Part shown: positions 1 through 64,000 of the stretch, in pieces | How the letters are laid out: every line of letters starts with the position of its first letter | Position numbering within the stretch: the first letter of the stretch is position 1 | Assembly (NCBI RefSeq): GCF_030687395.1 | Contig: NZ_CP117430.1 | Location: forward strand, 4,092,001-4,156,000 | Source of the DNA: Pseudomonas wuhanensis | Lineage (GTDB): Bacteria; Pseudomonadota; Gammaproteobacteria; Pseudomonadales; Pseudomonadaceae | Length of the DNA: 64,000 nt | Reading direction: 5' to 3' | Translations under genes and position numbers: made by a program | The notes under the pieces: generated by a model | What the model was told of the DNA's origin: nothing | Databases searched by the model: none | The model's input: only the letters and a program-made list of their open reading frames with translations

Positions 1-455
1 GCGACCAGCAATGGCCATTGTTCGTTGCCAGGTTCTGCACGGGCCAACGCTTGGTAATGCTTGACCAGCAAGGCGCCGATCTCGCGGCCGTCCAGTTGCT
101 TGCGCCAGGTCGCACCCGCGTCACTGCTGTGCAATACCACACCGTCGCCGCCCACCGCCCAGCCTTGGGTGGCGGAAGGAAAACTCACGGCATTGAGGTC
201 GGCACTGACCGGCACCGCTGCCTGCTGCCAGTGTTTGCCGGCATCATCGGAATACAGAATGTGGCCACGCTGCCCGACTGCGACCAAACGCTCGCCGGCG
301 CGGGCCATGCCGGATAACGGGCTGTTGACGGCCAGGGCGCTGACCCTGGCCGGCAGATCCAGCACGTCGACATAACCGGACGCCTGGCTCAGGCCCTGCA
401 ACATTGCAAGCAGAGCGCCGAGCGCCAGCCGCAGATTTTTTTTGTACGAACACAT
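1..455 (-). CDS. Ycf48/BNR-repeat-like secreted protein, 5' part only
   Basis: The gene runs off the left edge; about 151 N-terminal codons are visible. The ATG at 455 follows an AGAGGA ribosome binding site. A hydrophobic signal segment (about residues 8-25) is followed by beta-propeller blades of the photosystem-assembly/Ycf48 type, seen as repeated patterns such as GHILYSDDAGKHW and GVVLHSSDAGATW. The family is presumed to fold as a propeller in the periplasm and to assist an envelope complex. In pseudomonads it usually lies downstream of DUF1302 and DUF1329 genes and before an RND exporter, which matches the two genes upstream here. Substrate unknown. Confidence 0.8.
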   Translation of the reverse strand, partial: MCSYKKNLRLALGALLAMLQGLSQASGYVDVLDLPARVSALAVNSPLSGMARAGERLVAVGQRGHILYSDDAGKHWQQAAVPVSADLNAVSFPSATQGWAVGGDGVVLHSSDAGATWRKQLDGREIGALLVKHYQALARAEPGNEQWPLLV

Positions 456-602
456 ACCGCGTCCTCTTCGGATAACCGCGCCGGGACACACGTCCGTGTG
501 CCTGACGTTCCAACCTGGGCGTGCGAAACGATCGGCACGCGCCGACCGTCGTGCGGTCCCCTGCCTGGCAGTGGACCGCACGGACGCTTTGTCACGGTTT
601 GC

Positions 603-1961
603 TTAGCGAATCCCGCTACCGGCCAGGGACTCGGGCGACCACTGCGCCTTGGAGAGCGGATCGATGTACTTGATGCCACCGTAAGGCCCGACCACGCCGT
701 TGATGTTGTAGGAGCCGCCCACCAGGTCGTAGATCATGAAGGGCGTGGAGTCCGGGATCTGCTTGTCGTAGCTCTGGCTGAGGAACGCGAAGGAGCCACG
801 GTACAGTTGACCACGGGCGTCGTATTGGTCAGAGGCCAGAGCGGTCCAGCTGTCTTCATCGAGGTAGAAGCGGCGCTTCTGATAGATGTGTCGGGCGCCG
901 GCCTTGAGGTTGCCTTCCACCACCCACACCCGGTGTTTTTCCCAGCGCACGTAATCCGGTGCCAGGTGATTGGCGGCGGTCAGCGACTTGGGGTCCTGGG
1001 CGTAAGTCAGCTTGTAGGTGTTGTACGGCACGATCATTTCCTGCTTGCCCACCAGCTTCCAGTCGTAGCGGTCCAGCGCACCGTTGAACACGAAAACATC
1101 GTCGTAGGTGCCCGCGCCAGCAGTGCCAGGGTTAGGCGTGTCGTAAGCCAGGTTAGGCGCCAGCTTGACCCGGCGCTGCCCAGGCAAGTATTGCCAGGCG
1201 CGGCGCGGTTGCTGCAGCGGGTTGGCGGCGTCCTTGAGCATCACCGCTTCACCGGCCCGGCGCGCAGGGCCGGTATAGGACAGTTTCATCTGGTAGTACA
1301 CGTCGGCGCTGCTGATCGGCTGCGCCAGGTTCTCGTAGATCGGATAGGAAATGAACGCCTGCCCGGTGGTCGCCAGGGTCGGCACGCCAGCGGAGTCGAC
1401 GTTCCAGGAGTCGTACTTGGAGTTGATGTTGACCCCCTGATAACGCAACAGGAAGTTCCACATCGCCTCGTTGCCCGACTGCGGAATCGGGAACGGCACG
1501 CCCGGCAGCACGTTATCGATGGCCAAACCACCTTCGAGGGACTTGGCGCCGCTGGCATTCTTCACGCCGTTGTCGAGGATGGCTTTGGGCAGCGAAACGG
1601 TACGGTGGGTCGGGTAGACATTGACGTGGAAGCTCGGGAAACGCTTGGCCAGTTCCGCCGTGGTTGCACTGAGCAGGCCCTTGTACTGATCGACGTTTTT
1701 GCCGTCGATCACCAGTAACGGTTTTTCGTTGGCGAAGGGATCCGGACGCATGCTGTCACCGGATTTGAAACTGGCCGGCGGTGTGGTCAGGCCACCGTCA
1801 TAGGCGGGGATGGAACCATCAGCGTTCCCGGCCTTTTCGGCGCCCACCAGGGTCAGGCTGCTGCCCAACTTGGCAGCGTCCTGGGTTGAAACAGCGGCCT
1901 GTGCCTGGGCGGCAAGGACCATGGCCAGCGAAGCAGCCAACACGGTTTTTGCGAATTTCAT
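603..1961 (-). CDS. DUF1329 family secreted protein
   Basis: 452 residues with a clear signal peptide (about residues 1-22, cleaved after AQA). The rest matches the DUF1329 pattern, including an SIPAYDGG-type N-terminal motif and aromatic-rich strands, and is thought to resemble lipoprotein-carrier (LolA/B-like) beta folds. It lies 41 bp downstream of the DUF1302 gene on the same strand and upstream of the Ycf48-like gene. Such trios are found with efflux or with uptake and degradation of hydrophobic compounds, so a role in moving a hydrophobic ligand through the periplasm is an inference. Confidence 0.85.
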   Translation of the reverse strand: MKFAKTVLAASLAMVLAAQAQAAVSTQDAAKLGSSLTLVGAEKAGNADGSIPAYDGGLTTPPASFKSGDSMRPDPFANEKPLLVIDGKNVDQYKGLLSATTAELAKRFPSFHVNVYPTHRTVSLPKAILDNGVKNASGAKSLEGGLAIDNVLPGVPFPIPQSGNEAMWNFLLRYQGVNINSKYDSWNVDSAGVPTLATTGQAFISYPIYENLAQPISSADVYYQMKLSYTGPARRAGEAVMLKDAANPLQQPRRAWQYLPGQRRVKLAPNLAYDTPNPGTAGAGTYDDVFVFNGALDRYDWKLVGKQEMIVPYNTYKLTYAQDPKSLTAANHLAPDYVRWEKHRVWVVEGNLKAGARHIYQKRRFYLDEDSWTALASDQYDARGQLYRGSFAFLSQSYDKQIPDSTPFMIYDLVGGSYNINGVVGPYGGIKYIDPLSKAQWSPESLAGSGIR

Positions 1962-2002
1962 CTTGTTATTCTCCTGCTTGCATTGAGCAAATCAGTGGTG
2001 AA

Positions 2003-4015
2003 TCAAAAAGTGGTTTTCATCGTCAGGTAAACGGCGCCACGGTCCTCAGTCGTGGCCCCACCACCGGAGAAGGCCGAGTAGCCGCCGCCGTAACACGCAT
2101 AGTTTTCATTGCCGCTAAAGGCATTGGGTGTGGAGCCGTCGCCGCTGCCGGCATTGGCTGCGCCGGTGCTCAAACCGCTGGCGTCGCACTTGTCGGTCTT
2201 GCCGAAGGAGTCCACGTACTTCAGGTCGACGAAGTATTTGTTGTACACAACGGCACCCACGCCCACGGCATAGTTGCCGGTGTCTTTGGCACCGCCACCG
2301 GACACTGGTGATACGCCGTCAAGGCCGACGTTGATGGACATTGGTGCGTTGAGGTCGACGCCGGGAAACACCTGGTACCAGGTCGGCGTAAAGTTGACCG
2401 CGATACCCCAGTTGTCCCGGGTCGGCTGGTCGATGCCGCGATAGGTGTCCTTGCCCTTGTAGAGCGCTTCGTTCTTGCTATCGAGCTTGAGCAGGTTGCT
2501 GTAGTACAACTCGGCGAGCAGGCTGGCCGAATCGAACACCGGTGTTTTCGGGAAGGTCATCAGGCCGTTGAGCGTCCAGTGCAAGGTGTCACCGGTGGCA
2601 CTCAGGCTGTCGCCCTTTTGCGGGGTGTCATAGATCACCCCGGTGGCCGCCGTGCGAGCCGGCAACAACCCAAGACCTGCGCCCAAACCCCGCGGCCCTG
2701 TCGAGCTGACAACCGCAGGAATACTGGCCAGCGGCATGTTGTGCCGAATGTTCAGGTCCGACCCCACACTGATACCGCCCACATCCTTGGACAGGCTCAG
2801 GCCGACGATCTGAATGTTGTCGGCATAGGCCAGTTGATAGGTGCTGGTGCTCAACGAATTGAGGGTGTTGACCACGGCCGGCACCATGCCGGCAGGTGCA
2901 GTGCCGTTGGGGTTGGCCGACGTCAGCCCGGTGGCGTTCAACCACGCTTGCGGCAGGATTTCCGAGGTATTGCGGTAGTAAACGCCGAGGGTGCCATCCA
3001 GCCAGGCCGGCGACCACTTGGCCATCACGCCCCAGTCACCGCGCTTGTCCGGCGTCAGGTCGTGACCGCGACGCACATTGGTCAGCCCGTTGCACGGCGC
3101 CAGACCACAACCCAGCGGACTGCCCGGCACCACGCCATTGGTGTTGCCCAGCAGGAACGACTGCGCACCGAAGCCGACCAGATCGGAACCGCCATAGTAA
3201 GTACCGGCTTCAGGCAGGCGCGCGGCGTCCCAATCGAGGAAATACTGGGCACCCACGGTCAACTCGGGATTGACCGTGAACGACATCGACAGCTGGTTAC
3301 GCGGAACAAACAGTTCCTTGGCTTCGGTACCCGGCGAGGCGGCCAGTTTGGCCAGGTCCAGGCCGGACTGGCCGTAGCTGATCGAGTGCACCGGGTTGAG
3401 GATGGTTTCACCCCAGAACACGTTGTGCTGGCCGGCCTTGACACTCAACAGCGACTCCTCGCCCACTTCGGTGCTGTAGAACACGAAGGCATCGAGGATT
3501 TCGCCGGATGGACCGGTGTAGTAACGCTGGGCGTAGTTGCTCAGGTGCGGGCTGCCGTTGCCGACATTGTCGCCGGTGACCCCGGCCAGGCGCGGATCGT
3601 TGGCGACCAGACCCGACCTTGCATCATTGCCGTTGACGAACGGGTTGGAATTGGAACCGGTGTTCTCGTAAGCCTTGTCGTACCAACTGGCGGCACTGAC
3701 ACGAAAACCCATGTGGTTCTGGTAGACCACATCCATTTCGGTCAACAGGTCAACACGGTTGGTGATGTTGGTTCCGGCCTTGCGGAAGTTGTAGTCGCCG
3801 TCGTTGTTGTTCGGCGTTGCCAGCATGCGTTTGTCAGCGCTTTCGGTGCGTACGCCGTAGTTGTACTTCACGGTGTTATCCAGACGTACGGTCCAGTCCG
3901 GGTTACCTGTGTCGAGCTCGACCGCCTGCGCGACCGGCACGGCGGCGGCCAGGATGGCCGAGGCCAACAAGGTGTAACGCGAGGGTGCGAATCCGTGACT
4001 CTTATTGTTGTGCAT
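2003..4015 (-). CDS. DUF1302 family outer-membrane beta-barrel protein
   Basis: 670 residues. A signal peptide (residues 1 to about 31, ending in VAQA) is followed by a mature N-terminus starting VELDTGN and a long beta-rich body. The last residue is phenylalanine (MKTTF), as in outer-membrane barrels. DUF1302 proteins are predicted porins co-occurring with DUF1329. First gene of the DUF1302-DUF1329-Ycf48 unit; its ATG at 4015 faces away from the hydrolase gene lying upstream on the same strand. Ligand unknown. Confidence 0.85.
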   Translation of the reverse strand: MHNNKSHGFAPSRYTLLASAILAAAVPVAQAVELDTGNPDWTVRLDNTVKYNYGVRTESADKRMLATPNNNDGDYNFRKAGTNITNRVDLLTEMDVVYQNHMGFRVSAASWYDKAYENTGSNSNPFVNGNDARSGLVANDPRLAGVTGDNVGNGSPHLSNYAQRYYTGPSGEILDAFVFYSTEVGEESLLSVKAGQHNVFWGETILNPVHSISYGQSGLDLAKLAASPGTEAKELFVPRNQLSMSFTVNPELTVGAQYFLDWDAARLPEAGTYYGGSDLVGFGAQSFLLGNTNGVVPGSPLGCGLAPCNGLTNVRRGHDLTPDKRGDWGVMAKWSPAWLDGTLGVYYRNTSEILPQAWLNATGLTSANPNGTAPAGMVPAVVNTLNSLSTSTYQLAYADNIQIVGLSLSKDVGGISVGSDLNIRHNMPLASIPAVVSSTGPRGLGAGLGLLPARTAATGVIYDTPQKGDSLSATGDTLHWTLNGLMTFPKTPVFDSASLLAELYYSNLLKLDSKNEALYKGKDTYRGIDQPTRDNWGIAVNFTPTWYQVFPGVDLNAPMSINVGLDGVSPVSGGGAKDTGNYAVGVGAVVYNKYFVDLKYVDSFGKTDKCDASGLSTGAANAGSGDGSTPNAFSGNENYACYGGGYSAFSGGGATTEDRGAVYLTMKTTF

Positions 4016-4142
4016 TGCGTTGTCTCCGCCTTTTGTATTTGTTTTAAGCGCAGCCGCCCTCGCGCAACCCCTTGTTCCAGGGGTTTACGTTTTTCAGGAG
4101 TGGGGGCAAATGCCGGATGGCTGGGGCCAACCGGCGCCTGAA

Positions 4143-4709
4143 TTAGCGATCCAGTTCCAGGATGAGTGCTTCGGCTTGAGGCCAGTGGCCAAAGCCTGCA
4201 GCTGGATTGAGATGACCCACCTCGCCCATATTGAGCAGTTCACTGCCCCAGCCTTCAGCCAGGCGAGTGGCAGCGTCCAGGCTGGCAAGGTGGTCGTTGG
4301 TACTGGCGGCCACCAGGCTGCGGAACGGCAGTGGCCCTTTTGGCAGAGGGCTCCAACCCTGGGTACGCAGGGTTTCAGCGGATGGGTAGCCTTGCGGCCA
4401 ATCAGCATCGAGATCCGGAGGCGTCGCCAGCAGCGCACCCTTGATTGGCCGACGGTGCTGCGCCGCCCAGTGCGCGACCATCAGCACTCCGGCGCTGTGA
4501 GCAACCAGAATCACCGGCCCGTCGATCTGCTCCAGCGCGTGCTGAATCGCTTCGACCCGCTTGGCGCAATCGAGCTTGTCGGTTTCCAGCGGCGGCACAC
4601 TGCGCACCTTGCAGAGCCTTGCCTCAAGCAGCGTTTGCCAATGCTCGGCAACGTGCTCGCGCAGGCCCGGTACGATCAGAACGGTTGCGGCAGTTAGCAG
4701 TTTGTCCAC
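4143..4709 (-). CDS. RBBP9/YdeN-type alpha/beta serine hydrolase
   Basis: 188 residues, starting with GTG at 4709 behind an AAGG ribosome binding site. The short family length fits RBBP9/YdeN hydrolases. The catalytic triad can be read as S72 in the nucleophile elbow AHSAG, D139 in STNDH and H166 in GEVGHLNPA. No signal peptide, so cytoplasmic. It is the first gene on its strand here and precedes the DUF1302 gene by 127 bp; a short inverted repeat in that gap (4066-4085) suggests separate expression. Substrate cannot be told. Confidence 0.85.
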   Translation of the reverse strand: MDKLLTAATVLIVPGLREHVAEHWQTLLEARLCKVRSVPPLETDKLDCAKRVEAIQHALEQIDGPVILVAHSAGVLMVAHWAAQHRRPIKGALLATPPDLDADWPQGYPSAETLRTQGWSPLPKGPLPFRSLVAASTNDHLASLDAATRLAEGWGSELLNMGEVGHLNPAAGFGHWPQAEALILELDR

Positions 4710-5065
4710 TTCAACACCTTCGCTTTCTCGATGACTCGACTGGCTCTATTGGCCAGGGGCTTTTTGTAGGACTGACATTAAAGAGCGCCCACCCGGGGCG
4801 CTTTTCATTGGACGTCAGGCACTTTTCTTTTCATGACAAATTTCCAGGGATCGGCACGCGCCGACCATTGGTCGTAAATCCCGGCAGGTTCTCTGCGGGT
4901 CACTGTAATCAAGGGGTGAGCGTTGATTGCTCGACGACAACGGAGGTGATTCTGGAAAGAATTGGGCGAGCGCCCTCGACAACCTCACAACTGTTCAATT
5001 GCTGATGTGCTGGATATAGTCGCCACGCTCATTTGAATCGCAACCGGCCCAGGAAAGACCTTCGC
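4710..5065. other. Intergenic region with an orphan hairpin terminator
   Basis: 356 bp between the divergently read hydrolase and AraC genes. Positions 4780-4805 hold a 7-bp stem (AGCGCCC/GGGCGCT) followed by four T on the + strand and preceded by AAAG, so it could end transcripts in either direction. No gene is seen that would need it. The remainder should hold the promoters of both flanking genes; no clear operator was seen. Confidence 0.5.
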
Positions 5066-6118
5066 ATGCCCAAGCTCGTTCGCGCCGCCGTCTTGACCAA
5101 CTACCTGGAGGTCACCCAATACCTGGGGTTCAACCCGCGCGATGTGCTGGCTAGCGTCGGCCTGAGCAAAGCCCTGTTGCAAGCGCCCGAACACCGCATC
5201 CCCATCGATGCCGCCGTACGCCTGCTGGAAGATTCGGCCGCCGCCAGTGGCTGCCAGAGCTTCGGCCTGAGCATGGCCGAGTCGCGTCAGCTCTCGGACT
5301 TCGGTGTGGTCAGCCTGCTGCTCAGCCACCAGCGAACGCTGCGTGATGCGTTGCAAGTGTTGGTGCATTACCGTCATCTGATGAACGACTCGCTGGCCCT
5401 CTTCATCGAAGAGGCCGGCAAGATGGTGATTATTCGCGAGGAGGTGGTTACTGAATCGCCGATGCCCTGCCGACAAGCCAATGAACTGGCCATCGGGGTG
5501 ATGTTCCGCCTGTGCGCCGCCCTGCTCGGTACCCACTGGCACCCTTACAGCGTCAACTTCACGCACCAGCCTCCCGACAACCTGCAACTGCATCGCCGCC
5601 TGTTTGGTTGCAAGCTGGAATTCGGCAGCGAGTTCAACGGCATTGTCTGCTCCGACGCCAGCCTCGACGTGACCAACCCCAATGCCGACCCGGCCATGGC
5701 GCGCTACGCCCAGAGTTACCTCGACTCGCTGCTGAGTCATGAGGGCCCATCGATGCTGTTCGAGGTGCGCAAAGCCATCTACCTGCTGCTGCCGATGGGG
5801 CGCGCCACCATCGAGCAGATCGCCCAGACCCAGGGCATGAACGTACGCACCCTGCAACGTCGCCTGAAAGACGACGGCTGCGCCTTCAACGACCTGATCA
5901 ACGACGTGCGTCGCGACCTGGTGTTGCGCTACCTGGAAAACCCGAATTATTCGTTGGGGCGCATTGCCGACATGCTCGGCTACTCCATGGCGAGTTCCTT
6001 CACACGCTGGTTCATCACCCAGTTCGGCATGCCGCCCGCCGCATGGCGCAGCGCGCAAAAGCACACCGCCAAGGCACCGCCGGACCTGACCACCCTGCCC
6101 GGCTCCATCGAACCCTGA
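5066..6118 (+). CDS. AraC family transcriptional regulator (arabinose-binding-domain-2 type)
   Basis: 350 residues from the ATG at 5066, which has AGGAAAG eight bases upstream; the longer reading from 5033 lacks a site. The N-terminal half (about 20-205) matches the ligand-sensing domain of OruR/ArgR-like AraC proteins. The C-terminal part (about 235-335) holds the two helix-turn-helix motifs, with ATIEQIAQTQGMNVRTLQRRL and the second ending GYSMASSFTRWF. Divergent from the hydrolase/DUF1302 side and convergent with the YeiH operon, so its target is most likely the envelope cluster to its left, an inference from position. Confidence 0.85.
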   Translation: MPKLVRAAVLTNYLEVTQYLGFNPRDVLASVGLSKALLQAPEHRIPIDAAVRLLEDSAAASGCQSFGLSMAESRQLSDFGVVSLLLSHQRTLRDALQVLVHYRHLMNDSLALFIEEAGKMVIIREEVVTESPMPCRQANELAIGVMFRLCAALLGTHWHPYSVNFTHQPPDNLQLHRRLFGCKLEFGSEFNGIVCSDASLDVTNPNADPAMARYAQSYLDSLLSHEGPSMLFEVRKAIYLLLPMGRATIEQIAQTQGMNVRTLQRRLKDDGCAFNDLINDVRRDLVLRYLENPNYSLGRIADMLGYSMASSFTRWFITQFGMPPAAWRSAQKHTAKAPPDLTTLPGSIEP

Positions 6119-6145
6119 ACCGGACGCAACAGACGCTGGGCATGC

Positions 6146-6180
6146 AAAAAAAAAGCGGCGACTGCTGGTACAGTCGCCGC
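6146..6180 (-). terminator. Rho-independent terminator on the minus strand
   Basis: A perfect 10-bp stem GCGGCGACTG/CAGTCGCCGC (6155-6180, 6-base loop) is preceded on the + strand by nine A, which become a U run on the minus strand. It would end the yeiH operon transcript after it has read through the REP doublet. Confidence 0.8.
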
Positions 6181-6187
6181 AAAAGAA

Positions 6188-6206
6188 CCGGTGTCTGTGA
6201 CACCGG
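6188..6206. repeat. Short 8-bp inverted repeat
   Basis: CCGGTGTC, a 3-base loop, then GACACCGG. It lies between the terminator and the REP doublet. No T run; role unknown. Confidence 0.5.
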
Positions 6207-6215
6207 CGAGGAGTC

Positions 6216-6350
6216 CTGCGGCGAGGGAGCTTGCTCCCGCTGGGGTGCGAAGCGCCCCTCTTCCAAGGCCACTGCATTTTTTCAGAAAGTACGCGGCGAC
6301 GGTTTTGGGGCTGCTTCGCACCCCAGCGGGAGCAAGCTCCCTCGCCACAG
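6216..6350. repeat. REP doublet (REPIN), subtype with GAGGGAGCTTGCTCCC
   Basis: Two REP units in inverted orientation: the left arm CTGCGGCGAGGGAGCTTGC is mirrored by the right arm ending GCAAGCTCCCTCGCCACAG. Each carries its own small palindrome (GGGAGCTTGCTCCC). The arms extend through GGGGTGCGAAGC / GCTTCGCACCCC. This is a different REP subtype from the four others in this window. Confidence 0.85.
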
Positions 6351-6360
6351 TTTTGTGTGC

Positions 6361-7371
6361 CTACATTCCCCAGCGCAGCAGCAACAGCACCAGCACGACA
6401 AGGAACACCGTCTCCCCCACCATCAGCAGGATCGGCTTGATGCCCACCGCCGCCAACTCCTTGAGCTGGGTCTTCATGCCCAGGGCACTGATGGAAACCA
6501 CCAGGCACCAGCGCGACAATTCATTGACCGAACCCTGCACCACCGGGGCTATCCAACCGGTGCTGTTGATACAGGCCAGAATCAGAAACCCGACCGCAAA
6601 CCATGGCAGCAGCGGCGGTCGTTTGCCAGCCGGGTCGGCGCCCTGCATACGGGTAATCATCGCGGCGCAGACGATCACCGGCAGCAGCATGGCAACGCGC
6701 ATCAGCTTGATCACCGTGGCCGTATCGCCGGTCTCGGTCGACATGCTGTAACCGGCACCGACCACCTGGGCGACATCATGGATGGTCGCCCCCAAGAACA
6801 CGCCCGCCACTTGTGGCGACAACGATAGCCAGTTGGCAATCATCGGGTACACGATCATCGCCAGGGTCGACAGCGCCGACACTCCGATCACCGTGAATAA
6901 TGTCGCGCGTTCTTTCTGCGGATGGTTGGGCAATGCCGCCGCCAGCGCCAACGCCGCCGATGCACCACAAATCGCGGTGGCCCCACCGGTGAGCATGCCG
7001 AACAAACGCTGGAATCCCAGGGCCTTGGCCGCGATCACCGAGACGCCAATCGTCACCACCACCACAATCACCACCAGCGCTACAGGCTTCCAGCCCAGCG
7101 CGGCAATCTGTTCGAGCGTGATGCGCATGCCCAGCAACGCCACGCCAATGCGCAACACCGTGCGGGCCGTGAATTCGATGCCGGCCTTGCAGGCGCCGTC
7201 ACCGGCCAGGAAGTTCAGCGCCATGCCCAACAACAAGGCAAACAGCATCACCGGCGCGCCGTAATGCTCGGACAAAAAGGACGCGGCCGCCGCCACGATC
7301 AGGCTGACGACAAAACCCGGCGCCAGTTCGCGCGTTCGGCTATGGATACGGGTAAGCGCGATAGCGCTCAT
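6361..7371 (-). CDS. YeiH/UPF0324 family putative sulfate exporter
   Basis: 336 residues, about ten membrane helices. Start taken at the ATG at 7371, which overlaps the stop of the Rieske gene (ATGA), so the two are translationally coupled. Signature stretches include LLGMALNFLAG, LLGMRITLEQI, GGATAICGASAAL and FLGATIHDVAQVVGAGY, typical of the YeiH family. The family is annotated as a sulfate exporter, with related proteins seen in taurine/sulfonate loci. Being in one operon with a TauD-type dioxygenase, it may export an inorganic end product such as sulfite or sulfate; that link is inference. Confidence 0.85.
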   Translation of the reverse strand: MSAIALTRIHSRTRELAPGFVVSLIVAAAASFLSEHYGAPVMLFALLLGMALNFLAGDGACKAGIEFTARTVLRIGVALLGMRITLEQIAALGWKPVALVVIVVVVTIGVSVIAAKALGFQRLFGMLTGGATAICGASAALALAAALPNHPQKERATLFTVIGVSALSTLAMIVYPMIANWLSLSPQVAGVFLGATIHDVAQVVGAGYSMSTETGDTATVIKLMRVAMLLPVIVCAAMITRMQGADPAGKRPPLLPWFAVGFLILACINSTGWIAPVVQGSVNELSRWCLVVSISALGMKTQLKELAAVGIKPILLMVGETVFLVVLVLLLLRWGM

Positions 7372-7694
7372 GGCACGGACTCCTCGGGAACGATAACGAT
7401 GAATGCCTGGCCGTCGATGATCTCGACCGGGTAGTTGGCGACTTTGAGCTGGGTTGAATTGAGCAAGTAACCGCTGCGCAGATCGAAGCGCAGGCCATGG
7501 GCGCAGCACTGAATCACCCGCCCCTCAAGGCGCCCGCCACACAGCGAGGCGCCTTGGTGCGGGCAACTGTCGTCAATGGCGAACAGGTCACCTTCAACGT
7601 TGAATAACGCCAGACTTTTGCCATCGAATTCGAACAGCGCACGACCACCCGCCTGCGGGAGTTTTCCGGCAGGCACAGGGACACGATGGCTCAT
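7368..7694 (-). CDS. Rieske [2Fe-2S] ferredoxin-like protein
   Basis: 108 residues. Start chosen at ATG 7694 because it overlaps the upstream stop (ATGA) like its neighbours. The two cluster-binding motifs are CPH (C44, H46) and C63-x2-H66 in CCAHG. No signal peptide or membrane segment. Short stand-alone Rieske proteins donate electrons to oxygenases; no partner Rieske oxygenase is visible in the window, so its partner is unknown. Sandwiched by 4-base overlaps on both sides. Confidence 0.9.
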   Translation of the reverse strand: MSHRVPVPAGKLPQAGGRALFEFDGKSLALFNVEGDLFAIDDSCPHQGASLCGGRLEGRVIQCCAHGLRFDLRSGYLLNSTQLKVANYPVEIIDGQAFIVIVPEESVP

Positions 7695-8356
7695 ACCGGT
7701 TGCCACCCGCGATGACTTTCAAGCAAGGCCTCGCACATGGCGGCAAGTAGTGCCTCGGCAGGTTGTGCGCCCACCATCGTCAGGCGATGGTCGAACTGAA
7801 AACTGGGCACGCCACTGGCGGCTCCCGCCTCGTTGCCGACGTAAGGATCACCGTCGCCTTGCAGGAAGGAGACCATGGCATCAGGGTCGAAACCACACGA
7901 CTGGGCGATGGCGAGCAAGGTCTCCTGGCAGCCCAGATCTTCACCCAACTGAAAATAGGCCGCGAACAAACGCTCAAGCAAAACATCGCATTGGGCGCTA
8001 TTGCCCAGTACGCTCGCACGCTCCAGCAAGCGATGGGCGTCGGCGGTATTGGGCATGCGGGCGATGCGGCTCAAATCGATGGGCACACCCACCGCCATCG
8101 CAGCCTGCTGCACCTGGGCCTGGCGCATCGCTACGGCTTCAGGACTGCCCAGACGCTTGAGGTAAAAATCGGCGAAAACCCCACCCAGTGCCGGCAGCTG
8201 CGGCAGCAATTGCACCCCGTGCCACACCGTCGTGATTTCCACGTCGGGCTGCTGTAATCGCAGCAGGTCTTGCGCGCGCTCCAGTTGACGCTTGCCGATC
8301 AGGCACCACGGGCAGATGAAATCGAAAAACACATCAATACGTAAACGACCACTCAT
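7691..8356 (-). CDS. DsbA-family (FrnE-like) thiol oxidoreductase
   Basis: 221 residues from ATG 8356, overlapping the MFS stop by four bases. Thioredoxin fold with CPWC at 15-18 after VFFDFI, and the cis-proline segment ASGVPSFQF near the C-terminus. No signal peptide, so a cytoplasmic FrnE/2-hydroxychromene-2-carboxylate isomerase-like member rather than periplasmic DsbA. In this setting it may act on a glutathione adduct or a thiol intermediate of the pathway; no direct evidence. Confidence 0.85.
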   Translation of the reverse strand: MSGRLRIDVFFDFICPWCLIGKRQLERAQDLLRLQQPDVEITTVWHGVQLLPQLPALGGVFADFYLKRLGSPEAVAMRQAQVQQAAMAVGVPIDLSRIARMPNTADAHRLLERASVLGNSAQCDVLLERLFAAYFQLGEDLGCQETLLAIAQSCGFDPDAMVSFLQGDGDPYVGNEAGAASGVPSFQFDHRLTMVGAQPAEALLAAMCEALLESHRGWQPV

Positions 8357-9684
8357 AACTTCACCTCTAACGCCGCTTTGCCAATCGAATCGAGGACTTG
8401 CTCGCCTCGAAGCCGGGCGATGTCCTTGTGGTAATGACACCTGGCATAAAAAAACACGGCCGCAGCCACGATGCTGACCAGTGGCACCCACTGAAAAGCA
8501 GCCTGCAAACCGATGAGATCGGACACCCTGCCGGTGATGAATGGCCCAGGCGCCAGCCCCAGCATGTTGTTGGCCAGGGTCAGTGTGGCGAACGCTGTGC
8601 CATGGACCGAGTAATGGGTCAGGTTGGCAACCATGGCTCCGCACGGGCCGGTCGTGCCGGCGGCAATCAACATGCCCAGGCAGATCAGCGCCAATTGCAC
8701 AGGCCCTGCCGGCAGCGCGAATGCCGCCGACAACAGCAGGCAACTGCCCAGGCAATAAGCGATGGCCAAAGCGACTTTGCGCTCCGGCGAATGGCGACAC
8801 AGTCGATCACTGAGCATGCCGCACAGGATCATCCCCGCTCCGCTGCACAGCACGATGATCGCCGCGACACCGCCCGCCTTGTCGGTGGCCATGTCGTAGT
8901 AACGATTGAGGTAACTGGGCATCCACACAATGACGGTGCCGCCGACGAACAGTTGCAAGCCACTGCCAATGTAGGCAGCGATCACCGAGCGGCTGGAAAA
9001 CAGCGTACGCAACGGACGCTTGACCGCGGCAGCTGCCTTGTTCGCCGCCTGAGCGGCACGTTGCGGCGCAATACGTGCTTCCTTGACGATGACCGGGTAA
9101 AGCACCGCCAGCAGCAGGCCGAACAGCGCCATGCCGGCAAACGACCAGCGCCAGCCAAGCTTGGCGGCGATTGCACCGCCCAGCGCCATACCTAATACCG
9201 AACCGAACATGCCGCCCGCCATGAAGGCACTGGCCAGGGTTGCACGCATGTGTTTGGGAAACACCGAAATCACCACCGCGATGCCGACGCTGCCGTACGC
9301 TGCTTCGCCGACGCCGACCATGAATCGTGCAATGAACATCTGCTGATAGTCCTGCGCCAATGCGCAGCCCAGCGTCGCCAGACTCCACAGCAAAGCCATC
9401 AGCGCCAGGCTCTTGACCCGGCCGAAGCGATCCGCCAGCAATGACAGGGGAATGGTCAGCAGCCCCACCATCAGGGCGACAATGCCACTGAGCAGGCCGA
9501 GCTGACCGTCGCTCAGGGCCCATTCGCCCTTGAGCATCGGGAACACCGCGTTCAATACCTGACGCGACATGTAATCGGAAATCAACAAGCCGAACGTCAG
9601 TGCAAAGACGATCCAGGCGTACGTGCGCGTAACGCCGACGCCACTGCAGTCATCATCGTCTGCAGCGATTGGGTGAAAGGCCAT
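8353..9684 (-). CDS. MFS transporter
   Basis: 443 residues, 12 predicted helices. The MFS loop motif between helices 2 and 3 reads LADRFGRVKS, and a related SDRLCRHSPERK loop lies mid-protein. The start at 9684 has GGAGG six bases upstream. First member of the translationally coupled set MFS-dsbA-Rieske-yeiH. It resembles ACS-type anion/aromatic acid:H+ symporters, so uptake of an organic acid substrate of this locus is likely. Confidence 0.85.
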   Translation of the reverse strand: MAFHPIAADDDDCSGVGVTRTYAWIVFALTFGLLISDYMSRQVLNAVFPMLKGEWALSDGQLGLLSGIVALMVGLLTIPLSLLADRFGRVKSLALMALLWSLATLGCALAQDYQQMFIARFMVGVGEAAYGSVGIAVVISVFPKHMRATLASAFMAGGMFGSVLGMALGGAIAAKLGWRWSFAGMALFGLLLAVLYPVIVKEARIAPQRAAQAANKAAAAVKRPLRTLFSSRSVIAAYIGSGLQLFVGGTVIVWMPSYLNRYYDMATDKAGGVAAIIVLCSGAGMILCGMLSDRLCRHSPERKVALAIAYCLGSCLLLSAAFALPAGPVQLALICLGMLIAAGTTGPCGAMVANLTHYSVHGTAFATLTLANNMLGLAPGPFITGRVSDLIGLQAAFQWVPLVSIVAAAVFFYARCHYHKDIARLRGEQVLDSIGKAALEVKL

Positions 9685-9776
9685 GCAGCCTCCTCAAAGC
9701 TTTGTTTTATTGTTGTTATCAAGCGTGTTGCAGTGCAGCGAGCGGGAGGCCATTGACCGCCCGCTTCGCCTGCCGA

Positions 9777-10829
9777 TCAGCCGCGTTGCGGCACACCTTT
9801 CTGCCCGGCCTTGCGGTTGGGGGCCATGCCATTGGCCAGCAAGGTTTCTTCGATGCTTTGGTACTGCACGCCGATGCGATAGATCTCGCGGGCTTCTTTG
9901 CCCGTGGCGATTTCGCGACCCAGTTCATGGGCGATGCGTACGGTTTGCTTGATCTGCGCAACTGAGCCGAAACGATCGCCCTTGTGATCAATGATAGTGT
10001 CTTCATTGCCCACACGCGGGTGCATACCCATGGCCATCGACATGGTGTTGAACGGCATGACGTTCTTGAGCAGCGACTCGGAGGTCAAGGTGCAACCGTC
10101 TGGCGCGCGATGGATGAAGTTGAAGAAGTTAAACGGATTGGGGCCATCGAAACCGCCGCCGATACCGATCCACGTCAGGTTCAACGGGCCCTTGTAGACG
10201 CCTTTGCGCACCAGACGCTCAAGGGTTTCCATGGCATGCATGCCAGTCAGCTGGAAGTGCGGCTGGATGCCGTTGTCCATCAGACGCTTAAGGTGCTCGG
10301 CGACCCAGGCCGGGCCCGCCGGTACGGTCATCTCGCTGTAGGCCGCCTGATAGGCAGGATTGGCCAGGGACGTGCCTTCCAGGTATTCCGGATACAGCAG
10401 CTCCATGATGTTCATCTGGGTGGTGTTGATGGCCACCGTGACCTGATCCGGTTTTGGCGTCAGCTCGGCCAGCATGTGGCGCGTATCGTCAGACAGCCAC
10501 TTGGCCGCTTCACCATCGCTTTCCGGGGCGAAGGAAATCGAACCACCGACCTGGATGATCATGTCCGGCACGGCTTCACGCACGCCGGCGATCAACTCGT
10601 TGAACTTGGACAGACGCTTGGAACCCTTACCGTCCAATTCACGCACGTGCAGGTGCAATACCGTGGCACCCGCCTCATAACAATCAACCGCCTTCTGCAC
10701 CTGCTCGTCCATGGTCAGCGGGATGTCCTCGGGGAAGTCTTCCGGCATCCACTCGGGGCCATACGGGGCCACGGTGATCACTACTTTTTCCATGTTTTCC
10801 GGGTGCAGGGAATCGTCGAAGAATTGCAT
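9777..10829 (-). CDS. BKACE family beta-keto acid cleavage enzyme
   Basis: 350 residues; ATG 10829 with AGGAG upstream. TIM-barrel protein of the 3-keto-5-aminohexanoate cleavage family (DUF849/BKACE). The zinc-binding HLHVR motif lies at 59-63, and later motifs such as VGGSISF and GIGGGFDGPNP fit the family. Enzymes of this family condense a beta-keto acid with acetyl-CoA, giving a CoA ester and acetoacetate. At 350 residues it is longer than classical Kce or CdhC (about 280-310), so it probably belongs to an uncharacterised subgroup. Substrate unknown. Confidence 0.85.
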   Translation of the reverse strand: MQFFDDSLHPENMEKVVITVAPYGPEWMPEDFPEDIPLTMDEQVQKAVDCYEAGATVLHLHVRELDGKGSKRLSKFNELIAGVREAVPDMIIQVGGSISFAPESDGEAAKWLSDDTRHMLAELTPKPDQVTVAINTTQMNIMELLYPEYLEGTSLANPAYQAAYSEMTVPAGPAWVAEHLKRLMDNGIQPHFQLTGMHAMETLERLVRKGVYKGPLNLTWIGIGGGFDGPNPFNFFNFIHRAPDGCTLTSESLLKNVMPFNTMSMAMGMHPRVGNEDTIIDHKGDRFGSVAQIKQTVRIAHELGREIATGKEAREIYRIGVQYQSIEETLLANGMAPNRKAGQKGVPQRG

Positions 10830-10916
10830 GAGTTACTCCTGTTCTTATGATTGTTGCGCCCACCCGGGATCGTGCCGGGCAGGCGTGTCTACGAGAGCGA
10901 ATGCAGCGGCGGTCGA

Positions 10917-11765
10917 TCAGTAAGTCTTGTCGCCGATGATCCCGGCGCGTTCCATCTTGCGATGGCACGGCGGGTAATCCATGACGGCGTAGTGCTGGGT
11001 ACTGCGGTTGTCCCAGATGGCGATGCTGTTGGGTTTCCAGCGCCAGCGCACCTGATACTCGGGGATGTAGGCCTGGCTGATCAGGTAGCGCAGCAGCTCA
11101 CTTGCCCCCGGGTTGGCGTCCTGGCCGAAGCGCACCCGATCGGGGGTGTGGTAGTTGCTCAAGTGGGTGGTAAAGGCGTTGACGAACAGCACCTTCTCCC
11201 CGGTTTCCGGGTGGGTGCGCACCACCGGGTGCTCGGCATCCGGGTACATCGCCTTGAGCGCCAGACGCTTTTCGATCGGCATGGCGGCACCGAAACTCGC
11301 TTCGATACTATGGCGCGCGCGCAGGTCGGCGATCTTCACCTTCACGTCTTCCGGCAAGCGCGCATAGGCCTCGACCATGTTGGCCCACATGGTGTCGCCG
11401 CCCACCGGAGGGCACTCTACGCAGCGCAGCACGCAGCCCATCGGCGGCGCCTCGCGCCAGGTCGCGTCGGTGTGCCAGGCGTTTTCGTAGCGGTCCATCG
11501 GCTGGTCCGGCCGCTTGTAGATGCGCACCAGCCCTGGATGATCCGGATCACTGCCGGCCACCGGATGATCCTCCAGTTCGCCAAAGCGCCGGGCGAATGC
11601 CACATGCTCGGCGCGAGTGATGTCCTGATCACGCAGGAACACCACCCGATGCTTGAGCAGCTGAGCACGAATCTCGGCAAAAAGACCGTCGTCATGCACC
11701 GCGTCGGCAAGGTTGACGCCCACCAGCTCCGCGCCAATGCTGCAGGTCAATTGTTCGACTTTCAT
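10917..11765 (-). CDS. TauD/TfdA family Fe(II)/2-oxoglutarate dioxygenase
   Basis: 282 residues from ATG 11765, which has AAGGGAG nine bases upstream; the upstream TTG at 11774 abuts that site and is rejected. The facial triad is H98-x-D100 (NAWHTDATW) with distal H258 (STQHYAV); the 2-oxoglutarate arginine is R273, 15 residues after H258 as in TauD. Members hydroxylate next to sulfonate, ether or amine groups, releasing sulfite, a phenol or an amine. It lies 87 bp upstream of the BKACE gene and 14 bp downstream of the quinone reductase gene. Confidence 0.88.
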   Translation of the reverse strand: MKVEQLTCSIGAELVGVNLADAVHDDGLFAEIRAQLLKHRVVFLRDQDITRAEHVAFARRFGELEDHPVAGSDPDHPGLVRIYKRPDQPMDRYENAWHTDATWREAPPMGCVLRCVECPPVGGDTMWANMVEAYARLPEDVKVKIADLRARHSIEASFGAAMPIEKRLALKAMYPDAEHPVVRTHPETGEKVLFVNAFTTHLSNYHTPDRVRFGQDANPGASELLRYLISQAYIPEYQVRWRWKPNSIAIWDNRSTQHYAVMDYPPCHRKMERAGIIGDKTY

Positions 11766-11779
11766 GGCAGACAACTCCC

Positions 11780-12760
11780 TTAAATGACGAAAATCGATGA
11801 GCCCGTGGTCTTGCGTGATTCCAGGTCGCGATGGGCCTGCACGGCATCCTGCAAAGCATAGTGCTGGTTGATCTCGATCTTGATCCGACCGCTGCCGACC
11901 AGGTCGAACAACTCGCCCGCCAACACGGCTTTTTCCGTCGGGTTGGCGATGTAATCGGCCAGGGCCGGACGCGTCATGAACAGCGAACCCTTCATCGCCA
12001 GCAGGACCGGATCAAAGGCCGGAATCGGACCGGATGCCGTGCCGACGCACACCATCAAACCGCGACGCTTGAGCGAATCCAGGGAGCCCATGAAGGTGTT
12101 CTTGCCGACACTGTCGAACACCACGTTGACCCCCACGCCGTCCGTCAACTCGCGAACGCGCTGGGCGACGTCTTCATGGCTGTAGTTGATGACATGCTCG
12201 CAGCCATGAGCCCGGGCAATTTCACCCTTGGCCTCGGTGGACACGGTGCCAATGACATTCAGACCGAGCAGCTTGGCCCACTGCGAAACAATCAGGCCTA
12301 CACCACCGGCAGCGGCATGCAGCAGAATGCTGTCGCCGGGCTTGAAGTCGTAAATACGCCGCATCAGGTACGAGGACGTCAGGCCGCGCATGGTCATGGC
12401 CGCGGCGGTCTCGAAACTGATCGTTTCCGGCAGCTTGATCAGCGGCGCGGCCGGGATCAGACGCTCGGTGCTGTAGGCACCCAATGTATTGAGAAAACCG
12501 GTGTAGGTGACGCGATCACCCACTTGTACATTGGTCACCCCTTCGCCGATGGCCTGGACCACACCCGAAGCTTCGACCCCCATGCCATTGGGCATCGGGA
12601 TCGGGTAGGTGCCATTGCGAAAATAGGTATCGGCATAGTTCAGGCCAACCGCCACATGGCGCAGACGAACCTGGCCTGGACCGGGATCGCCGACGTCGAC
12701 CTCTTCATAACGAAGGACTTCGGGACCACCGGTTTCGTAGAAGCGTACGGCTTTGGCCAT
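11780..12760 (-). CDS. Quinone oxidoreductase, zinc-free MDR family
   Basis: 326 residues. Medium-chain dehydrogenase/reductase with the NADPH-binding AAGGVG motif at 150-155 and the quinone-reductase signature around HAAAGGVGLIVSQWAK; no catalytic zinc cysteines. First gene of the minus-strand catabolic run and divergent from the MocR regulator, so its promoter lies in the shared 235-bp gap. Likely reduces an enone or quinone intermediate, or detoxifies one. Confidence 0.85.
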   Translation of the reverse strand: MAKAVRFYETGGPEVLRYEEVDVGDPGPGQVRLRHVAVGLNYADTYFRNGTYPIPMPNGMGVEASGVVQAIGEGVTNVQVGDRVTYTGFLNTLGAYSTERLIPAAPLIKLPETISFETAAAMTMRGLTSSYLMRRIYDFKPGDSILLHAAAGGVGLIVSQWAKLLGLNVIGTVSTEAKGEIARAHGCEHVINYSHEDVAQRVRELTDGVGVNVVFDSVGKNTFMGSLDSLKRRGLMVCVGTASGPIPAFDPVLLAMKGSLFMTRPALADYIANPTEKAVLAGELFDLVGSGRIKIEINQHYALQDAVQAHRDLESRKTTGSSIFVI

Positions 12761-12995
12761 TTTTTCTTATTCTCCAGTCTCAAGTTGGGCGTGCTGCGTC
12801 GAATTGCGCTGATTGGACTGTAGGGCGCCGTCTGGCGAGTCGCTTCTCATCAGACGACAATGGCTTTTCATTTCATGACAATGCACGTTGCCTCACGCCT
12901 GTAGTGGATGACTAATCCAGTGCCTCTCGATACCCTGCGCACCTCGGTATGATGGTGTTCCAGGTCAAACCACCTCCCCTCCAGACGAGCATGTG

Positions 12996-14498
12996 ATGAA
13001 ATCCCCTGCAGGTTTGCTGCTGTCGGCTATTGAGCTGGACCGTGCCAGCGCCATTCCCCTGTACCGCCAACTCTATTTGCAGATTCGCAAACAGATTCTC
13101 AGCGGAAAAATGCAAGGGGGGGTGCGCCTGCCGTCGACGCGAACCCTGAGCAAAGAATTGGCGCTGTCGCGGATCACCATTCTCAATGCATTCGATCAGC
13201 TGATTGCCGAAGGTTTCCTGGCCTCGCGCACCGGGGCGGGCACCTATGTCGGCAATGAGTGGGAGAGCCGAGGGATTGCCGACGAAGAGCAGCGCCAGCC
13301 ACCGCGCCTGTCCGACCTGAGCCAGTCCATGCTGTCGTTGCGCAGTAGTCACTTTCGCGGGGTTTCCTATACCGATTGGGACCCAGCGACCCCCACCTCA
13401 TTTCTGCCCAGCCACAGCACCTACGACGCGTTCCCGCTCGCGGTGTGGCGGCGTTTGATGAACCGCCACCTGCTCAAGCCGACCAAGGCCATGCTTGGCT
13501 ATGGCGAACTGCAAGGGTTACAGGCCTTGCGCACGACGATTGCCGAGTACGTCTTTGATGCCCGTGGCATCGATTGCAGTGCCGAGCAGGTGGTGATCGT
13601 TTCAGGGGCCCAGCAAGCCTTCAACCTGTTGGGCATGCTGTTGCTCAATCCGCAGGACAGCGTGTGGATGGAAGACCCAGGACACATCGCGGCGCGCATT
13701 GCGTTGCAGGCCCAGGGGGCTCAGGTGGTCCCGTTGCGGATCGATGAACAAGGAATAGATATTCAGCAAGGCCTGGCCGAGTGCCCTGACGCCCGCTTGG
13801 TGTTTACCACGCCTTCTCGCCAGCATCCCTTGGGCGTGACCATGAGTTATGCGCGGCGACAGGCACTCATCGACTGGGCCGCGCAGTATCAAAGCTGGAT
13901 CATCGAGGACGATTGCGACAGTGAGTTTCGCTACAGCGGCCGCCTCCTCCCCGCGCTCTACGCCATGGACCGGATGGCTCGAGTGATCTACATTGGCACC
14001 TTCAGCAAAGTGCTCTTCCCCTCACTAAGACTGGGCTATGTGATTTTGCCGCAAGCCCTGGTCGAACCCTTCTGTACCCTGCGCGCGGTCATGGATCGCA
14101 GCCCGCCCACGATTCTCCAGGCGACAACGGCGGACTTCATGCGCGAAGGCCACTTCATCGGCCATATTCGCCGCATGCGTGCGCTGTACCAGGCTCGCCA
14201 GCAAGCACTGCTCGAGCAACTTCAGCAACAGCTGGGCGGCTTCTTCAACATCACCCCGGTGGAAGCCGGCATGCACTTGATCGCTTGGCTGCCACCCACG
14301 CTTGATGACGGCGTGATCGCCAGGGAACTGGCCCGGCACAACATCCACACCTATGCCCTGAGCGACTACTGCCTTGAGCATGTTTTGCCACCTGCCCTGC
14401 TCATCGGTTTCGCCGGTACGCCTGAGGGCCAGGCGCAAGAACGCGTCGAGGCGCTGGCGCGGGCCTTGAGCAAAATGGGGTACCTGCAGGCCACTTGA
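12996..14498 (+). CDS. MocR/PdxR-type regulator (GntR helix-turn-helix fused to aminotransferase fold)
   Basis: 500 residues from the ATG at 12996 (a GTG at 12993 is one codon upstream; no strong ribosome binding site for either). The N-terminal winged helix (about 20-85) contains LPSTRTLSKELALSRITI. The rest is a fold-type I aminotransferase domain with the PLP lysine K338 in GTFSKVLFPSLRLGY and the aspartate in IIEDDCDSEFRY. Such regulators sense an amine or amino acid forming an aldimine with PLP. Divergent from the qor-tauD-BKACE run, it is the likely regulator of that operon. Confidence 0.88.
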   Translation: MKSPAGLLLSAIELDRASAIPLYRQLYLQIRKQILSGKMQGGVRLPSTRTLSKELALSRITILNAFDQLIAEGFLASRTGAGTYVGNEWESRGIADEEQRQPPRLSDLSQSMLSLRSSHFRGVSYTDWDPATPTSFLPSHSTYDAFPLAVWRRLMNRHLLKPTKAMLGYGELQGLQALRTTIAEYVFDARGIDCSAEQVVIVSGAQQAFNLLGMLLLNPQDSVWMEDPGHIAARIALQAQGAQVVPLRIDEQGIDIQQGLAECPDARLVFTTPSRQHPLGVTMSYARRQALIDWAAQYQSWIIEDDCDSEFRYSGRLLPALYAMDRMARVIYIGTFSKVLFPSLRLGYVILPQALVEPFCTLRAVMDRSPPTILQATTADFMREGHFIGHIRRMRALYQARQQALLEQLQQQLGGFFNITPVEAGMHLIAWLPPTLDDGVIARELARHNIHTYALSDYCLEHVLPPALLIGFAGTPEGQAQERVEALARALSKMGYLQAT

Positions 14499-14609
14499 AG
14501 CAAGGCAAGTGGTCTTATGATTTAACTGATAATGGATCTATCGAGAGTTCCTGACTGGCGCGATAAAGGCTGCGCCGGTAGACCCGGCGTCTGACCAGGA
14601 ACGACTCGA

Positions 14610-15680
14610 ATGAACAATAAGATCCAAGAGCGATTCAATGCCTTGCTCAGCCACAAGGCTGCCGAGGCCGGAACACCTCCCTTACTGACTGAAGCACTGG
14701 CCCGCCAACTGCTCGACCGCCTTGGGCAGATGCGCTTGTTTGCGCATGCCTATCCCTTGCTGACCAACCTCACCCACGGCCGCGTCACGCCTGCCGACCT
14801 GCTGGACTTCGCCTATCGCCACGAGCTGCAGGGTCTGAGCCTGCATTTGCTCGACGGCGAGGAAAACAGCCTGAGTCAAATGACACCCGCGCAGTTGCAG
14901 GTGTTTGCCGACAAGGCCAATGCACTCGGACTGGATGTGCACCTGGAAATCAGCAGCACACTGAAAAAAGATGTCGATCAGGTGATCGCCATTGCCAGAG
15001 CGCTTGCGGTCCGCAACATCCGCGTTTACTCACGTTATGAGGGGACGCTGTCCCGGGTCATGGACGTAATCGAGTCAGACCTGCATTACCTCGCGCAGCA
15101 GGCAGACGAGCACGACCTGTTCTTCGACTTCGAGCAGCATGAGGAACTCAAGAGCGCCGAGATCGCGCAACTGCTGAGCCGGCTGAACCACCCACGGCTG
15201 CATGCCTTGTTCGACTTCGGCAACATGATCAATGCGTGCGAACAGCCACTACCGGCGCTGCGGACCCTCGCGCCGCACATACGCCAGACCCACCTCAAGG
15301 GTGTGCGTATCGTCCCCGAGCACAACGGCTTCGGCCATTACGGCGTGCTCCAGGGCAGCGACGAAGACGACCTGCCAAGCGCCCGCATGTTGTTCGAACT
15401 GTTGATGCTCGGCGACTCAACCCCGCAAGTGATCGCGTTCATTCTTGAGCAGGAAAACCACTACGTCGCCCCGGCGTTCCGCCAGACCTCTGAGGCTGCC
15501 GATCCGTTCATTGCGTACCGGGACATGAGTGACACACCACTCCCGGACGGCTACTCGCTCGAACGAATGCTCGCCGACGAACACCGTTGGGCGAACAACC
15601 AGGTCGCGTATGTGCGAGGCCTGCTGGCCGAGTTCCGAACCCTGGCTGAACTGACCCTCGCCCCCCGCGAAAACGCCTGA
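14610..15680 (+). CDS. TIM-barrel sugar phosphate isomerase/epimerase-like protein
   Basis: 356 residues of the xylose isomerase-like (AP endonuclease 2) barrel. Metal-site-like residues appear in DLFFDFEQHEE, HALFDFGN and QTHLKGVR. It is separated from the MFS gene downstream by 38 bp and is probably co-transcribed with it. Such proteins isomerise or dehydrate sugar or inositol derivatives; the substrate is not evident. The 110-bp gap after the MocR gene may hold its own promoter. Confidence 0.8.
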   Translation: MNNKIQERFNALLSHKAAEAGTPPLLTEALARQLLDRLGQMRLFAHAYPLLTNLTHGRVTPADLLDFAYRHELQGLSLHLLDGEENSLSQMTPAQLQVFADKANALGLDVHLEISSTLKKDVDQVIAIARALAVRNIRVYSRYEGTLSRVMDVIESDLHYLAQQADEHDLFFDFEQHEELKSAEIAQLLSRLNHPRLHALFDFGNMINACEQPLPALRTLAPHIRQTHLKGVRIVPEHNGFGHYGVLQGSDEDDLPSARMLFELLMLGDSTPQVIAFILEQENHYVAPAFRQTSEAADPFIAYRDMSDTPLPDGYSLERMLADEHRWANNQVAYVRGLLAEFRTLAELTLAPRENA

Positions 15681-15718
15681 ACCTGACGTTACTTCTCGAT
15701 TACGCCTGGAGAACAATA

Positions 15719-16984
15719 ATGACAACTCGTGACAAGGCCAAATGGCTCAGATTCCTGATTCTCATCCTCGGTGGTGGCACCATCTACAAACTGGCGAACC
15801 TCAAAGACGCCTTCTACATCCCCATGCAAGAATTCATGGGCTTGAGCCACACTGAAATCGGCATGCTGTTGAGCGCCAACGCCATCATCGCCACCGCACT
15901 GTTTGTCGTCGGCGGCCTGCTTGCCGATCGCTACGACACGCGCAAACTGATCCCCATCGGCCTGATCGGTACCGGCGGCCTGGGGCTGTATCTGGCGACC
16001 TTTCCGCCTTTCAGTAATCTGCTGATCGTGTTCAGCCTGTTGGCCGTCTGCGCCGATTGCATCTTCTGGCCCTCGCTGCTCAAGGCCATCCGCAATCTGG
16101 GTGACGATCAGGAACAGGGTCGGTTGTTTGGACTGTTGGAAGGTGGGCGTGGCGTCATTGATACGCTTGTGGCTTTTTCGGCGCTGGGCGTTTTCGTCGC
16201 CATGGGCGCCGGTGAAACCGGTCTGAAATCGGCAATCCTCTTCTACTCGGTCATCGACATTCTTGCCGGAACCCTGACCTGGTTCCTGCTCAAGGGCGGC
16301 AGCGCGCAGACGCTTGCCAAGCCGAAGAACGGTTTGTCGAACCTGCTCGAAGCCATCAAGGTGCCGGGCATCTGGCTGGTCAGCCTCAACGTATTCATGG
16401 TCTACATCGTCTACTGTGGCCTGACCTATTTCATTCCCTACCTCAAGGAAATGTACGGGCTGCCCGTGGCACTGGTGGGCGCCTACGGCATCATCAATCA
16501 GTACTTCCTCAAGATCCTCGGCGGCCCCGCCGGTGGTTTCATTGCCGACAAGCAGTTCAAGAGCACCAGCCGCTATTTGAAGTGGGCATTCCTGGCCTTG
16601 CTGCCGCTGATGGGCGTCATCCTGCTGATCCCGAAAAGCCCGGGTTTTATCTATGCGGGCATGGCAGCCACACTGTCCTTCGCGCTGATTGTATTTTCCA
16701 TGCGAGGCGTGTTCTGGGCGCCCATGGGTGAAGTCGGCATCCCTTCGCACATCACCGGTTCAGCCTTCGGTATCGGCTGCCTGATCGGCTACGCACCGGG
16801 CATGTTCGCTTACGTCATCTACGGCGCAATCCTCGATCATTTCCCGGGTCAGCAAGGCTACAACTACGTCTTCAGCTTGATGAGTCTGTTGGCCATTCTT
16901 GGATTCATGGTGTCCAGCCTGCTGTACAAGACCGTTCAGAATAAATCCACGGCAATCGGTGCGGTTAGCGCGGCGCAAAGCTGA
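15719..16984 (+). CDS. MFS transporter, YihN-like
   Basis: 421 residues, about 12 helices, with GGLLADRYDTRK as the family loop. The start has TGGAGAA upstream. The N-terminus (FLILILGGGTIYKLANLKDAFYIPMQEFMGLS) and the body resemble E. coli YihN, whose substrate is unknown but which neighbours sulfoquinovose genes. Pairs with the upstream isomerase as an uptake-plus-processing unit. Confidence 0.82.
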   Translation: MTTRDKAKWLRFLILILGGGTIYKLANLKDAFYIPMQEFMGLSHTEIGMLLSANAIIATALFVVGGLLADRYDTRKLIPIGLIGTGGLGLYLATFPPFSNLLIVFSLLAVCADCIFWPSLLKAIRNLGDDQEQGRLFGLLEGGRGVIDTLVAFSALGVFVAMGAGETGLKSAILFYSVIDILAGTLTWFLLKGGSAQTLAKPKNGLSNLLEAIKVPGIWLVSLNVFMVYIVYCGLTYFIPYLKEMYGLPVALVGAYGIINQYFLKILGGPAGGFIADKQFKSTSRYLKWAFLALLPLMGVILLIPKSPGFIYAGMAATLSFALIVFSMRGVFWAPMGEVGIPSHITGSAFGIGCLIGYAPGMFAYVIYGAILDHFPGQQGYNYVFSLMSLLAILGFMVSSLLYKTVQNKSTAIGAVSAAQS

Positions 16985-17103
16985 TCGGGTAATCGTCGCC
17001 TTTACTGAACAGGCCAAGGCCTTACGGTGGAGCTCTCACCTTGGGCTTGAAATCGTTGAGGGTTGCGACTATCAGTGAGATTCAATACTTCGAGGGCAAT
17101 AAC

Positions 17104-17286
17104 ATGCCAACGACTGAAGAATCGATAATTGAAGCAGCCAGGCTGCGCGCCGCCTACCGGGGAGAAAACGAGGCGCTGGCTGCGGCTTCAGCGCTCGAAG
17201 CCCTGGCCGTGCTGAAAAAAACATTAAAGGGAGATAAGTACAAAGAGGCGCTCGAAAGGCTGTATATCGAGTATTCAACCTCTTGA
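17104..17286 (+). CDS. Small hypothetical protein, charged and helical
   Basis: 60 residues from ATG 17104, with GAGGG a few bases upstream. Alanine- and glutamate-rich, predicted helical (EAARLRAAYRGENEALAAASALEAL). No signal peptide, no cysteine. Not recognised. The next small gene begins 86 bp downstream on the same strand. Confidence 0.6.
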   Translation: MPTTEESIIEAARLRAAYRGENEALAAASALEALAVLKKTLKGDKYKEALERLYIEYSTS

Positions 17287-17372
17287 TCCGCCCGTGCCGC
17301 ACTTGGCTGCGGCACATTGTTCGCCTATTGAGAGCGACTAAACTCCCCTCACCTCTGAATGGAGTTCCACAC

Positions 17373-17714
17373 ATGCGAACAAGCGCAGCCGTGTTAGTCC
17401 TTCTCGTTTTTGCTGTGCTGATGGTGGTTTCTTTTAACCTGAATGCTCGAAACAACCGACGCCGGAGAGAAGGTCTTTACGAAGCCTTTGAAACCACAAT
17501 GCGACAGCATGGGGTCAGGTCGTTCGAAATCCTCAAAGAAAGCATTTCAATCGGAGACATCTACCGGTCATCGGAGCTGTACCGGGTAGTGCTAGATGAT
17601 GCCGGGCACTACTTCCTTTACCTGCACGCCAGCGGCACAGAGCCAGTTTTCATGCCGCTGACCGAGGAGCGAGCACTGCAAGCTGCACAGGGTGGAGCAG
17701 GAATTCGGGTATAG
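17373..17714 (+). CDS. Hypothetical protein with N-terminal membrane anchor
   Basis: 113 residues from ATG 17373, with ATGGAG upstream. A single hydrophobic segment (about residues 4-22) is followed by a basic stretch RNNRRRR and a soluble mixed domain. Could be a membrane-anchored periplasmic or cytosolic protein. Not recognised. Confidence 0.6.
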   Translation: MRTSAAVLVLLVFAVLMVVSFNLNARNNRRRREGLYEAFETTMRQHGVRSFEILKESISIGDIYRSSELYRVVLDDAGHYFLYLHASGTEPVFMPLTEERALQAAQGGAGIRV

Positions 17715-17810
17715 AGGCATCGCAACCTGAATCTTCCTGCGCTCTACCTGGCCCTGCGCATCTCGCCGCGCGAAGAGTGCTCGTAGTTCAACGTCCGGCG
17801 CCACCTGGCT

Positions 17811-18386
17811 TCACTTGCTACCAGTACGTGACCATTCATCTCCCCTGGCGCCCGCTGCACTGGCGACTATCAGCGCCACTACACAAGCAAGCAACGAGAA
17901 CACGGCAAAAGCCCCCATCACATGCAAGTAAGGCAGTAGGTTGTTCCACGCACGAGCTACCCCCAGGAAAGCGGCAAATAACCAACCGCTCATAGAGAGA
18001 GCGCCCAAGAGAGCAAGGCGAGTGCGGGCGGAGTTGTGTAACGAGACAAAGGGGGCCTTCTGCAGCAGCGGAAAACCGATCCGATGCAACAAGGCGCCAT
18101 TGAGGCTAAGCAGCGCGACAACACTCACCTTGGCCCAGAGCTTTTGATTGAGCAGATACGCGCTCCCCTCATAGAGGTAACCCTGAAGCACCAGCAGCAA
18201 GCCACTTCCCCAAAGAGCCAATAACGCGAGCATGACAATTTTTTGAGTCTCGTCGAGATACTCACGCTGAAACTCACTCAACACATCCTTGCGCCAGCTC
18301 CATAGCTTTTGATCCGCCTGTAACACCCTCCCCAGAGCAATACAGGTGGCAATCAGATGACCATACACGAGTAGCATTTTGAGCAT
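17811..18386 (-). CDS. Hypothetical integral membrane protein
   Basis: 191 residues from the ATG at 18386, which has AAGGTCCAGG just upstream. A reading frame extends to 18461, but that start lacks a ribosome binding site and falls inside an inverted repeat, so the shorter form is preferred. Four to five hydrophobic segments; an early VYGHLIATC with a buried histidine is reminiscent of haem-binding or CopD-like membrane proteins. Function not recognised. Confidence 0.6.
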   Translation of the reverse strand: MLKMLLVYGHLIATCIALGRVLQADQKLWSWRKDVLSEFQREYLDETQKIVMLALLALWGSGLLLVLQGYLYEGSAYLLNQKLWAKVSVVALLSLNGALLHRIGFPLLQKAPFVSLHNSARTRLALLGALSMSGWLFAAFLGVARAWNNLLPYLHVMGAFAVFSLLACVVALIVASAAGARGDEWSRTGSK

Positions 18387-18447
18387 TACCTGGACCTTAT
18401 TTTTATATGGGCAATGCACTCCCTCGCACCCTTGATTTGAAACTAAA

Positions 18448-18471
18448 TGATACAGATTCATATTTGTATCA
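18448..18471. promoter_or_regulatory. Inverted repeat, possible operator
   Basis: TGATACA, 10 bases, then TGTATCA: a 7-bp perfect inverted repeat upstream of the membrane protein gene, placed where its promoter is expected. Regulator unknown. Confidence 0.45.
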
Positions 18472-18624
18472 ACAAGTTACATGCTCAGCCATCCATCTGG
18501 AAGCAGCACCTCAACTCGAGTGGATGAAATTTTGAAGGCCAGCCGCCGCATCAAACGATGTGGACACCGTCTCTGCTAAAATCCAGCCTGGCCCGCCCAG
18601 GTTTTATGCAGCTGCCAGAAACAC

Positions 18625-18651
18625 AAAAGCCCAGCACTAGACTGGGCTTTT
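18625..18651. terminator. Bidirectional hairpin terminator without an obvious gene
   Basis: AAAAGCCCAG, 7-base loop, CTGGGCTTTT. A strong terminator shape in either direction. It lies between two divergent genes (membrane protein on minus, DinB on plus), so neither needs it. Confidence 0.7.
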
Positions 18652-18699
18652 GGATGAGCGTGGATCGCTTATCAAATATCTATTCAAAGGATGAACACA

Positions 18700-19242
18700 A
18701 TGAGCCGCACTAGCCATATCTGTCTGATGGCGACCTATAACGAGTGGATGAGCGCCAAGGTCTATGCAGCAGCCAAGGGCTTGTCCGATGAAGAGCTATC
18801 GGCAGACCGGAAAGCTTTTTTTGGCTCTATTCTCGGAACTCTGAACCACTTAGCAGTCGGAGATACGATCTGGCTGAAGCGATTTGCCAAGCACCCAACG
18901 AACCACTTGGCACTGGAGCCGGTGAGGCAGCTTCCTGATCCGAAAAGCCTCGATCAATGGTTGTTCTCTAATATTCGAGAGTTCTCAGCGTATCGAGAAT
19001 GGCTCGACCGAATAATCATTAAATGGGCTCAATCCATTACGGAGTCCGATTTAGATGGCCCCTTCAATTATGCAAACATGAAGGGTGTAGTGTCCGATAA
19101 GGATTTTTACAGCCTGGTCATGCATTTTTTTAACCATCAGACCCATCATCGCGGCCAAGTTACAACTCTGCTTTCGCAGGCGGGTGTCGACGTAGGCGAT
19201 ACGGATCTAGTCGTTTTGATTCCATCCGAGTCACGCACTTAG
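18700..19242 (+). CDS. DinB family protein
   Basis: 180 residues starting at ATG 18700; AAAGG lies nine bases upstream, too close for the ATG at 18691. Four-helix DinB/YfiT-like fold with the metal-binding triad H50 (LNHLAVGD), H146 and H150 (NHQTHHRGQ). Family members are metal-dependent thiol transferases or damage-related proteins; the exact role is unknown. AT-richer than its neighbours. A degraded copy of the upstream terminator motif (TTAGACTGGG-TCTTTT) follows the stop. Confidence 0.85.
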   Translation: MSRTSHICLMATYNEWMSAKVYAAAKGLSDEELSADRKAFFGSILGTLNHLAVGDTIWLKRFAKHPTNHLALEPVRQLPDPKSLDQWLFSNIREFSAYREWLDRIIIKWAQSITESDLDGPFNYANMKGVVSDKDFYSLVMHFFNHQTHHRGQVTTLLSQAGVDVGDTDLVVLIPSESRT

Positions 19243-19324
19243 CAAAACCGCAACATTAGACTGGGTCTTTTCACATCAGGACATGCGGAGTTTCAGGCCA
19301 CCACCCCTATCAAAATCCGCATGT

Positions 19325-19711
19325 TCATTGTTCGCTCCCCTGCTTTTGATTTGCCTGCTGCATCTTTCTATGAGCATCAAAGCACAAGACCCGAAAAAAA
19401 GTGGAAAACTGCTTCACTGAGGCTTCCTTGCCCTCCTTTGTTTCCTCCACTGGATAAAGCTCAGCAGCAGAGAACATTGTCTTGGTCAGTCCTGTTTCAT
19501 CTTTAACCGGATCGTAGTCGGCGATGAGCGACTTGGTCTCTTCAATGGGAAGCTCGTACTGCCTGCCATGCATTATGTAAGCTGCCGTCAAAGCAGGCTG
19601 CTCGCACCCGCCCGGCACCCCTGAAATCCTGATTGTTTCCGCTCCAGCATTCGAAGATAGAAGCATCAATGCCAAAGCTGGAACGCCTACTACTCCCACC
19701 AAAACCCGCAT
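19325..19711 (-). CDS. Hypothetical secreted protein
   Basis: 128 residues with a signal peptide (about 1-24, ending NAGA). The mature part has two cysteines (GGCEQP and VLCFDA) that could form a disulfide, and an acidic middle. Not recognised. Lies on the same strand as the RDD gene upstream, 42 bp away. Confidence 0.65.
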   Translation of the reverse strand: MRVLVGVVGVPALALMLLSSNAGAETIRISGVPGGCEQPALTAAYIMHGRQYELPIEETKSLIADYDPVKDETGLTKTMFSAAELYPVEETKEGKEASVKQFSTFFRVLCFDAHRKMQQANQKQGSEQ

Positions 19712-19753
19712 GATTCTTCCTCGCCCTGAAAGTGGGGACCGTAGTATTTATCT

Positions 19754-20176
19754 TTACTTGGATCGGATCACGATCGTAGATGCGAGCATGTCACCAAGCC
19801 GTTTTCGTGAGCCAAAGAAAATAAATATCCAGTCAAAAATGTTCAGAAACGGCGTGGTGATGTTGCGCATAAAAGATTGATAAAGATTGCAGTTAAGGTA
19901 GCTCTGCTCATCAATCACTGACATCCCCAGCAGCTTTTTACCCAAGCTTTGACCGTTCGGCATTGCATCGGAAAACAGGTAATACGCCACACCTGAGCCT
20001 AAAGCCAGAATGCCGACCACGCTTGGCGGTAAACCAACAAACTCGGCTGCTAGCCCTACGGCGTAGAACAGAAAGAGGGTGGTTATAGAGTCAATCATTT
20101 GTCCTCCCCACCGACGTCCCAGTCCAGCCAGGTTATTGGGCTTCTGATACTTGCTTTGAGTGCTGCTGATTTCCAT
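19754..20176 (-). CDS. RDD family membrane protein
   Basis: 140 residues with the RDD-type opening LGRRWGGQMIDSI, two to three membrane helices, and the GQSLGKKLLGMSVID motif between helices, typical of the family. Function of RDD proteins is mostly unknown (a few are Na+/H+ antiporters). Same strand as the secreted protein downstream. Confidence 0.85.
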   Translation of the reverse strand: MEISSTQSKYQKPNNLAGLGRRWGGQMIDSITTLFLFYAVGLAAEFVGLPPSVVGILALGSGVAYYLFSDAMPNGQSLGKKLLGMSVIDEQSYLNCNLYQSFMRNITTPFLNIFDWIFIFFGSRKRLGDMLASTIVIRSK

Positions 20177-20328
20177 GCGTTGTCACTCCGTTGGTATATG
20201 GATACAGGAGTATCGGCACCACGTTAGCAACATTGAATTACGTCATTTCACAAAGCGTTGCTCGCCTAATCTCCACCACAGCATCTACTTGCTAGCCGAT
20301 CCATCCGCCGATTGGGCTGAGGTATGTA

Positions 20329-20436
20329 ACGGCTCTGGCCGCGTTCGAAGCCGCCATCCTGGAGCTGTCGAACTGGGTCAATCAGCGCGAATCGGCCGAT
20401 GTCGCGGAAAACGTGCGCGGTGCTCTGGACAGATGA
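20329..20436 (+). pseudogene. 3' remnant of an unidentified gene
   Basis: 36 codons with native-looking coding character, reading TALAAFEAAILELSNW ... NVRGALDR then TGA. The frame is closed upstream by TAG and there is no start with a ribosome binding site. It lies in a 538-bp gap (20177-20714) that otherwise holds only the ABC operon promoter region. Read as the tail of a lost gene. Confidence 0.45.
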
Positions 20437-20604
20437 CAGAGACAAACTGACTAGCCTGCTTCCCCCGCGATCATGCTGAAGATCTACCTCTTCTCCCTGC
20501 CACTCTGAGCCAAAAGCTAACGCCACACCTTCGCCGCCCATGACCAGGTACGGCCATGAATCCGCGCTCCGCGTTGATATGTTTATTTTCACACTGTTGA
20601 TTTG

Positions 20605-20616
20605 TGAAATATTTTA
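20605..20616. promoter_or_regulatory. Candidate operator of the ABC transporter operon
   Basis: TGAAATATTTTA is a near-palindrome (10 of 12 positions match its reverse complement) about 100 bp before the first gene of an operon that ends near an RpiR regulator gene. Assignment to that regulator is inference. Confidence 0.3.
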
Positions 20617-20714
20617 TGTCATTTATACCCTCGCAAATTATCAGGACAGTCCACTTCGCCAGATCGGACGGCAGACCCCGTACCCCCCAAAAGCCCATCC
20701 AAGGAGTCAACAAT

Positions 20715-21491
20715 ATGAACAAGACAGAACTTCTAGGTGCCCTGGCACTGTGCGCCGCAAGCTTGCTGGCACACGCCGACGACGACAGCCTGCGTATCGG
20801 CATCGAAGCCGCCTACCCGCCCTTCTCCTTCAAGACGCCGGAGGGCAATGTCAGTGGTTTCGATTACGACATCGGCAACGCTCTGTGCGCAGAGATGAAG
20901 GTCAAATGCGAATGGGTCATCCAGGAATTCGACGGCATGATCCCGTCGCTGAAAGTGCGCAAGATCGATGCGGTACTGTCGTCGATGTCGATCACTGAAG
21001 ACCGTATGAAGTCGGTCGACTTCAGCAAAAAGTACTACCACACGCCGGGCAAGTTCGCGATGAAGACCGGCAACGTGATCAACGACCCGCTGGTCGATCT
21101 CAAAGGCAAGAAAGTCGGCGTGCAACGCGCCTCGACCTACGACCGTTTCGCCACCGAGCAGCTGGCGCAAGTCGGCGTCGAAGTGGTGCGCTACTCCTCA
21201 CAAAATGAAGCCTTCCTCGATCTGGCATCAGGTCGCCTGGACGCCACGCTCGCCGACATCGTCAACACCGATGAGAGCTTTATCAAAACGCCAATAGGTA
21301 AAGGTTTCGCTCTGGTGGGGCCGGACATCAACGACCCGAAATACTTCGGCAAAGGCGCCGGGATCGCGGTGCGCAAAGGCGACAGTGCGAACGTTGCACG
21401 CCTGAGTGCCGCCATTGACGCCATCCGCGCCAATGGCACGTACCAGCAAGTGATGGCCAAGTACTTCGCCTTCAATATCTACGGCGAATAA
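20715..21491 (+). CDS. Polar amino acid ABC transporter, periplasmic binding protein
   Basis: 258 residues from ATG 20715 (AAGGAG eight bases upstream). Signal peptide 1 to about 21 (LLAHA). The mature protein begins DDDSLRIGIEAAYPPFSFKTPEG, the opening of lysine/arginine/ornithine/histidine-type binding proteins (SBP family 3), with the signature GFDYDIGNALCAEMKVKCEW. First gene of a five-gene operon. A basic or modified amino acid is the likely ligand. Confidence 0.9.
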   Translation: MNKTELLGALALCAASLLAHADDDSLRIGIEAAYPPFSFKTPEGNVSGFDYDIGNALCAEMKVKCEWVIQEFDGMIPSLKVRKIDAVLSSMSITEDRMKSVDFSKKYYHTPGKFAMKTGNVINDPLVDLKGKKVGVQRASTYDRFATEQLAQVGVEVVRYSSQNEAFLDLASGRLDATLADIVNTDESFIKTPIGKGFALVGPDINDPKYFGKGAGIAVRKGDSANVARLSAAIDAIRANGTYQQVMAKYFAFNIYGE

Positions 21492-21582
21492 GCCGTTACC
21501 CGAAACCCTGGCGCCGGCCTTTGCGGGTGCCATTTTTGGCTTGTCTCGCGCGCTTCCCGGCGCTCGCTTGAGGAACTTCATC

Positions 21583-22272
21583 ATGCTTCACGGCTACGGA
21601 TCGAGCATTCTCGATGGCGCCTGGCTGACCATTCATCTGGCCCTGACCTCCATGACCATGGCGATTGCCCTGGGCCTGATCGGCGCCGCCTTTCGTTTGT
21701 CGCCGTTTAAATGGCTGGCGCTACTGGGCGAAGGTTATACAACGCTGATTCGCGGTATTCCTGACCTGGTGTTGATCCTGCTGATCTTCTACGGCGGCCA
21801 GGATCTGGTGAACCGCATTGCCCTCGCACTCGGTTACACCCGCTACATCGACATCAACCCCTTTATCGCCGGCGTCTGCACCATGGGCTTCATTTTCGGT
21901 GCCTATCTCTCGGAGACCTTTCGCGGTGCCTTTATGGCGATCCCTAAAGGTCAGGGCGAGGCCGGCGTGGCTTATGGGATGAGTGGCGCGCAGGTGTTCT
22001 GGCGGATTCTGGTGCCGCAGATGATTCGTTTCGCCATTCCGGGGTTCACCAACAACTGGTTGGTGCTGACCAAATCCACCGCGCTGATCTCGGTGATCGG
22101 TTTGCAGGACATGATGTTCAAAGCCAAAAACGCAGCGGACGCAACCCATGAGCCGTTCACGTTTTTCCTCGCGGTGGCCGCGCTCTACCTGATGCTGACC
22201 AGCGTGTCATTGCTGGTGCTGCGCTATCTGGAAAAACACTACTCGGTCGGCGTCAAAGCCGCCGAACTGTGA
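21583..22272 (+). CDS. Amino acid ABC transporter permease, HisQ-like
   Basis: 229 residues from ATG 21583 (TTGAGGAA upstream; a TTG further up is rejected). Five or so membrane helices and the EAA loop EAGVAYGMSGAQVFWRILVPQ that contacts the ATPase. The IRGIPDLVLILLIFYG segment is typical of HisQ/ArtQ. It pairs with the next permease. Confidence 0.9.
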   Translation: MLHGYGSSILDGAWLTIHLALTSMTMAIALGLIGAAFRLSPFKWLALLGEGYTTLIRGIPDLVLILLIFYGGQDLVNRIALALGYTRYIDINPFIAGVCTMGFIFGAYLSETFRGAFMAIPKGQGEAGVAYGMSGAQVFWRILVPQMIRFAIPGFTNNWLVLTKSTALISVIGLQDMMFKAKNAADATHEPFTFFLAVAALYLMLTSVSLLVLRYLEKHYSVGVKAAEL

Positions 22273-22286
22273 CTGGGAGCACACCC

Positions 22287-22985
22287 ATGATTCTCGACTA
22301 CAACCTGATCTGGGAAAACCTGCCGCTGTACTTCAATGGCGCCTTGTTGACCCTCAAAGTCCTGCTGATTTCCCTGGCCGTTGGCCTGGTGTTGGCGATT
22401 CCTTTGGCGCTGATGCGTGTATCCCGATCGCCGCTGATCAACTTCCCGGCCTGGCTCTACACCTACGTGATACGCGGCACCCCGATGCTGGTGCAATTGT
22501 TCCTGATCTACTACGGCTTGGCGCAATTCGAAGCGGTACGCCAAAGCGCGCTCTGGCCTTACCTGTCCAGCGCCACCTTTTGTGCTTGCCTGGCCTTCGC
22601 GATCAACACCAGCGCCTATAGCGCGGAACTGCTGGCCGGCAGTTTGAAGGCCACGGCCCACGGCGAGATCGAAGCCGCCAAGGCCATGGGCATGTCGCGC
22701 TTTGCCTTGTACCGCCGCATCCTCCTGCCGTCGGCCTTGCGCCGGGCGCTGCCGCAATACAGCAACGAAGTGTTGATGATGCTGCAGACCACCAGCCTGG
22801 CGTCGATCGTCACCCTGGTCGACATCACCGGAGCCGCTCGTACGGTCAGTTCGCGGTTCTATCTGCCATTCGAGGCGTTCATCACCGCCGGCCTTATCTA
22901 CCTGGCCCTGACCTTCATCCTGGTTCGTCTGTTCAAGCTGGCCGAGCGCCGCTGGCTGGCCTATCTGGCACCGCGCAAGCACTAA
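22287..22985 (+). CDS. Amino acid ABC transporter permease, HisM-like
   Basis: 232 residues from ATG 22287 with CTGGGAG upstream. Membrane helices with YVIRGTPMLVQLFLIYYG and the EAA loop EIEAAKAMGMSRFALYRRILLP. Forms the heterodimeric channel with the preceding permease, 14 bp upstream. Confidence 0.9.
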   Translation: MILDYNLIWENLPLYFNGALLTLKVLLISLAVGLVLAIPLALMRVSRSPLINFPAWLYTYVIRGTPMLVQLFLIYYGLAQFEAVRQSALWPYLSSATFCACLAFAINTSAYSAELLAGSLKATAHGEIEAAKAMGMSRFALYRRILLPSALRRALPQYSNEVLMMLQTTSLASIVTLVDITGAARTVSSRFYLPFEAFITAGLIYLALTFILVRLFKLAERRWLAYLAPRKH

Positions 22986-22993
22986 GGAGTTTT

Positions 22994-24106
22994 ATGAAGC
23001 ACATTCAATACCGCTTGCCGTGGAGCGCCTCGGGCACAGAACGACGGCTGTCGCTGTTTCGTTTTGGCAGCGGGCCGCGCAAGGCCTACATCCAGGCCTC
23101 CCTGCATGCCGACGAGCTGCCGGGGATGCGCGTCGCCGTCGAACTCAAGCGCCGTCTGCATGAACTCGAAGAACAAGGCCGCTTGACCGGGGTGATCGAA
23201 CTGGTGCCGATGGCCAATCCGATCGGCATCGCCCAGATGTTCCAGGCCACCCATCAAGGTCGCTTCGAATTCTCCAGCGGAAAGAACTTCAATCGTGATT
23301 TTCCGGAGCTGGCCGAAGCCGTGGCGCCGATGCTGGAAGGTCAACTGGGAGACGATCCAGACATCAACATCGCGCTGATCCGTCGCGCCATGAGCGATGT
23401 CCTCACCGACATGCCGGCCCCGACATCGGAACTCGATGGCCTGCGCCGCCTGTTACTGCAACATGCCTGCGATGCCGATGTGGTGCTGGACCTGCACTGC
23501 GACTTCGAGTCGATCATGCTGCTGTATGCCATGCCGCAAAACTGGCCACGCTTGCGCTCATTGGCCGCGCGCCTGGGCGCTGGCGTTGCCCTGCTGGCCG
23601 AGGCCGCGGGAGGCAACGCCTTCGATGAAGCCTGCGCAATCCCTTGGCTGCACCTGGCCGAACGCTTTCCTGAAGCCAATATTCCGCTGGCGTGTGTGGC
23701 CACCACGATCGAATTGCGCGGCATGGCTGACACCGAACGCGAGCAATGCGTCGAGAGCGCGCAGGCCATTCTCGGCTATCTCGCCGAGCAAGGCCTGATC
23801 AGCGGTGACTGGCCTGCCGCGCCACCCAGCCGTTGTGAAGCGACACCCTTCGCCGGTACGCAGTACGCCTATGCGCCGCACCCGGGGGTGGTGAGTTATC
23901 TGCAACCGTTGGGTGCCCGCGTCAAGGTCGGCGATCCGCTGTTCGAAGTCATCGATCCGCTGACCGATCACCACAGCGTGGTGCATGCCAGCACCGACGG
24001 CATCCTCTATGCCCGTGAACGCCTTCGCTTTGCCCAGCCCGGTTTGTGGCTGGCCAAAGTGGCCGGCCGTACCCCTATTCGCCAAGGCCGTTTGCTCAGC
24101 GACTGA
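22994..24106 (+). CDS. Succinylglutamate desuccinylase/aspartoacylase family (M14-like) deacylase
   Basis: 370 residues, 8 bp after the permease gene, with AAGGAG upstream. Zinc ligands H38 and E41 (SLHADELPG) and H168 (LDLHCD); R101 in NFNRDFPE is the usual substrate-binding arginine. No signal peptide, so cytoplasmic. The C-terminal part (about 285-365) is a lipoyl-like beta domain seen in longer members. Its position between permease and ATPase genes suggests that the transported compound is an N-acylated or otherwise amide-blocked amino acid hydrolysed after uptake (inference). Confidence 0.87.
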   Translation: MKHIQYRLPWSASGTERRLSLFRFGSGPRKAYIQASLHADELPGMRVAVELKRRLHELEEQGRLTGVIELVPMANPIGIAQMFQATHQGRFEFSSGKNFNRDFPELAEAVAPMLEGQLGDDPDINIALIRRAMSDVLTDMPAPTSELDGLRRLLLQHACDADVVLDLHCDFESIMLLYAMPQNWPRLRSLAARLGAGVALLAEAAGGNAFDEACAIPWLHLAERFPEANIPLACVATTIELRGMADTEREQCVESAQAILGYLAEQGLISGDWPAAPPSRCEATPFAGTQYAYAPHPGVVSYLQPLGARVKVGDPLFEVIDPLTDHHSVVHASTDGILYARERLRFAQPGLWLAKVAGRTPIRQGRLLSD

Positions 24107-24124
24107 TTCCGGAGAGTTGAAACC

Positions 24125-24889
24125 ATGTACAAACTTGAAATTCAGGATCTTCACAAAAGCTACGGCAGCCACGAAGTGCTCAAGGGCGTGTCCCTGGAGG
24201 CGAAGGCCGGTGACGTCATCAGCATCATCGGCTCCAGCGGTTCCGGCAAAAGCACCTTCCTGCGTTGCATCAACCTGCTGGAGCAGCCCAACGCCGGCAA
24301 CATCGTGCTCAATGGCGAACAGCTCAAACTGGTGACCAACAAACTCGGCGGGCTCAAGGCTGCCGAGCCCAAACAGTTACAACGCATGCGTTCGCGGCTA
24401 TCGATGGTGTTTCAGCACTTCAACCTCTGGTCGCACATGAGCGCCCTTGAAAACGTCATGGAGGCTCCGGTGCATGTGCTGGGCATGAACAAGAAAGAAG
24501 CGCGGGAAAAGGCCGAGCATTACCTGAACAAAGTCGGCGTGGCGCACCGCATGGACGCCTGGCCGGCCCATATGTCGGGAGGTGAACAACAGCGTGTGGC
24601 GATTGCCCGGGCACTGGCCATGGAGCCGGAAGTGATGCTGTTCGATGAACCGACCTCAGCCCTCGACCCCGAGCTGGTCGGCGAAGTGCTTAAAGTCATG
24701 CAGGACCTCGCACTCGAAGGCCGCACCATGGTGGTCGTGACCCACGAAATGGGCTTTGCCCGCGAGGTTTCGAACCAGCTGGTGTTCCTGCACAAGGGCC
24801 TGGTTGAAGAGCGCGGCAACCCGCGTGAAGTGCTGGTCAAGCCACAGTCCGAGCGGCTTCGGCAGTTTCTGGCCGGCAGCTTGAAATAG
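24125..24889 (+). CDS. Amino acid ABC transporter ATP-binding protein, HisP-like
   Basis: 254 residues. Walker A GSSGSGKS at 36-43, signature SGGEQ at 151-155, Walker B VMLFDE at 170-175, and the H-loop in [10 protein letters not shown]. Completes the importer with the two permeases and the binding protein. The insertion around [21 protein letters not shown] is typical of the His/Arg-type ATPases. Confidence 0.92.
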
Positions 24890-24984
24890 TCCTGCCCGCC
24901 CGCTCACCGCCCCCGGGTTCAGCACTGCACACCAAAGGGCGGCTTCGGATACACTCCAGCCAACTTATGCCCGCGCGCAAAACC

Positions 24985-25076
24985 CTGTGGGAGCGAGGCT
25001 TGCCCGCGAAGAACGATAACGCGCAATGCCTGATAAACCGCGGTGTTCGCTTCGCGGGCAAGCCCGCTCCTACAGG
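24985..25076. repeat. REP doublet (REPIN)
   Basis: CTGTGGGAGCGAGGCTTGCC and the inverted copy GGGCAAGCCCGCTCCTACAG flank a spacer of about 50 bp containing GATAACGCGCAATGCCTGA. Lies between the ATPase and RpiR genes. Confidence 0.88.
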
Positions 25077-25129
25077 TTATGCGCACGCCCCCAGCCCATC
25101 TCCAACCCTCAGGAACTGTAGAGCCGGAC

Positions 25130-26038
25130 ATGCCGACCCCTTCGAAAAACACCACGGTCTATGCCGCGCCGGTGATGCGCAAACTGGCGGAAATCGTTTC
25201 CGATCTACAGCCTTCACTGCGCAAAGTGGCGGATTTTATCCTGCGTCACCCGCTAAGGGCCGCGACGCTGACTATTGAAGAAATGGCTCATGAAACAGCC
25301 ACCTCGCCCGCCGCGGTCAATCGTTTGGCCAAAGCGCTGAACCTGGGTGGCTACACCGGCATGAAGGCCGAACTGGTCGCGACGTTGCAGCAAATGGTGT
25401 CGCCAGTCGACAAACTGCGCAACGAACTGGCGCATCGTCCTGACGGCGCATTTGGCCTGCATGAGCAACTCCAGAGCGCCACCAGCAACCTCGCCACGGC
25501 AGCCACCAACAACCATGCCGACACCTTTGAAGCGTTCGTCACCCGCCTGATCGAAGCGCGCAAAATTTACATCCTGGGCTTTGGTAACAGCGTCTACTTC
25601 GCCGGCCTCGCCGCCTCGACGCTGATGCCCTTCTGTGCGGACGCCACCGCCATTAGCATGGAGGGCGGCAACGAAAACGCCGCTTACCGCCTGGCCGCCA
25701 TCACCGATCAGGATGTGTTGCTGGCGATCTCCCTGCCGCGCTATTCCCTCGACACCCTGCAACTCGCACGTTTCGCCAATGAGCGCGGCGCCTCAGTGCT
25801 GGCGATCACCGACTCACCCGCATCGCCGCTCACCAGCATTGCCGAACATGTGCTGTTTGCCCCCGCCGACCATCCGGTAATGACCAGCTCCAACATCGCC
25901 GTGCTCGCCTTGATCGAAGGATTGGTGGCGGGCGTGATGGCGCGCAATAAAGAAGCCGTCAAACTGGCGACCGAACTGACTGAAAGTGTGATGTCTTATT
26001 TGCATATTCCTGCCAGTGGTAAATCGCCGAAGAAGTGA
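25130..26038 (+). CDS. MurR/RpiR family transcriptional regulator
   Basis: 302 residues from ATG 25130; earlier in-frame starts lie inside the REP doublet. The N-terminal helix-turn-helix domain (about 15-90) contains TIEEMAHETATSPAAVNRLAKALN. The SIS domain (about 130-270) starts ARKIYILGFGNSVYFAGLAA and should bind a phosphosugar-like effector. Downstream of the transport operon on the same strand and probably controlling it; the SIS domain hints at a sugar-linked amino compound. Confidence 0.87.
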   Translation: MPTPSKNTTVYAAPVMRKLAEIVSDLQPSLRKVADFILRHPLRAATLTIEEMAHETATSPAAVNRLAKALNLGGYTGMKAELVATLQQMVSPVDKLRNELAHRPDGAFGLHEQLQSATSNLATAATNNHADTFEAFVTRLIEARKIYILGFGNSVYFAGLAASTLMPFCADATAISMEGGNENAAYRLAAITDQDVLLAISLPRYSLDTLQLARFANERGASVLAITDSPASPLTSIAEHVLFAPADHPVMTSSNIAVLALIEGLVAGVMARNKEAVKLATELTESVMSYLHIPASGKSPKK

Positions 26039-26107
26039 TGGCTGACGAGGGGTAGTTCTCCCTGGTGGCCGATACTCTTGGGCTAGCAACTGAAGGCAGG
26101 TTACTCA

Positions 26108-26314
26108 ATGCTGAAGAAACAGCTGGAAAGCAAAGTAGCGACTGCCGCTGAAATTGAGCGCTCCATCCAAGCCCTGAACAAAATGGCAGAACGCCTTTGA
26201 GGTGATGGCCGGGAAGCTGAGGCGAAAACCCTGCTTGATGCCTTGGACGCACTAAACCGGGCGCTTGATCGGATCAGGATTGGAGAGAGTCGAAGGACTT
26301 CGACTCTTCATTAA
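26108..26314 (+). pseudogene. Small gene interrupted by an in-frame TGA
   Basis: An ATG at 26108 opens a helical, charged frame (MLKKQLESKVATAAEIER) that meets TGA at 26198-26200 and then continues in the same frame with the same helical, Ala/Leu/Asp-rich character (EAEAKTLLDALDALNRALDR) to TAA at 26312-26314, 69 codons in all. A CGA-to-TGA change would explain it. Function unknown. It could instead be a real 30-residue peptide. Confidence 0.5.
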
Positions 26315-26571
26315 GACGCATGAGTCAATCAGCGGTTGAGATGAGGGCTGGGCGAATAACCCAGTTGGGATCGACGCTAACGAACAGCAAGCAAGTCGGC
26401 GAGCCCACAGACGGGCGGGTCCGAAAAAGATCTTACCCATAGATGTTTAGCTGCGCGTTTAAGTACACCCGGTGTTACTTCATCGAGGCTACAACGCCTT
26501 GCGTCGTTGCCTACGCCTGCGCCAGAATCCGCCGGCTTGTGCGCTTTGGGTACAGGTTTTATTGTTTCCTG

Positions 26572-26796
26572 GTCACTGAAAAACAGTGATCGGGTTTGGT
26601 AGCCCGTACATGAGATTTGCACAGCATCACCATTCGCGGCGTTTTTTCGTCTCGGCTTTATGGTGGTCATGCACAGGGCACCTTCGGGTGCGCCGGTCTC
26701 CTCATGTCCCGGTCTACCAACCTGCGCATGGCCGCCACCCATCGTTTGGTAGCGAGGTTGGATGGCTCCTTACTTATGGCATGAGGAGTTTTATCT
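26572..26796 (+). ncRNA. Structured leader / candidate C4-like antisense RNA upstream of a DUF6124 gene
   Basis: The segment is full of pairings: TCACTG/CAGTGA hairpin near 26574-26588; CGGG/CCCG (26591-26606) enclosing loop TTTGGTAG; ATCACCA (26626-26632) with TGGTGGT (26661-26667); a GCACC-TTCG-GGTGC tetraloop hairpin (26678-26691). CTACCAA (26714-26720) can pair with TTGGTAG (26746-26752), or the overlapping CCAACCT (26717-26723) with AGGTTGG (26755-26761), but not both. CTCCTCATG (26698-26706) is the exact complement of CATGAGGAG (26780-26788), the ribosome binding site of the next gene; one wobble and one more pair extend it to 11. The layout resembles phage P1/P4 C4 antisense RNA; family membership is inferred. 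The preceding 26315-26571 holds no recognisable gene. Confidence 0.55.
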
Positions 26797-27159
26797 ATGT
26801 TCAAACCTACACCCAATCCGCCGATCACAGACCCGACATCCCCCTACGAATCCCTCGATTCAAAAAAGCTCCACGAAGCCGCCGAGCTCGCCCTCGACCA
26901 CTACCTCAACCCGGCCGCTCAGATCATGGCCTCCACCAACGAACCCGAGCCCATGTACCTCGCCAACCCGAAGTACAACACCGAATCCCTACTGGCCAAC
27001 GCCAGCGAAACACTCGGCTCGGCTACCGTCATGCTCAACAATTTCGCGGCGCTGCTGGAAACCTCACATCGCAAGACCCTGCTGGGCATTGCGCAAGTGG
27101 TCATGCTCGGTGAACTGGCGGTGAACCAGGCACTGGATCACGTCGAATTGAAGGAGTAA
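26797..27159 (+). CDS. DUF6124 (formerly DUF3077) family protein
   Basis: 120 residues from ATG 26797, preceded by the strong site CATGAGGAG. The sequence opens MFKPTPNPP, with later AAELALDHYL and NASETLGSATVMLNNFAALLE, matching the small Pseudomonas family DUF6124, of unknown function and often present in several copies per genome. Helical, acidic, no signal peptide. Its ribosome binding site is complementary to the upstream leader, so translation is probably gated. Confidence 0.75.
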   Translation: MFKPTPNPPITDPTSPYESLDSKKLHEAAELALDHYLNPAAQIMASTNEPEPMYLANPKYNTESLLANASETLGSATVMLNNFAALLETSHRKTLLGIAQVVMLGELAVNQALDHVELKE

Positions 27160-27167
27160 TCGTCGTG

Positions 27168-27201
27168 CCCTGTGGCGAGGGCGCATACCATCGCCACAGG
27201 G
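27168..27201. terminator. Hairpin after the DUF6124 gene
   Basis: CCCTGTGGCGA, 12-base loop, TCGCCACAGGG: an 11-bp perfect stem. Only a short AT stretch follows (AATATTCTC), so it is a weak terminator, or a solitary degenerate REP unit (its TGTGGCGAGGG is like the REP at 6216). Confidence 0.5.
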
Positions 27202-27318
27202 AATATTCTCAAAATCAGCGTCGCCCCGATCCGTATACAGACACTCTGCACCCGTAGAGTTACATGTCGGGTCGGACCTACCTATGCAAGCAGCGGGCTA
27301 GCGATGTATTTTTGGCCA

Positions 27319-27873
27319 ATGACCCTACATCGCAGTCTCATTTACGCATCGATACTCCTATGCACCGCTTGCGCAAAAACAGCAAGTATCCCGCCAGCCG
27401 ACCTGACACTGTCGTCTTTTGGGCCTGGACCAAATAATCTTTACACAATCATTTTCACGTCAAATATCGATTTATTGAACGCCTTCAACACCTACGAAAA
27501 CGCCAACCAATTAACGCCGATGTTGACCTGTTCTCTAGATAATGACTTGGACTTCTCGGTGGACCATTCCATCAACGTAAAAGCAGAGGGACGAGTGACC
27601 TCAGAGAGAAAAAACGAAACCAACCATACCTTTCTAGCAGATCTTGTTTTTTATCATACCAATCGGGATGGAACCCAACTTGATCTAAATAGCTATGACG
27701 TAATCAACCCACTCATTGCAGCCCAAACATCAATTCCTTGCAAGGTCCGCATAACGGCGTATGGGTACAAAGCCTATTACACCAACACCTTATTAATCCC
27801 ATCTGGAGAAAGCGCTGTTGGAACGGATCGGCGCCGAGAAGCGGTCGCTGATTGTGTCGAAGGCGCTGGCTGA
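27319..27873 (+). CDS. Putative lipoprotein with a probably non-native C-terminus
   Basis: 184 residues if started at ATG 27319; ATG 27304 is also possible and neither has a good ribosome binding site. The N-terminus (MTLHRSLIYASILLCTAC) looks like a signal peptide with a lipobox-like cysteine. The body is AT-rich and beta-rich, unlike the surrounding genes. From about codon 165 the frame enters DNA that codes in another frame for a different protein remnant (see 27812), so the last 20 or so residues (VGTDRRREAVADCVEGAG) are likely read-through after a recombination junction near 27811. Function unknown. Confidence 0.5.
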   Translation: MTLHRSLIYASILLCTACAKTASIPPADLTLSSFGPGPNNLYTIIFTSNIDLLNAFNTYENANQLTPMLTCSLDNDLDFSVDHSINVKAEGRVTSERKNETNHTFLADLVFYHTNRDGTQLDLNSYDVINPLIAAQTSIPCKVRITAYGYKAYYTNTLLIPSGESAVGTDRRREAVADCVEGAG

Positions 27874-28069
27874 CGCACTTGAAGTGCTGGGTGAACGCCA
27901 CGACTTCGAGGAGTGACAGGAGACGGCGTCGACATTCCCGATCAACCTTGCCTCAGCCACCACTGAAGAGCCCGCCCGCTTCGCCAGCATGTCGCGACCT
28001 GAAATCATTGTTAAGGAAAAGTGGTCGCGACAGCTTGAGGATTTCGCCAAGACCGGCATAGAACCTTAA
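27812..28069 (+). pseudogene. Remnant gene tail(s) fused to the lipoprotein gene
   Basis: One frame reads ALLERIGAEKRSLIVSKALA ... LGERHDFEE, TGA (27914-27916), then continues in frame with QETASTFPINLASATTEEPA ... RQLEDFAKTGIEP to TAA (28067-28069). Both parts look coding, yet the frame has no start and overlaps the lipoprotein reading frame on the same strand. Either two successive gene fragments or one gene with a stop. Product not recognised. Confidence 0.5.
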
Positions 28070-28092
28070 TGCTTACGCTGCACAAACGTGAT

Positions 28093-28419
28093 TCAAAATG
28101 GATCGTCAGGGAATGGGCCGACGAATGCCGCGCGAGCGTTCTCGTAAGATCTAAGCTCAGAAGTCCATTCAGCAAATGGCTTCAATTGGGTATTTAGTTC
28201 AGCAAAAGAGATTGCTTTTTTGGAATTCAAAACTCGGATCAATCGCTGAATTTCGTAATCGCTTTGGTCAAAGTTGTTCCAGAGTATTAAAGCATCGACT
28301 GCCAGCTTCACATGATCAATATCAGGCACCTCACGGGCATTTACGTCCAGTGAGTCGCGCAAAAAGCGATTGAGCAGTTCGATTGCGTCATCTGCGTCTT
28401 TGTCCGTTACTTGTTCCAC
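28093..28419 (-). CDS. Hypothetical protein
   Basis: 108 residues. Start set at GTG 28419 because AGAGGAG lies six bases upstream; the longer frame to 28497 has no such site. Acidic, helical protein (TDKDADDAIELLNRFLRDSL ... LAVDALILWNNFD). No membrane segment. Not recognised; lies within the tRNA-Pro proximal island-like region. Confidence 0.55.
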   Translation of the reverse strand: MEQVTDKDADDAIELLNRFLRDSLDVNAREVPDIDHVKLAVDALILWNNFDQSDYEIQRLIRVLNSKKAISFAELNTQLKPFAEWTSELRSYENARAAFVGPFPDDPF

Positions 28420-28539
28420 TGCTGACTCCTCTGGCTTCGACCTTTCACCTGTAATACCCCAAGCCAAACCAAATTGCCACCACCCCACGCTGCGCATCCG
28501 GTCACGGAGGGCGGCGCCTGAGCCGACTACGAGCGGGGC

Positions 28540-29064
28540 TTATTTCAGCTTGAGTTCTATTTTGAATAGAGTCTCAACCTCCTCAGCAAGGTTCAATGCT
28601 CTTTCCACGCACTCCGTTAAATCTTCTCTCGCTTTAGCCTCGGATCGTTTTGCAACGGCATGAAAATCTCCTAGGACATCTGCGTCGAGGGGCACCGGAT
28701 CATTAACACACATTCTGGAGTAATCGCGCTGCATATCCAAACGGTGATGTAAATCCTCAACTTGAAAACACTCATCGTAAAAACTCAGCAATTTTTTGGA
28801 AAGTGCTGCGCTGACGTACAGGTGAGAGTTTTGAAAGCTAAATTCGAAGGGAATCAGCTCAATCTGCTGCGTGGACCAATGATGAGTCACAAAAAGGTTA
28901 CGAACTTCATAGAATGCTTGATGCAACTCCCTTTGATATTGATGGACTGCGAGATTATTTGCCCGCTTTGCCTGAGCTGCTGACCGCCAAGAGAAAACAG
29001 CCGCAACGACGGATACCAAAAAAGCAAGTCCGGCTATTAAATTTGCCCACATTGGCGCATCCAC
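28540..29064 (-). CDS. Hypothetical membrane-anchored protein
   Basis: 174 residues if started at GTG 29064, which follows a GGAGGGAGGGGG purine tract; ATG 29052 is an alternative. One N-terminal membrane helix (ANLIAGLAFLVSVVAAVFSW) is followed by a helical cytoplasmic domain with conserved-looking HQYQRELHQAFYEVRNLFV and a C-terminal coiled-coil-like segment. The layout resembles small membrane-anchored accessory proteins of genomic islands. Function unknown. Confidence 0.55.
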   Translation of the reverse strand: MDAPMWANLIAGLAFLVSVVAAVFSWRSAAQAKRANNLAVHQYQRELHQAFYEVRNLFVTHHWSTQQIELIPFEFSFQNSHLYVSAALSKKLLSFYDECFQVEDLHHRLDMQRDYSRMCVNDPVPLDADVLGDFHAVAKRSEAKAREDLTECVERALNLAEEVETLFKIELKLK

Positions 29065-29147
29065 TACTGCCCCCTCCCTCCGGCCCAATTCCGGGTCGAA
29101 CACAAAGACACCCACTTTGACGAATCGCGCGAATCGAAAGCGCATCT

Positions 29148-29300
29148 CTACGGCGCGCCGGGCGCCTTCGTTTCATCAATCTGCAAATGCCGGGCTCCAC
29201 ACCCATTGCATGTGAAGACTTGCGCGTCGATGCCCTTGTCGTAATGCATATCGACCTCAGTGCCATGGCCGAATTTTTGGCAAACGAATTTCACGGTCAT
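29148..29300 (-). CDS. Small zinc-ribbon-like protein
   Basis: 50 residues. ATG 29300 with CTGGAG eight bases upstream. Reads MTVKFVCQKFGHGTEV ... AQVFTCNGCGARHLQIDE; cysteines at 7, 31 and 34 plus nearby histidines could bind zinc. No homologue recognised by name; similar tiny proteins occur on pseudomonad islands. Confidence 0.55.
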   Translation of the reverse strand: MTVKFVCQKFGHGTEVDMHYDKGIDAQVFTCNGCGARHLQIDETKAPGAP

Positions 29301-29404
29301 TGCTGTAACTCCAGCATCAGGTGAGACCTCATGTTAGTCCGGAATCGAAGAGGTAAAGCATCAATCACTCCACCGCTCGGGCATGACCCGGCATAGGACG
29401 CCCC

Positions 29405-29720
29405 ATGCCCACAGAAAACACACCGGCTGATCCATTCGGCCCGAACGGTCGCACCTTCCACATTCACTTGAGCGTTCGCGGTGCGCTGCGGGACGTCAGT
29501 AAGCGCCAGCTCAAAGGCATGTTCCGCTTCGAAGGTGGCCGTGAGTGCACCGCAGACGAGGCGAAAGATCACCTGCTTGAGGCGCTGGCCCAAGGGAAAG
29601 AAGTTCTGCCGTTCGGGCCCGTGCGAGGGTTTCGATTTCGCCGGCGGCGGCTGCCCAGGCCATGACAATCCGCCGACGCTGAATGCCCATAATCTGGTAT
29701 CGATGGAGAGTGCAGGATGA
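29405..29720 (+). pseudogene. Small gene with an apparent one-base frameshift near its 3' end
   Basis: ATG 29405 opens MPTENTPADPFGPNGRTFHI ... GKEVLPFG; the frame then gives an arginine-rich tail (PVRGFRFRRRRLPRP) and stops at 29665. The +1 frame across the GGGCCCG run at about 29618 instead gives GPCEGFDFAGGGCPGHDN, with two cysteines and ordinary composition, and runs to 29720. One extra base in the G/C run would explain it. The intact protein would be about 105 residues with a CxnC-GH C-terminus. No function recognised. Confidence 0.55.
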
Positions 29721-29741
29721 TCAGTCCTGCTTTTTGTTCCA

Positions 29742-30029
29742 TTATTCCATTCGTTTAACCGGGTCAGAAACAGCTTCGCCGCATTGGTCAGCGTATTTGT
29801 TTAGGAGGATCGAATAGTTCGCAGCGTCATTATCGATATCTTTCATCATCGACTTGATTGCCATTTCTGTTCTGGCGCGAGTCAGCTTCTCGCTGGTGAG
29901 AGCTTTCGAGTAATCCAAGGCACTATCCGCGGCTTTGCTACTCCGCTCAGCTAATTCCGGTTTCTGAGCCTCAAGAATTTTTGCTGAAATCACATAGAAC
30001 CCGGCGCACTCAGCCAGCTGAGAGCATGA
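29742..30029 (-). pseudogene. C-terminal remnant of a small helical protein
   Basis: An open frame runs from 30269 to 29742, but only its end (from SQLAECAGFYVISAKILEAQ through LNKYADQCGEAV) has native character; the first 80 codons are the antisense shadow of another remnant (30030-30266). The real part has two cysteines and a helical, secreted-protein look, but no signal peptide remains. Truncated at about 30028. Confidence 0.5.
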
Positions 30030-30266
30030 CCGCACTCGAAAAGCGCTACCCGCGAGTCGTTCACCAAGAAGCTGAAGCGGATCTGCCAGAGGCTGGACGA
30101 GGCATCGACCCGCACTATCGCTCACAAAGACTTCTTCAGCAAAGCAGCAACGTCCCAGATAGGCAAAAAGCTCAGAACCGACAACACTCGAACGATAGGA
30201 AAAGCGTTGCTTAATCGCCAACCCGGAAACGCTATCGTGCACGCGAACGAGACTGCTCATTACTAG
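30030..30266 (+). pseudogene. C-terminal remnant of a basic protein next to tRNA-Pro
   Basis: 79 codons directly after an in-frame TGA, reading SATRESFTKKLKRICQRLDE ... SKAATSQIGKKLRTDN ... GKALLNRQPG ... to TAG. Lysine/arginine-rich and clearly codon-biased, but with no start. Meets the opposite-strand remnant 29742-30029 exactly at about 30028, so the two were joined by a deletion or insertion. Not identified; the position beside a tRNA suggests a mobile-element origin. Confidence 0.5.
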
Positions 30267-30401
30267 CAAGGAATCAAATAGACACCCACCCGCTGTACGC
30301 TCTGCTGGCGGGGCAATTTTTTCGGTGGGGTAAAAGGTGGGGTAAATTCATAAATGAAAAAGGCCGGCGCTTTCACTGCCGACCTAAGTCATTGAAAAAT
30401 A

Positions 30402-30478
30402 TGGTCGGGACGGAGTGATTCGAACACTCGACCCCTAGCACCCCATGCTAGTGCGCTACCGGACTGCGCTACGCCCCG
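30402..30478 (-). tRNA. tRNA-Pro(GGG)
   Basis: 77 nt on the minus strand, 5' CGGGGCGTAGCGCAG, acceptor stem pairing with CGTCCCG before A and encoded CCA. Anticodon loop ATGGGGT gives GGG. Its 3' end faces the remnant-rich region 26-30.3 kb, the side where tRNA-targeting elements insert; TGGGGTAAAAGGTGGGGTAAATTC-like sequence sits just beyond it (30330-30353). Confidence 0.95.
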
Positions 30479-30567
30479 ACTAGGCGTTGATTTTGTCCCT
30501 CATCTCGAGGAACGCTCAAGAATATATCGCAAGCTTTTGAAAACTGGAAGTATTTAAAAGCAGGAAT

Positions 30568-30924
30568 TTATTTTTTGAGTACCACCAGAACATCTTCGAG
30601 CTCGGCGATCATCTGGCGGATCATTTGTTTGTATTGGGTGGTGTCGTCTTTGGCCTCATCGCCGGACAAACGCAAGCGTGCGCCGCCGATGGTAAACCCC
30701 TGATCGTAAAGAAGCGCGCGGATCTGCCGGATCATCAGCACGTCCTGGCGCTGATAATACCGGCGGTTTCCGCGGCGTTTGACGGGGTTGAGTTGAGGAA
30801 ACTCCTGCTCCCAGTAGCGCAGTACGTGCGGTTTTACGGCACATAGCTCGCTGACTTCACCAATGGTGAAGTAGCGTTTGCCCGGGATGACGGGTAGTTC
30901 GTCGTTATGACTTGGTTCCAGCAT
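30568..30924 (-). CDS. MerR family transcriptional regulator, ihfA-linked
   Basis: 118 residues from ATG 30924, which overlaps the last 20 bases of ihfA (GAGG just upstream; a TTG three codons earlier is rejected). The winged-helix MerR domain reads [26 protein letters not shown], followed by [10 protein letters not shown] and a C-terminal helix. This small MerR protein follows ihfA in most gamma-proteobacterial pheST operons; its target is not known. Confidence 0.88.
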
Positions 30925-31207
30925 AAGCCTCAACTCGGGCCTTCAACTTCTGCCCTGGACGAAAGGTGACCACACGGCGAGCCGTGATCGGGATTTCTTC
31001 TCCCGTTTTCGGATTGCGGCCAGGCCGCTGGCGTTTGTCCCGAAGGTCGAAATTGCCGAAACCGGACAATTTGACTTGTTCGTTGTCTTCAAGAGCGTGC
31101 CTGATTTCTTCAAAAAACAGTTCGACCAATTCCTTGGCCTCCCGCTTGTTCAGGCCCAGCTCTTCATACAGACGTTCCGCCATCTCAGCTTTCGTCAAAG
31201 CCCCCAT
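30905..31207 (-). CDS. ihfA: Integration host factor subunit alpha
   Basis: 100 residues, the usual length. The sequence opens [20 protein letters not shown] and carries the DNA-arm signature [21 protein letters not shown] with the intercalating proline. Heterodimer partner of IhfB; bends DNA at IHF sites. Begins three bases after the pheT stop and overlaps the MerR gene downstream. Confidence 0.97.
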
Positions 31208-31210
31208 ACG

Positions 31211-33592
31211 TCACTTCCTTAACGTGGCGTTCAACCTTTGTTCGAGCGAGGTGAGGATGTTTTGCGTCGTGGTATTCACCTCATCGTCATTAAGAGTGCG
31301 CGATGGATGCTGCCAGGTCAAGCCAACTGCAAGGCTTTTTCTATGCGGATCAATACCTTTACCCTGATACACGTCAAATAGCCTGAGGTCTGTCAGCCAT
31401 TCACCTGCATTTTCACGGATTACGTCCAGTACGGCAGCGGCCGCAACGTCTTTGTCCGCCAGCAGTGCAAGGTCACGACGCACTTCAGGAAAGCGCGATA
31501 ACTCCTGGAATTTAGGCATTTTGCCCAACGCCACTTCGGCCAGAACCAGCTCGAATACGAAGACCGGACGGTCGAGACCGAGGGTTTTCGACAATTCAGG
31601 GTGGATCGCGCCAACGAAACCTACCAAACGGCCTTCACGTTCGATGCGCGCGGTTTGACCCGGGTGCAATGCCGGGTGTTTGCCCGGCACGAACGTGAAC
31701 GAGTCCAGTGCGCCGGCGAAGCCCAGTACCGCTTCCACATCGGCTTTGACGTCGAAGAAATCCACGACATCGCGACCTTGTGCCCAGCCTTCCGGCAGAC
31801 GGCTACCGCACACCACACCCGCCAGCATCGGCTCTTGCTTCAGGCCTTCCAGCTGACCGACGAAGCGCAGGCCGCTTTCGAACAGGCGGACGCGATCTTG
31901 TTGACGGTTCAGGTTGTGCTGAAGCGCCTTGACCAGGCCAGGCCACAGGGACGAACGCATGGCAGCCATGTCGTTGGAAATCGGATTGGCCAGCAGCAGC
32001 GGCTCGACACCCGGATTAAACAACTCGAACTGTTTCGGATCGATGAAGCTGTAAGTAATCGCTTCCTGATAACCACGAGCCACCAGCAGACGACGCAGCT
32101 CAGGCAGATCGCTGCGCGCTTCAGCCTTGGCTTGCGGCGCCAGACGGGCTTGCGGGTAGCGAACCGGCAGACGGTTGTAACCGTACAGACGGGCCAGCTC
32201 TTCGATCAGGTCGACTTCCAGGCTGATATCGAAACGGAAGCTTGGCACTTCAACGCGCCACTGCCCTGCCCCATCGGCAGAAATGGTCAGGCCCAAGGCG
32301 CTGAGCAGACGCTCGACTTCGGCCGAATCCATTTCCATGCCCAGCATTTGGGTGATGCGCTGGGCACGCAGAGTGATCGGTGCGATCGACGGCAGGTGCT
32401 GTTCGCTAACGGTCTCGATGATCGGACCCGCTTCGCCACCGGTGATTTCCAGCAGCAGGCCAGTGGCGCGCTCCATGGCTTCACGGGCCAGCTTCCAGTC
32501 CACGCCACGCTCGTAGCGGTGCGAGGCATCGGTGTGCAGGCCGTAGGAACGAGCCTTGCCAGCGACGGCAATCTGGTCGAAGAACGCGCTTTCCAGGAAA
32601 ATATCGCGAGTGATCGCGGTGTTGACGCCGCTATGCTCGCCACCCATGACGCCGGCGATAGCCAAGGCGCGGGTGTGGTCGGCGATCACCAGCGTATCGC
32701 TACGCAGGCTGACTTCCTGACCGTCGAGAAGCACCAGCTTCTCGCCATCTTCGGCCATGCGCACGCGGATGCCGCCATTGATTTCTGCGAGATCGAATGC
32801 GTGCAGCGGTTGACCCAGTTCCAGCATCACGTAGTTGGTGATGTCGACGGCGGCGTCGATGCTGCGCACGTCGGCGCGACGCAGGCGCTCAACCATCCAC
32901 AGCGGCGTAGGCTTGGACAGGTCAACGTTACGGATCACGCGACCCAGGTAACGCGGGCAAGCATTTGGCGCCAGCACTTCAATCGAGCGCGCTTCGTCGT
33001 GCACGGCAGGAACGCTGGCAATTGCCGGACGCACCACCGGGGCGGCGTAAAGCGCACCGACTTCGCGGGCCAGACCGGCCAGGGACAGGCAGTCGCCGCG
33101 GTTCGGGGTCAGGTCGACCTCGATGCTGGCGTCTTCCAGGTTCAGGTATTCACGAATGTCCTGACCGACCGGCGCATCGGCCGGCAATTCCATCAGGCCA
33201 TCGTTGCCTTCGCCAATTTGCAGCTCGGCCTGGGAACACAGCATGCCGTTGGATTCAACGCCACGCAGCTTGGCTTTCTTGATTTTGAAGTCGCCCGGCA
33301 GTTCGGCACCGATCATGGCGAACGGGATCTTCAGGCCCGGGCGCACGTTTGGCGCGCCGCACACAACCTGGAAGGTCTCCGTGCCACTGCTGACCTGGCA
33401 AACGCGCAGCTTGTCGGCGTCCGGGTGCTGCTCGGTGCTCAGCACCTCGCCCACCACCACGCCACTGAATTCACCGGCGGCCGGCGTAACGCTATCGACC
33501 TCAAGACCGGCCATCGACAGACGAGCAACCAGCTCGTCGCGATTTACCTGCGGGCTTACCCAGCCACGCAGCCATTGTTCACTGAATTTCAT
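31211..33592 (-). CDS. pheT: Phenylalanine-tRNA ligase beta subunit
   Basis: 793 residues, the bacterial length. N-terminal tRNA-binding (EMAP-like) domain at about 40-150 (VVVGEVLSTEQHPDADKLRVC), B3/B4 editing domain in the middle, B5 and catalytic-like core, and C-terminal ferredoxin-fold anticodon-binding domain (about 700-793). Forms the alpha2-beta2 enzyme with PheS, whose gene lies 26 bp upstream. Confidence 0.98.
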   Translation of the reverse strand: MKFSEQWLRGWVSPQVNRDELVARLSMAGLEVDSVTPAAGEFSGVVVGEVLSTEQHPDADKLRVCQVSSGTETFQVVCGAPNVRPGLKIPFAMIGAELPGDFKIKKAKLRGVESNGMLCSQAELQIGEGNDGLMELPADAPVGQDIREYLNLEDASIEVDLTPNRGDCLSLAGLAREVGALYAAPVVRPAIASVPAVHDEARSIEVLAPNACPRYLGRVIRNVDLSKPTPLWMVERLRRADVRSIDAAVDITNYVMLELGQPLHAFDLAEINGGIRVRMAEDGEKLVLLDGQEVSLRSDTLVIADHTRALAIAGVMGGEHSGVNTAITRDIFLESAFFDQIAVAGKARSYGLHTDASHRYERGVDWKLAREAMERATGLLLEITGGEAGPIIETVSEQHLPSIAPITLRAQRITQMLGMEMDSAEVERLLSALGLTISADGAGQWRVEVPSFRFDISLEVDLIEELARLYGYNRLPVRYPQARLAPQAKAEARSDLPELRRLLVARGYQEAITYSFIDPKQFELFNPGVEPLLLANPISNDMAAMRSSLWPGLVKALQHNLNRQQDRVRLFESGLRFVGQLEGLKQEPMLAGVVCGSRLPEGWAQGRDVVDFFDVKADVEAVLGFAGALDSFTFVPGKHPALHPGQTARIEREGRLVGFVGAIHPELSKTLGLDRPVFVFELVLAEVALGKMPKFQELSRFPEVRRDLALLADKDVAAAAVLDVIRENAGEWLTDLRLFDVYQGKGIDPHRKSLAVGLTWQHPSRTLNDDEVNTTTQNILTSLEQRLNATLRK

Positions 33593-33618
33593 CCTGCTCT
33601 CCTAAGAATTCGTTACGA

Positions 33619-34686
<1,068 letters not shown>

Positions 34687-34744
34687 TTTATGACGTTTAA
34701 CACCTGGCCCCACAGAGGTGAGGCCGGGTGACTGTCGGGGGTAC

Positions 34745-35101
34745 TTAAGCCAAGGTGGCTTTAGCTTTCTCGACAATCGCAGCAAACGCCGCTTTTTCGT
34801 TCACTGCCAGATCAGCCAGAACCTTACGGTCGATCTCGATGGACGCTTTTTTCAGGCCGGCGATGAAACGGCTGTAGGACAGACCGTTGATACGTGCACC
34901 AGCGTTGATACGAGCGATCCACAGAGCGCGGAACTGACGTTTTTTCTGACGACGGTCACGGTAGGCGTATTGGCCTGCCTTGATTACCGCTTGCTTGGCA
35001 ACACGGAATACGCGCGAGCGAGCGCCGTAGTAGCCTTTAGCAAGTTTCAGAATTTTTTTGTGACGTTTACGGGCAATGACGCCACGCTTTACACGAGCCA
35101 T
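34745..35101 (-). CDS. rplT: Large ribosomal subunit protein bL20
   Basis: 118 residues, standard length, opening [26 protein letters not shown], with [18 protein letters not shown] in the middle. Binds 23S rRNA early in 50S assembly; in other bacteria it also represses its own operon. Follows rpmI by 28 bp. Confidence 0.98.
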
Positions 35102-35129
35102 GAGTTACTTCCTCTATTCTTGACTAAAA

Positions 35130-35324
35130 TTAACGAAGGCGCAGCATGCGCTCGACTTTTGCCACGTCAGACGGATGCAGCAAGCTGCTACCGCGCAGTT
35201 GACGCTTACGCTTGGTCGACATTTTAGTCAGGATGTGGCTCTTGAAAGCGTGCTTGTGCTTGATACCGTTAGCAGTTTTCAAAAACCGCTTAGCAGCACC
35301 ACTTTTAGTTTTCATTTTTGGCAT
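35130..35324 (-). CDS. rpmI: Large ribosomal subunit protein bL35
   Basis: 64 residues, standard length, [20 protein letters not shown]. Between infC and rplT as in most bacteria. Confidence 0.98.
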
Positions 35325-35384
35325 GTTCGGATACTCCGCATTCAGTTGATAAACATAATCAGAAGGCCTGCCGTGCCCTATTGA

Positions 35385-35936
35385 TTACTTCTTCTTTTTC
35401 GGGGCGATGACCATGATCAGCTGGCGTCCTTCCATCTTAGGATGCTGTTCGACCGAACCGTACTCGAGCAAGTCACCTTCAACTCGCTTGAGGAGTTCCA
35501 TCCCCAGCTCCTGGTGGGCCATCTCACGGCCGCGGAATCGCAAGGATACCTTGGCCCTGTCCCCATCACTCAGGAAACGTACCAGGTTGCGCAGTTTTAC
35601 CTGGTAATCCCCTTCCTCCGTCCCTGGACGAAACTTGATTTCTTTAACCTGAATCTGCTTCTGGTTTTTCTTGGCCGCGGCAATCTGCTTCTTCTTCTCG
35701 AAGATCGATTTGCCGTAGTCCATCAGTTTGCAAACAGGGGGTACTGCATCGGCGGAAATTTCCACCAAATCCAGTTTGGCCTCTTCAGCCTTAAGAAGCG
35801 CGTCTTCAATTGACACAATCCCAAGCTGTTCACCTTCAGCCCCAATTAACCGAACCTCGCGTGCCGAGATATTCTCGTTGATCGGGGCTTTCGGTGCAGC
35901 TCGTTTATCTTGTCTCATTTCACGCTTAATAGTAAT
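35385..35936 (-). CDS. infC: Translation initiation factor IF-3 with a non-canonical ATT start
   Basis: 183 residues if started at ATT 35936, which overlaps the last base of the thrS TAA stop. The protein then reads [20 protein letters not shown] after the start, as in other pseudomonads. A second ATT at 35930 has better spacing (GGAG eight bases upstream), and ATG 35918 gives only 177 residues. The rare AUU start is the known self-limiting device of infC: IF3 rejects non-AUG starts and so represses its own synthesis. N domain, lysine-rich linker ([15 protein letters not shown]) and C domain are all present. Confidence 0.95.
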
Positions 35937-37858
35937 TACTCCGAATCTGGGCGACCACGCCGGGAAACCGCTTGCGCGAGAAACTCAGCGAACTGGGCGA
36001 CGGGCATCGAGCCCAGGTCAGCACCTTCACGAGTACGCACAGCGACAGTCTGCATCTCGACTTCCCGATCTCCGATAACCAAGAGATAGGGAACCTTGAG
36101 CAAAGTATGCTCGCGGATTTTAAAGCCGATCTTTTCATTTCTCAAGTCAGACTTGGCACGAAATCCGCTTTCATTGAGGGTTTTTTCAACCTCAGCGGCA
36201 AAATCAGCCTGTTTATCAGTGATATTCATGATCACTGCCTGGGTCGGAGCCAGCCACGCGGGGAATGCACCCTCGTAGTGCTCGATCAGGATTCCGACGA
36301 AACGTTCGAAGGAGCCCAGGATCGCCCGGTGCAACATAACCGGGTGCTTGCGACTGTTGTCTTCGGAGACGTATTCGGCTCCCAGACGGACAGGCAGATT
36401 AAAATCGAGCTGAAGGGTACCACATTGCCAGACACGGCCGAGGCAATCTTTCAGCGAAAACTCGATCTTCGGACCGTAGAACGCACCTTCGCCTGGTTGC
36501 AGATCGTACGGCAAGCCAGCGCTATCAAGGGCTGCAGCCAGTGCCGCTTCGGCGCGATCCCACAGCTCGTCGGAACCGACGCGTTTTTCCGGACGAGTGG
36601 ACAGCTTCATCTCGACGTCTTTGAAGCCAAAGTCGGCGTAAACGTCCATGGTCAGCTTGATGAACGCTGCGGACTCGGCCTGCATCTGCTCTTCAGTACA
36701 GAAGATGTGAGCATCGTCCTGAGTGAAGGCACGAACGCGCATGATGCCGTGCAGTGCACCCGACGGCTCGTTACGGTGGCAGGCACCGAACTCGGCCAGG
36801 CGCATCGGCAGCTCGCGGTAGCTTTTCAGGCCCTGATTGAACACCTGCACGTGGCACGGGCAGTTCATCGGCTTGATGGCGTAGTCGCGGTTTTCCGACT
36901 GAGTGGTGAACATGTTGTCGGCGTAGTTGGCCCAGTGCCCGGATTTCTCCCACAGGCTGCGATCAACGACTTGCGGAGTCTTGATCTCCAGATAACCGTT
37001 GTCGCGCTGAACCTTGCGCATGTATTGCTCGAGCACCTGGTACAGAGTCCAGCCATTCGGGTGCCAGAACACCATGCCCGGCGACTCTTCCTGGGTGTGG
37101 AACAGGCCCAGACGCTTGCCGATCTTGCGGTGATCGCGCTTTTCAGCTTCTTCGATGCGCTGGATGTAAGCCGCCAGCTGCTTCTTGTCCGCCCATGCGG
37201 TGCCGTAAACGCGCTGCAATTGCTCGTTCTTGGCATCGCCACGCCAGTAGGCGCCGGACAGCTTGGTCAGCTTGAAGGATTTCAGGAAGCGCGTGTTCGG
37301 CACGTGCGGACCGCGGCACATGTCGACGTATTCTTCGTGATAGTACAGGCCCATGGCCTGCTCGTTCGGCATGTCTTCGACCAGACGCAGCTTGTAGTCT
37401 TCGCCGCGGGCCTTGAACACTTCGATCACTTCGGCGCGCGGAGTGACTTTCTTGATCACGTCGTAATCTTTCTCGATCAGCTGCTGCATGCGCTGTTCGA
37501 TGGCGGCCAGGTCGTCCGGGGTGAAAGGACGCTCGAAGGCGATGTCGTAATAGAAGCCTTCGTCGATGACCGGACCGATGACCATCTTGGCCGTCGGGTA
37601 CAGCTGCTTGACCGCGTGGCCAACCAGGTGGGCGCAAGAGTGGCGAATGATCTCCAGCCCCTCTTCATCCTTTGGCGTAATGATTTGCAGCGAAGAATCG
37701 CTGTCGATGATGTCGCTGGCGTCGACCAGCTTGCCATCGACTTTGCCGGCCACGGTGGCCTTGGCCAGACCGGCACCGATGGATGCGGCGACCTCGGCTA
37801 CGGAAACTGGGTGATCGAATGAACGTTGACTGCCGTCGGGAAGAGTAATAGTTGGCAT
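35936..37858 (-). CDS. thrS: Threonine-tRNA ligase
   Basis: 640 residues from ATG 37858 ([16 protein letters not shown]); an upstream frame to 37891 is rejected. TGS domain (1 to about 62), zinc-dependent editing domain with [14 protein letters not shown], class II core with zinc ligands (MNCPCHV) and motif 2 ([28 protein letters not shown]), and C-terminal anticodon domain. First gene of the thrS-infC-rpmI-rplT-pheST-ihfA run. The leader has a small CCTGCC/GGCAGG hairpin at 37953-37971. Confidence 0.98.
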
Positions 37859-38232
37859 GGCGCCTCCTCTCCTAGTGGTGACCCCTACCAAAGGTCACGT
37901 GGGTTGGGATGAGCCAGTACAAGATCCGATCCAGGCCATTCAATAACGAACGCCTGCCTTACAGCGGCAGGAGCCTTGCGGCCAACCGGAAAACCGAACC
38001 AGAGTGACTGGGATTCAAATCAGGGTTATTCGAGCCTCTGCCGCTACCGGGACTGAAGGTCATCCGGAGCCTGCAAACGCCCGAGCGAGGCATGCTAGCA
38101 CAGATGAACGGTCGTCGCGGTGGCAAGGTTTTCTGCTGGGGCAAATCAGGCATTTTTATGCCAGAGTGCTGAACTTGAACCCTGCTTTACCCCTCAGATA
38201 ACAAGACATTGACCCAAAAGGAGCATCTCAGC

Positions 38233-38535
38233 ATGCGTCTGAATCGTTTATTCGCCATCGTTGCACCCGTCGTCCTGTTGCTGCCGCTGGCTGCCCATGC
38301 CGATTGGCCAAAGGGCGAGCGCGAGAAGTACATGGCTCAGTGCACTCAGGCGGCCACTCCGCAGATCGGCGCTGCGGCAGCCAAATCACACTGCGCATGT
38401 GGCGCTGATGCGATCAAATCGTACCCGGCCAGCGACATTCAGGCCCTGATGGATAACAAGGCCAGCCCGGAACTGCAACAGAAAGCGCTGGGTCAGATCG
38501 CTAAATGCAAGGCCAATGGACCGGCGAAAAAGTGA
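38233..38535 (+). CDS. Small secreted protein with conserved cysteines
   Basis: 100 residues from ATG 38233 (AAAGGAG about ten bases upstream). Signal peptide 1 to about 23 (LAAHA). The mature part holds four cysteines (QCTQAA, HCACGAD, KCKANG) that may form disulfides, and helices ending KALGQIAKCKANGPAKK. Similar small periplasmic proteins are widespread in Pseudomonas without known function. Confidence 0.7.
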   Translation: MRLNRLFAIVAPVVLLLPLAAHADWPKGEREKYMAQCTQAATPQIGAAAAKSHCACGADAIKSYPASDIQALMDNKASPELQQKALGQIAKCKANGPAKK

Positions 38536-38825
38536 GTAAAAAGTCCTTTTGACTCGGCTCACCGCCGATAAAAAGTGATGAAATTTAGCTTTTTCGTACG
38601 ATTTATGCAGGTTTTTCAGCTTTTTTTATTGTCTTTACTTTCGGCCGAAAGCCTTTTAAACCGGGGCTTTCAGCCACACGAAGCAACAAAGCAAACGCGA
38701 CTGTAGGGCAAACAGCACACCCGGGGGGCTCCCAAAGCGAACATTTCGACTATGATACTCCGGTGTGCCCAGTTGGCCTGAGCAGCACAGTACTACTGAA
38801 AATATATGTTTCTTGGAGATACACC

Positions 38826-39038
38826 ATGTCTAATCGCCAAACCGGCACCGTTAAATGGTTCAACGATGAAAAAGGCTTCGGCTTCATCACTCCTCAAGGT
38901 GGCGGTGACGACCTGTTCGTACACTTCAAAGCTATCGAAAGCGACGGTTTCAAAAGCCTGAAAGAAGGCCAGACCGTTTCCTTCGTGGCTGAGAAAGGCC
39001 AAAAGGGTATGCAAGCTGCACAAGTCCGCGCTGAGTAA
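38826..39038 (+). CDS. CspA family cold shock protein
   Basis: 70 residues. RNA-binding motifs KGFGFI (RNP1) and DLFVHF (RNP2) are intact. Start ATG 38826 with TTGGAGA upstream. The promoter region includes TATGATACT (38751-38759) as a likely -10, leaving an untranslated leader of about 60-70 bases, as is usual for csp genes. Several paralogues are expected, so no specific name is given. Confidence 0.95.
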
Positions 39039-39052
39039 TTTTCAGCCGCACT

Positions 39053-39084
39053 AAAAAAACCCCGTCCATGTGACGGGGTTTTTT
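39053..39084. terminator. Bidirectional terminator
   Basis: AAAAAACCCCGTC, CATGT loop, GACGGGGTTTTTT. Ends the cold shock gene on the + strand and the I78-like lipoprotein gene on the minus strand. Confidence 0.9.
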
Positions 39085-39110
39085 ATGGGCGAAGCAAAAG
39101 CCTGGAGCGA

Positions 39111-39428
39111 TCAGCCGCAGTTGACGCGGGTGACCATCAGGTTGTTGTCGGTGTTCAGGTTCAGACGATCGGAGCGGTATTCCAGGGTCACCATGTCATC
39201 AGGCTTGAGGAACCGGGCATTCTGCGCGCCTGCGCGGGTACGCGCCTGCTCCAGCAATTGGGGCGAAGCCTTTTTGCCAATCGTGAACTCGGCAGCCTTT
39301 GCCTCACAACGGCTGCGGCCAGTGTCGGTCGCCACAGGGTCCTTTGCCGACTCGGTGGACGTACTGCTGCAACCGGCCAGCAGAGTGGCGGCCAACAAAG
39401 TACCCAATGACGCGAGCTTCCAAGGCAT
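39111..39428 (-). CDS. I78 family peptidase inhibitor-like lipoprotein
   Basis: 105 residues from ATG 39428 with AAGGAGG just upstream (an in-frame TTG earlier is rejected). Lipobox LLAGC gives a lipid-anchored mature protein. The C-terminal domain (CEAKAAEFTIGKKASPQLLE ... LKPDDMVTLEYRSDRLN ... VNCG) matches the I78 elastase-inhibitor fold with its two cysteines. Probably protects the envelope from serine proteases. Confidence 0.75.
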   Translation of the reverse strand: MPWKLASLGTLLAATLLAGCSSTSTESAKDPVATDTGRSRCEAKAAEFTIGKKASPQLLEQARTRAGAQNARFLKPDDMVTLEYRSDRLNLNTDNNLMVTRVNCG

Positions 39429-39593
39429 GAAGCCTCCTTTTTTCAATAGTTAAGCTGAGATCGTGCGACCGCCATTTTGGCGTTTGGTTTCAAGGCGGGC
39501 GCTATCGCCCCGCCCTCGATCCGGGCAGCGTCGAGTGTGCCTGAGCATTGGCATGCCGTTCATCACTCAATCGTGACTGAATATGAACGGTGC

Positions 39594-39899
39594 TCAATAA
39601 ACGTCGATGTAGTCGAAAGGCGGTTTCGGCCAGTTCTGCTTGAGCGCATTGAAAATCTGCATGACCCAGACCTCGTCGCTGGCCGCGACCATTCCGACAT
39701 AACCGGACCCCTTGGCCCAGGTCTCCAGGCGAAACAGCAGCCCGTCGATGTCCGTGCCGCCCACAATGCCCGACGAAATGTAGGCGATGCCGCCCTTGGT
39801 GACCCGCAGCTGGGTGTGTTCATCGTCGCTGGCAGAAGCCAGCAGCTGACGCACCGCTTCGAGGGTCAAGCCGTCAGGAATGTTCAAATCGATCTGCAC
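39594..39899 (-). CDS. Hypothetical protein
   Basis: 101 residues, starting with GTG 39899 (AAGGA seven bases upstream). Soluble alpha/beta protein (MQIDLNIPDGLTLEAVRQLL ... NWPKPPFDYIDVY). No signal peptide. Recognised only as a conserved-looking Pseudomonas hypothetical; function unknown. Confidence 0.65.
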   Translation of the reverse strand: MQIDLNIPDGLTLEAVRQLLASASDDEHTQLRVTKGGIAYISSGIVGGTDIDGLLFRLETWAKGSGYVGMVAASDEVWVMQIFNALKQNWPKPPFDYIDVY

Positions 39900-40030
39900 A
39901 GCACGGTCCTTGAAAATTCATCAAAGACCAAGTGTCGCATAGCCCTCCCCTCATGCCTAAGTCGGAGTGCCAAACGCCGCGCAAAATGGTTAACTCGACA
40001 CTCAGACATCCTGATTTCACGAGCGCCATC

Positions 40031-40237
40031 ATGACCACCGTAAGCATCGATGCCAATATCACAATCAAGTGGCCACAGGGTCACAGCTCTTACAGCCCGG
40101 GCAGCCCGGAAGAGTTGGCAATCATTGGTATCGATTTGCTGGTCAAGGAATTGGGGACGCAGGCCGCTCAGACCTTCATCACTCAGGTTCTCGAGAGGTA
40201 CCCTGCCGATTATATGGGCCTGACAGATAGCGAGTGA
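40031..40237 (+). CDS. Small hypothetical protein
   Basis: 68 residues from ATG 40031. Reads MTTVSIDANITIKWPQGHSS ... LGTQAAQTFITQVLERYPADY. No obvious ribosome binding site beyond a GAGCG. Soluble. Not recognised. Confidence 0.5.
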   Translation: MTTVSIDANITIKWPQGHSSYSPGSPEELAIIGIDLLVKELGTQAAQTFITQVLERYPADYMGLTDSE

Positions 40238-40240
40238 ACG

Positions 40241-40270
40241 TAAAAACCCGCAGGCTGGCACCTGCGGGCC
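40241..40270 (-). terminator. Terminator of the ribose operon
   Basis: CCCGCAGG and CCTGCGGG with a 6-base loop; five A precede it on the + strand and give the U run for minus-strand transcripts. It lies directly after the nucleoside hydrolase stop. Confidence 0.85.
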
Positions 40271-40276
40271 TATGAC

Positions 40277-41305
40277 TTACTTCAAGCGAGCCAGACGCTG
40301 AGTCAGCAGGTCGAAGAAGCCCTGAGCGTCGCCATTTTCAACCCAGAAGGCATTTTTCGGTGCTTTCAGACCGTCATACCAGTCGACGATGGTCTGGCCG
40401 AAGGTCGGCCCTTCACGGCTATCAACCACTACGTTGACCGAACGCCCTGTGAACAACTCTGGCTTGAGCAGGTAAGCGATGACTGTGGCGTCATGCACCG
40501 GGCCACCCGGAATGCCGTAGTGCTCCATGTCACCTTTGACGTATTCGTTGAGAATATCGCCCACCAGCTTGCTGGCATTATTGTCCAATGCGGCGATTTG
40601 CTTCAGGCGCGCGTCACTGGTCAGGATCTTGTGGGTCACGTCCAGCGGCAAGTAAGTCAGCTTGACGCCACTTTTCAGCACTACTTCCGCGGCCTGAGGG
40701 TCGGCGAACAGGTTGAATTCGGCCACCGGGGTGATGTTGCCGCCGTTGAAGTGCGCACCACCCATGATCACCACTTCCTTGATGCCCTGAACGATTTCAG
40801 GCTCCTGGATCAGCGCCAGGGCCAGGTTGGTTTGCGGGCCGAGCATGGCGATGGTGATGCTGTGGGGTTTGGCGGCCTTCAGGGTGTCGATCAGATAGTT
40901 GACCGCATTGCCTTCGGCCAGGCCTTTCTTCGGCTCGTGCACCGTGACACCCGACAAGCCTTCCTTGCCGTGGATGTTCTCGGCATAGATCGGCGTGCGC
41001 ATCATGGGTTTCGGTGCACCCGCGTAAACTGGCACCTCCTCGCGCCCTGCCCACTCACGGGCCAGACGCGCATTACGCGAGGTCTTGTCCAGACGCACGT
41101 TGCCAGCAACGGTGGTCAGCGCACGAATATTCAGCTCTTCGGGCGATGCCAGGGCAAACAGCAAGGCGACCACGTCATCGGCACCCGGATCGGTGTCGAT
41201 GATCAAGTCGATCTTCTCCGCCGCTTGGGCGCTTGTTGCGGTAATCAGGGACAAAAGCAGCAGACTCCGGAGCAGGTGGTGCAGTTTCTGAGCATAGCGG
41301 TGCAT
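40277..41305 (-). CDS. Secreted nucleoside hydrolase of the rbs operon
   Basis: 342 residues. An N-terminal signal sequence (LLRSLLLLSLITATSAQA, cleavage at about residue 28) precedes the inosine-uridine nucleoside hydrolase fold. The calcium-binding motif is DTDPGADD near the mature N-terminus, with HDATVIAYLL near the C-terminus. Splits ribonucleosides into base and ribose; export places it outside the cytoplasm, upstream of ribose uptake by RbsABC. Last gene of the operon, 34 bp after rbsD. Confidence 0.88.
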   Translation of the reverse strand: MHRYAQKLHHLLRSLLLLSLITATSAQAAEKIDLIIDTDPGADDVVALLFALASPEELNIRALTTVAGNVRLDKTSRNARLAREWAGREEVPVYAGAPKPMMRTPIYAENIHGKEGLSGVTVHEPKKGLAEGNAVNYLIDTLKAAKPHSITIAMLGPQTNLALALIQEPEIVQGIKEVVIMGGAHFNGGNITPVAEFNLFADPQAAEVVLKSGVKLTYLPLDVTHKILTSDARLKQIAALDNNASKLVGDILNEYVKGDMEHYGIPGGPVHDATVIAYLLKPELFTGRSVNVVVDSREGPTFGQTIVDWYDGLKAPKNAFWVENGDAQGFFDLLTQRLARLK

Positions 41306-41338
41306 AGCGCACTCCTTGTGCGTGGGAAGAACGGACAG

Positions 41339-41743
41339 TTAAAACGTTACTCCAGCCACCAGCACGATGTTGCAGTACGGCTGACATTCGCCTGTACGAA
41401 TAATCGCCCGTGCTTGTCGGCTGAGTGCTTTGAATTGGTCATGACTGAGCAGTTCGCGTCGACCCAGCGCACCTTCGGCATTCAGTTCATCCAGCGCGCT
41501 CAAGGCCGACGGTTTCTTGTCCAGAATCTCATGGGCCAGCACATGGCTTTCGACCTGCATTTCGCTGAGCACGACCTTCAAGGTACTGACGAAATCCGGA
41601 ATGCCGTGGGTCAAGGCCAGGTCGATCAATTCGACGCCGGGCGGAACCGGCAGGCCGGCATCGCCGATCACGACCGTATCGCCATGGCCCAGGGAGGCGA
41701 TCAGCCGCGACAGCGCGACGTTGAGCAAAGGAGTCTTTTTCAT
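41339..41743 (-). CDS. rbsD: D-ribose pyranase
   Basis: 134 residues, opening [22 protein letters not shown] with the catalytic-region histidine of RbsD and ending in the typical [21 protein letters not shown]. Converts beta-pyranose to furanose ribose for the kinase. ATGA overlap with rbsK. Confidence 0.95.
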
Positions 41744-42657
41744 GGTGCTTTAAACGCCTGTACGTCGGACAAGGTGGGAATCGAAGGTTGCGCGCCGGCC
41801 CGGGTGACCGACAGCGCAGCGGCGACCTGACCGAAACGGATCGCATCGGCCTCGCTTTTGCCGGCCGCCAGCGCCGCGGCGAAACCACCAACGAACGTGT
41901 CGCCGGCTGCAGTGGTATCGACCGCCTTCACTTTCGCTGCCGGGAAATGCTCGAAGCGTGTGCCATCGGCGAACAGTGATCCTTGAGAGCCCAGGGTGAT
42001 GATCACTTTGCCGGCGCCCATGGCGATCAAGCGGGTGGCGGCGGTTTTGGCGGTGCTCAGGGAGTCCACCGGCAAACCGCTCAAGGCCGAGGCTTCGCTT
42101 TCGTTGGGTATCAGGTAATCGATGGCTGCATACCAATCCGCCGGCAGCGGGCGACTGGCCGGCGCCGGATTGAGAATCACGGTTTTACCCAGCTCACGAC
42201 CGCGCTTCAGAGCATGGCCGACTGTGGCATCCGGCACTTCCAGCTGACAGATGATGACATCCGCCGCTTGTAACACCGCGTCGAAACGGTCGATCACTTC
42301 GGGCGTCAGCGCACCGTTGGCACCGGCAACAATCACGATCGCGTTCTGACTGTTGTCATCGACCACGATCAACGCCACACCGCTGGAATCTTCGACGGTA
42401 CTGACCGCCTGGCAATCGATCTGCTCGGCCAACAACGCCCCGCGCAACGCTTCGCCATAGGCGTCGCTGCCGACACAACCGACCATCGACACCTGCGCCC
42501 CCAGCCGCGCCGCAGCCACAGCCTGGTTCGCGCCCTTGCCGCCGGAAACCGTGGCAAACGATTTGCCGATCAGCGTTTCACCACCACGGGGCAACCGTGG
42601 CGCCCGGGTTACCAGGTCCATGTTCAGGCTGCCTATTACCACTACTTTTGCTGGCAT
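41740..42657 (-). CDS. rbsK: Ribokinase
   Basis: 305 residues of the PfkB family. The first signature [15 protein letters not shown] lies near residue 38 and the second, [17 protein letters not shown], carries the catalytic aspartate. Phosphorylates ribose to ribose 5-phosphate. Overlaps rbsD by four bases and follows rbsR by 59 bp. Confidence 0.96.
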
Positions 42658-42716
42658 ACATCACTACTCATCAATTCTGTTTCTGCGGTGCTTTTGGTTT
42701 CAGCGGTGCTTTCGTT

Positions 42717-43736
42717 TCAGCGGTATTGGGCAAACACACCAGCCAGCGGCGCGGTCGATTCGCGCAGGACAATACTGGGCGTCACGATGCGCTGATCGGT
42801 CGCCAGATCCGGCGTGGCAATCCTGCGCAACAGCACTTCAGCCGCCATCTCGCCAAGCTGCAGGATCGACTGGCCCACGGTGGTCAGCGCCGGATAGACG
42901 TATCGACTCATCTGGATATCGTCGAAGCCGATCACCGACAACTCGGTGGGTACACGAATATTGCGCTCGGCAGCGGCGCGCAACACACCGATGCCAATCA
43001 TGTCGTTGCCGGCGAAGATCGCGCTGGGCGGGTTCTTTTCCAACAGGATCGCGGCGGCGTTGTAACCGCCGGTGCTGGTGAAGTCGCTTTCCAGCATGCG
43101 CTCGCGCGGCACTTCGACGCCCGCCTCTTTCAAGGCGCGGCAATAACCGGCCAGACGCATCTGCGCCACGCTGGTACTCGCCGGCCCGCCAATCGTGGCG
43201 ATGTCCCGGTGCCCCAACTCCAGCAAATGCCGGGTCGCCAGATAGGCGCCATATTCGTGATCGATGCGTACCAGGTCGGCATCGAGACCTTCGAGCCCAC
43301 GGTCGACGATCACCATTGGGGTACGCACACCCGCCAGACCTTCGGCCAGGCCGCTATCACCCCCGGCCGAGGCAACGATCAAGCCGTCAATGCGTTTTTC
43401 CAGCAACACGCGAAGGTAGCTGCGTTGCTTGTCCGGGTTGTCGTCGGAGTTGCAGAGGATGACGCAATAGCCGTTGCGCTCGCAGTAATCCTCGATGCCA
43501 CGGGCCAACTCGGCGAAGTACGGGTTGAGGCTATTAGGTACCAGCAGGCCGATGGTCGCGGTGGTTTTCGCTTTCAATGACCGAGCCACGGCACTGGGCA
43601 CGTAGTCGAGGCTTTTGATCGCTGCCTCGACCTTGATCCGTACTTCCTCACTGACCGGCCGCGTCTTGTTCACCACGTGGGAAACCGTGGTATAGGAAAT
43701 GCCCGCGAGTGCCGCTACATCCTTGATTGTTGCCAT
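42717..43736 (-). CDS. rbsR: LacI family repressor of the ribose operon
   Basis: 339 residues. N-terminal helix-turn-helix MATIKDVAALAGISYTTVSHVVNKTRPVS, followed by a periplasmic-binding-protein-like effector domain. Unusually placed inside the operon between rbsC and rbsK, so it controls its own transcription. The likely operator is the palindrome at 47377-47390. Confidence 0.93.
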   Translation of the reverse strand: MATIKDVAALAGISYTTVSHVVNKTRPVSEEVRIKVEAAIKSLDYVPSAVARSLKAKTTATIGLLVPNSLNPYFAELARGIEDYCERNGYCVILCNSDDNPDKQRSYLRVLLEKRIDGLIVASAGGDSGLAEGLAGVRTPMVIVDRGLEGLDADLVRIDHEYGAYLATRHLLELGHRDIATIGGPASTSVAQMRLAGYCRALKEAGVEVPRERMLESDFTSTGGYNAAAILLEKNPPSAIFAGNDMIGIGVLRAAAERNIRVPTELSVIGFDDIQMSRYVYPALTTVGQSILQLGEMAAEVLLRRIATPDLATDQRIVTPSIVLRESTAPLAGVFAQYR

Positions 43737-43739
43737 GAC

Positions 43740-44717
43740 TCAGGTCCGCCGGCTTGCGCGCTGACTGCGATAAGTATCAAGCACCACCGCCACCACGATA
43801 ACCGCACCGGTGATGATGCGTTTGGTTGGCTCGGTCGCGCCGATCTGCGCCAGACCAGCCGCCAGTACCGAGATGATCAGTACACCGAAGAAGGTGCTGA
43901 TCACCGAACCGCGCCCACCCATCAGGCTGGTGCCGCCGATCACCACTGCGGCGATCACCTGCAGCTCCAGGCCGGAGCCGGCGTTCGGGTCCGCCGCTTC
44001 CAGGCGAGAAATCTGAAACAACGCAGCGATACCGGCCAGCAGCCCCATCAGACTGAAGACCAGGATCTTGTAAGGTTTCGGATTGATCCCCGCCAGACGC
44101 ACCGCCTCTTCGTTGGTGCCGATGCCGATCAGGTAACGACCGAACACTGTACGCGTCAGCACGGCCTGGGCGATGAAGATAATCAGCAAGGCAATGATGA
44201 ATGACGGCGAGATGCCGAACGCGATCGGGTTGGACAGCCAGGCGAAGGCATCACCGATGTAGGCGGTGCGCGAACCGGTCATCTGATACGCCAGGCCCCG
44301 CGCCATCTCCAGCACGCCGAGGGACACGATGAACGACGGAATCCGCCACGCCACGGTGATCGAGCCGGTGATAGTCCCGGCCAATGCCGCTACCGCCATA
44401 CCAAGCAAGGCCGCAGGCAAGACGCTCCAGCCCCAACCGAGAATCGCCACGCTGACCGCCGAGGCTGCGAGCGCCAGCACCGAACCCACCGACAAATCGA
44501 TGCCACCTATGATCAACACAAACGTCATGCCGACCGCCAGCACCATCAAATCGGGAATCTGGTTGGCCAGGGTGCTGAAGGTGTCGTAAGACAGGAAATG
44601 GCTGCTCAACACCGAGAACAGCGCGACCATCGCCAGCAAGGCACCGGCCAGGCCCAGATAGGTGCCAAGGCCGTAAAAATTGCCACTACGTTTGCCGGCC
44701 AAAGATGCAGTATTCAT
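43740..44717 (-). CDS. rbsC: Ribose ABC transporter permease
   Basis: 325 residues with 8-10 membrane helices. Typical motifs GGIDLSVGSVLAL and AGINPKPYKILVFSLMGLLAG. Start ATG 44717 overlaps the rbsA stop by four bases. Confidence 0.95.
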   Translation of the reverse strand: MNTASLAGKRSGNFYGLGTYLGLAGALLAMVALFSVLSSHFLSYDTFSTLANQIPDLMVLAVGMTFVLIIGGIDLSVGSVLALAASAVSVAILGWGWSVLPAALLGMAVAALAGTITGSITVAWRIPSFIVSLGVLEMARGLAYQMTGSRTAYIGDAFAWLSNPIAFGISPSFIIALLIIFIAQAVLTRTVFGRYLIGIGTNEEAVRLAGINPKPYKILVFSLMGLLAGIAALFQISRLEAADPNAGSGLELQVIAAVVIGGTSLMGGRGSVISTFFGVLIISVLAAGLAQIGATEPTKRIITGAVIVVAVVLDTYRSQRASRRT

Positions 44718-46267
44718 GGAAGATCCCTAGGCGCTGCTTCGTTGAGCAACGCATCACGTTTTTGGTAGCCGGCGAAAGCGGCGGCAAGCAAATCATCCTG
44801 GGTCCAGCTGTCACGCTCGAAAGTGTCAATCAGACGCCCTGCCGACAGCACACCGATGCGATCGCAGATCAGCATCAGTTCGCGCAGGTCGCTGGACACC
44901 ACCACCAGCGCTTTGCCCTGACGGGTCAACTCACCGAGTAATGCGTAGATATCGAACTTGGCGCCGACGTCGATGCCACGGGTCGGCTCGTCGAACAGCA
45001 TCACCGAACAGTCGCGCTCGAGCCAGCGGCCGATCACGACTTTCTGCTGATTGCCGCCGGACAGTTCCGAGACCAATTGCGTCGGACTTGAACTGCGAAT
45101 GCGCATGGCGTCGATCTGACGCTGGGCCAGGAACATCTCGTCAGCGTTGTTGACGAAGCCGCCGCTGGAAATCACCGGCATGTTGCCCAAGGCAATGTTG
45201 GCGCTGATCGATTGCGTCAGCAGCAGGCCTTCGCCTTTGCGGTCTTCGGTGATCAGGGCGATGCCGTGACCAACCGCGTCGGCTGGCGAGCGAATATCCA
45301 CCACCTGGGCCGGCGAACCCAGCGCGACCGTGCCGCTATCGGCTGTATCAGCGCCGAAGATCAGGCGCAGCAACTCAGTGCGCCCTGCCCCGATCAAACC
45401 GGAAATTCCGAAAATTTCACCGGCGCGCACTTCGAAGGACACATCGCGGACTTTGTCGGAACGGGTCAACCCTTTGACCGTCAAGGCCGGAACGCCGATG
45501 TTGCGCGGTCCCATGTCGATGTGTTCGCCCAACTCACGGCCGACCATCAGGGTGACCAGTTGCTCGCTGTTGTAATTGGCCATCGGCTCGACACAGACCA
45601 GGTTACCGTCGCGCAATACCGCAATGCGCTGGGCCACCCGAGCCAATTCTTCGAGGCGGTGGGAAATGTAGATGATCGACACGCCACGAGCCTGCAGGCG
45701 AGTGATCTGCTCGAACAGCATTTCGACTTCACGGGCCGTGAGCATTGCTGTCGGCTCGTCGAGAATCAGCACGTGGCAATCGCCGATCAGATTGCGGGCG
45801 ATCTCCACCATCTGCTGATGGCCGATACCCAGTTCGCCAACCAACGTATCTGGATCGATGGCATCCAAGCCAACCTGGGCCATGGCCTCGATCGCCGCCT
45901 TGCGCAATTGCTTGCGGCTGATCCAGCCACCGTGGCTAGGCAGGTTGTCAAGAAACAGGTTTTCCGCCACCGACAATGTCGGCAACAGATTGAGTTCTTG
46001 CATGACCATGCGGATGCCCAGCTCTTCGGCCTGGCTCCGGCTGCCAGGACGGTAATCCTGCCCCTGGAATTGCATATGGCCGGTGGTCGGCGTCACCAGT
46101 CCGCCAATGATTTTCGACAGCGTGCTTTTGCCGGCACCATTCTCGCCAGTCAGCGCCAGCACTTCGCCGCGCATCAGCGTCAGGTCGATACCGGTGAGGA
46201 CGGGTTGGGCATAGGTCTTACCGATACCGCTGACCGAGAGGACAGCGTTCGGGGCGCAAACAGACAT
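44714..46267 (-). CDS. rbsA: Ribose ABC transporter ATP-binding protein
   Basis: 517 residues from ATG 46267 (GGAG six bases upstream; the ATG at 46279 overlaps that site). Two ABC cassettes: the first has Walker A GENGAGKST and Walker B VLILDEPTA; the second has the degenerate Walker A GLIGAGRTE and an intact LSGGNQQKVVIGRWL signature, as usual for sugar ATPases. Powers RbsC. Confidence 0.95.
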   Translation of the reverse strand: MSVCAPNAVLSVSGIGKTYAQPVLTGIDLTLMRGEVLALTGENGAGKSTLSKIIGGLVTPTTGHMQFQGQDYRPGSRSQAEELGIRMVMQELNLLPTLSVAENLFLDNLPSHGGWISRKQLRKAAIEAMAQVGLDAIDPDTLVGELGIGHQQMVEIARNLIGDCHVLILDEPTAMLTAREVEMLFEQITRLQARGVSIIYISHRLEELARVAQRIAVLRDGNLVCVEPMANYNSEQLVTLMVGRELGEHIDMGPRNIGVPALTVKGLTRSDKVRDVSFEVRAGEIFGISGLIGAGRTELLRLIFGADTADSGTVALGSPAQVVDIRSPADAVGHGIALITEDRKGEGLLLTQSISANIALGNMPVISSGGFVNNADEMFLAQRQIDAMRIRSSSPTQLVSELSGGNQQKVVIGRWLERDCSVMLFDEPTRGIDVGAKFDIYALLGELTRQGKALVVVSSDLRELMLICDRIGVLSAGRLIDTFERDSWTQDDLLAAAFAGYQKRDALLNEAAPRDLP

Positions 46268-46322
46268 AAAACTCTCCATGTGCTCGCCCCAGGAGGCGAG
46301 CACCGTTGTGTCGCCAGAAGGA

Positions 46323-47279
46323 CTACTTGGTAACCAGCTCTACCGGAGTTTCAATGACGCCATTAACGCCGCTATCGACTGTCTCGCCTTTGATGATTTT
46401 CAGCGCAGTCTCGATGCCGAACACCGCTTGCCGGGCAGCAAACTGGTCGGCGGTGGCCAGGACGCGGCCATCCTTGAGCATTGGCTTGATGGCGTTGATG
46501 TTGTCGTAACCGACCACTTGCACCTTGCCGGCCTTGCCCGCCGCGCGCACGGCAGATACTGCGCCGACGGCCATGCTGTCGTTGCCGGCCAACAGGGCCT
46601 TGATGTTCGGGTATTCGCTGAGCATCGACGAAGCAACCTTGCCGCCCTTGTCGATTTCCCAATCACCGGACTGCAGGGACACGACTTTGATCTGCGCCGC
46701 CTCCATCGCATCCTTGAAGCCCGCCGTGCGCTGCTGGGCGTTGGTGGTGGTGGAAACGCCTTCAATGATGCCGACTTCATCACCGGCCTTCAGCTGTTTG
46801 GCCAGGTACTCACCCACCAGACGCGCGCCTTTGCGGTTGTCCGGGCCTACGAACGGAACGGTGATGTTTTTGCTTTTGACCACGGCCGGGTCCAACTGGT
46901 TATCGATGTTGATCACGGTGATGCCGGCATCGACTGCTTTCTTGATGACCGGGACCATGGCCTTGGAGTCTGCCGGGGCGATGACCAATGCGTTGACTTT
47001 GGACAAAATCATTTGCTCGACGATACGCGTCTGGCCGGCCGTGTCCGTTTCGTCCTTGATGCCGTTGGAGATCAGCTCGAAGTCGCCGGAATGGTCTTTC
47101 TGGTAGGCCTTGGCGCCGTCTTCCATGGTCAGGAAGAATTCGTTGGCCAGGGATTTCATGACCAGTGCGACTTTAGGTTTTTCAGGGGTTTCGGCGAATA
47201 CCGAAGAGACAGGTAAAGCGGCGGATGCGGCCGCCAGCATAGCGACAGCGAGAAGACGTCCAGCGAATGGCAGCTTCAT
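46323..47279 (-). CDS. rbsB: Ribose ABC transporter substrate-binding protein
   Basis: 318 residues with a signal peptide (1 to about 29, ending SSVFA). Periplasmic-binding fold with LVMKSLANEFFLTMEDGAKAY, ADSKAMVPVIKKAVDAGITV and VGYDNINAIKPML. First gene of the operon, downstream of the palindromic operator. Confidence 0.95.
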   Translation of the reverse strand: MKLPFAGRLLAVAMLAAASAALPVSSVFAETPEKPKVALVMKSLANEFFLTMEDGAKAYQKDHSGDFELISNGIKDETDTAGQTRIVEQMILSKVNALVIAPADSKAMVPVIKKAVDAGITVINIDNQLDPAVVKSKNITVPFVGPDNRKGARLVGEYLAKQLKAGDEVGIIEGVSTTTNAQQRTAGFKDAMEAAQIKVVSLQSGDWEIDKGGKVASSMLSEYPNIKALLAGNDSMAVGAVSAVRAAGKAGKVQVVGYDNINAIKPMLKDGRVLATADQFAARQAVFGIETALKIIKGETVDSGVNGVIETPVELVTK

Positions 47280-47376
47280 GGGTTCACTCCGATCTTATGA
47301 TTATTCTGAGCAACGCTTGCGCTGGAGTAACCTGCGGGACTCTGACCCTCACTGGATCCAGCCATCAAGGTGACCG

Positions 47377-47390
47377 CGCAAACGTTTGCG
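47377..47390. promoter_or_regulatory. LacI-type operator upstream of rbsB
   Basis: CGCAAACGTTTGCG is a perfect 14-bp palindrome with the central CG of LacI/GalR-family sites, about 100 bp upstream of the rbsB start. RbsR is the natural candidate. Confidence 0.8.
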
Positions 47391-47460
47391 TAGACCGAAC
47401 TATGCGAACCCTGTCGAGATTTGTCAACGCCCGTTCTGTCTCTCGGCTGGCTCTTTTACA

Positions 47461-47913
47461 TCACGCCGTGGTGCTGACCAGGCTGCCACTGCTGGAACCC
47501 TTGGCCAGCTCTTTCACAAGATTGCCAGTCACTTGCGCGAGCGCACCGCTGGTATCGGCGATTTGCCCCTGAATCGACATGACAGCGGTGGCTTTGGCTT
47601 CCGGAGTCGGATAATTCGCTGCCTGAGCGGCCGCCAATTGCTGCTGCTGTTCGCGCAGTTGCTGCTGCAGTTCCTGCATGCGCTTGAGCAATACCTGCAC
47701 CGCAATACTTTGATTGCTGCTTTTTTCGGATTTGGTTTCGCCTTGAGTCTGCGCAGAACCACCGGTTCTGACTTGGTTGTCGCTCCCCTCCTCTTCGCCC
47801 AGCGCTTGGGCCGAGGCGTCGGACGTCGCTTCACTCAAGGCATTGATGGTCGCCGGCGACTTGCCCGCGATAATGATTGCGCCTGCATTTGGAAAACCGA
47901 CAGTAAATGACAT
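47461..47913 (-). CDS. Hypothetical protein with glutamine-rich coiled coil
   Basis: 150 residues. The N-terminus is MSFTVGFPNAGAIIIAGKSP with no signal peptide; residues about 75-100 form a coiled coil (LLKRMQELQQQLREQQQQLA); the C-terminus is Ser/Gly/Thr-rich. Similar short proteins occur in pseudomonads with no known role. Upstream of, and on the same strand as, the ribose operon. Confidence 0.65.
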   Translation of the reverse strand: MSFTVGFPNAGAIIIAGKSPATINALSEATSDASAQALGEEEGSDNQVRTGGSAQTQGETKSEKSSNQSIAVQVLLKRMQELQQQLREQQQQLAAAQAANYPTPEAKATAVMSIQGQIADTSGALAQVTGNLVKELAKGSSSGSLVSTTA

Positions 47914-49338
<1,425 letters not shown>

Positions 49339-49347
49339 TCCGCCCTC

Positions 49348-49404
49348 GCCCGACCTGTTCCCGGTCGGGCACCGCCATCACCACTCGCCAGCCCTGGCGA
49401 GTGG
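49348..49404. terminator. Two tandem hairpins after ansB
   Basis: GCCCGACC/GGTCGGGC (49348-49370) followed by the near-continuous palindrome CCACTCGCCAG-CC-CTGGCGAGTGG (49381-49404, 11 bp). No U run follows, so they may stabilise the ansB mRNA end or act as a weak terminator. Confidence 0.55.
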
Positions 49405-49518
49405 TTCACGACTTCTTCCGATAAAAAATTTCCCACCGTCCTACACCAAACGGAAAAAACCACTGTCAGAGGATTTTCTTGAATTTTAAGCAGTTGCGAA
49501 AATGCTTACAGTTAAATA

Positions 49519-49534
49519 CTGTATGCACGTACAG
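49519..49534. promoter_or_regulatory. LexA box upstream of DUF1654-endA
   Basis: CTGTATGCACGTACAG fits the consensus CTGT-N8-ACAG and is fully palindromic except at the centre. It lies 18 bp before the GTG start of the DUF1654 gene, a position where LexA would block transcription. Confidence 0.85.
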
Positions 49535-49552
49535 CTTAATAAGGATAATTCC

Positions 49553-49792
49553 GTGGCCACTTCCTCTGTCTCTCCTGACGCCTATGAACGCCTGGGTATG
49601 CGCGTTCAGAAAATCATCAATTCCCCCACCGCCCAAAAAGCCAAAGCTGCACTGATCTTCCGTCTTCCGGACGAACCCGTGGATGAGTGGGAACGCTTGC
49701 TCGAAGAAATCGACGAGAACGACAACGTCACCCTCGCCCATCGCGACGATGGCGGTGTGCAGATTTTCTGGGTTGTGCCGAAGGAAGACTGA
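49553..49792 (+). CDS. DUF1654 family protein, SOS-controlled
   Basis: 79 residues from GTG 49553 (AAGGAT seven bases upstream); the ATG at 49502 lies before the LexA box. DUF1654 features: YERLGMRVQKIINSP, AALIFRLPDEPVDEWERLLEEI and the C-terminal VQIFWVVP. No signal peptide. Function unknown; it precedes endA by four bases, so the two are one transcript. Confidence 0.85.
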   Translation: MATSSVSPDAYERLGMRVQKIINSPTAQKAKAALIFRLPDEPVDEWERLLEEIDENDNVTLAHRDDGGVQIFWVVPKED

Positions 49793-49796
49793 GTCA

Positions 49797-50486
49797 ATGA
49801 GTGTCCGCTGGTTTGCTTTACTGCTGCTGTTCATCACCCTCGGCGCCCAGGCTGGCGCCCCACGCACCTTCAACGAAGCCAAGAAAGTCGCGTGGAAGTT
49901 GTACGCCCCGCAATCCACCGAGTTTTATTGCGGCTGCAAATACACCGGTAACCGTGTAGACCTCGCCGCCTGCGGTTATGTGCCGCGCAAAAACGCCAAA
50001 CGCGCCTCGCGCATCGAGTGGGAACACATTGTTCCGGCGTGGCAGATCGGTCATCAGCGCGAATGCTGGCAACAAGGCGGGCGCAAAAACTGCACGCGGT
50101 ACGACCCGACCTATCAGAAAGCCGAGGCCGATCTGCACAATCTGGTGCCAAGCATTGGCGAGGTGAATGGCGATCGCAGCAACTTCAGCTTCGGCTGGTT
50201 GCCGGTGCAAACCGGTCAATACGGTTCGTGCCTGACACAGGTCGACTTCAAGGCGAAGAAGGTCATGCCCCGCCCTTCCATTCGCGGCATGATCGCCCGG
50301 ACTTACTTCTACATGAGCAAGCAGTACGGCTTGCGCCTGTCAAAACAGGATCGGCAACTGTATGAAGCCTGGAACAAGACTTATCCGGTACAGACTTGGG
50401 AACGTCAGCGCAATCAGAGTGTTGCTTGCGTGATGGGGCGCGGCAACGAATTTGTCGGCCCGGTGGACATGAAAACCTGCGGCTGA
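49797..50486 (+). CDS. endA: Endonuclease I, secreted
   Basis: 229 residues from ATG 49797. Signal peptide (1 to about 20, LGAQA). Beta-beta-alpha-metal nuclease core with WEHIVPAWQIG and HNLVPSIGEVNGDRSNF; six or more cysteines for disulfides. Cuts double-stranded DNA in the periplasm or outside the cell. Coupled to the LexA-boxed DUF1654 gene. Confidence 0.93.
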   Translation: MSVRWFALLLLFITLGAQAGAPRTFNEAKKVAWKLYAPQSTEFYCGCKYTGNRVDLAACGYVPRKNAKRASRIEWEHIVPAWQIGHQRECWQQGGRKNCTRYDPTYQKAEADLHNLVPSIGEVNGDRSNFSFGWLPVQTGQYGSCLTQVDFKAKKVMPRPSIRGMIARTYFYMSKQYGLRLSKQDRQLYEAWNKTYPVQTWERQRNQSVACVMGRGNEFVGPVDMKTCG

Positions 50487-50503
50487 CCGACTGCTGAAAA
50501 CAC

Positions 50504-50536
50504 AAAGGCCTGGGGCATTACACCCCAGGCCTTTTT
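50504..50536. terminator. Bidirectional terminator
   Basis: AAAGGCCTGGGG, 7-base loop, CCCCAGGCCTTT then TT. Shared by endA (+) and the SPOR gene (-). Confidence 0.9.
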
Positions 50537-50559
50537 CGTTTCTAACCGTCGCTTTTGTG

Positions 50560-50925
50560 TTATTGGGCCGTCGGGTGCTCAACGACCAGCGCCTCGATGT
50601 TCCTTTTTTTCGCCCGGGTGAGCGCAGCCGTCACTTCAGCTTGTTTGGCTTCGGCCTCGGCTTTCGAATTGAATGGCCCGACCAGAATACGAACCTTCCC
50701 ATTATCCCTGATGACGCTGGAAACGAAGCTATGCTCAATCAACCAGCCGCTCAGGTCGCTGACCGCCTGGGGCGTTTCGCCGCGCACCTCGACGTCCCAT
50801 TGTGGACCGGTTGTCGCCGCGGGTGCGGAAGCGACTGTCGGTTGGGGCTTTTGCGCGTCAACCCCCTTACCCTCATCGCACCCGACCAACGTCAATACTG
50901 CGATTACCAAGGCCATTTTGCGCAC
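50560..50925 (-). CDS. SPOR-domain lipoprotein
   Basis: 121 residues, probably starting at GTG 50925 (AGAGGGAA upstream; ATG 50916 is too far from it). Lipobox VLTLVGC. The C-terminal SPOR domain (about 42-115) reads WDVEVRGETPQAVSDLSGWL ... VRILVGPFNSKAEAEAKQAEV and should bind denuded septal peptidoglycan. Confidence 0.82.
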   Translation of the reverse strand: MRKMALVIAVLTLVGCDEGKGVDAQKPQPTVASAPAATTGPQWDVEVRGETPQAVSDLSGWLIEHSFVSSVIRDNGKVRILVGPFNSKAEAEAKQAEVTAALTRAKKRNIEALVVEHPTAQ

Positions 50926-51174
50926 AACGCTTCCCTCTGAATGCTGAAAGCGGCGATTTTAACACTCATGGATCCTGTTCGAGCGCCGCAAAATGGGCGC
51001 AAAACAACGAGAATGATGGTTGCGGCCTCTGTATAGTTACGCCTTGGGAATTAATGCAGCATCTGCGCGTCAGAAAGAGGCACCCAAACTGCGAGACTTC
51101 GCACTAATCTATACCTATACCGACCTCTGCACTGTCCAAATCAGGTGCCCTACAAAGCAATCAAGGAGAAAACC

Positions 51175-51369
51175 ATGCTGATACTCACCCGCAAAGTCGG
51201 TGAAAGCATAAACATCGGTGACAACATAACGATCACCATTCTGGGCGTTAGCGGCCAGCAAGTCAGGATTGGCATCAACGCCCCGAAAGACGTTGCGGTG
51301 CATCGCGAAGAAATCTATCAACGCATTCAGGCCGGCCTGACCGCCCCAGACAAACCGCAAACACCCTGA
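51175..51369 (+). CDS. csrA: CsrA/RsmA family translational regulator (RsmE-like)
   Basis: 64 residues from ATG 51175 behind AAGGAG. Reads [20 protein letters not shown] ... [20 protein letters not shown], with the RNA-contacting L4 and R44. The ESINIGD variant and the C-terminal TAPDKPQTP tail resemble RsmE rather than RsmA, so one of several paralogues. Binds AnGGA motifs; its own site (AAGGAGA) contains one, compatible with autorepression. Confidence 0.9.
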
Positions 51370-51562
51370 ATCCTGCTGTGGTCAGTAGCCAGCCCATTCA
51401 GCCTCGAATATCGGCTGGCTAAAGATTCAAGCACCGCATCGCTCTGCGCCCAACCTCACTGCGACACAGTCGCAACGTGGAGCCGATACTAGCGCCCCCT
51501 CTCATGCCATGACTGTCAGACGTTTCGGATTTACTGCGAGAAAAGAGCTTCCTCCTTCCTGA

Positions 51563-52018
51563 CTAACCAAACGTTATCCCACGCGCCATGCCCGTGGCGG
51601 CCACGACCATCAGCACCAACAGCAGCGCTTCGATATGACTGATACGGGCAAACAGCGTTGCGCGCCCGGTATCGATCGCCGCCCCACGCCCCAGCGCAAT
51701 CCGCCATTTGATCAGCGCCACCATCGGCGCAATTTCAAGCAACAGGATAAAGACGAAGAGCGTCATCTTGAGATGAAACAGCGGTTGGTGAAGATAGTAA
51801 TCAGTGCCTTTTTCATACCCGCCAAAGGCTCGCACCCCCCCCGTGACCAAGAGAATGACTGCAGAGATCCCCCACAGATTATCCGCAACCAAAACGCTGC
51901 GCGCTTCCCCCGCCCCGGCAATCAGGCGACGTAAAGCTGTACCGCGGGTCAGTACTGCCCAGAAGCCCAGCGCAAAGGCCAAGAGGTGAATCGCCGCCAG
52001 AAACCAGTGAGCCAGCAT
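51563..52018 (-). CDS. DUF2214 family membrane protein
   Basis: 151 residues from ATG 52018 (AAGGAG seven bases upstream; the ATG at 52024 abuts it). Four membrane helices, with conserved-looking HLLAFALGFWAVLTRG and ADNLWGISAVILLVTGGVRAF. DUF2214 proteins have no assigned function. Confidence 0.85.
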   Translation of the reverse strand: MLAHWFLAAIHLLAFALGFWAVLTRGTALRRLIAGAGEARSVLVADNLWGISAVILLVTGGVRAFGGYEKGTDYYLHQPLFHLKMTLFVFILLLEIAPMVALIKWRIALGRGAAIDTGRATLFARISHIEALLLVLMVVAATGMARGITFG

Positions 52019-52186
52019 CGACATACTCCTTACAGATGAAGTTTAAACAGCCCTACAGTAGTAGTTCATCGGAGGAGATTTGCCTACGCACCTGGTTCCG
52101 CTGATTACCCGCACATCACCACCGCCAGGGCGACCGATTTGCCGGGTGTTTCAACGTCGGACTCAATTGGCACACAGCGGGCACAA

Positions 52187-52219
52187 AAAAGCCGGGCTCC
52201 TGAGGGATACCCGGCTTTT
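52187..52219 (-). terminator. Terminator of the glycine-rich protein gene
   Basis: GCCGGG/CCCGGC stem; six A before it on the + strand give a U run on the minus strand. Confidence 0.8.
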
Positions 52220-52232
52220 GAGAACTTTGGAC

Positions 52233-52742
52233 TTAATCCGTTCTTTTTGAAGTCGAAGTGCGAGCGTTACTCAACCCTTTCGTGTTGTGATCGCCAGGCT
52301 TGGAGGCCGAAATGGCAGAGGCCTTCGCCACCCCTCGCGTATCCTTGGAATGAGCAATGCCCGAAGTGACTGAACCACGACCACGATCACCGTTACGATC
52401 GCTACCGTAGTGGTTGCCGCTGAGACCATGGTCCCGAACGGCCCTGCCTGCGTGATCACTGCTCAAGCCTGCGCCACGGCCATTGCTGCTGACACCGCCA
52501 GAATGGCCTGAATTACCGCTGCCACCATGACCACCGCCGTTACCACCACCGTTACCGCCGCCATTGCCACCGCCGCTACCGCCGCCGTTACCACCACCAC
52601 CACCACCACCACCACCACCACCACCACCATCTTTCGCGTAGGCGGAACTCATGATGGACAGATCAGCGGGCAATAATGGGGCGGCTGCAAGCATCATCAC
52701 GCACGACATGACAGCTGCAAAACTTTTATTTTTTAATAACAT
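52233..52742 (-). CDS. Secreted glycine-rich low-complexity protein
   Basis: 169 residues from ATG 52742. Signal-like N-terminus (MLLKNKSFAAVMSC ... SSAYA). Then an uninterrupted run of 14 glycines and GGGN/GGGS repeats to about residue 90, and a His/Asp/Arg/Ser-rich tail. No domain recognised. Next to the CigR-like gene, itself rich in Gly/His/Lys, so both may be surface or matrix-associated. Confidence 0.6.
   Translation of the reverse strand: MLLKNKSFAAVMSCVMMLAAAPLLPADLSIMSSAYAKDGGGGGGGGGGGGGNGGGSGGGNGGGNGGGNGGGHGGSGNSGHSGGVSSNGRGAGLSSDHAGRAVRDHGLSGNHYGSDRNGDRGRGSVTSGIAHSKDTRGVAKASAISASKPGDHNTKGLSNARTSTSKRTD
52590..52629. repeat. ACC trinucleotide microsatellite
   Basis: Thirteen tandem ACC units encoding the polyglycine run of the minus-strand protein. 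Length is prone to slippage in steps of one codon. Confidence 0.85.
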
Positions 52743-52920
52743 GGGTGGGTTCCGTGAGGTTGATATTGCACGAAGTAATTGACCGATTCGGCGCCACACA
52801 GTTCAAAGGTCAACGACCAACGGGCAGGCAATGTGCAGTTATCGAACAATGCACATTGCTTCCCGTAGTTTTATTGGTCGTTATGCAGCGAGGGAGCGAT
52901 TGGAATCTGTCGTTTTCACT

Positions 52921-53388
52921 TCAATCGAATGCGCCATTGAGAACCTCGTAGATGATCCCGGTAGCGATCGCCACCAATATCAAGTCAGTGCCAGCCTGCC
53001 GCCACTCGTAGCCATCGTAGTGTGGAAGCCTGCCGAGCAATCGGCCATCGAGTTTCTTGGCGATCCCCGGCGGTAGCGGTTTTCCGCGGGCGAGATTTTT
53101 TTGAATGCCGGGTGGCAAGGCGGGCCCAGGGCTCCAGTAATCGCGATAACCACCCACGATTCCAAGAACACTTCCGTGATTGATGCTCGGACCGTGACTC
53201 CAATCGTCACCCCCTGAACCTTTGCCTTTGTTTCCATGGCTGGCGTTGCCATGGTCCTGGATGTTTTGTGGATTTCCCTTGCCGCTTCCCTGGCCCTTCC
53301 CGTTTCCCGGGTCGGCCAATGCAGTCATTGAACCGGACGCCAAGGCAAGACACGTCATAGCGGCAATCAACGAGCGAGATCTAAACAT
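52921..53388 (-). CDS. CigR-like secreted inner-membrane-associated protein
   Basis: 155 residues. Signal peptide (1 to about 25, MTALA). Gly/Lys/His-rich linker (about 26-75), then LPPGIQKNLARGKPLPPGIAKKL, the hallmark of the RcnB/CigR-type family, and a C-terminal hydrophobic helix (LILVAIATGIIYEVL). CigR in Salmonella is an anti-virulence factor; here the role is unknown. Confidence 0.8.
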   Translation of the reverse strand: MFRSRSLIAAMTCLALASGSMTALADPGNGKGQGSGKGNPQNIQDHGNASHGNKGKGSGGDDWSHGPSINHGSVLGIVGGYRDYWSPGPALPPGIQKNLARGKPLPPGIAKKLDGRLLGRLPHYDGYEWRQAGTDLILVAIATGIIYEVLNGAFD

Positions 53389-53509
53389 ATCCGTTCTCTC
53401 AGAAAGGGGATGCCCCCTGCAATGTAGACGGTTATGGCTGTATTAGTTCAGAAACTGTGTTCACTGGAGCGACAGGGCCAGACGGGGAAATCGAACGAAT
53501 GGAGAGCAG

Positions 53510-53542
53510 AGCTGGCCCAGTTAGTTGATAGCTGGGCCAGCT
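53510..53542. repeat. Perfect 11-bp inverted repeat
   Basis: AGCTGGCCCAG, 11-base loop, CTGGGCCAGCT in the gap between the secreted protein gene and CigR. No U run on either strand; possible processing or binding site. Confidence 0.55.
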
Positions 53543-53607
53543 GAAACACTAACAACCACTCCCGCCCCAAGCCAGTCATCTGCACCACCTGGCTGCCAGC
53601 AAGTCGC

Positions 53608-53949
53608 TTACAACGGGCAGATAGCGATAACTTCATAGCCATTGCCTGCGGAGCTGATCTGCACGGTCCAGCCTTGCGCAAAAACCATGTCATGGTCCTC
53701 GACAATGGCACTTATGACGGGACAAAGCTCTCTGGCTTCCTCTGGAGAGCTGTCTACTGAGATGTTGACCGAACGATCCTCGGCAGAGAATTCGGAGGCT
53801 TGGGTCAAGGCGTCGTTGCCATCCAGCATTTTGCAGAGCAATGAGGCGTTCTCGACGGACTTGTCTGTAGCACCGGCGTGAGCCAATTGAATCGTCGCAA
53901 TCGTCAGTAAAAAGAACATACCCGCTGCGTATTTATTTCTCACTTCCAT
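53608..53949 (-). CDS. Hypothetical secreted protein
   Basis: 113 residues with a signal peptide (about 1-25, LAHA). Three cysteines in the mature part (LLCKML, ELCPVI, IAICPL). AT-richer than the flanking genes. Not recognised. Confidence 0.6.
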   Translation of the reverse strand: MEVRNKYAAGMFFLLTIATIQLAHAGATDKSVENASLLCKMLDGNDALTQASEFSAEDRSVNISVDSSPEEARELCPVISAIVEDHDMVFAQGWTVQISSAGNGYEVIAICPL

Positions 53950-54124
53950 GTTCCTTGGATGGGGTGAAGAAATACTAATTCATGAGCGTCTAGTCCTGAA
54001 ATAAGTTGCAGCTGCTAGTAGCGCCTCATAGCCGATCCGTTGCCGACATCCCGCCAGTAGCGCCCGCACCAGGAATAGTTTTTTGGAATATTTTTGCAGT
54101 GGGAGTTTTGCAAATCGCAAACAA

Positions 54125-54155
54125 CAAAAAAGGGCCCACCTTTCGGTGGGCCCTT
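54125..54155 (-). terminator. Terminator of tRNA-Val(GAC)
   Basis: AGGGCCCACC-TTTC-GGTGGGCCCT, with A run on the + strand side becoming U run on the minus strand. Confidence 0.88.
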
Positions 54156-54184
54156 CTAGACCGCCCAGCAGAGCGGATTTTGTT

Positions 54185-54261
54185 TGGTAGGCGCGATTGG
54201 ACTCGAACCAACGACCCCCACCATGTCAAGGTGGTGCTCTAACCAACTGAGCTACGTGCCT
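54185..54261 (-). tRNA. tRNA-Val(GAC)
   Basis: 77 nt including encoded CCA; 5' AGGCACGTAGCTCAG, anticodon loop TTGACAT (GAC). The acceptor stem has one A-C mismatch. Confidence 0.93.
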
Positions 54262-54444
54262 GCTGTGAGGCGGCATTCTACGGAATTCCGAAGGGGTGTC
54301 AACACCTTTTTTTCACCTAACCCTATGAATATGCAAAATATTTAATTTTGCCGTGGCAAAGAAGATTTTCCGGTGGCTGGCGGTCGTTTTTTAACTCGGG
54401 TAGGATCGATGCACTCGTAAAATATATTAAACAGAGGCTGCAGG

Positions 54445-55728
54445 ATGGCGAACACTCCCTACCCAGAGTCCTATTACGCCGCGTCGGCTAATGCGGCGCC
54501 GCCGCGCCCGGCCTTGCAGGATGATGTAGAGACTGATGTCTGTGTCATCGGCGCCGGTTATACCGGCCTGTCCTCTGCCCTGTTCCTGCTGGAGAACGGT
54601 TTTCGGGTAGCGGTTCTGGAAGCCGCCAAAGTGGGTTTTGGCGCATCGGGGCGCAACGGTGGCCAGATCGTTAACAGCTACAGCCGTGATATCGATGTGA
54701 TCGAGCGCAGTGTCGGCCCCAAGCAAGCTCAGCTATTGGGGCAAATGGCGTTCGAGGGCGGACGGATCATTCGTGAGCGGGTGGCCAAATACAACATCCA
54801 GTGCGACCTGAAGGACGGCGGCGTGTTTGCCGCCATTACCGCCAAGCAGATGGGCCATCTGGAATCCCAAAAGCGCCTGTGGGAGCGTTTCGGTCACACG
54901 CAACTTGAGCTACTGGATCAGCGACGCATCCGTGAAGTGGTGGCGTGCGATCAATACGTCGGCGGCATGCTCGACATGAGCGGCGGGCATATTCATCCGC
55001 TCAATCTTGTCTTGGGCGAGGCAGCCGCCGTGGAGTCGCTGGGCGGCACCATTTACGAACAGTCGCCAGCGGTGCGCATCGAGCGCGGCGCCAATCCGGT
55101 GGTGCATACGCCTCAAGGCAAGGTCAGGGCCAAATTCATCATCGTCGCCGGCAACGCGTACATTGGTAACCTAGTCCCAGAACTGGCGGCCAAGTCGATG
55201 CCCTGCGGGACTCAAGTGATCGCCACCGAACCCTTAGGCGATGAATTGGCCAAGCGCCTGTTGCCTCAGGACTACTGCGTCGAAGATTGTAACTACCTGC
55301 TTGATTACTACCGCCTGAGCGCTGACAAACGCCTGATTTTCGGCGGCGGCGTGGTCTATGGCGCGCGCGATCCGGCGAACATCGAGGCGATCATTCGACC
55401 GAAGATGCTCAAGGCCTTCCCGCAGCTCAAGGACGTGAAAATCGATTACGCATGGACCGGCAATTTCCTGCTGACTTTGTCGCGCCTTCCCCAGGTCGGA
55501 CGACTGGGCGACAACATCTACTATTCCCAAGGTTGCAGCGGCCATGGCGTGACGTATACGCACCTGGCGGGCAAGGTACTGGCCGAAGCATTGCGCGGTC
55601 AGGCCGAGCGCTTCGACGCCTTTGCCGACCTGCCCCACTACCCGTTCCCCGGCGGACAATTGCTGCGTACACCGTTCGCTGCGTTGGGCGCCTGGTATTA
55701 CGGATTGCGGGACAAGTTCGGATACTGA
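54445..55728 (+). CDS. FAD-dependent amine oxidase, PuuB/OrdL-like
   Basis: 427 residues from ATG 54445 (GAGG upstream). The FAD-binding Rossmann motif GAGYTG at 36-41 is followed by the DAO signature FGASGRNGGQIVNSYS. The C-terminal YYSQGCSGHGVTYTHLAGKVLAE is typical of gamma-glutamylputrescine oxidase and related glycine/amine oxidases. Converts an amine to an aldehyde, releasing ammonia and H2O2. Stand-alone; pseudomonads have several paralogues, so the substrate is uncertain. Confidence 0.88.
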   Translation: MANTPYPESYYAASANAAPPRPALQDDVETDVCVIGAGYTGLSSALFLLENGFRVAVLEAAKVGFGASGRNGGQIVNSYSRDIDVIERSVGPKQAQLLGQMAFEGGRIIRERVAKYNIQCDLKDGGVFAAITAKQMGHLESQKRLWERFGHTQLELLDQRRIREVVACDQYVGGMLDMSGGHIHPLNLVLGEAAAVESLGGTIYEQSPAVRIERGANPVVHTPQGKVRAKFIIVAGNAYIGNLVPELAAKSMPCGTQVIATEPLGDELAKRLLPQDYCVEDCNYLLDYYRLSADKRLIFGGGVVYGARDPANIEAIIRPKMLKAFPQLKDVKIDYAWTGNFLLTLSRLPQVGRLGDNIYYSQGCSGHGVTYTHLAGKVLAEALRGQAERFDAFADLPHYPFPGGQLLRTPFAALGAWYYGLRDKFGY

Positions 55729-55790
55729 TCGATAGAGGTGAAAAGGGGCCGCTGAATGCGGCCAATGCCAGTCAGTTAAAGTGCGGGAAC

Positions 55791-55881
55791 CTGTGGGAGC
55801 GGGCTTGCTCGCGAAAGCGGTGAATCAGGTGACATCAATGTTGGCTGTGCCTCCGTCTTCGCGAGCAAGCCCGCTCCCACA
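55791..55881. repeat. REP doublet (REPIN)
   Basis: CTGTGGGAGCGGGCTTGCTC and inverted GAGCAAGCCCGCTCCCACA with a spacer of about 45 bp (CATCAATGTTGGCTGT). Placed downstream of the PuuB-like gene. Confidence 0.9.
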
Positions 55882-55979
55882 TGGATTGCGCTTTCCCCGA
55901 TCTTGCCACGTCCACCCGCGAGCGCATGACACCACACGGCAACGCCCTTCCCTGTGGCGCAGCGCATGGCTGGATCGAT

Positions 55980-58403
55980 TCAGAAGTCGACCGTTGCCGA
56001 AAGGAGGTAGGTGCGCGGGGTCGCAAGTGTCAAGCCAGGCTCGCTGTCATCCGAGGCCCCAGCCGAACTCCAGTAGCGTTTGTCCGCCACGTTCTCGACA
56101 TTGGCACGCAGGGTGATGTTCTTTTCATCGATCTTGAACGCGTAACGTGCACCCACGTCGAAACGCTCCCAGGAGTCGATTTCCTTGTTGTTGGACTGGT
56201 CCAGATACTGCGAACTGGAATAGAGGCCGCGACTGGTCAGGGTCAGACCCTGTACGGTCGGTACATCCCACTCGGCGCCCAGGTTGACGTTGTATTTCGG
56301 CGTGGCTGGTGCCCGGTTGCCGTCGAAGGTGCCATTGGTGGTGTTGGTCAACTCGCTGTCGATGTACATGACACCGCCGAGCAGGCGAAAACCTTTGAGC
56401 GGCTCACCGAACACACTCAGCTCCACACCCGTGTTCTCACGCTTGCCGTTCGGGCCGAAAACCCGCGTCGTGGCGTTGGTCTCATAGGCCGGTTGTTTGA
56501 TCCGGAACACCGCAGCGGTCACGGCGAACGCACCCGCATCATACTTGGCGCCGACCTCAACCTGCCGGCTGATGAATGGCGGGAAGATCTCGTCCTCGTT
56601 CACCGAGGTCGACGGCGCGATCTTGCCCTGGCTCAGACCCTCCATGTAGTTGGCATACAGCGACAGTTTATCGGTTGCCTTGAACAGGATGCCGCCCGAC
56701 GGCGAAACCTTTTCCTCATCGTAGGCCGTGGCGCCTTTGACATCATCCGTCCAGTCGTCAACTTTCACGCGCTGCCAGCGAGCACCGAGGGTCAGCAGCA
56801 GCTGGTCATCGAAGAAACCCAGAGTGTCGGACAACGCCACGCCGCTGAAGCGGTTCTCGGTGTAGACCTTCGAATCGAGTCGAGTGGGTCTGCCGGGTGT
56901 TGGTGTTTCCACGGGATTGTAGAGGTTGCTGCGGGCCGTGGCATAACGGGCGCCGCCATTCTCGAAGTCCATGTAGAAATAGCTGGCGGCCAGGTTGACC
57001 TCATGGCTCACCGGGCCGGTATGAAACCAGTTGCGCACCCCTGCCGTGGCCGTCCGGACATTTTCGTCACGGGTGAAGTCACGCGGCTGAACGCTGAAAT
57101 CGCCGGCGTCATTGGTGACTGCAACAGCATGCCGGAGAAAGTCATGGTTGCTTTTACGCGCGCCCACACCGCCGTACATCATGACGGAATCGCTGACATC
57201 GAATTCACCGTTCACCGTCCCGAAAGTGTCGTTGGTACTCGCCTTGCTCCAGGACTGCGCATAGTTGTGGCGCACATCGTTCGCATTCGGCACCTTCGCA
57301 TTGGCGCCGACCTGCACGCGCTCCTGCGGGGCGTCGGTATCACGCTCGGTGCGCCCGATGTCCGTCGAGAGTCGCAGGCGTTCACCGCGAAAATCCAGGC
57401 CCAGCACGGCCATCTCGCGGTCGACACTCTGGTGATCCCATTCGGTGTCGCCGGACTGCTTCACGCCGTTGAAGCGAATACCGAACTTATTGTCTTCACC
57501 AAAGCGCCGGCCGACATCCACGGCACCGCCAACCTGATTGTCGGAAGCGTAGCTACCGGTAAACGAAGTGATGGGCTTGTCGGTCGCGCGTTTGGGCACC
57601 ACGTTGATCCCGCCACCCACACTGCCCCGCGGCGATATGCCGTTGATGAGCTGGCTCGGGCCCTTGATGATGTCGACGCGGTCGGCCATCTCCATGTCGA
57701 TCGTATAGGTCGGCAAGATGCCGTAGAGACCGTTGTAGGCGACATCACTGTTGAACAGGCTGAACCCGCGAATGGTGAACTGCTCATAACGCCCACCCGC
57801 CGGGTTGGTGGCGCGAACCGAAGGATCGCTGGCGATCAGATCACCCAAGGTACGAGCCTGCAGGTTTTTGACCGCCTCGCCGGTGTAGGTGGTCATGCTG
57901 AACGGCGTTTCCATGAAGTCTTTGGAGCCTAGCAAGCCTTGCGAACCGCGGCGCGCGACCTGGCCGCCGGCATACACCTCGCCATCCGCCCCGCCCGTGG
58001 CACCGAGAATCGAGGTGGGGGCCAGTTGCAGGCTGCTGCCCTCTGGCGCCGGGGTCAGGATGTAGGCCTGTTCGCCCACCGGCTTCAGCTGCAGACCGGA
58101 ACCCTGCAACAGCCGGGCAAAGCCCTCCTCGACCGCGAACTCGCCGGAAAGACCAGGGCTGGTGCGACCGCCCACCAGCGCCGGGCTCACCGAGAGATTG
58201 ACGCCAGACAGGCCGGCGAAGCGTGTCAGTGCATCGCTCAGGCTGCCGGCAGGCACCTGATAATTTCGCCGGGCACTGTCTTCGGCCCAACTGGCCGTGA
58301 TGAACAACGGACTGGCACTCAGACCCAACAACAGGCTCAGGTGCAACAACGGACGCAGGCGGGAGGAAGCCGGACGCGGACAGCAAAGTATGACTGCGGG
58401 CAT
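55980..58403 (-). CDS. TonB-dependent siderophore receptor with signalling domain
   Basis: 807 residues from ATG 58403; the longer frame to 58607 crosses a REP doublet. Signal peptide (about 1-40, ending SWA), then an STN signalling domain (RNYQVPAGSLSDALTRFAGLSGVNLSVSP ... LLQGSGLQLKPVGEQAYIL), plug with TPFSMTTYTGEAVKNLQARTL, and a barrel ending in F (ATVDF). The STN domain marks it as a transducer to the FecR anti-sigma factor encoded upstream. FpvA/FoxA class ferric-siderophore uptake; ligand unknown. Confidence 0.92.
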   Translation of the reverse strand: MPAVILCCPRPASSRLRPLLHLSLLLGLSASPLFITASWAEDSARRNYQVPAGSLSDALTRFAGLSGVNLSVSPALVGGRTSPGLSGEFAVEEGFARLLQGSGLQLKPVGEQAYILTPAPEGSSLQLAPTSILGATGGADGEVYAGGQVARRGSQGLLGSKDFMETPFSMTTYTGEAVKNLQARTLGDLIASDPSVRATNPAGGRYEQFTIRGFSLFNSDVAYNGLYGILPTYTIDMEMADRVDIIKGPSQLINGISPRGSVGGGINVVPKRATDKPITSFTGSYASDNQVGGAVDVGRRFGEDNKFGIRFNGVKQSGDTEWDHQSVDREMAVLGLDFRGERLRLSTDIGRTERDTDAPQERVQVGANAKVPNANDVRHNYAQSWSKASTNDTFGTVNGEFDVSDSVMMYGGVGARKSNHDFLRHAVAVTNDAGDFSVQPRDFTRDENVRTATAGVRNWFHTGPVSHEVNLAASYFYMDFENGGARYATARSNLYNPVETPTPGRPTRLDSKVYTENRFSGVALSDTLGFFDDQLLLTLGARWQRVKVDDWTDDVKGATAYDEEKVSPSGGILFKATDKLSLYANYMEGLSQGKIAPSTSVNEDEIFPPFISRQVEVGAKYDAGAFAVTAAVFRIKQPAYETNATTRVFGPNGKRENTGVELSVFGEPLKGFRLLGGVMYIDSELTNTTNGTFDGNRAPATPKYNVNLGAEWDVPTVQGLTLTSRGLYSSSQYLDQSNNKEIDSWERFDVGARYAFKIDEKNITLRANVENVADKRYWSSAGASDDSEPGLTLATPRTYLLSATVDF

Positions 58404-58492
58404 TGATAGAGCTCTCTTGATTCGTTCACATGCCTTGAATGACAAGCGAGTCGAAAAAAGGGGACAGGCTTTCCTAATGGCAAGCTCAGAAT

Positions 58493-58585
58493 CTGTGGGA
58501 GCGTGGCTTGCCCGCGATGAACGATGACGCGCAATACCTGAAAAACCGCGGTGCATGCTTCGCGGGCAAGCCACGCTCCCACAGG
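58493..58585. repeat. REP doublet (REPIN)
   Basis: CTGTGGGAGCGTGGCTTGCC and inverted GGCAAGCCACGCTCCCACAG, with spacer containing ACGCGCAATACCTG, very close to the copy at 24985. Between the receptor and fecR-like genes. Confidence 0.9.
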
Positions 58586-58599
58586 ATTTTCGTCGGGCT

Positions 58600-59544
58600 T
58601 CACACACTATTTTTACGCGGCAGCAACGTCACCCAGTAACGCGTACGCGAATGCACCTCCAGCGGCAGGCTGGCCGTGAGCAACGCGAGGACGCGATCGG
58701 TGTCGTCCAGGCGGAAACTGCCGGTGACACGCAACGCTTCAAGCTCCAGCTCCCAACGCAGCACACCCGGTCGATAAGTGCTGAGTTCGCGCAGGAAATC
58801 CCCCAACGGCTGGTTTTTTGCCATCAGCACGCCTTCTCGCCAACCGGGCGCAAGCACATCAAATGGGCTGATCGGCCCGACACCGGCTGCCTGAAGACTG
58901 ACTTGTTGACCACTGCGCAAAGCCAACGCCGACCCCTGCAAAGGCTGCAATTGCACGGCGCCGTTGTACACCGACACGCTGCAACCGCGCGCCTCCTGAC
59001 GAACACAGACTTCGCTTTGGCTGACGCTGATCTGCCCAAACTTCGTCTGGATCGTCAGCGGCGACGCGCTCGGAACCTTCAGCGACAGCTCGCCCTCAAT
59101 CAGCTTCAAGCGACGGCTCTGCAAATCCACATCGATGGCACTGGCCGTGTTGAGCTGCAAGGAACTGCCATCAGCAAGCCGCACCTGTTTGCGCTCCCCG
59201 GTGGCCGTATGCAGATCGGCTCGCCAGACATCCAGCGGCAATTGTCGGCTGATCAGCCAAGCGGCCGGCACCAACGCCACCGCACCCAATGCACGCTTGA
59301 GAACCACTCGCCGCCCCGGCTCGGGGCGATCCAGACTTTTAAGCGCCAACGCTGAAGGCAGATCGGCAAACCGCTGACGCAAGGCTTGAGCCTTCTGCCA
59401 AGCCTGCTCGTGACTGACGCAACTGTCGCGCCAACGCTGCAGACTCGCATGATCCTGCTCGTTGGCACTTCCAGATTCCAGTAAGGCGAGCCACTGCGCG
59501 GCAGCTCGCACCGCCTGACGGGCATCGGGCACCGGACTGTTCAC
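58600..59544 (-). CDS. FecR-like anti-sigma factor
   Basis: 314 residues starting at GTG 59544, which overlaps the sigma factor stop (GTGA); the in-frame TTG at 59562 is rejected. An N-terminal DUF4880 sigma-binding segment with W (AAAQWLALLESG ... WRDSCVSHEQAWQKAQ), a membrane helix (about 90-110), then the periplasmic FecR domain (DLHTATGERKQVRLADGSSL). Relays the receptor signal to the sigma factor. Confidence 0.9.
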   Translation of the reverse strand: MNSPVPDARQAVRAAAQWLALLESGSANEQDHASLQRWRDSCVSHEQAWQKAQALRQRFADLPSALALKSLDRPEPGRRVVLKRALGAVALVPAAWLISRQLPLDVWRADLHTATGERKQVRLADGSSLQLNTASAIDVDLQSRRLKLIEGELSLKVPSASPLTIQTKFGQISVSQSEVCVRQEARGCSVSVYNGAVQLQPLQGSALALRSGQQVSLQAAGVGPISPFDVLAPGWREGVLMAKNQPLGDFLRELSTYRPGVLRWELELEALRVTGSFRLDDTDRVLALLTASLPLEVHSRTRYWVTLLPRKNSV

Positions 59545-60050
59545 AGCTCCACCAACAGACAATGTTCGTAGGCTTGCGCCATGTAGCGCTTGATCGTGCG
59601 CTCCGACACCCGCAAGCGCTCGGCGATTTGCTGATAGTTCAAGCCTTCCAGCTGACTCCAGAGAAACGCCCTACGCACTGCCGCCGGCAATCCATCGAGC
59701 AATTCATCCAGGGCTTGCAGGGTTTCGAGCAACAACCAGCGCTGCTCGGGCGACGGCACACAGTCTTCCGGCAACGCCGCCAGTGCCGTCAGATAAGCCT
59801 GCTCGAGGCTTCGACGTTTATAGAAATTACTCAGCAGGCGTTTGCCCACGGTCAGCAGATAGGCACGAGGCTCTTGCAGATCGGCAATTCGTTGAGAGCT
59901 GGCGAGCAAGCGCAGGAACGTATCGTGGCTCAAATCCGCCGCATCACAGCCATTGCCCATGCGTCTTCTCAACCAGCCTTCAAGCCAGCCACGGTGATCG
60001 CGGTACAGGTCGTGGAAGGTTTGCTCCTTCGGCATCGCTGCATCACTCAT
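59541..60050 (-). CDS. ECF sigma factor, FecI/PvdS-like iron-starvation type
   Basis: 169 residues (ATG 60050; ATG 60035 possible). Region 2 reads DLYRDHRGWLEGWLRRRMGN ... ADLSHDTFLRLL, and region 4 has the helix-turn-helix LNYQQIAERLRVSERTIKRYM. Controls the receptor gene in response to siderophore; preceded by a Fur-like box. Confidence 0.92.
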   Translation of the reverse strand: MSDAAMPKEQTFHDLYRDHRGWLEGWLRRRMGNGCDAADLSHDTFLRLLASSQRIADLQEPRAYLLTVGKRLLSNFYKRRSLEQAYLTALAALPEDCVPSPEQRWLLLETLQALDELLDGLPAAVRRAFLWSQLEGLNYQQIAERLRVSERTIKRYMAQAYEHCLLVEL

Positions 60051-60082
60051 CTCAAGAAGCCCTGTGCCAAGGAGTTATCGTA

Positions 60083-60101
60083 AATGAGAGTGATTCTAAT
60101 T
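60083..60101. promoter_or_regulatory. Fur-like box upstream of the sigma factor gene
   Basis: AATGAGAGTGATTCTAATT resembles the pseudomonad Fur site AATGAGAATGATTCTCATT with two differences, 33-51 bp upstream of the start, so iron would repress the sigma-anti-sigma pair. Confidence 0.75.
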
Positions 60102-60195
60102 AATGCTGAAGCTGTGAACCAAGTCCTTTATGCAATTGGTGCGCAGAAAAAACTTGCGGGAAGGACATGAGAGAGGAAAAGCCAAATCGCAGACA

Positions 60196-60224
60196 CAAAA
60201 AACCCCGGTCTTTCGACCAGGGTC
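60196..60224 (-). terminator. Terminator of the tRNA array
   Basis: ACCCCGGTC-TTTC-GACCAGGGT (one mismatch), with six A on the + side giving a minus-strand U run. Confidence 0.75.
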
Positions 60225-60298
60225 TTTGCTATCGACTCGAAGATTGCCAACGGCTTTCTTCGTAGCTCCAAGGCGTTCAGTAGGCCTTGAGGCAGATA

Positions 60299-60375
60299 TG
60301 GCGCAGCGGACGGGACTCGAACCCGCGACCCCCGGCGTGACAGGCCGGTATTCTAACCGACTGAACTACCGCTGC
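60299..60375 (-). tRNA. tRNA-Asp(GTC), copy 1
   Basis: 77 nt with encoded CCA; 5' GCAGCGGTAGTTCAGTCGG, anticodon loop CTGTCAC gives GTC. Sequence is identical to the copy at 60469-60545. Confidence 0.96.
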
Positions 60376-60468
60376 GTATCGCTTTGGACTTTCGCCCAAG
60401 TAACTCGTCTGACTGGAAAGCTTCGAGGCTTTTCAATCTCGAGGCAGGTAAACCTGACTCGGAAAATA

Positions 60469-60545
60469 TGGCGCAGCGGACGGGACTCGAACCCGCGACC
60501 CCCGGCGTGACAGGCCGGTATTCTAACCGACTGAACTACCGCTGC
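60469..60545 (-). tRNA. tRNA-Asp(GTC), copy 2
   Basis: 77 nt, identical to copy 1; 93 bp separate the two. Confidence 0.96.
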
Positions 60546-60600
60546 GCGTCGGTGGAGGCTTTTAAAAGCTTCCTTCTTGCTTTCGCAAGACTCTCGGAAG

Positions 60601-60676
60601 TGGTGGGTGATGACGGGATCGAACCGCCGACATTCTGCTTGTAAGGCAGACGCTCTCCCAGCTGAGCTAATCACCC
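60601..60676 (-). tRNA. tRNA-Val(TAC)
   Basis: 76 nt with encoded CCA; 5' GGGTGATTAGCTCAGCTGG, anticodon loop CTTACAA gives TAC. First gene of the Val-Asp-Asp array on the minus strand. Confidence 0.96.
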
Positions 60677-60782
60677 GTTTGCATCTCCGAGGCCGCGAAA
60701 TTTACGCAGGTACCGAAGCTAAGTCAATACCCCGCTTGAAGTTTTTCTGAAAAAGACAAAATTGTGTCTTACACAGTCAGAC

Positions 60783-60884
60783 CGCTTTCGCGAGCAAGCC
60801 CGCTCCCGCACTGGATCTGCGGCGCACCACAGGTTTGTGATCGACATAAACTCAGTGTGGGAGCGGGCTTGCTCGCGAAGACGG
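60783..60884. repeat. REP doublet in the opposite arrangement
   Basis: CGCGAGCAAGCCCGCTCCCG comes first and GTGGGAGCGGGCTTGCTCGC second, so the REP units point outward relative to the copies at 24985, 55791 and 58493. Lies between tRNA-Val and the SDR gene. Confidence 0.85.
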
Positions 60885-60935
60885 CGGTACATTCAACATC
60901 AATGCTGGCTACATCCATCGCAGCCACACCTGGAT

Positions 60936-61712
60936 TTACTCGCTGTAAATCATCTTCTTGGTCATGCCACCATCGACCACGAATTCCTGGCCCGTGACGA
61001 ACCCGGCGTTCTTCGACAGCAACCACGCCACCATCGCCGCCACGTCCTCGACCGTCCCTACCCTGCCCGCCGGATGCTGCGCATGATCGGCGTCGGTCAG
61101 CGGTTCGGCACGCCGTGCCGCCGGATCTCGCGCATCGATCCAGCCGGGGCTGACCGCGTTGACGCGAATCTCCGGCCCCAAACTGATGGCCAGAGCGTGA
61201 GTCAGAGCCAACAGACCGCCCTTGCTCGCCGCATAAGCCTCTGTGTCGGGTTCTGACTGGCCGGCACGGGTCGAGGCCAGATTGACGATGGCGCCGCTGT
61301 GAGCACGCAGGTACGGCGCACAATGCTTGGCCAATAGCATCGGCCCGCTGAGGTTCACCGCCAAGACTCGGTTCCAGTAGGCCAGATCAAGGCTTTCCAG
61401 GGTGATGTTGTGCGGGTCGGCCACCGCCGCATTACACACCAGCGCGTCCAGGCGCCCGAACTGTCCCAGCACCTCGGCCACGCCCAGTGCCACCTGCGCT
61501 TCGTTCGCGACGTCCATGGCGATGAACCAGGCGTTTTCGCCAAGCACCTTCGCCACTTTCGAACCGCGCTCCCGATCCAGGTCGGTCAGCACCACCTGCC
61601 AGCCTTCGCTGATCAGCCAGGCCGCAATCCCCAGACCGATGCCGCGCGCAGCACCGGTGACCAGCGCGACGCGGCCATGGGTGCCCGTGCTCGGCGTCGA
61701 CAACTCGATCAC
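60936..61712 (-). CDS. Short-chain dehydrogenase/reductase linked to metZ
   Basis: 258 residues starting with GTG 61712, overlapping the metZ stop (GTGA). Cofactor motif TGAARGIG near 19-26, catalytic S146, Y159 and K163 (YAASK). The aspartate in LTDLDRER favours NAD(H). Conserved beside purF-metZ in pseudomonads; substrate unknown. Confidence 0.9.
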
Positions 61713-62920
61713 AAGGCAGCCAACCCGCGCGCCAGATCGGCCTGCAGGTCTGCCACGTCTTCCAGACCGACCGCAACACGGATCAGACTGTCACGAATCC
61801 CCGCCGCTTCACGCTCTTGCGGCGCGAGACGGCCATGAGAGGTGGTGCTCGGGTGCGTGATGGTGGTTTTGCTGTCGCCCAGGTTGGCGGTAATGGAGAT
61901 CAGGCGAGTCGCATCGATAAAGCGCCAGGCCCCCTCTTTGCCGCCCTTGACCTCGAAACTCACGACCGCACCGAAACCCTTTTGCTGACGCTGGGCCAAC
62001 TCGTGCTGCGGATGACTCTTGAGACCGGCGTAATGGACTTTCTCGATACCGTCCTGCTGCTCCAGCCACTCGGCCAGTTGCTGGGCATTGGCGCAGTGCG
62101 CCTTCATGCGCAGGCTCAGCGTTTCCAGCCCCTTGAGGAAGATCCAGGCGTTGAACGGGCTCAGGGTCGGCCCGGCGGTACGCAGAAAACCGACGACTTC
62201 TTTCATTTGTTCGCTACGACCGGCCACAACGCCGCCCATGCAGCGGCCTTGGCCGTCGATGAACTTGGTCGCCGAGTGCACAACGATGTCCGCGCCCAGC
62301 TTAAGTGGCTGCTGCAACGCAGGGGTGCAGAAGCAGTTGTCGACCACCAGCATCGTGCCCTTGGCGTGAGCAATTTCCGACAGCGCCTTGATGTCTACCA
62401 GTTCGGCCAGCGGGTTGGACGGCGACTCGACGAACAGCAACTTGGTGTTAGCCTTGATCGCCGCATCCCAGCCGGACAAGTCCGCCAGGGGCACGTAATC
62501 GACTTCGATGCCAAAGCGCTTGAAGTACTTTTCGAACAGGCTGATGGTCGAGCCAAACACGCTGCGCGAGACCAGAACATGGTCGCCGGCGCTGCACAAG
62601 CTCATCACCACCGCCATGATCGCGGCCATGCCGGTGGCGGTGGCGACGGCTTGCTCGGCGCTTTCCAGCGCGGCAATACGCTCTTCGAACGCGCGCACGG
62701 TCGGGTTGGTGTAGCGCGAGTAAACGTTGCCCGGCACTTCGCCGGCAAAGCGCGCGGCCGCGTCGGCGGCGGTACGGAATACGTAGCTGGAAGTGAAGAA
62801 CATCGGATCACCGTGTTCGCCTTCCGGCGTGCGGTGCTGACCGGCGCGTACGGCCAGGGTATCGAACGCTACGCCTTCGAGGTCGCTGTCCAGCCGACCG
62901 GCATCCCAATCCTGACTCAT
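61709..62920 (-). CDS. metZ: O-succinylhomoserine sulfhydrylase
   Basis: 403 residues of the Cys/Met PLP family, with PLP lysine K219 in [13 protein letters not shown] and the SRYTNPT segment. Makes homocysteine directly from O-succinylhomoserine and sulfide, the direct-sulfhydrylation route used by Pseudomonas. Downstream of purF, as usual in the genus. Confidence 0.94.
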
Positions 62921-62964
62921 GCTGTCACTCCTTTCCTTATTCTCGTAAATTAAAAGCCAGATAC

Positions 62965-62987
62965 AAAACCGGCCCCTCAGGGCCGGT
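62965..62987 (-). terminator. Hairpin between purF and metZ
   Basis: ACCGGCCC/GGGCCGGT with a 3-4 base loop, followed by TTTTG on the minus strand. Would separate metZ from purF, at least partly. Confidence 0.7.
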
Positions 62988-62993
62988 AGTTAC

Positions 62994-64000
62994 TCAGTTG
63001 TTGTACAGATCAATGATCGCACTGACTGCCTGGGTCTTGACCTTGGAGGCATCGTTGCGCGCCTGCTCGATCTTGTTCAGGTAAGCCTCGTCGACGTCGC
63101 CGGTGACGTACTGGCCATCGAACACCGCGCAATCGAACTTGTCGATCTTGATCTTGCCGCCACCGACCGCTTCGATCAAGTCAGGCAGGTCCTGATAGAT
63201 CAACCAGTCGGCGCCAATCAGGTCGGCAACGTCCTGGGTCGAACGGTTGTGGGCGATCAGCTCGTGAGCGCTCGGCATGTCGATGCCATAGACGTTCGGG
63301 TAACGCACGGCCGGGGCCGCGGAGCAGAAATAGACGTTTTTGGCGCCGGCTTCGCGAGCCATCTGGATGATTTGCTTGCAGGTGGTGCCGCGAACGATAG
63401 AGTCGTCCACCAGCATCACGTTCTTGCCGCGGAATTCCAGTTCGATGGCGTTGAGCTTCTGGCGTACGGATTTTTTCCGTGCAGCCTGACCCGGCATGAT
63501 GAAGGTCCGGCCGATGTAGCGGTTCTTCACGAAGCCTTCGCGGAACTTGACGCCCAAGTGGTTCGCCAGCTCCAGGGCCGCGGTGCGACTGGTGTCCGGA
63601 ATAGGGATGACCACGTCGATGTCGTGATCCGGACGCTCGCGCAGGATCTTCTCGGCAAGCTTCTCACCCATGCGCAGGCGGGCCTTGTAGACCGAGACGC
63701 CGTCGATGATCGAGTCCGGACGCGCCAGGTAGACGTGTTCGAAAATGCACGGAGTCAGGGACGGATTGGTCGCGCACTGACGGGTGTGCAGCTTGCCGTC
63801 TTCAGTGATGTAGACCGCTTCGCCCGGTGCCAGGTCGCGAATCAGGGTGAAACCGAGTACGTCCAGCGAAACGCTTTCGGAGGCAATCATGTACTCGACG
63901 CCTTCGTCGGTGTGACGCTGACCGAAAACGATCGGACGGATGCCGTGCGGATCACGGAAACCGACGATACCGTAACCGGTCACCATCGCCACGACCGCGT
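62994..64000 (-). CDS. purF: Amidophosphoribosyltransferase, C-terminal part
   Basis: The gene continues past the right edge; about 335 C-terminal codons are visible. Motifs: [19 protein letters not shown] of the glutaminase side, then the PRPP-binding [13 protein letters not shown] in the phosphoribosyltransferase domain, and [18 protein letters not shown] near the end. First committed step of purine synthesis: glutamine plus PRPP to phosphoribosylamine. Confidence 0.96.

Follow-up and report, generated by a model that had tools for sequence, protein, structure and literature searches.

A phage-type C4 RNA as the probable private repressor of a DUF6124 gene in Pseudomonas, one of dozens of near-orthogonal chromosomal copies

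How is a small gene of the DUF6124 family in Pseudomonas controlled by the long structured leader that precedes it? C4 is a small RNA by which phages silence their own anti-repressor gene, and an earlier note on this DNA, a stretch of 64,000 nucleotides (the window) from a genome of 6.59 Mb in a single contig (G000), had described the leader as a C4-like RNA able to sequester the ribosome binding site, with alternative stems that suggested a switch. The evidence assembled here makes it very probable that the leader encodes a C4 of the phage type that privately represses the translation of DUF6124 and is one of dozens of chromosomal copies nearly orthogonal to one another.

The leader and its C4 element

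The likeness to C4 was borne out by the Rfam model (RF01695), which matched 26656-26742 on the + strand with 82.1 bits against a cut-off of 45 (E 1.4e-14) and spanned model positions 1-87 of 87, i.e. the full length. The segments a', b', a1, b1, a2 and b2 are present in the order of phage P1 and with similar spacing. Naming follows the P1 record and the accessible text of PMC5320573, a' being the single-stranded segment and b' the hairpin loop covering the Shine-Dalgarno (SD) sequence. The features of the locus are as follows.

26456-26545, + strand: conserved block 5' of the leader (alignment of 18 G000 loci, the window locus included, picked for similarity)
26537-26565, + strand: putative promoter TTGTGC, 17 nt, TATTGT (proposed from alignments read by eye)
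26559-26610, + strand: c4-a1b1 element (RF03163), 46.7 bits
26596-26602, + strand: a1 target TTGGTAG, 7-nt exact complement of a'
26608-26614, + strand: b1 target ACATGAG, 7-nt exact complement within the C4 loop
26656-26742, + strand: C4 (RF01695); 26661-26737 taken as the counterpart of the 77-nt P1 C4
26697-26708, + strand: b' loop, anti-Shine-Dalgarno, UCUCCUCAUGUC (model loop columns 42-53)
26714-26720, + strand: a' segment CUACCAA, exact complement of a1 and a2
26746-26752, + strand: a2 target TTGGTAG, in a small predicted hairpin
26778-26788, + strand: b2 target GGCATGAGGAG, with the ribosome binding site inside
26797-27159, + strand: DUF6124 gene, 120 aa (PF19619, 67.3 bits)

The segments that the earlier note had singled out lie where it had placed them, CTCCTCATG at 26698-26706, CATGAGGAG at 26780-26788 and TTTGGTAG at 26595-26602, and the UUCG hairpin reported ahead of the anti-Shine-Dalgarno stretch is present. 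Complementarity between the loop and the SD region was correctly given as extending to 11 bases with one G-U; for the window locus taken alone, 20000 mononucleotide shuffles were made of the 57-nt target, and 38 of them reached this length of pairing. The further loop at 26595-26602 can pair with CTACCAA as proposed, a1 being its exact complement. Matches of a' with a1 and with a2, and of b' with b1, are each exact over 7/7 bases, and GGU near the 5' side of C4 agrees with the GGW site quoted in the part of PMC5320573 available to us.

The c4-a1b1 element, 5' of C4, reached exactly its gathering score. isrK (RF01394) aligned over 26572-26646 with 36.7 bits, under its cut-off of 50, which places the window copy outside that family; the hairpin ahead of a T6 tract is weak here (-1.4 kcal/mol) and falls short of an isrK-type terminator. 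The block of about 90 bp at 26456-26545 is strongly conserved across the 18 aligned loci (example, CAGAATCCGCCGGCTTGTGCGC), and homology to relatives begins around 26444-26486. A consensus scan returned no promoter-like site and one terminator-like site, at 26534-26558 (0.6 expected). Two further observations concern the surroundings: a fragment at 26090-26300, which recurs at G000 2817164 (84%) and is matched in many genomes, is apparently unrelated to the C4 unit; and ARAGORN placed a tRNA-Pro (ggg) at 30402-30478 which is absent from the Rfam gathering-threshold listing.

Could the leader act simply as a lock in cis, with b' pairing with the SD of its own molecule and no RNA excised to act in trans? 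A single transcript is presumed to carry all the parts, and the b'/b2 duplex is strong (-18.2 kcal/mol). However, the C4 segment folds like the Rfam model (-43.4 kcal/mol, z -5.39), and in the minimum free energy (MFE) fold of 141 nt the C4 structure stays intact and the SD has a local partner instead of b', an arrangement that would suit a separately acting C4 better than a plain lock in cis. The P1 C4 is, moreover, annotated as a 77-nt RNA, for which the accessible text of PMC5320573 quotes processing by RNase P. We consider a cis-only lock improbable and favour an excised C4 repressor.

Covariation and specificity of the pairings

Comparison between loci gives the decisive evidence: other loci show the loop/SD pairing and the first of the two proposed stems again, with sequences that have changed yet still match, i.e. 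with the compensatory changes for which the earlier note had looked to homologous leaders. The comparison covered 127 loci, 48 from G000, two of which score below cut-off, and 79 from other genomes, taken among the best matches listed, a choice that favours high C4 scores; dropping identical b'-and-a' combinations left 105 distinct loci. As a control, partners were permuted 200 times, which keeps composition and leaves ancestry uncorrected, so that the permutation figures are not exact probabilities. Runs of at least 7 bases between a locus's own segments, compared with the highest permuted count, numbered 95 versus 14 for a'-a2, 91 versus 14 for a'-a1, 79 versus 12 for b'-b2 and 53 versus 8 for b'-b1. 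An exact a' complement was found in both a1 and a2 at 87/105 loci (permuted mean 5.4, maximum 13, ancestry uncorrected) and not in both at 18/105; the same loci hold 30 different a' 7-mers. By RNAduplex energy alone, the own target ranked first for 24/48 (b2), 9/48 (b1), 8/48 (a2) and 20/48 (a1); a' codes are often common to several loci.

The two mutually exclusive 7-bp stems from which a switch had been read are both exact in the window, and they fared differently elsewhere. The first, 26714-26720 with 26746-26752, is exact at its fixed position in 85/105 loci; the second, 26717-26723 with 26755-26761, is exact in just 2/105 distinct loci, the window locus included. Because the second stem is not conserved, a switch built from alternative stems is unsupported, and we rejected it. 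If a switch exists, it would more likely lie in a choice by C4 of a1/b1 or a2/b2 as its partner, or in the titration of C4 by a short isrK-like RNA.

The SD is locally paired in 86/105 predicted leaders (a count without shuffled control), and C4 may consequently not be the sole brake. CTCC occurs between a2 and the SD in 53 of the 105 leaders, compared with 6 in shuffled sequence, and in 39/105 loci, again counted without shuffled control, C4 is preceded by a T tract with a hairpin at least as stable as -6 kcal/mol. For 20 chosen loci outside the genus there was likewise a tendency of C4 to fit its own target, the mean a run being 6.8 (permuted 4.6) and the mean b run 7.5 (permuted 4.3); among these, L288 lacks a matching a2 and b2, and L275 and L283 lack a matching b2. 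Several first ORFs of these 20 loci resemble phage antirepressors on reading.

Within one genome, how far each C4 matches the targets of the others was counted among C4-led genes alone. In G000 the set comprised 47 loci (L055, a C4 without matching target, was left out), and at 7+7 bases 30/47 own pairs and 2/2162 cross pairs matched; at 6+6 bases there were 38 own and 24 cross pairs, and all 47 b' loops are distinct. In a second genome (G049; best 50 of 55 matches) the figures were 33/50 own and 0/2450 cross at 7+7, and 40 own and 8 cross at 6+6, with all 50 loops distinct. Own pairs thus fail at 7+7 in 17/47 and 17/50 cases respectively. Between the genomes 8 and 11 of 2350 pairs reached 7+7, compared with 2/2162 and 0/2450 within them, a difference that selection for orthogonality might produce; shared ancestry explains at least some of these, and two of the matched pairs (L036/L297 and L040/L311) align into their flanks.

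The two cross pairs within G000 (L033 to L039 and L064 to L077) are what might be expected if the C4 copies were chiefly a trans network on other genes, as has been proposed for Acinetobacter, and bacterial targets are suggested in the text of PMC5320573 accessible to us. Against this, the match of a C4 to its own target is far better than to other C4-led genes, the set compared. We therefore hold a trans network to be highly improbable as the chief role of the copies, and retain private repression of each C4's own gene.

Copies, downstream genes and flanks

The earlier note had treated the leader as a lone one; it is in fact one of about 46 C4 RNAs in its genome. In G000, where 150 of 1818 first-look candidates were scored, C4 matched 48 times at E 0.001 and exceeded the cut-off in 46 of these; DUF6124 matched 39 times. 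A C4 lies within 600 nt upstream of 33/39 DUF6124 genes, a DUF6124 gene follows 33/48 C4s, and an a1b1 match lies within 200 nt upstream of 40/48. Of 59 genomes of the same genus, filtered more strictly than G000, 54 have C4 (53 of them with a score above cut-off) and 26 have 20 copies or more; DUF6124 occurs in 47/59. Copy numbers of the two correlate across the 59 genomes (Spearman 0.886; 0.935 once DUF3077 is added): none has DUF6124 without C4, and 7 have C4 without DUF6124. The link is not one-to-one, since 6/39 DUF6124 genes of G000 have no upstream C4 and one genome (G009) has 38 C4s yet just 2 DUF6124 genes. Scoring was limited to 20 C4 candidates per genome in a wider set of 200 genomes of the phylum; 30 of these had C4, 28 of them with a score above cut-off, and 3 had DUF6124 (two of the same genus, one weak). 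A scan of genome contigs gave 473 confirmed relatives, of which the best 80 were kept; C4 lies 47-96 nt ahead of the start in 80/80 of these.

Five of the six G000 DUF6124 genes without upstream C4 (all but 1701655) were read against the 48 C4 RNAs, and none had a C4 in trans beyond 6+7 bases. Three DUF6124 genes (L079, the second gene of L032, and L081) carry an a1/b1-like hairpin before the start at sites where C4 was not found, and the 48 C4 RNAs gave no convincing trans partner for them. Separately, two C4 genes of G000, near 1331327 (L078) and 2429870 (L082), are split by one IS-like sequence; the inserts are identical over the 1223 bp compared and a 9-base direct repeat flanks that of L078. 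A Pfam search with the 411-aa ORF of the insert, probably on the wrong strand, gave no match.

First ORFs were scanned for 121 of the 127 loci (leaving out L055, L073, L075, L077, L137 and L157) and comprised 67 DUF6124, 12 DUF3077, 6 Bro-N and 36 that were none of these. The DUF6124 and DUF3077 profiles align with an hhalign probability of 98.2% (E 6e-14). A short first ORF occurs in 33 loci, in 24/33 of which a second ORF overlaps it by 4 nt (that of L091 is an apparently broken Bro-N). L034, L084, L090, L096, L098 and others have a leader ORF of about 52 aa (similar to MHALNPSKIRAAAHRAMALAALHANSSLATRL) with a 4-nt overlap with the next gene.

DUF6124 is under purifying selection, with a median omega of 0.167 over 2977 pairs of 80 sequences. 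AlphaFold2 predicted a helical hairpin at residues 62-86 and 90-114 (block-mean pLDDT 81-96; overall pLDDT 78.5, pTM 0.49). Searches gave no solved-structure match and no PADLOC match up to E 1 for DUF6124 (a Bro-N protein had one weak PADLOC match, 0.03), no PHROG, NCBIfam or toxin-family match, and no mention of the family in the literature searched.

Selection on the protein, many private pairs of antisense RNA and small gene per genome, and the P1 gene icd, which has the same position and is annotated as an inhibitor of cell division, would all suit a unit of the type I toxin-antitoxin kind, in which DUF6124 would be harmful and the C4 RNA its antidote. This would explain the many private copies and is compatible with private repression by C4. 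It sits less easily with a protein that is predicted to be helical and has no toxin-family match, and with the three G000 genes that have the a1/b1-like hairpin and no C4 found, a state that a toxic product would make costly. We give it a low probability.

That C4 is a phage family, and that some copies look broken (the reading frame of L031, L055 without its target, and the two with an IS-like insert), could also be read as the decay of a functionless prophage remnant. The covariation of the pairings and the omega value speak against decay, as does the neighbourhood: crude ORF calling around the G000 copies gave 95 ORFs, of which 79 were scanned, and the 25 of 69 families listed include no phage family, all being ordinary and none occurring more than twice. 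This reading, already disfavoured, is scarcely credible. In the window itself none of four local proteins had a PHROG match, giving no sign of a phage or prophage context there.

Comparison of relatives showed that the leader and the coding part have partly separate histories. The closest relative by protein among the best 80 of 473, from Pseudomonas sp. GM18 (L162; 98% identical), compared with window 26456-27162, is 97/93% identical in coding DNA and just 58, 70 and 65% in leader segments; for L181 and L185 identity is 93-97% in leader segments and just 80-81% in the latter half of the coding sequence. Either recombination between leader and coding part or rapid change of the leader may account for this pattern. 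DNA flanking the window unit aligned in one (L173) of the best 80 of 473 relatives. Among relatives found from the RpiR side (L244-L266, L268 and L272), C4 was absent in 25/25 over about 1.5 kb on the far side; unlike these, L173 has a C4 there.

A precise mobile element was also considered, and is unsupported: most paralogues cease to be homologous close to the stop codon, or else about 120 nt past it at REPIN-like palindromes, and no clean empty site was obtained. Palindromes (GATCGTTCCCACGC...) follow the stop codon of DUF6124 units at L037, L041, L049, L061, L071 and L046; we take these to be REPIN-like.

A proposed mode of action and known systems

By analogy with P1, Gifsy-1 and Burkholderia, as far as the accessible parts of those reports describe them, a single transcript would cover a1/b1, C4, a2/b2 and DUF6124, and C4 would probably be excised from it, as RNase P does in P1. 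The excised C4 could then bind the mRNA of its own gene by two short contacts, between the b' loop and the SD region and between a' and a2; this pairing would block ribosome binding and, we propose, normally keep DUF6124 low. The a1/b1 copy would probably compete for C4, titrating it and so setting a threshold, or might instead give a short isrK-like RNA that lifts repression. As most copies have their own a'/b' code, dozens could coexist in a genome with little predicted cross-silencing.

More tentatively, it is possible, though doubtful, that an RNA which serves phages in superinfection immunity has been adopted by Pseudomonas genome-wide, as dozens of mutually heteroimmune modules that each combine a C4 with a small protein of a DUF6124/DUF3077 superfamily. 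New combinations of leader and coding part seem to have arisen by recombination, and a genome may purge codes that are duplicated in it; the proteins might be antirepressor-, toxin- or phage-sensing-like effectors that fire once their private C4 is titrated, e.g. by an incoming phage or mobile element with matching a1/b1. On the likelier reading as private repressors, the units offer a directly testable answer to the question of chromosomal C4 targets, which in this genus would often be the gene right behind; they connect DUF6124 and DUF3077, both families of unknown function, with a control system of the phage type; and, with about 50 natural antisense-target pairs per cell and almost no predicted cross-matching among them, they form a rare data set on the diversification of RNA specificity.

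The closest known system is the c4-icd-ant (immI) region of P1/P7, which the window unit resembles in the order a1, b1, C4, a2, b2, in similar spacing and in the position of the b site at the ribosome binding site. The P1 record annotates a1 and b1 (both 'putative'), C4, a2, b2, icd and ant1 in that order, with a sites of 7 nt and b sites of 8 nt; as a positive control, P1 C4 was found to hold exact complements of a1, a2 and b2, and of b1 over less than its whole annotated length. The gaps in P1 and the window, respectively, are 7 and 5 (a1-b1), 66 and 46 (b1-C4), 3 and 8 (C4-a2), 22 and 25 (a2-b2) and 10 and 8 (b2-start), and the 4-nt overlap of icd and ant1 resembles that of the ORFs in the 24/33 relatives. 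In contrast to P1/P7, the window unit has no icd/ant antirepressor downstream and is not a P1-type immunity operon; its target is DUF6124, on the chromosome, in dozens of copies per genome.

In Gifsy-1 isrK-orf45-anrP an isrK-like hairpin leader likewise stands before C4, and the short-ORF coupling resembles the overlapping ORFs seen in many of the relatives (PMC4825925, accessible text); in Burkholderia cenocepacia isrK and C4 are one transcriptional unit, according to the available part of PMC4603805. The window copy differs from both in its isrK match below cut-off and its weak terminator. Weinberg et al. (2010) list C4 for Proteobacteria and phages, and their Rfam models of C4 and c4-a1b1 both match here; the accessible text of that paper (PMC2864571) gives neither copy number nor a link to DUF6124. 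The Group 1 C4-like sRNAs of Acinetobacter baumannii have many chromosomal copies with variable a'/b', and RNA-seq suggests their processing; their targets are left open in what we could see of PMC5320573, whereas the Pseudomonas RNAs mostly have a matched gene directly downstream. C4 RNA and its multicopy chromosomal form in A. baumannii are thus already known (PMC5320573, in part). No description of Pseudomonas C4-DUF6124 units was found in the freely accessible literature searched; new, as far as that search reaches, are DUF6124 as a target family, the pairing of dozens of copies across the genus with their own genes, and the scarcity of cross-matches among them.
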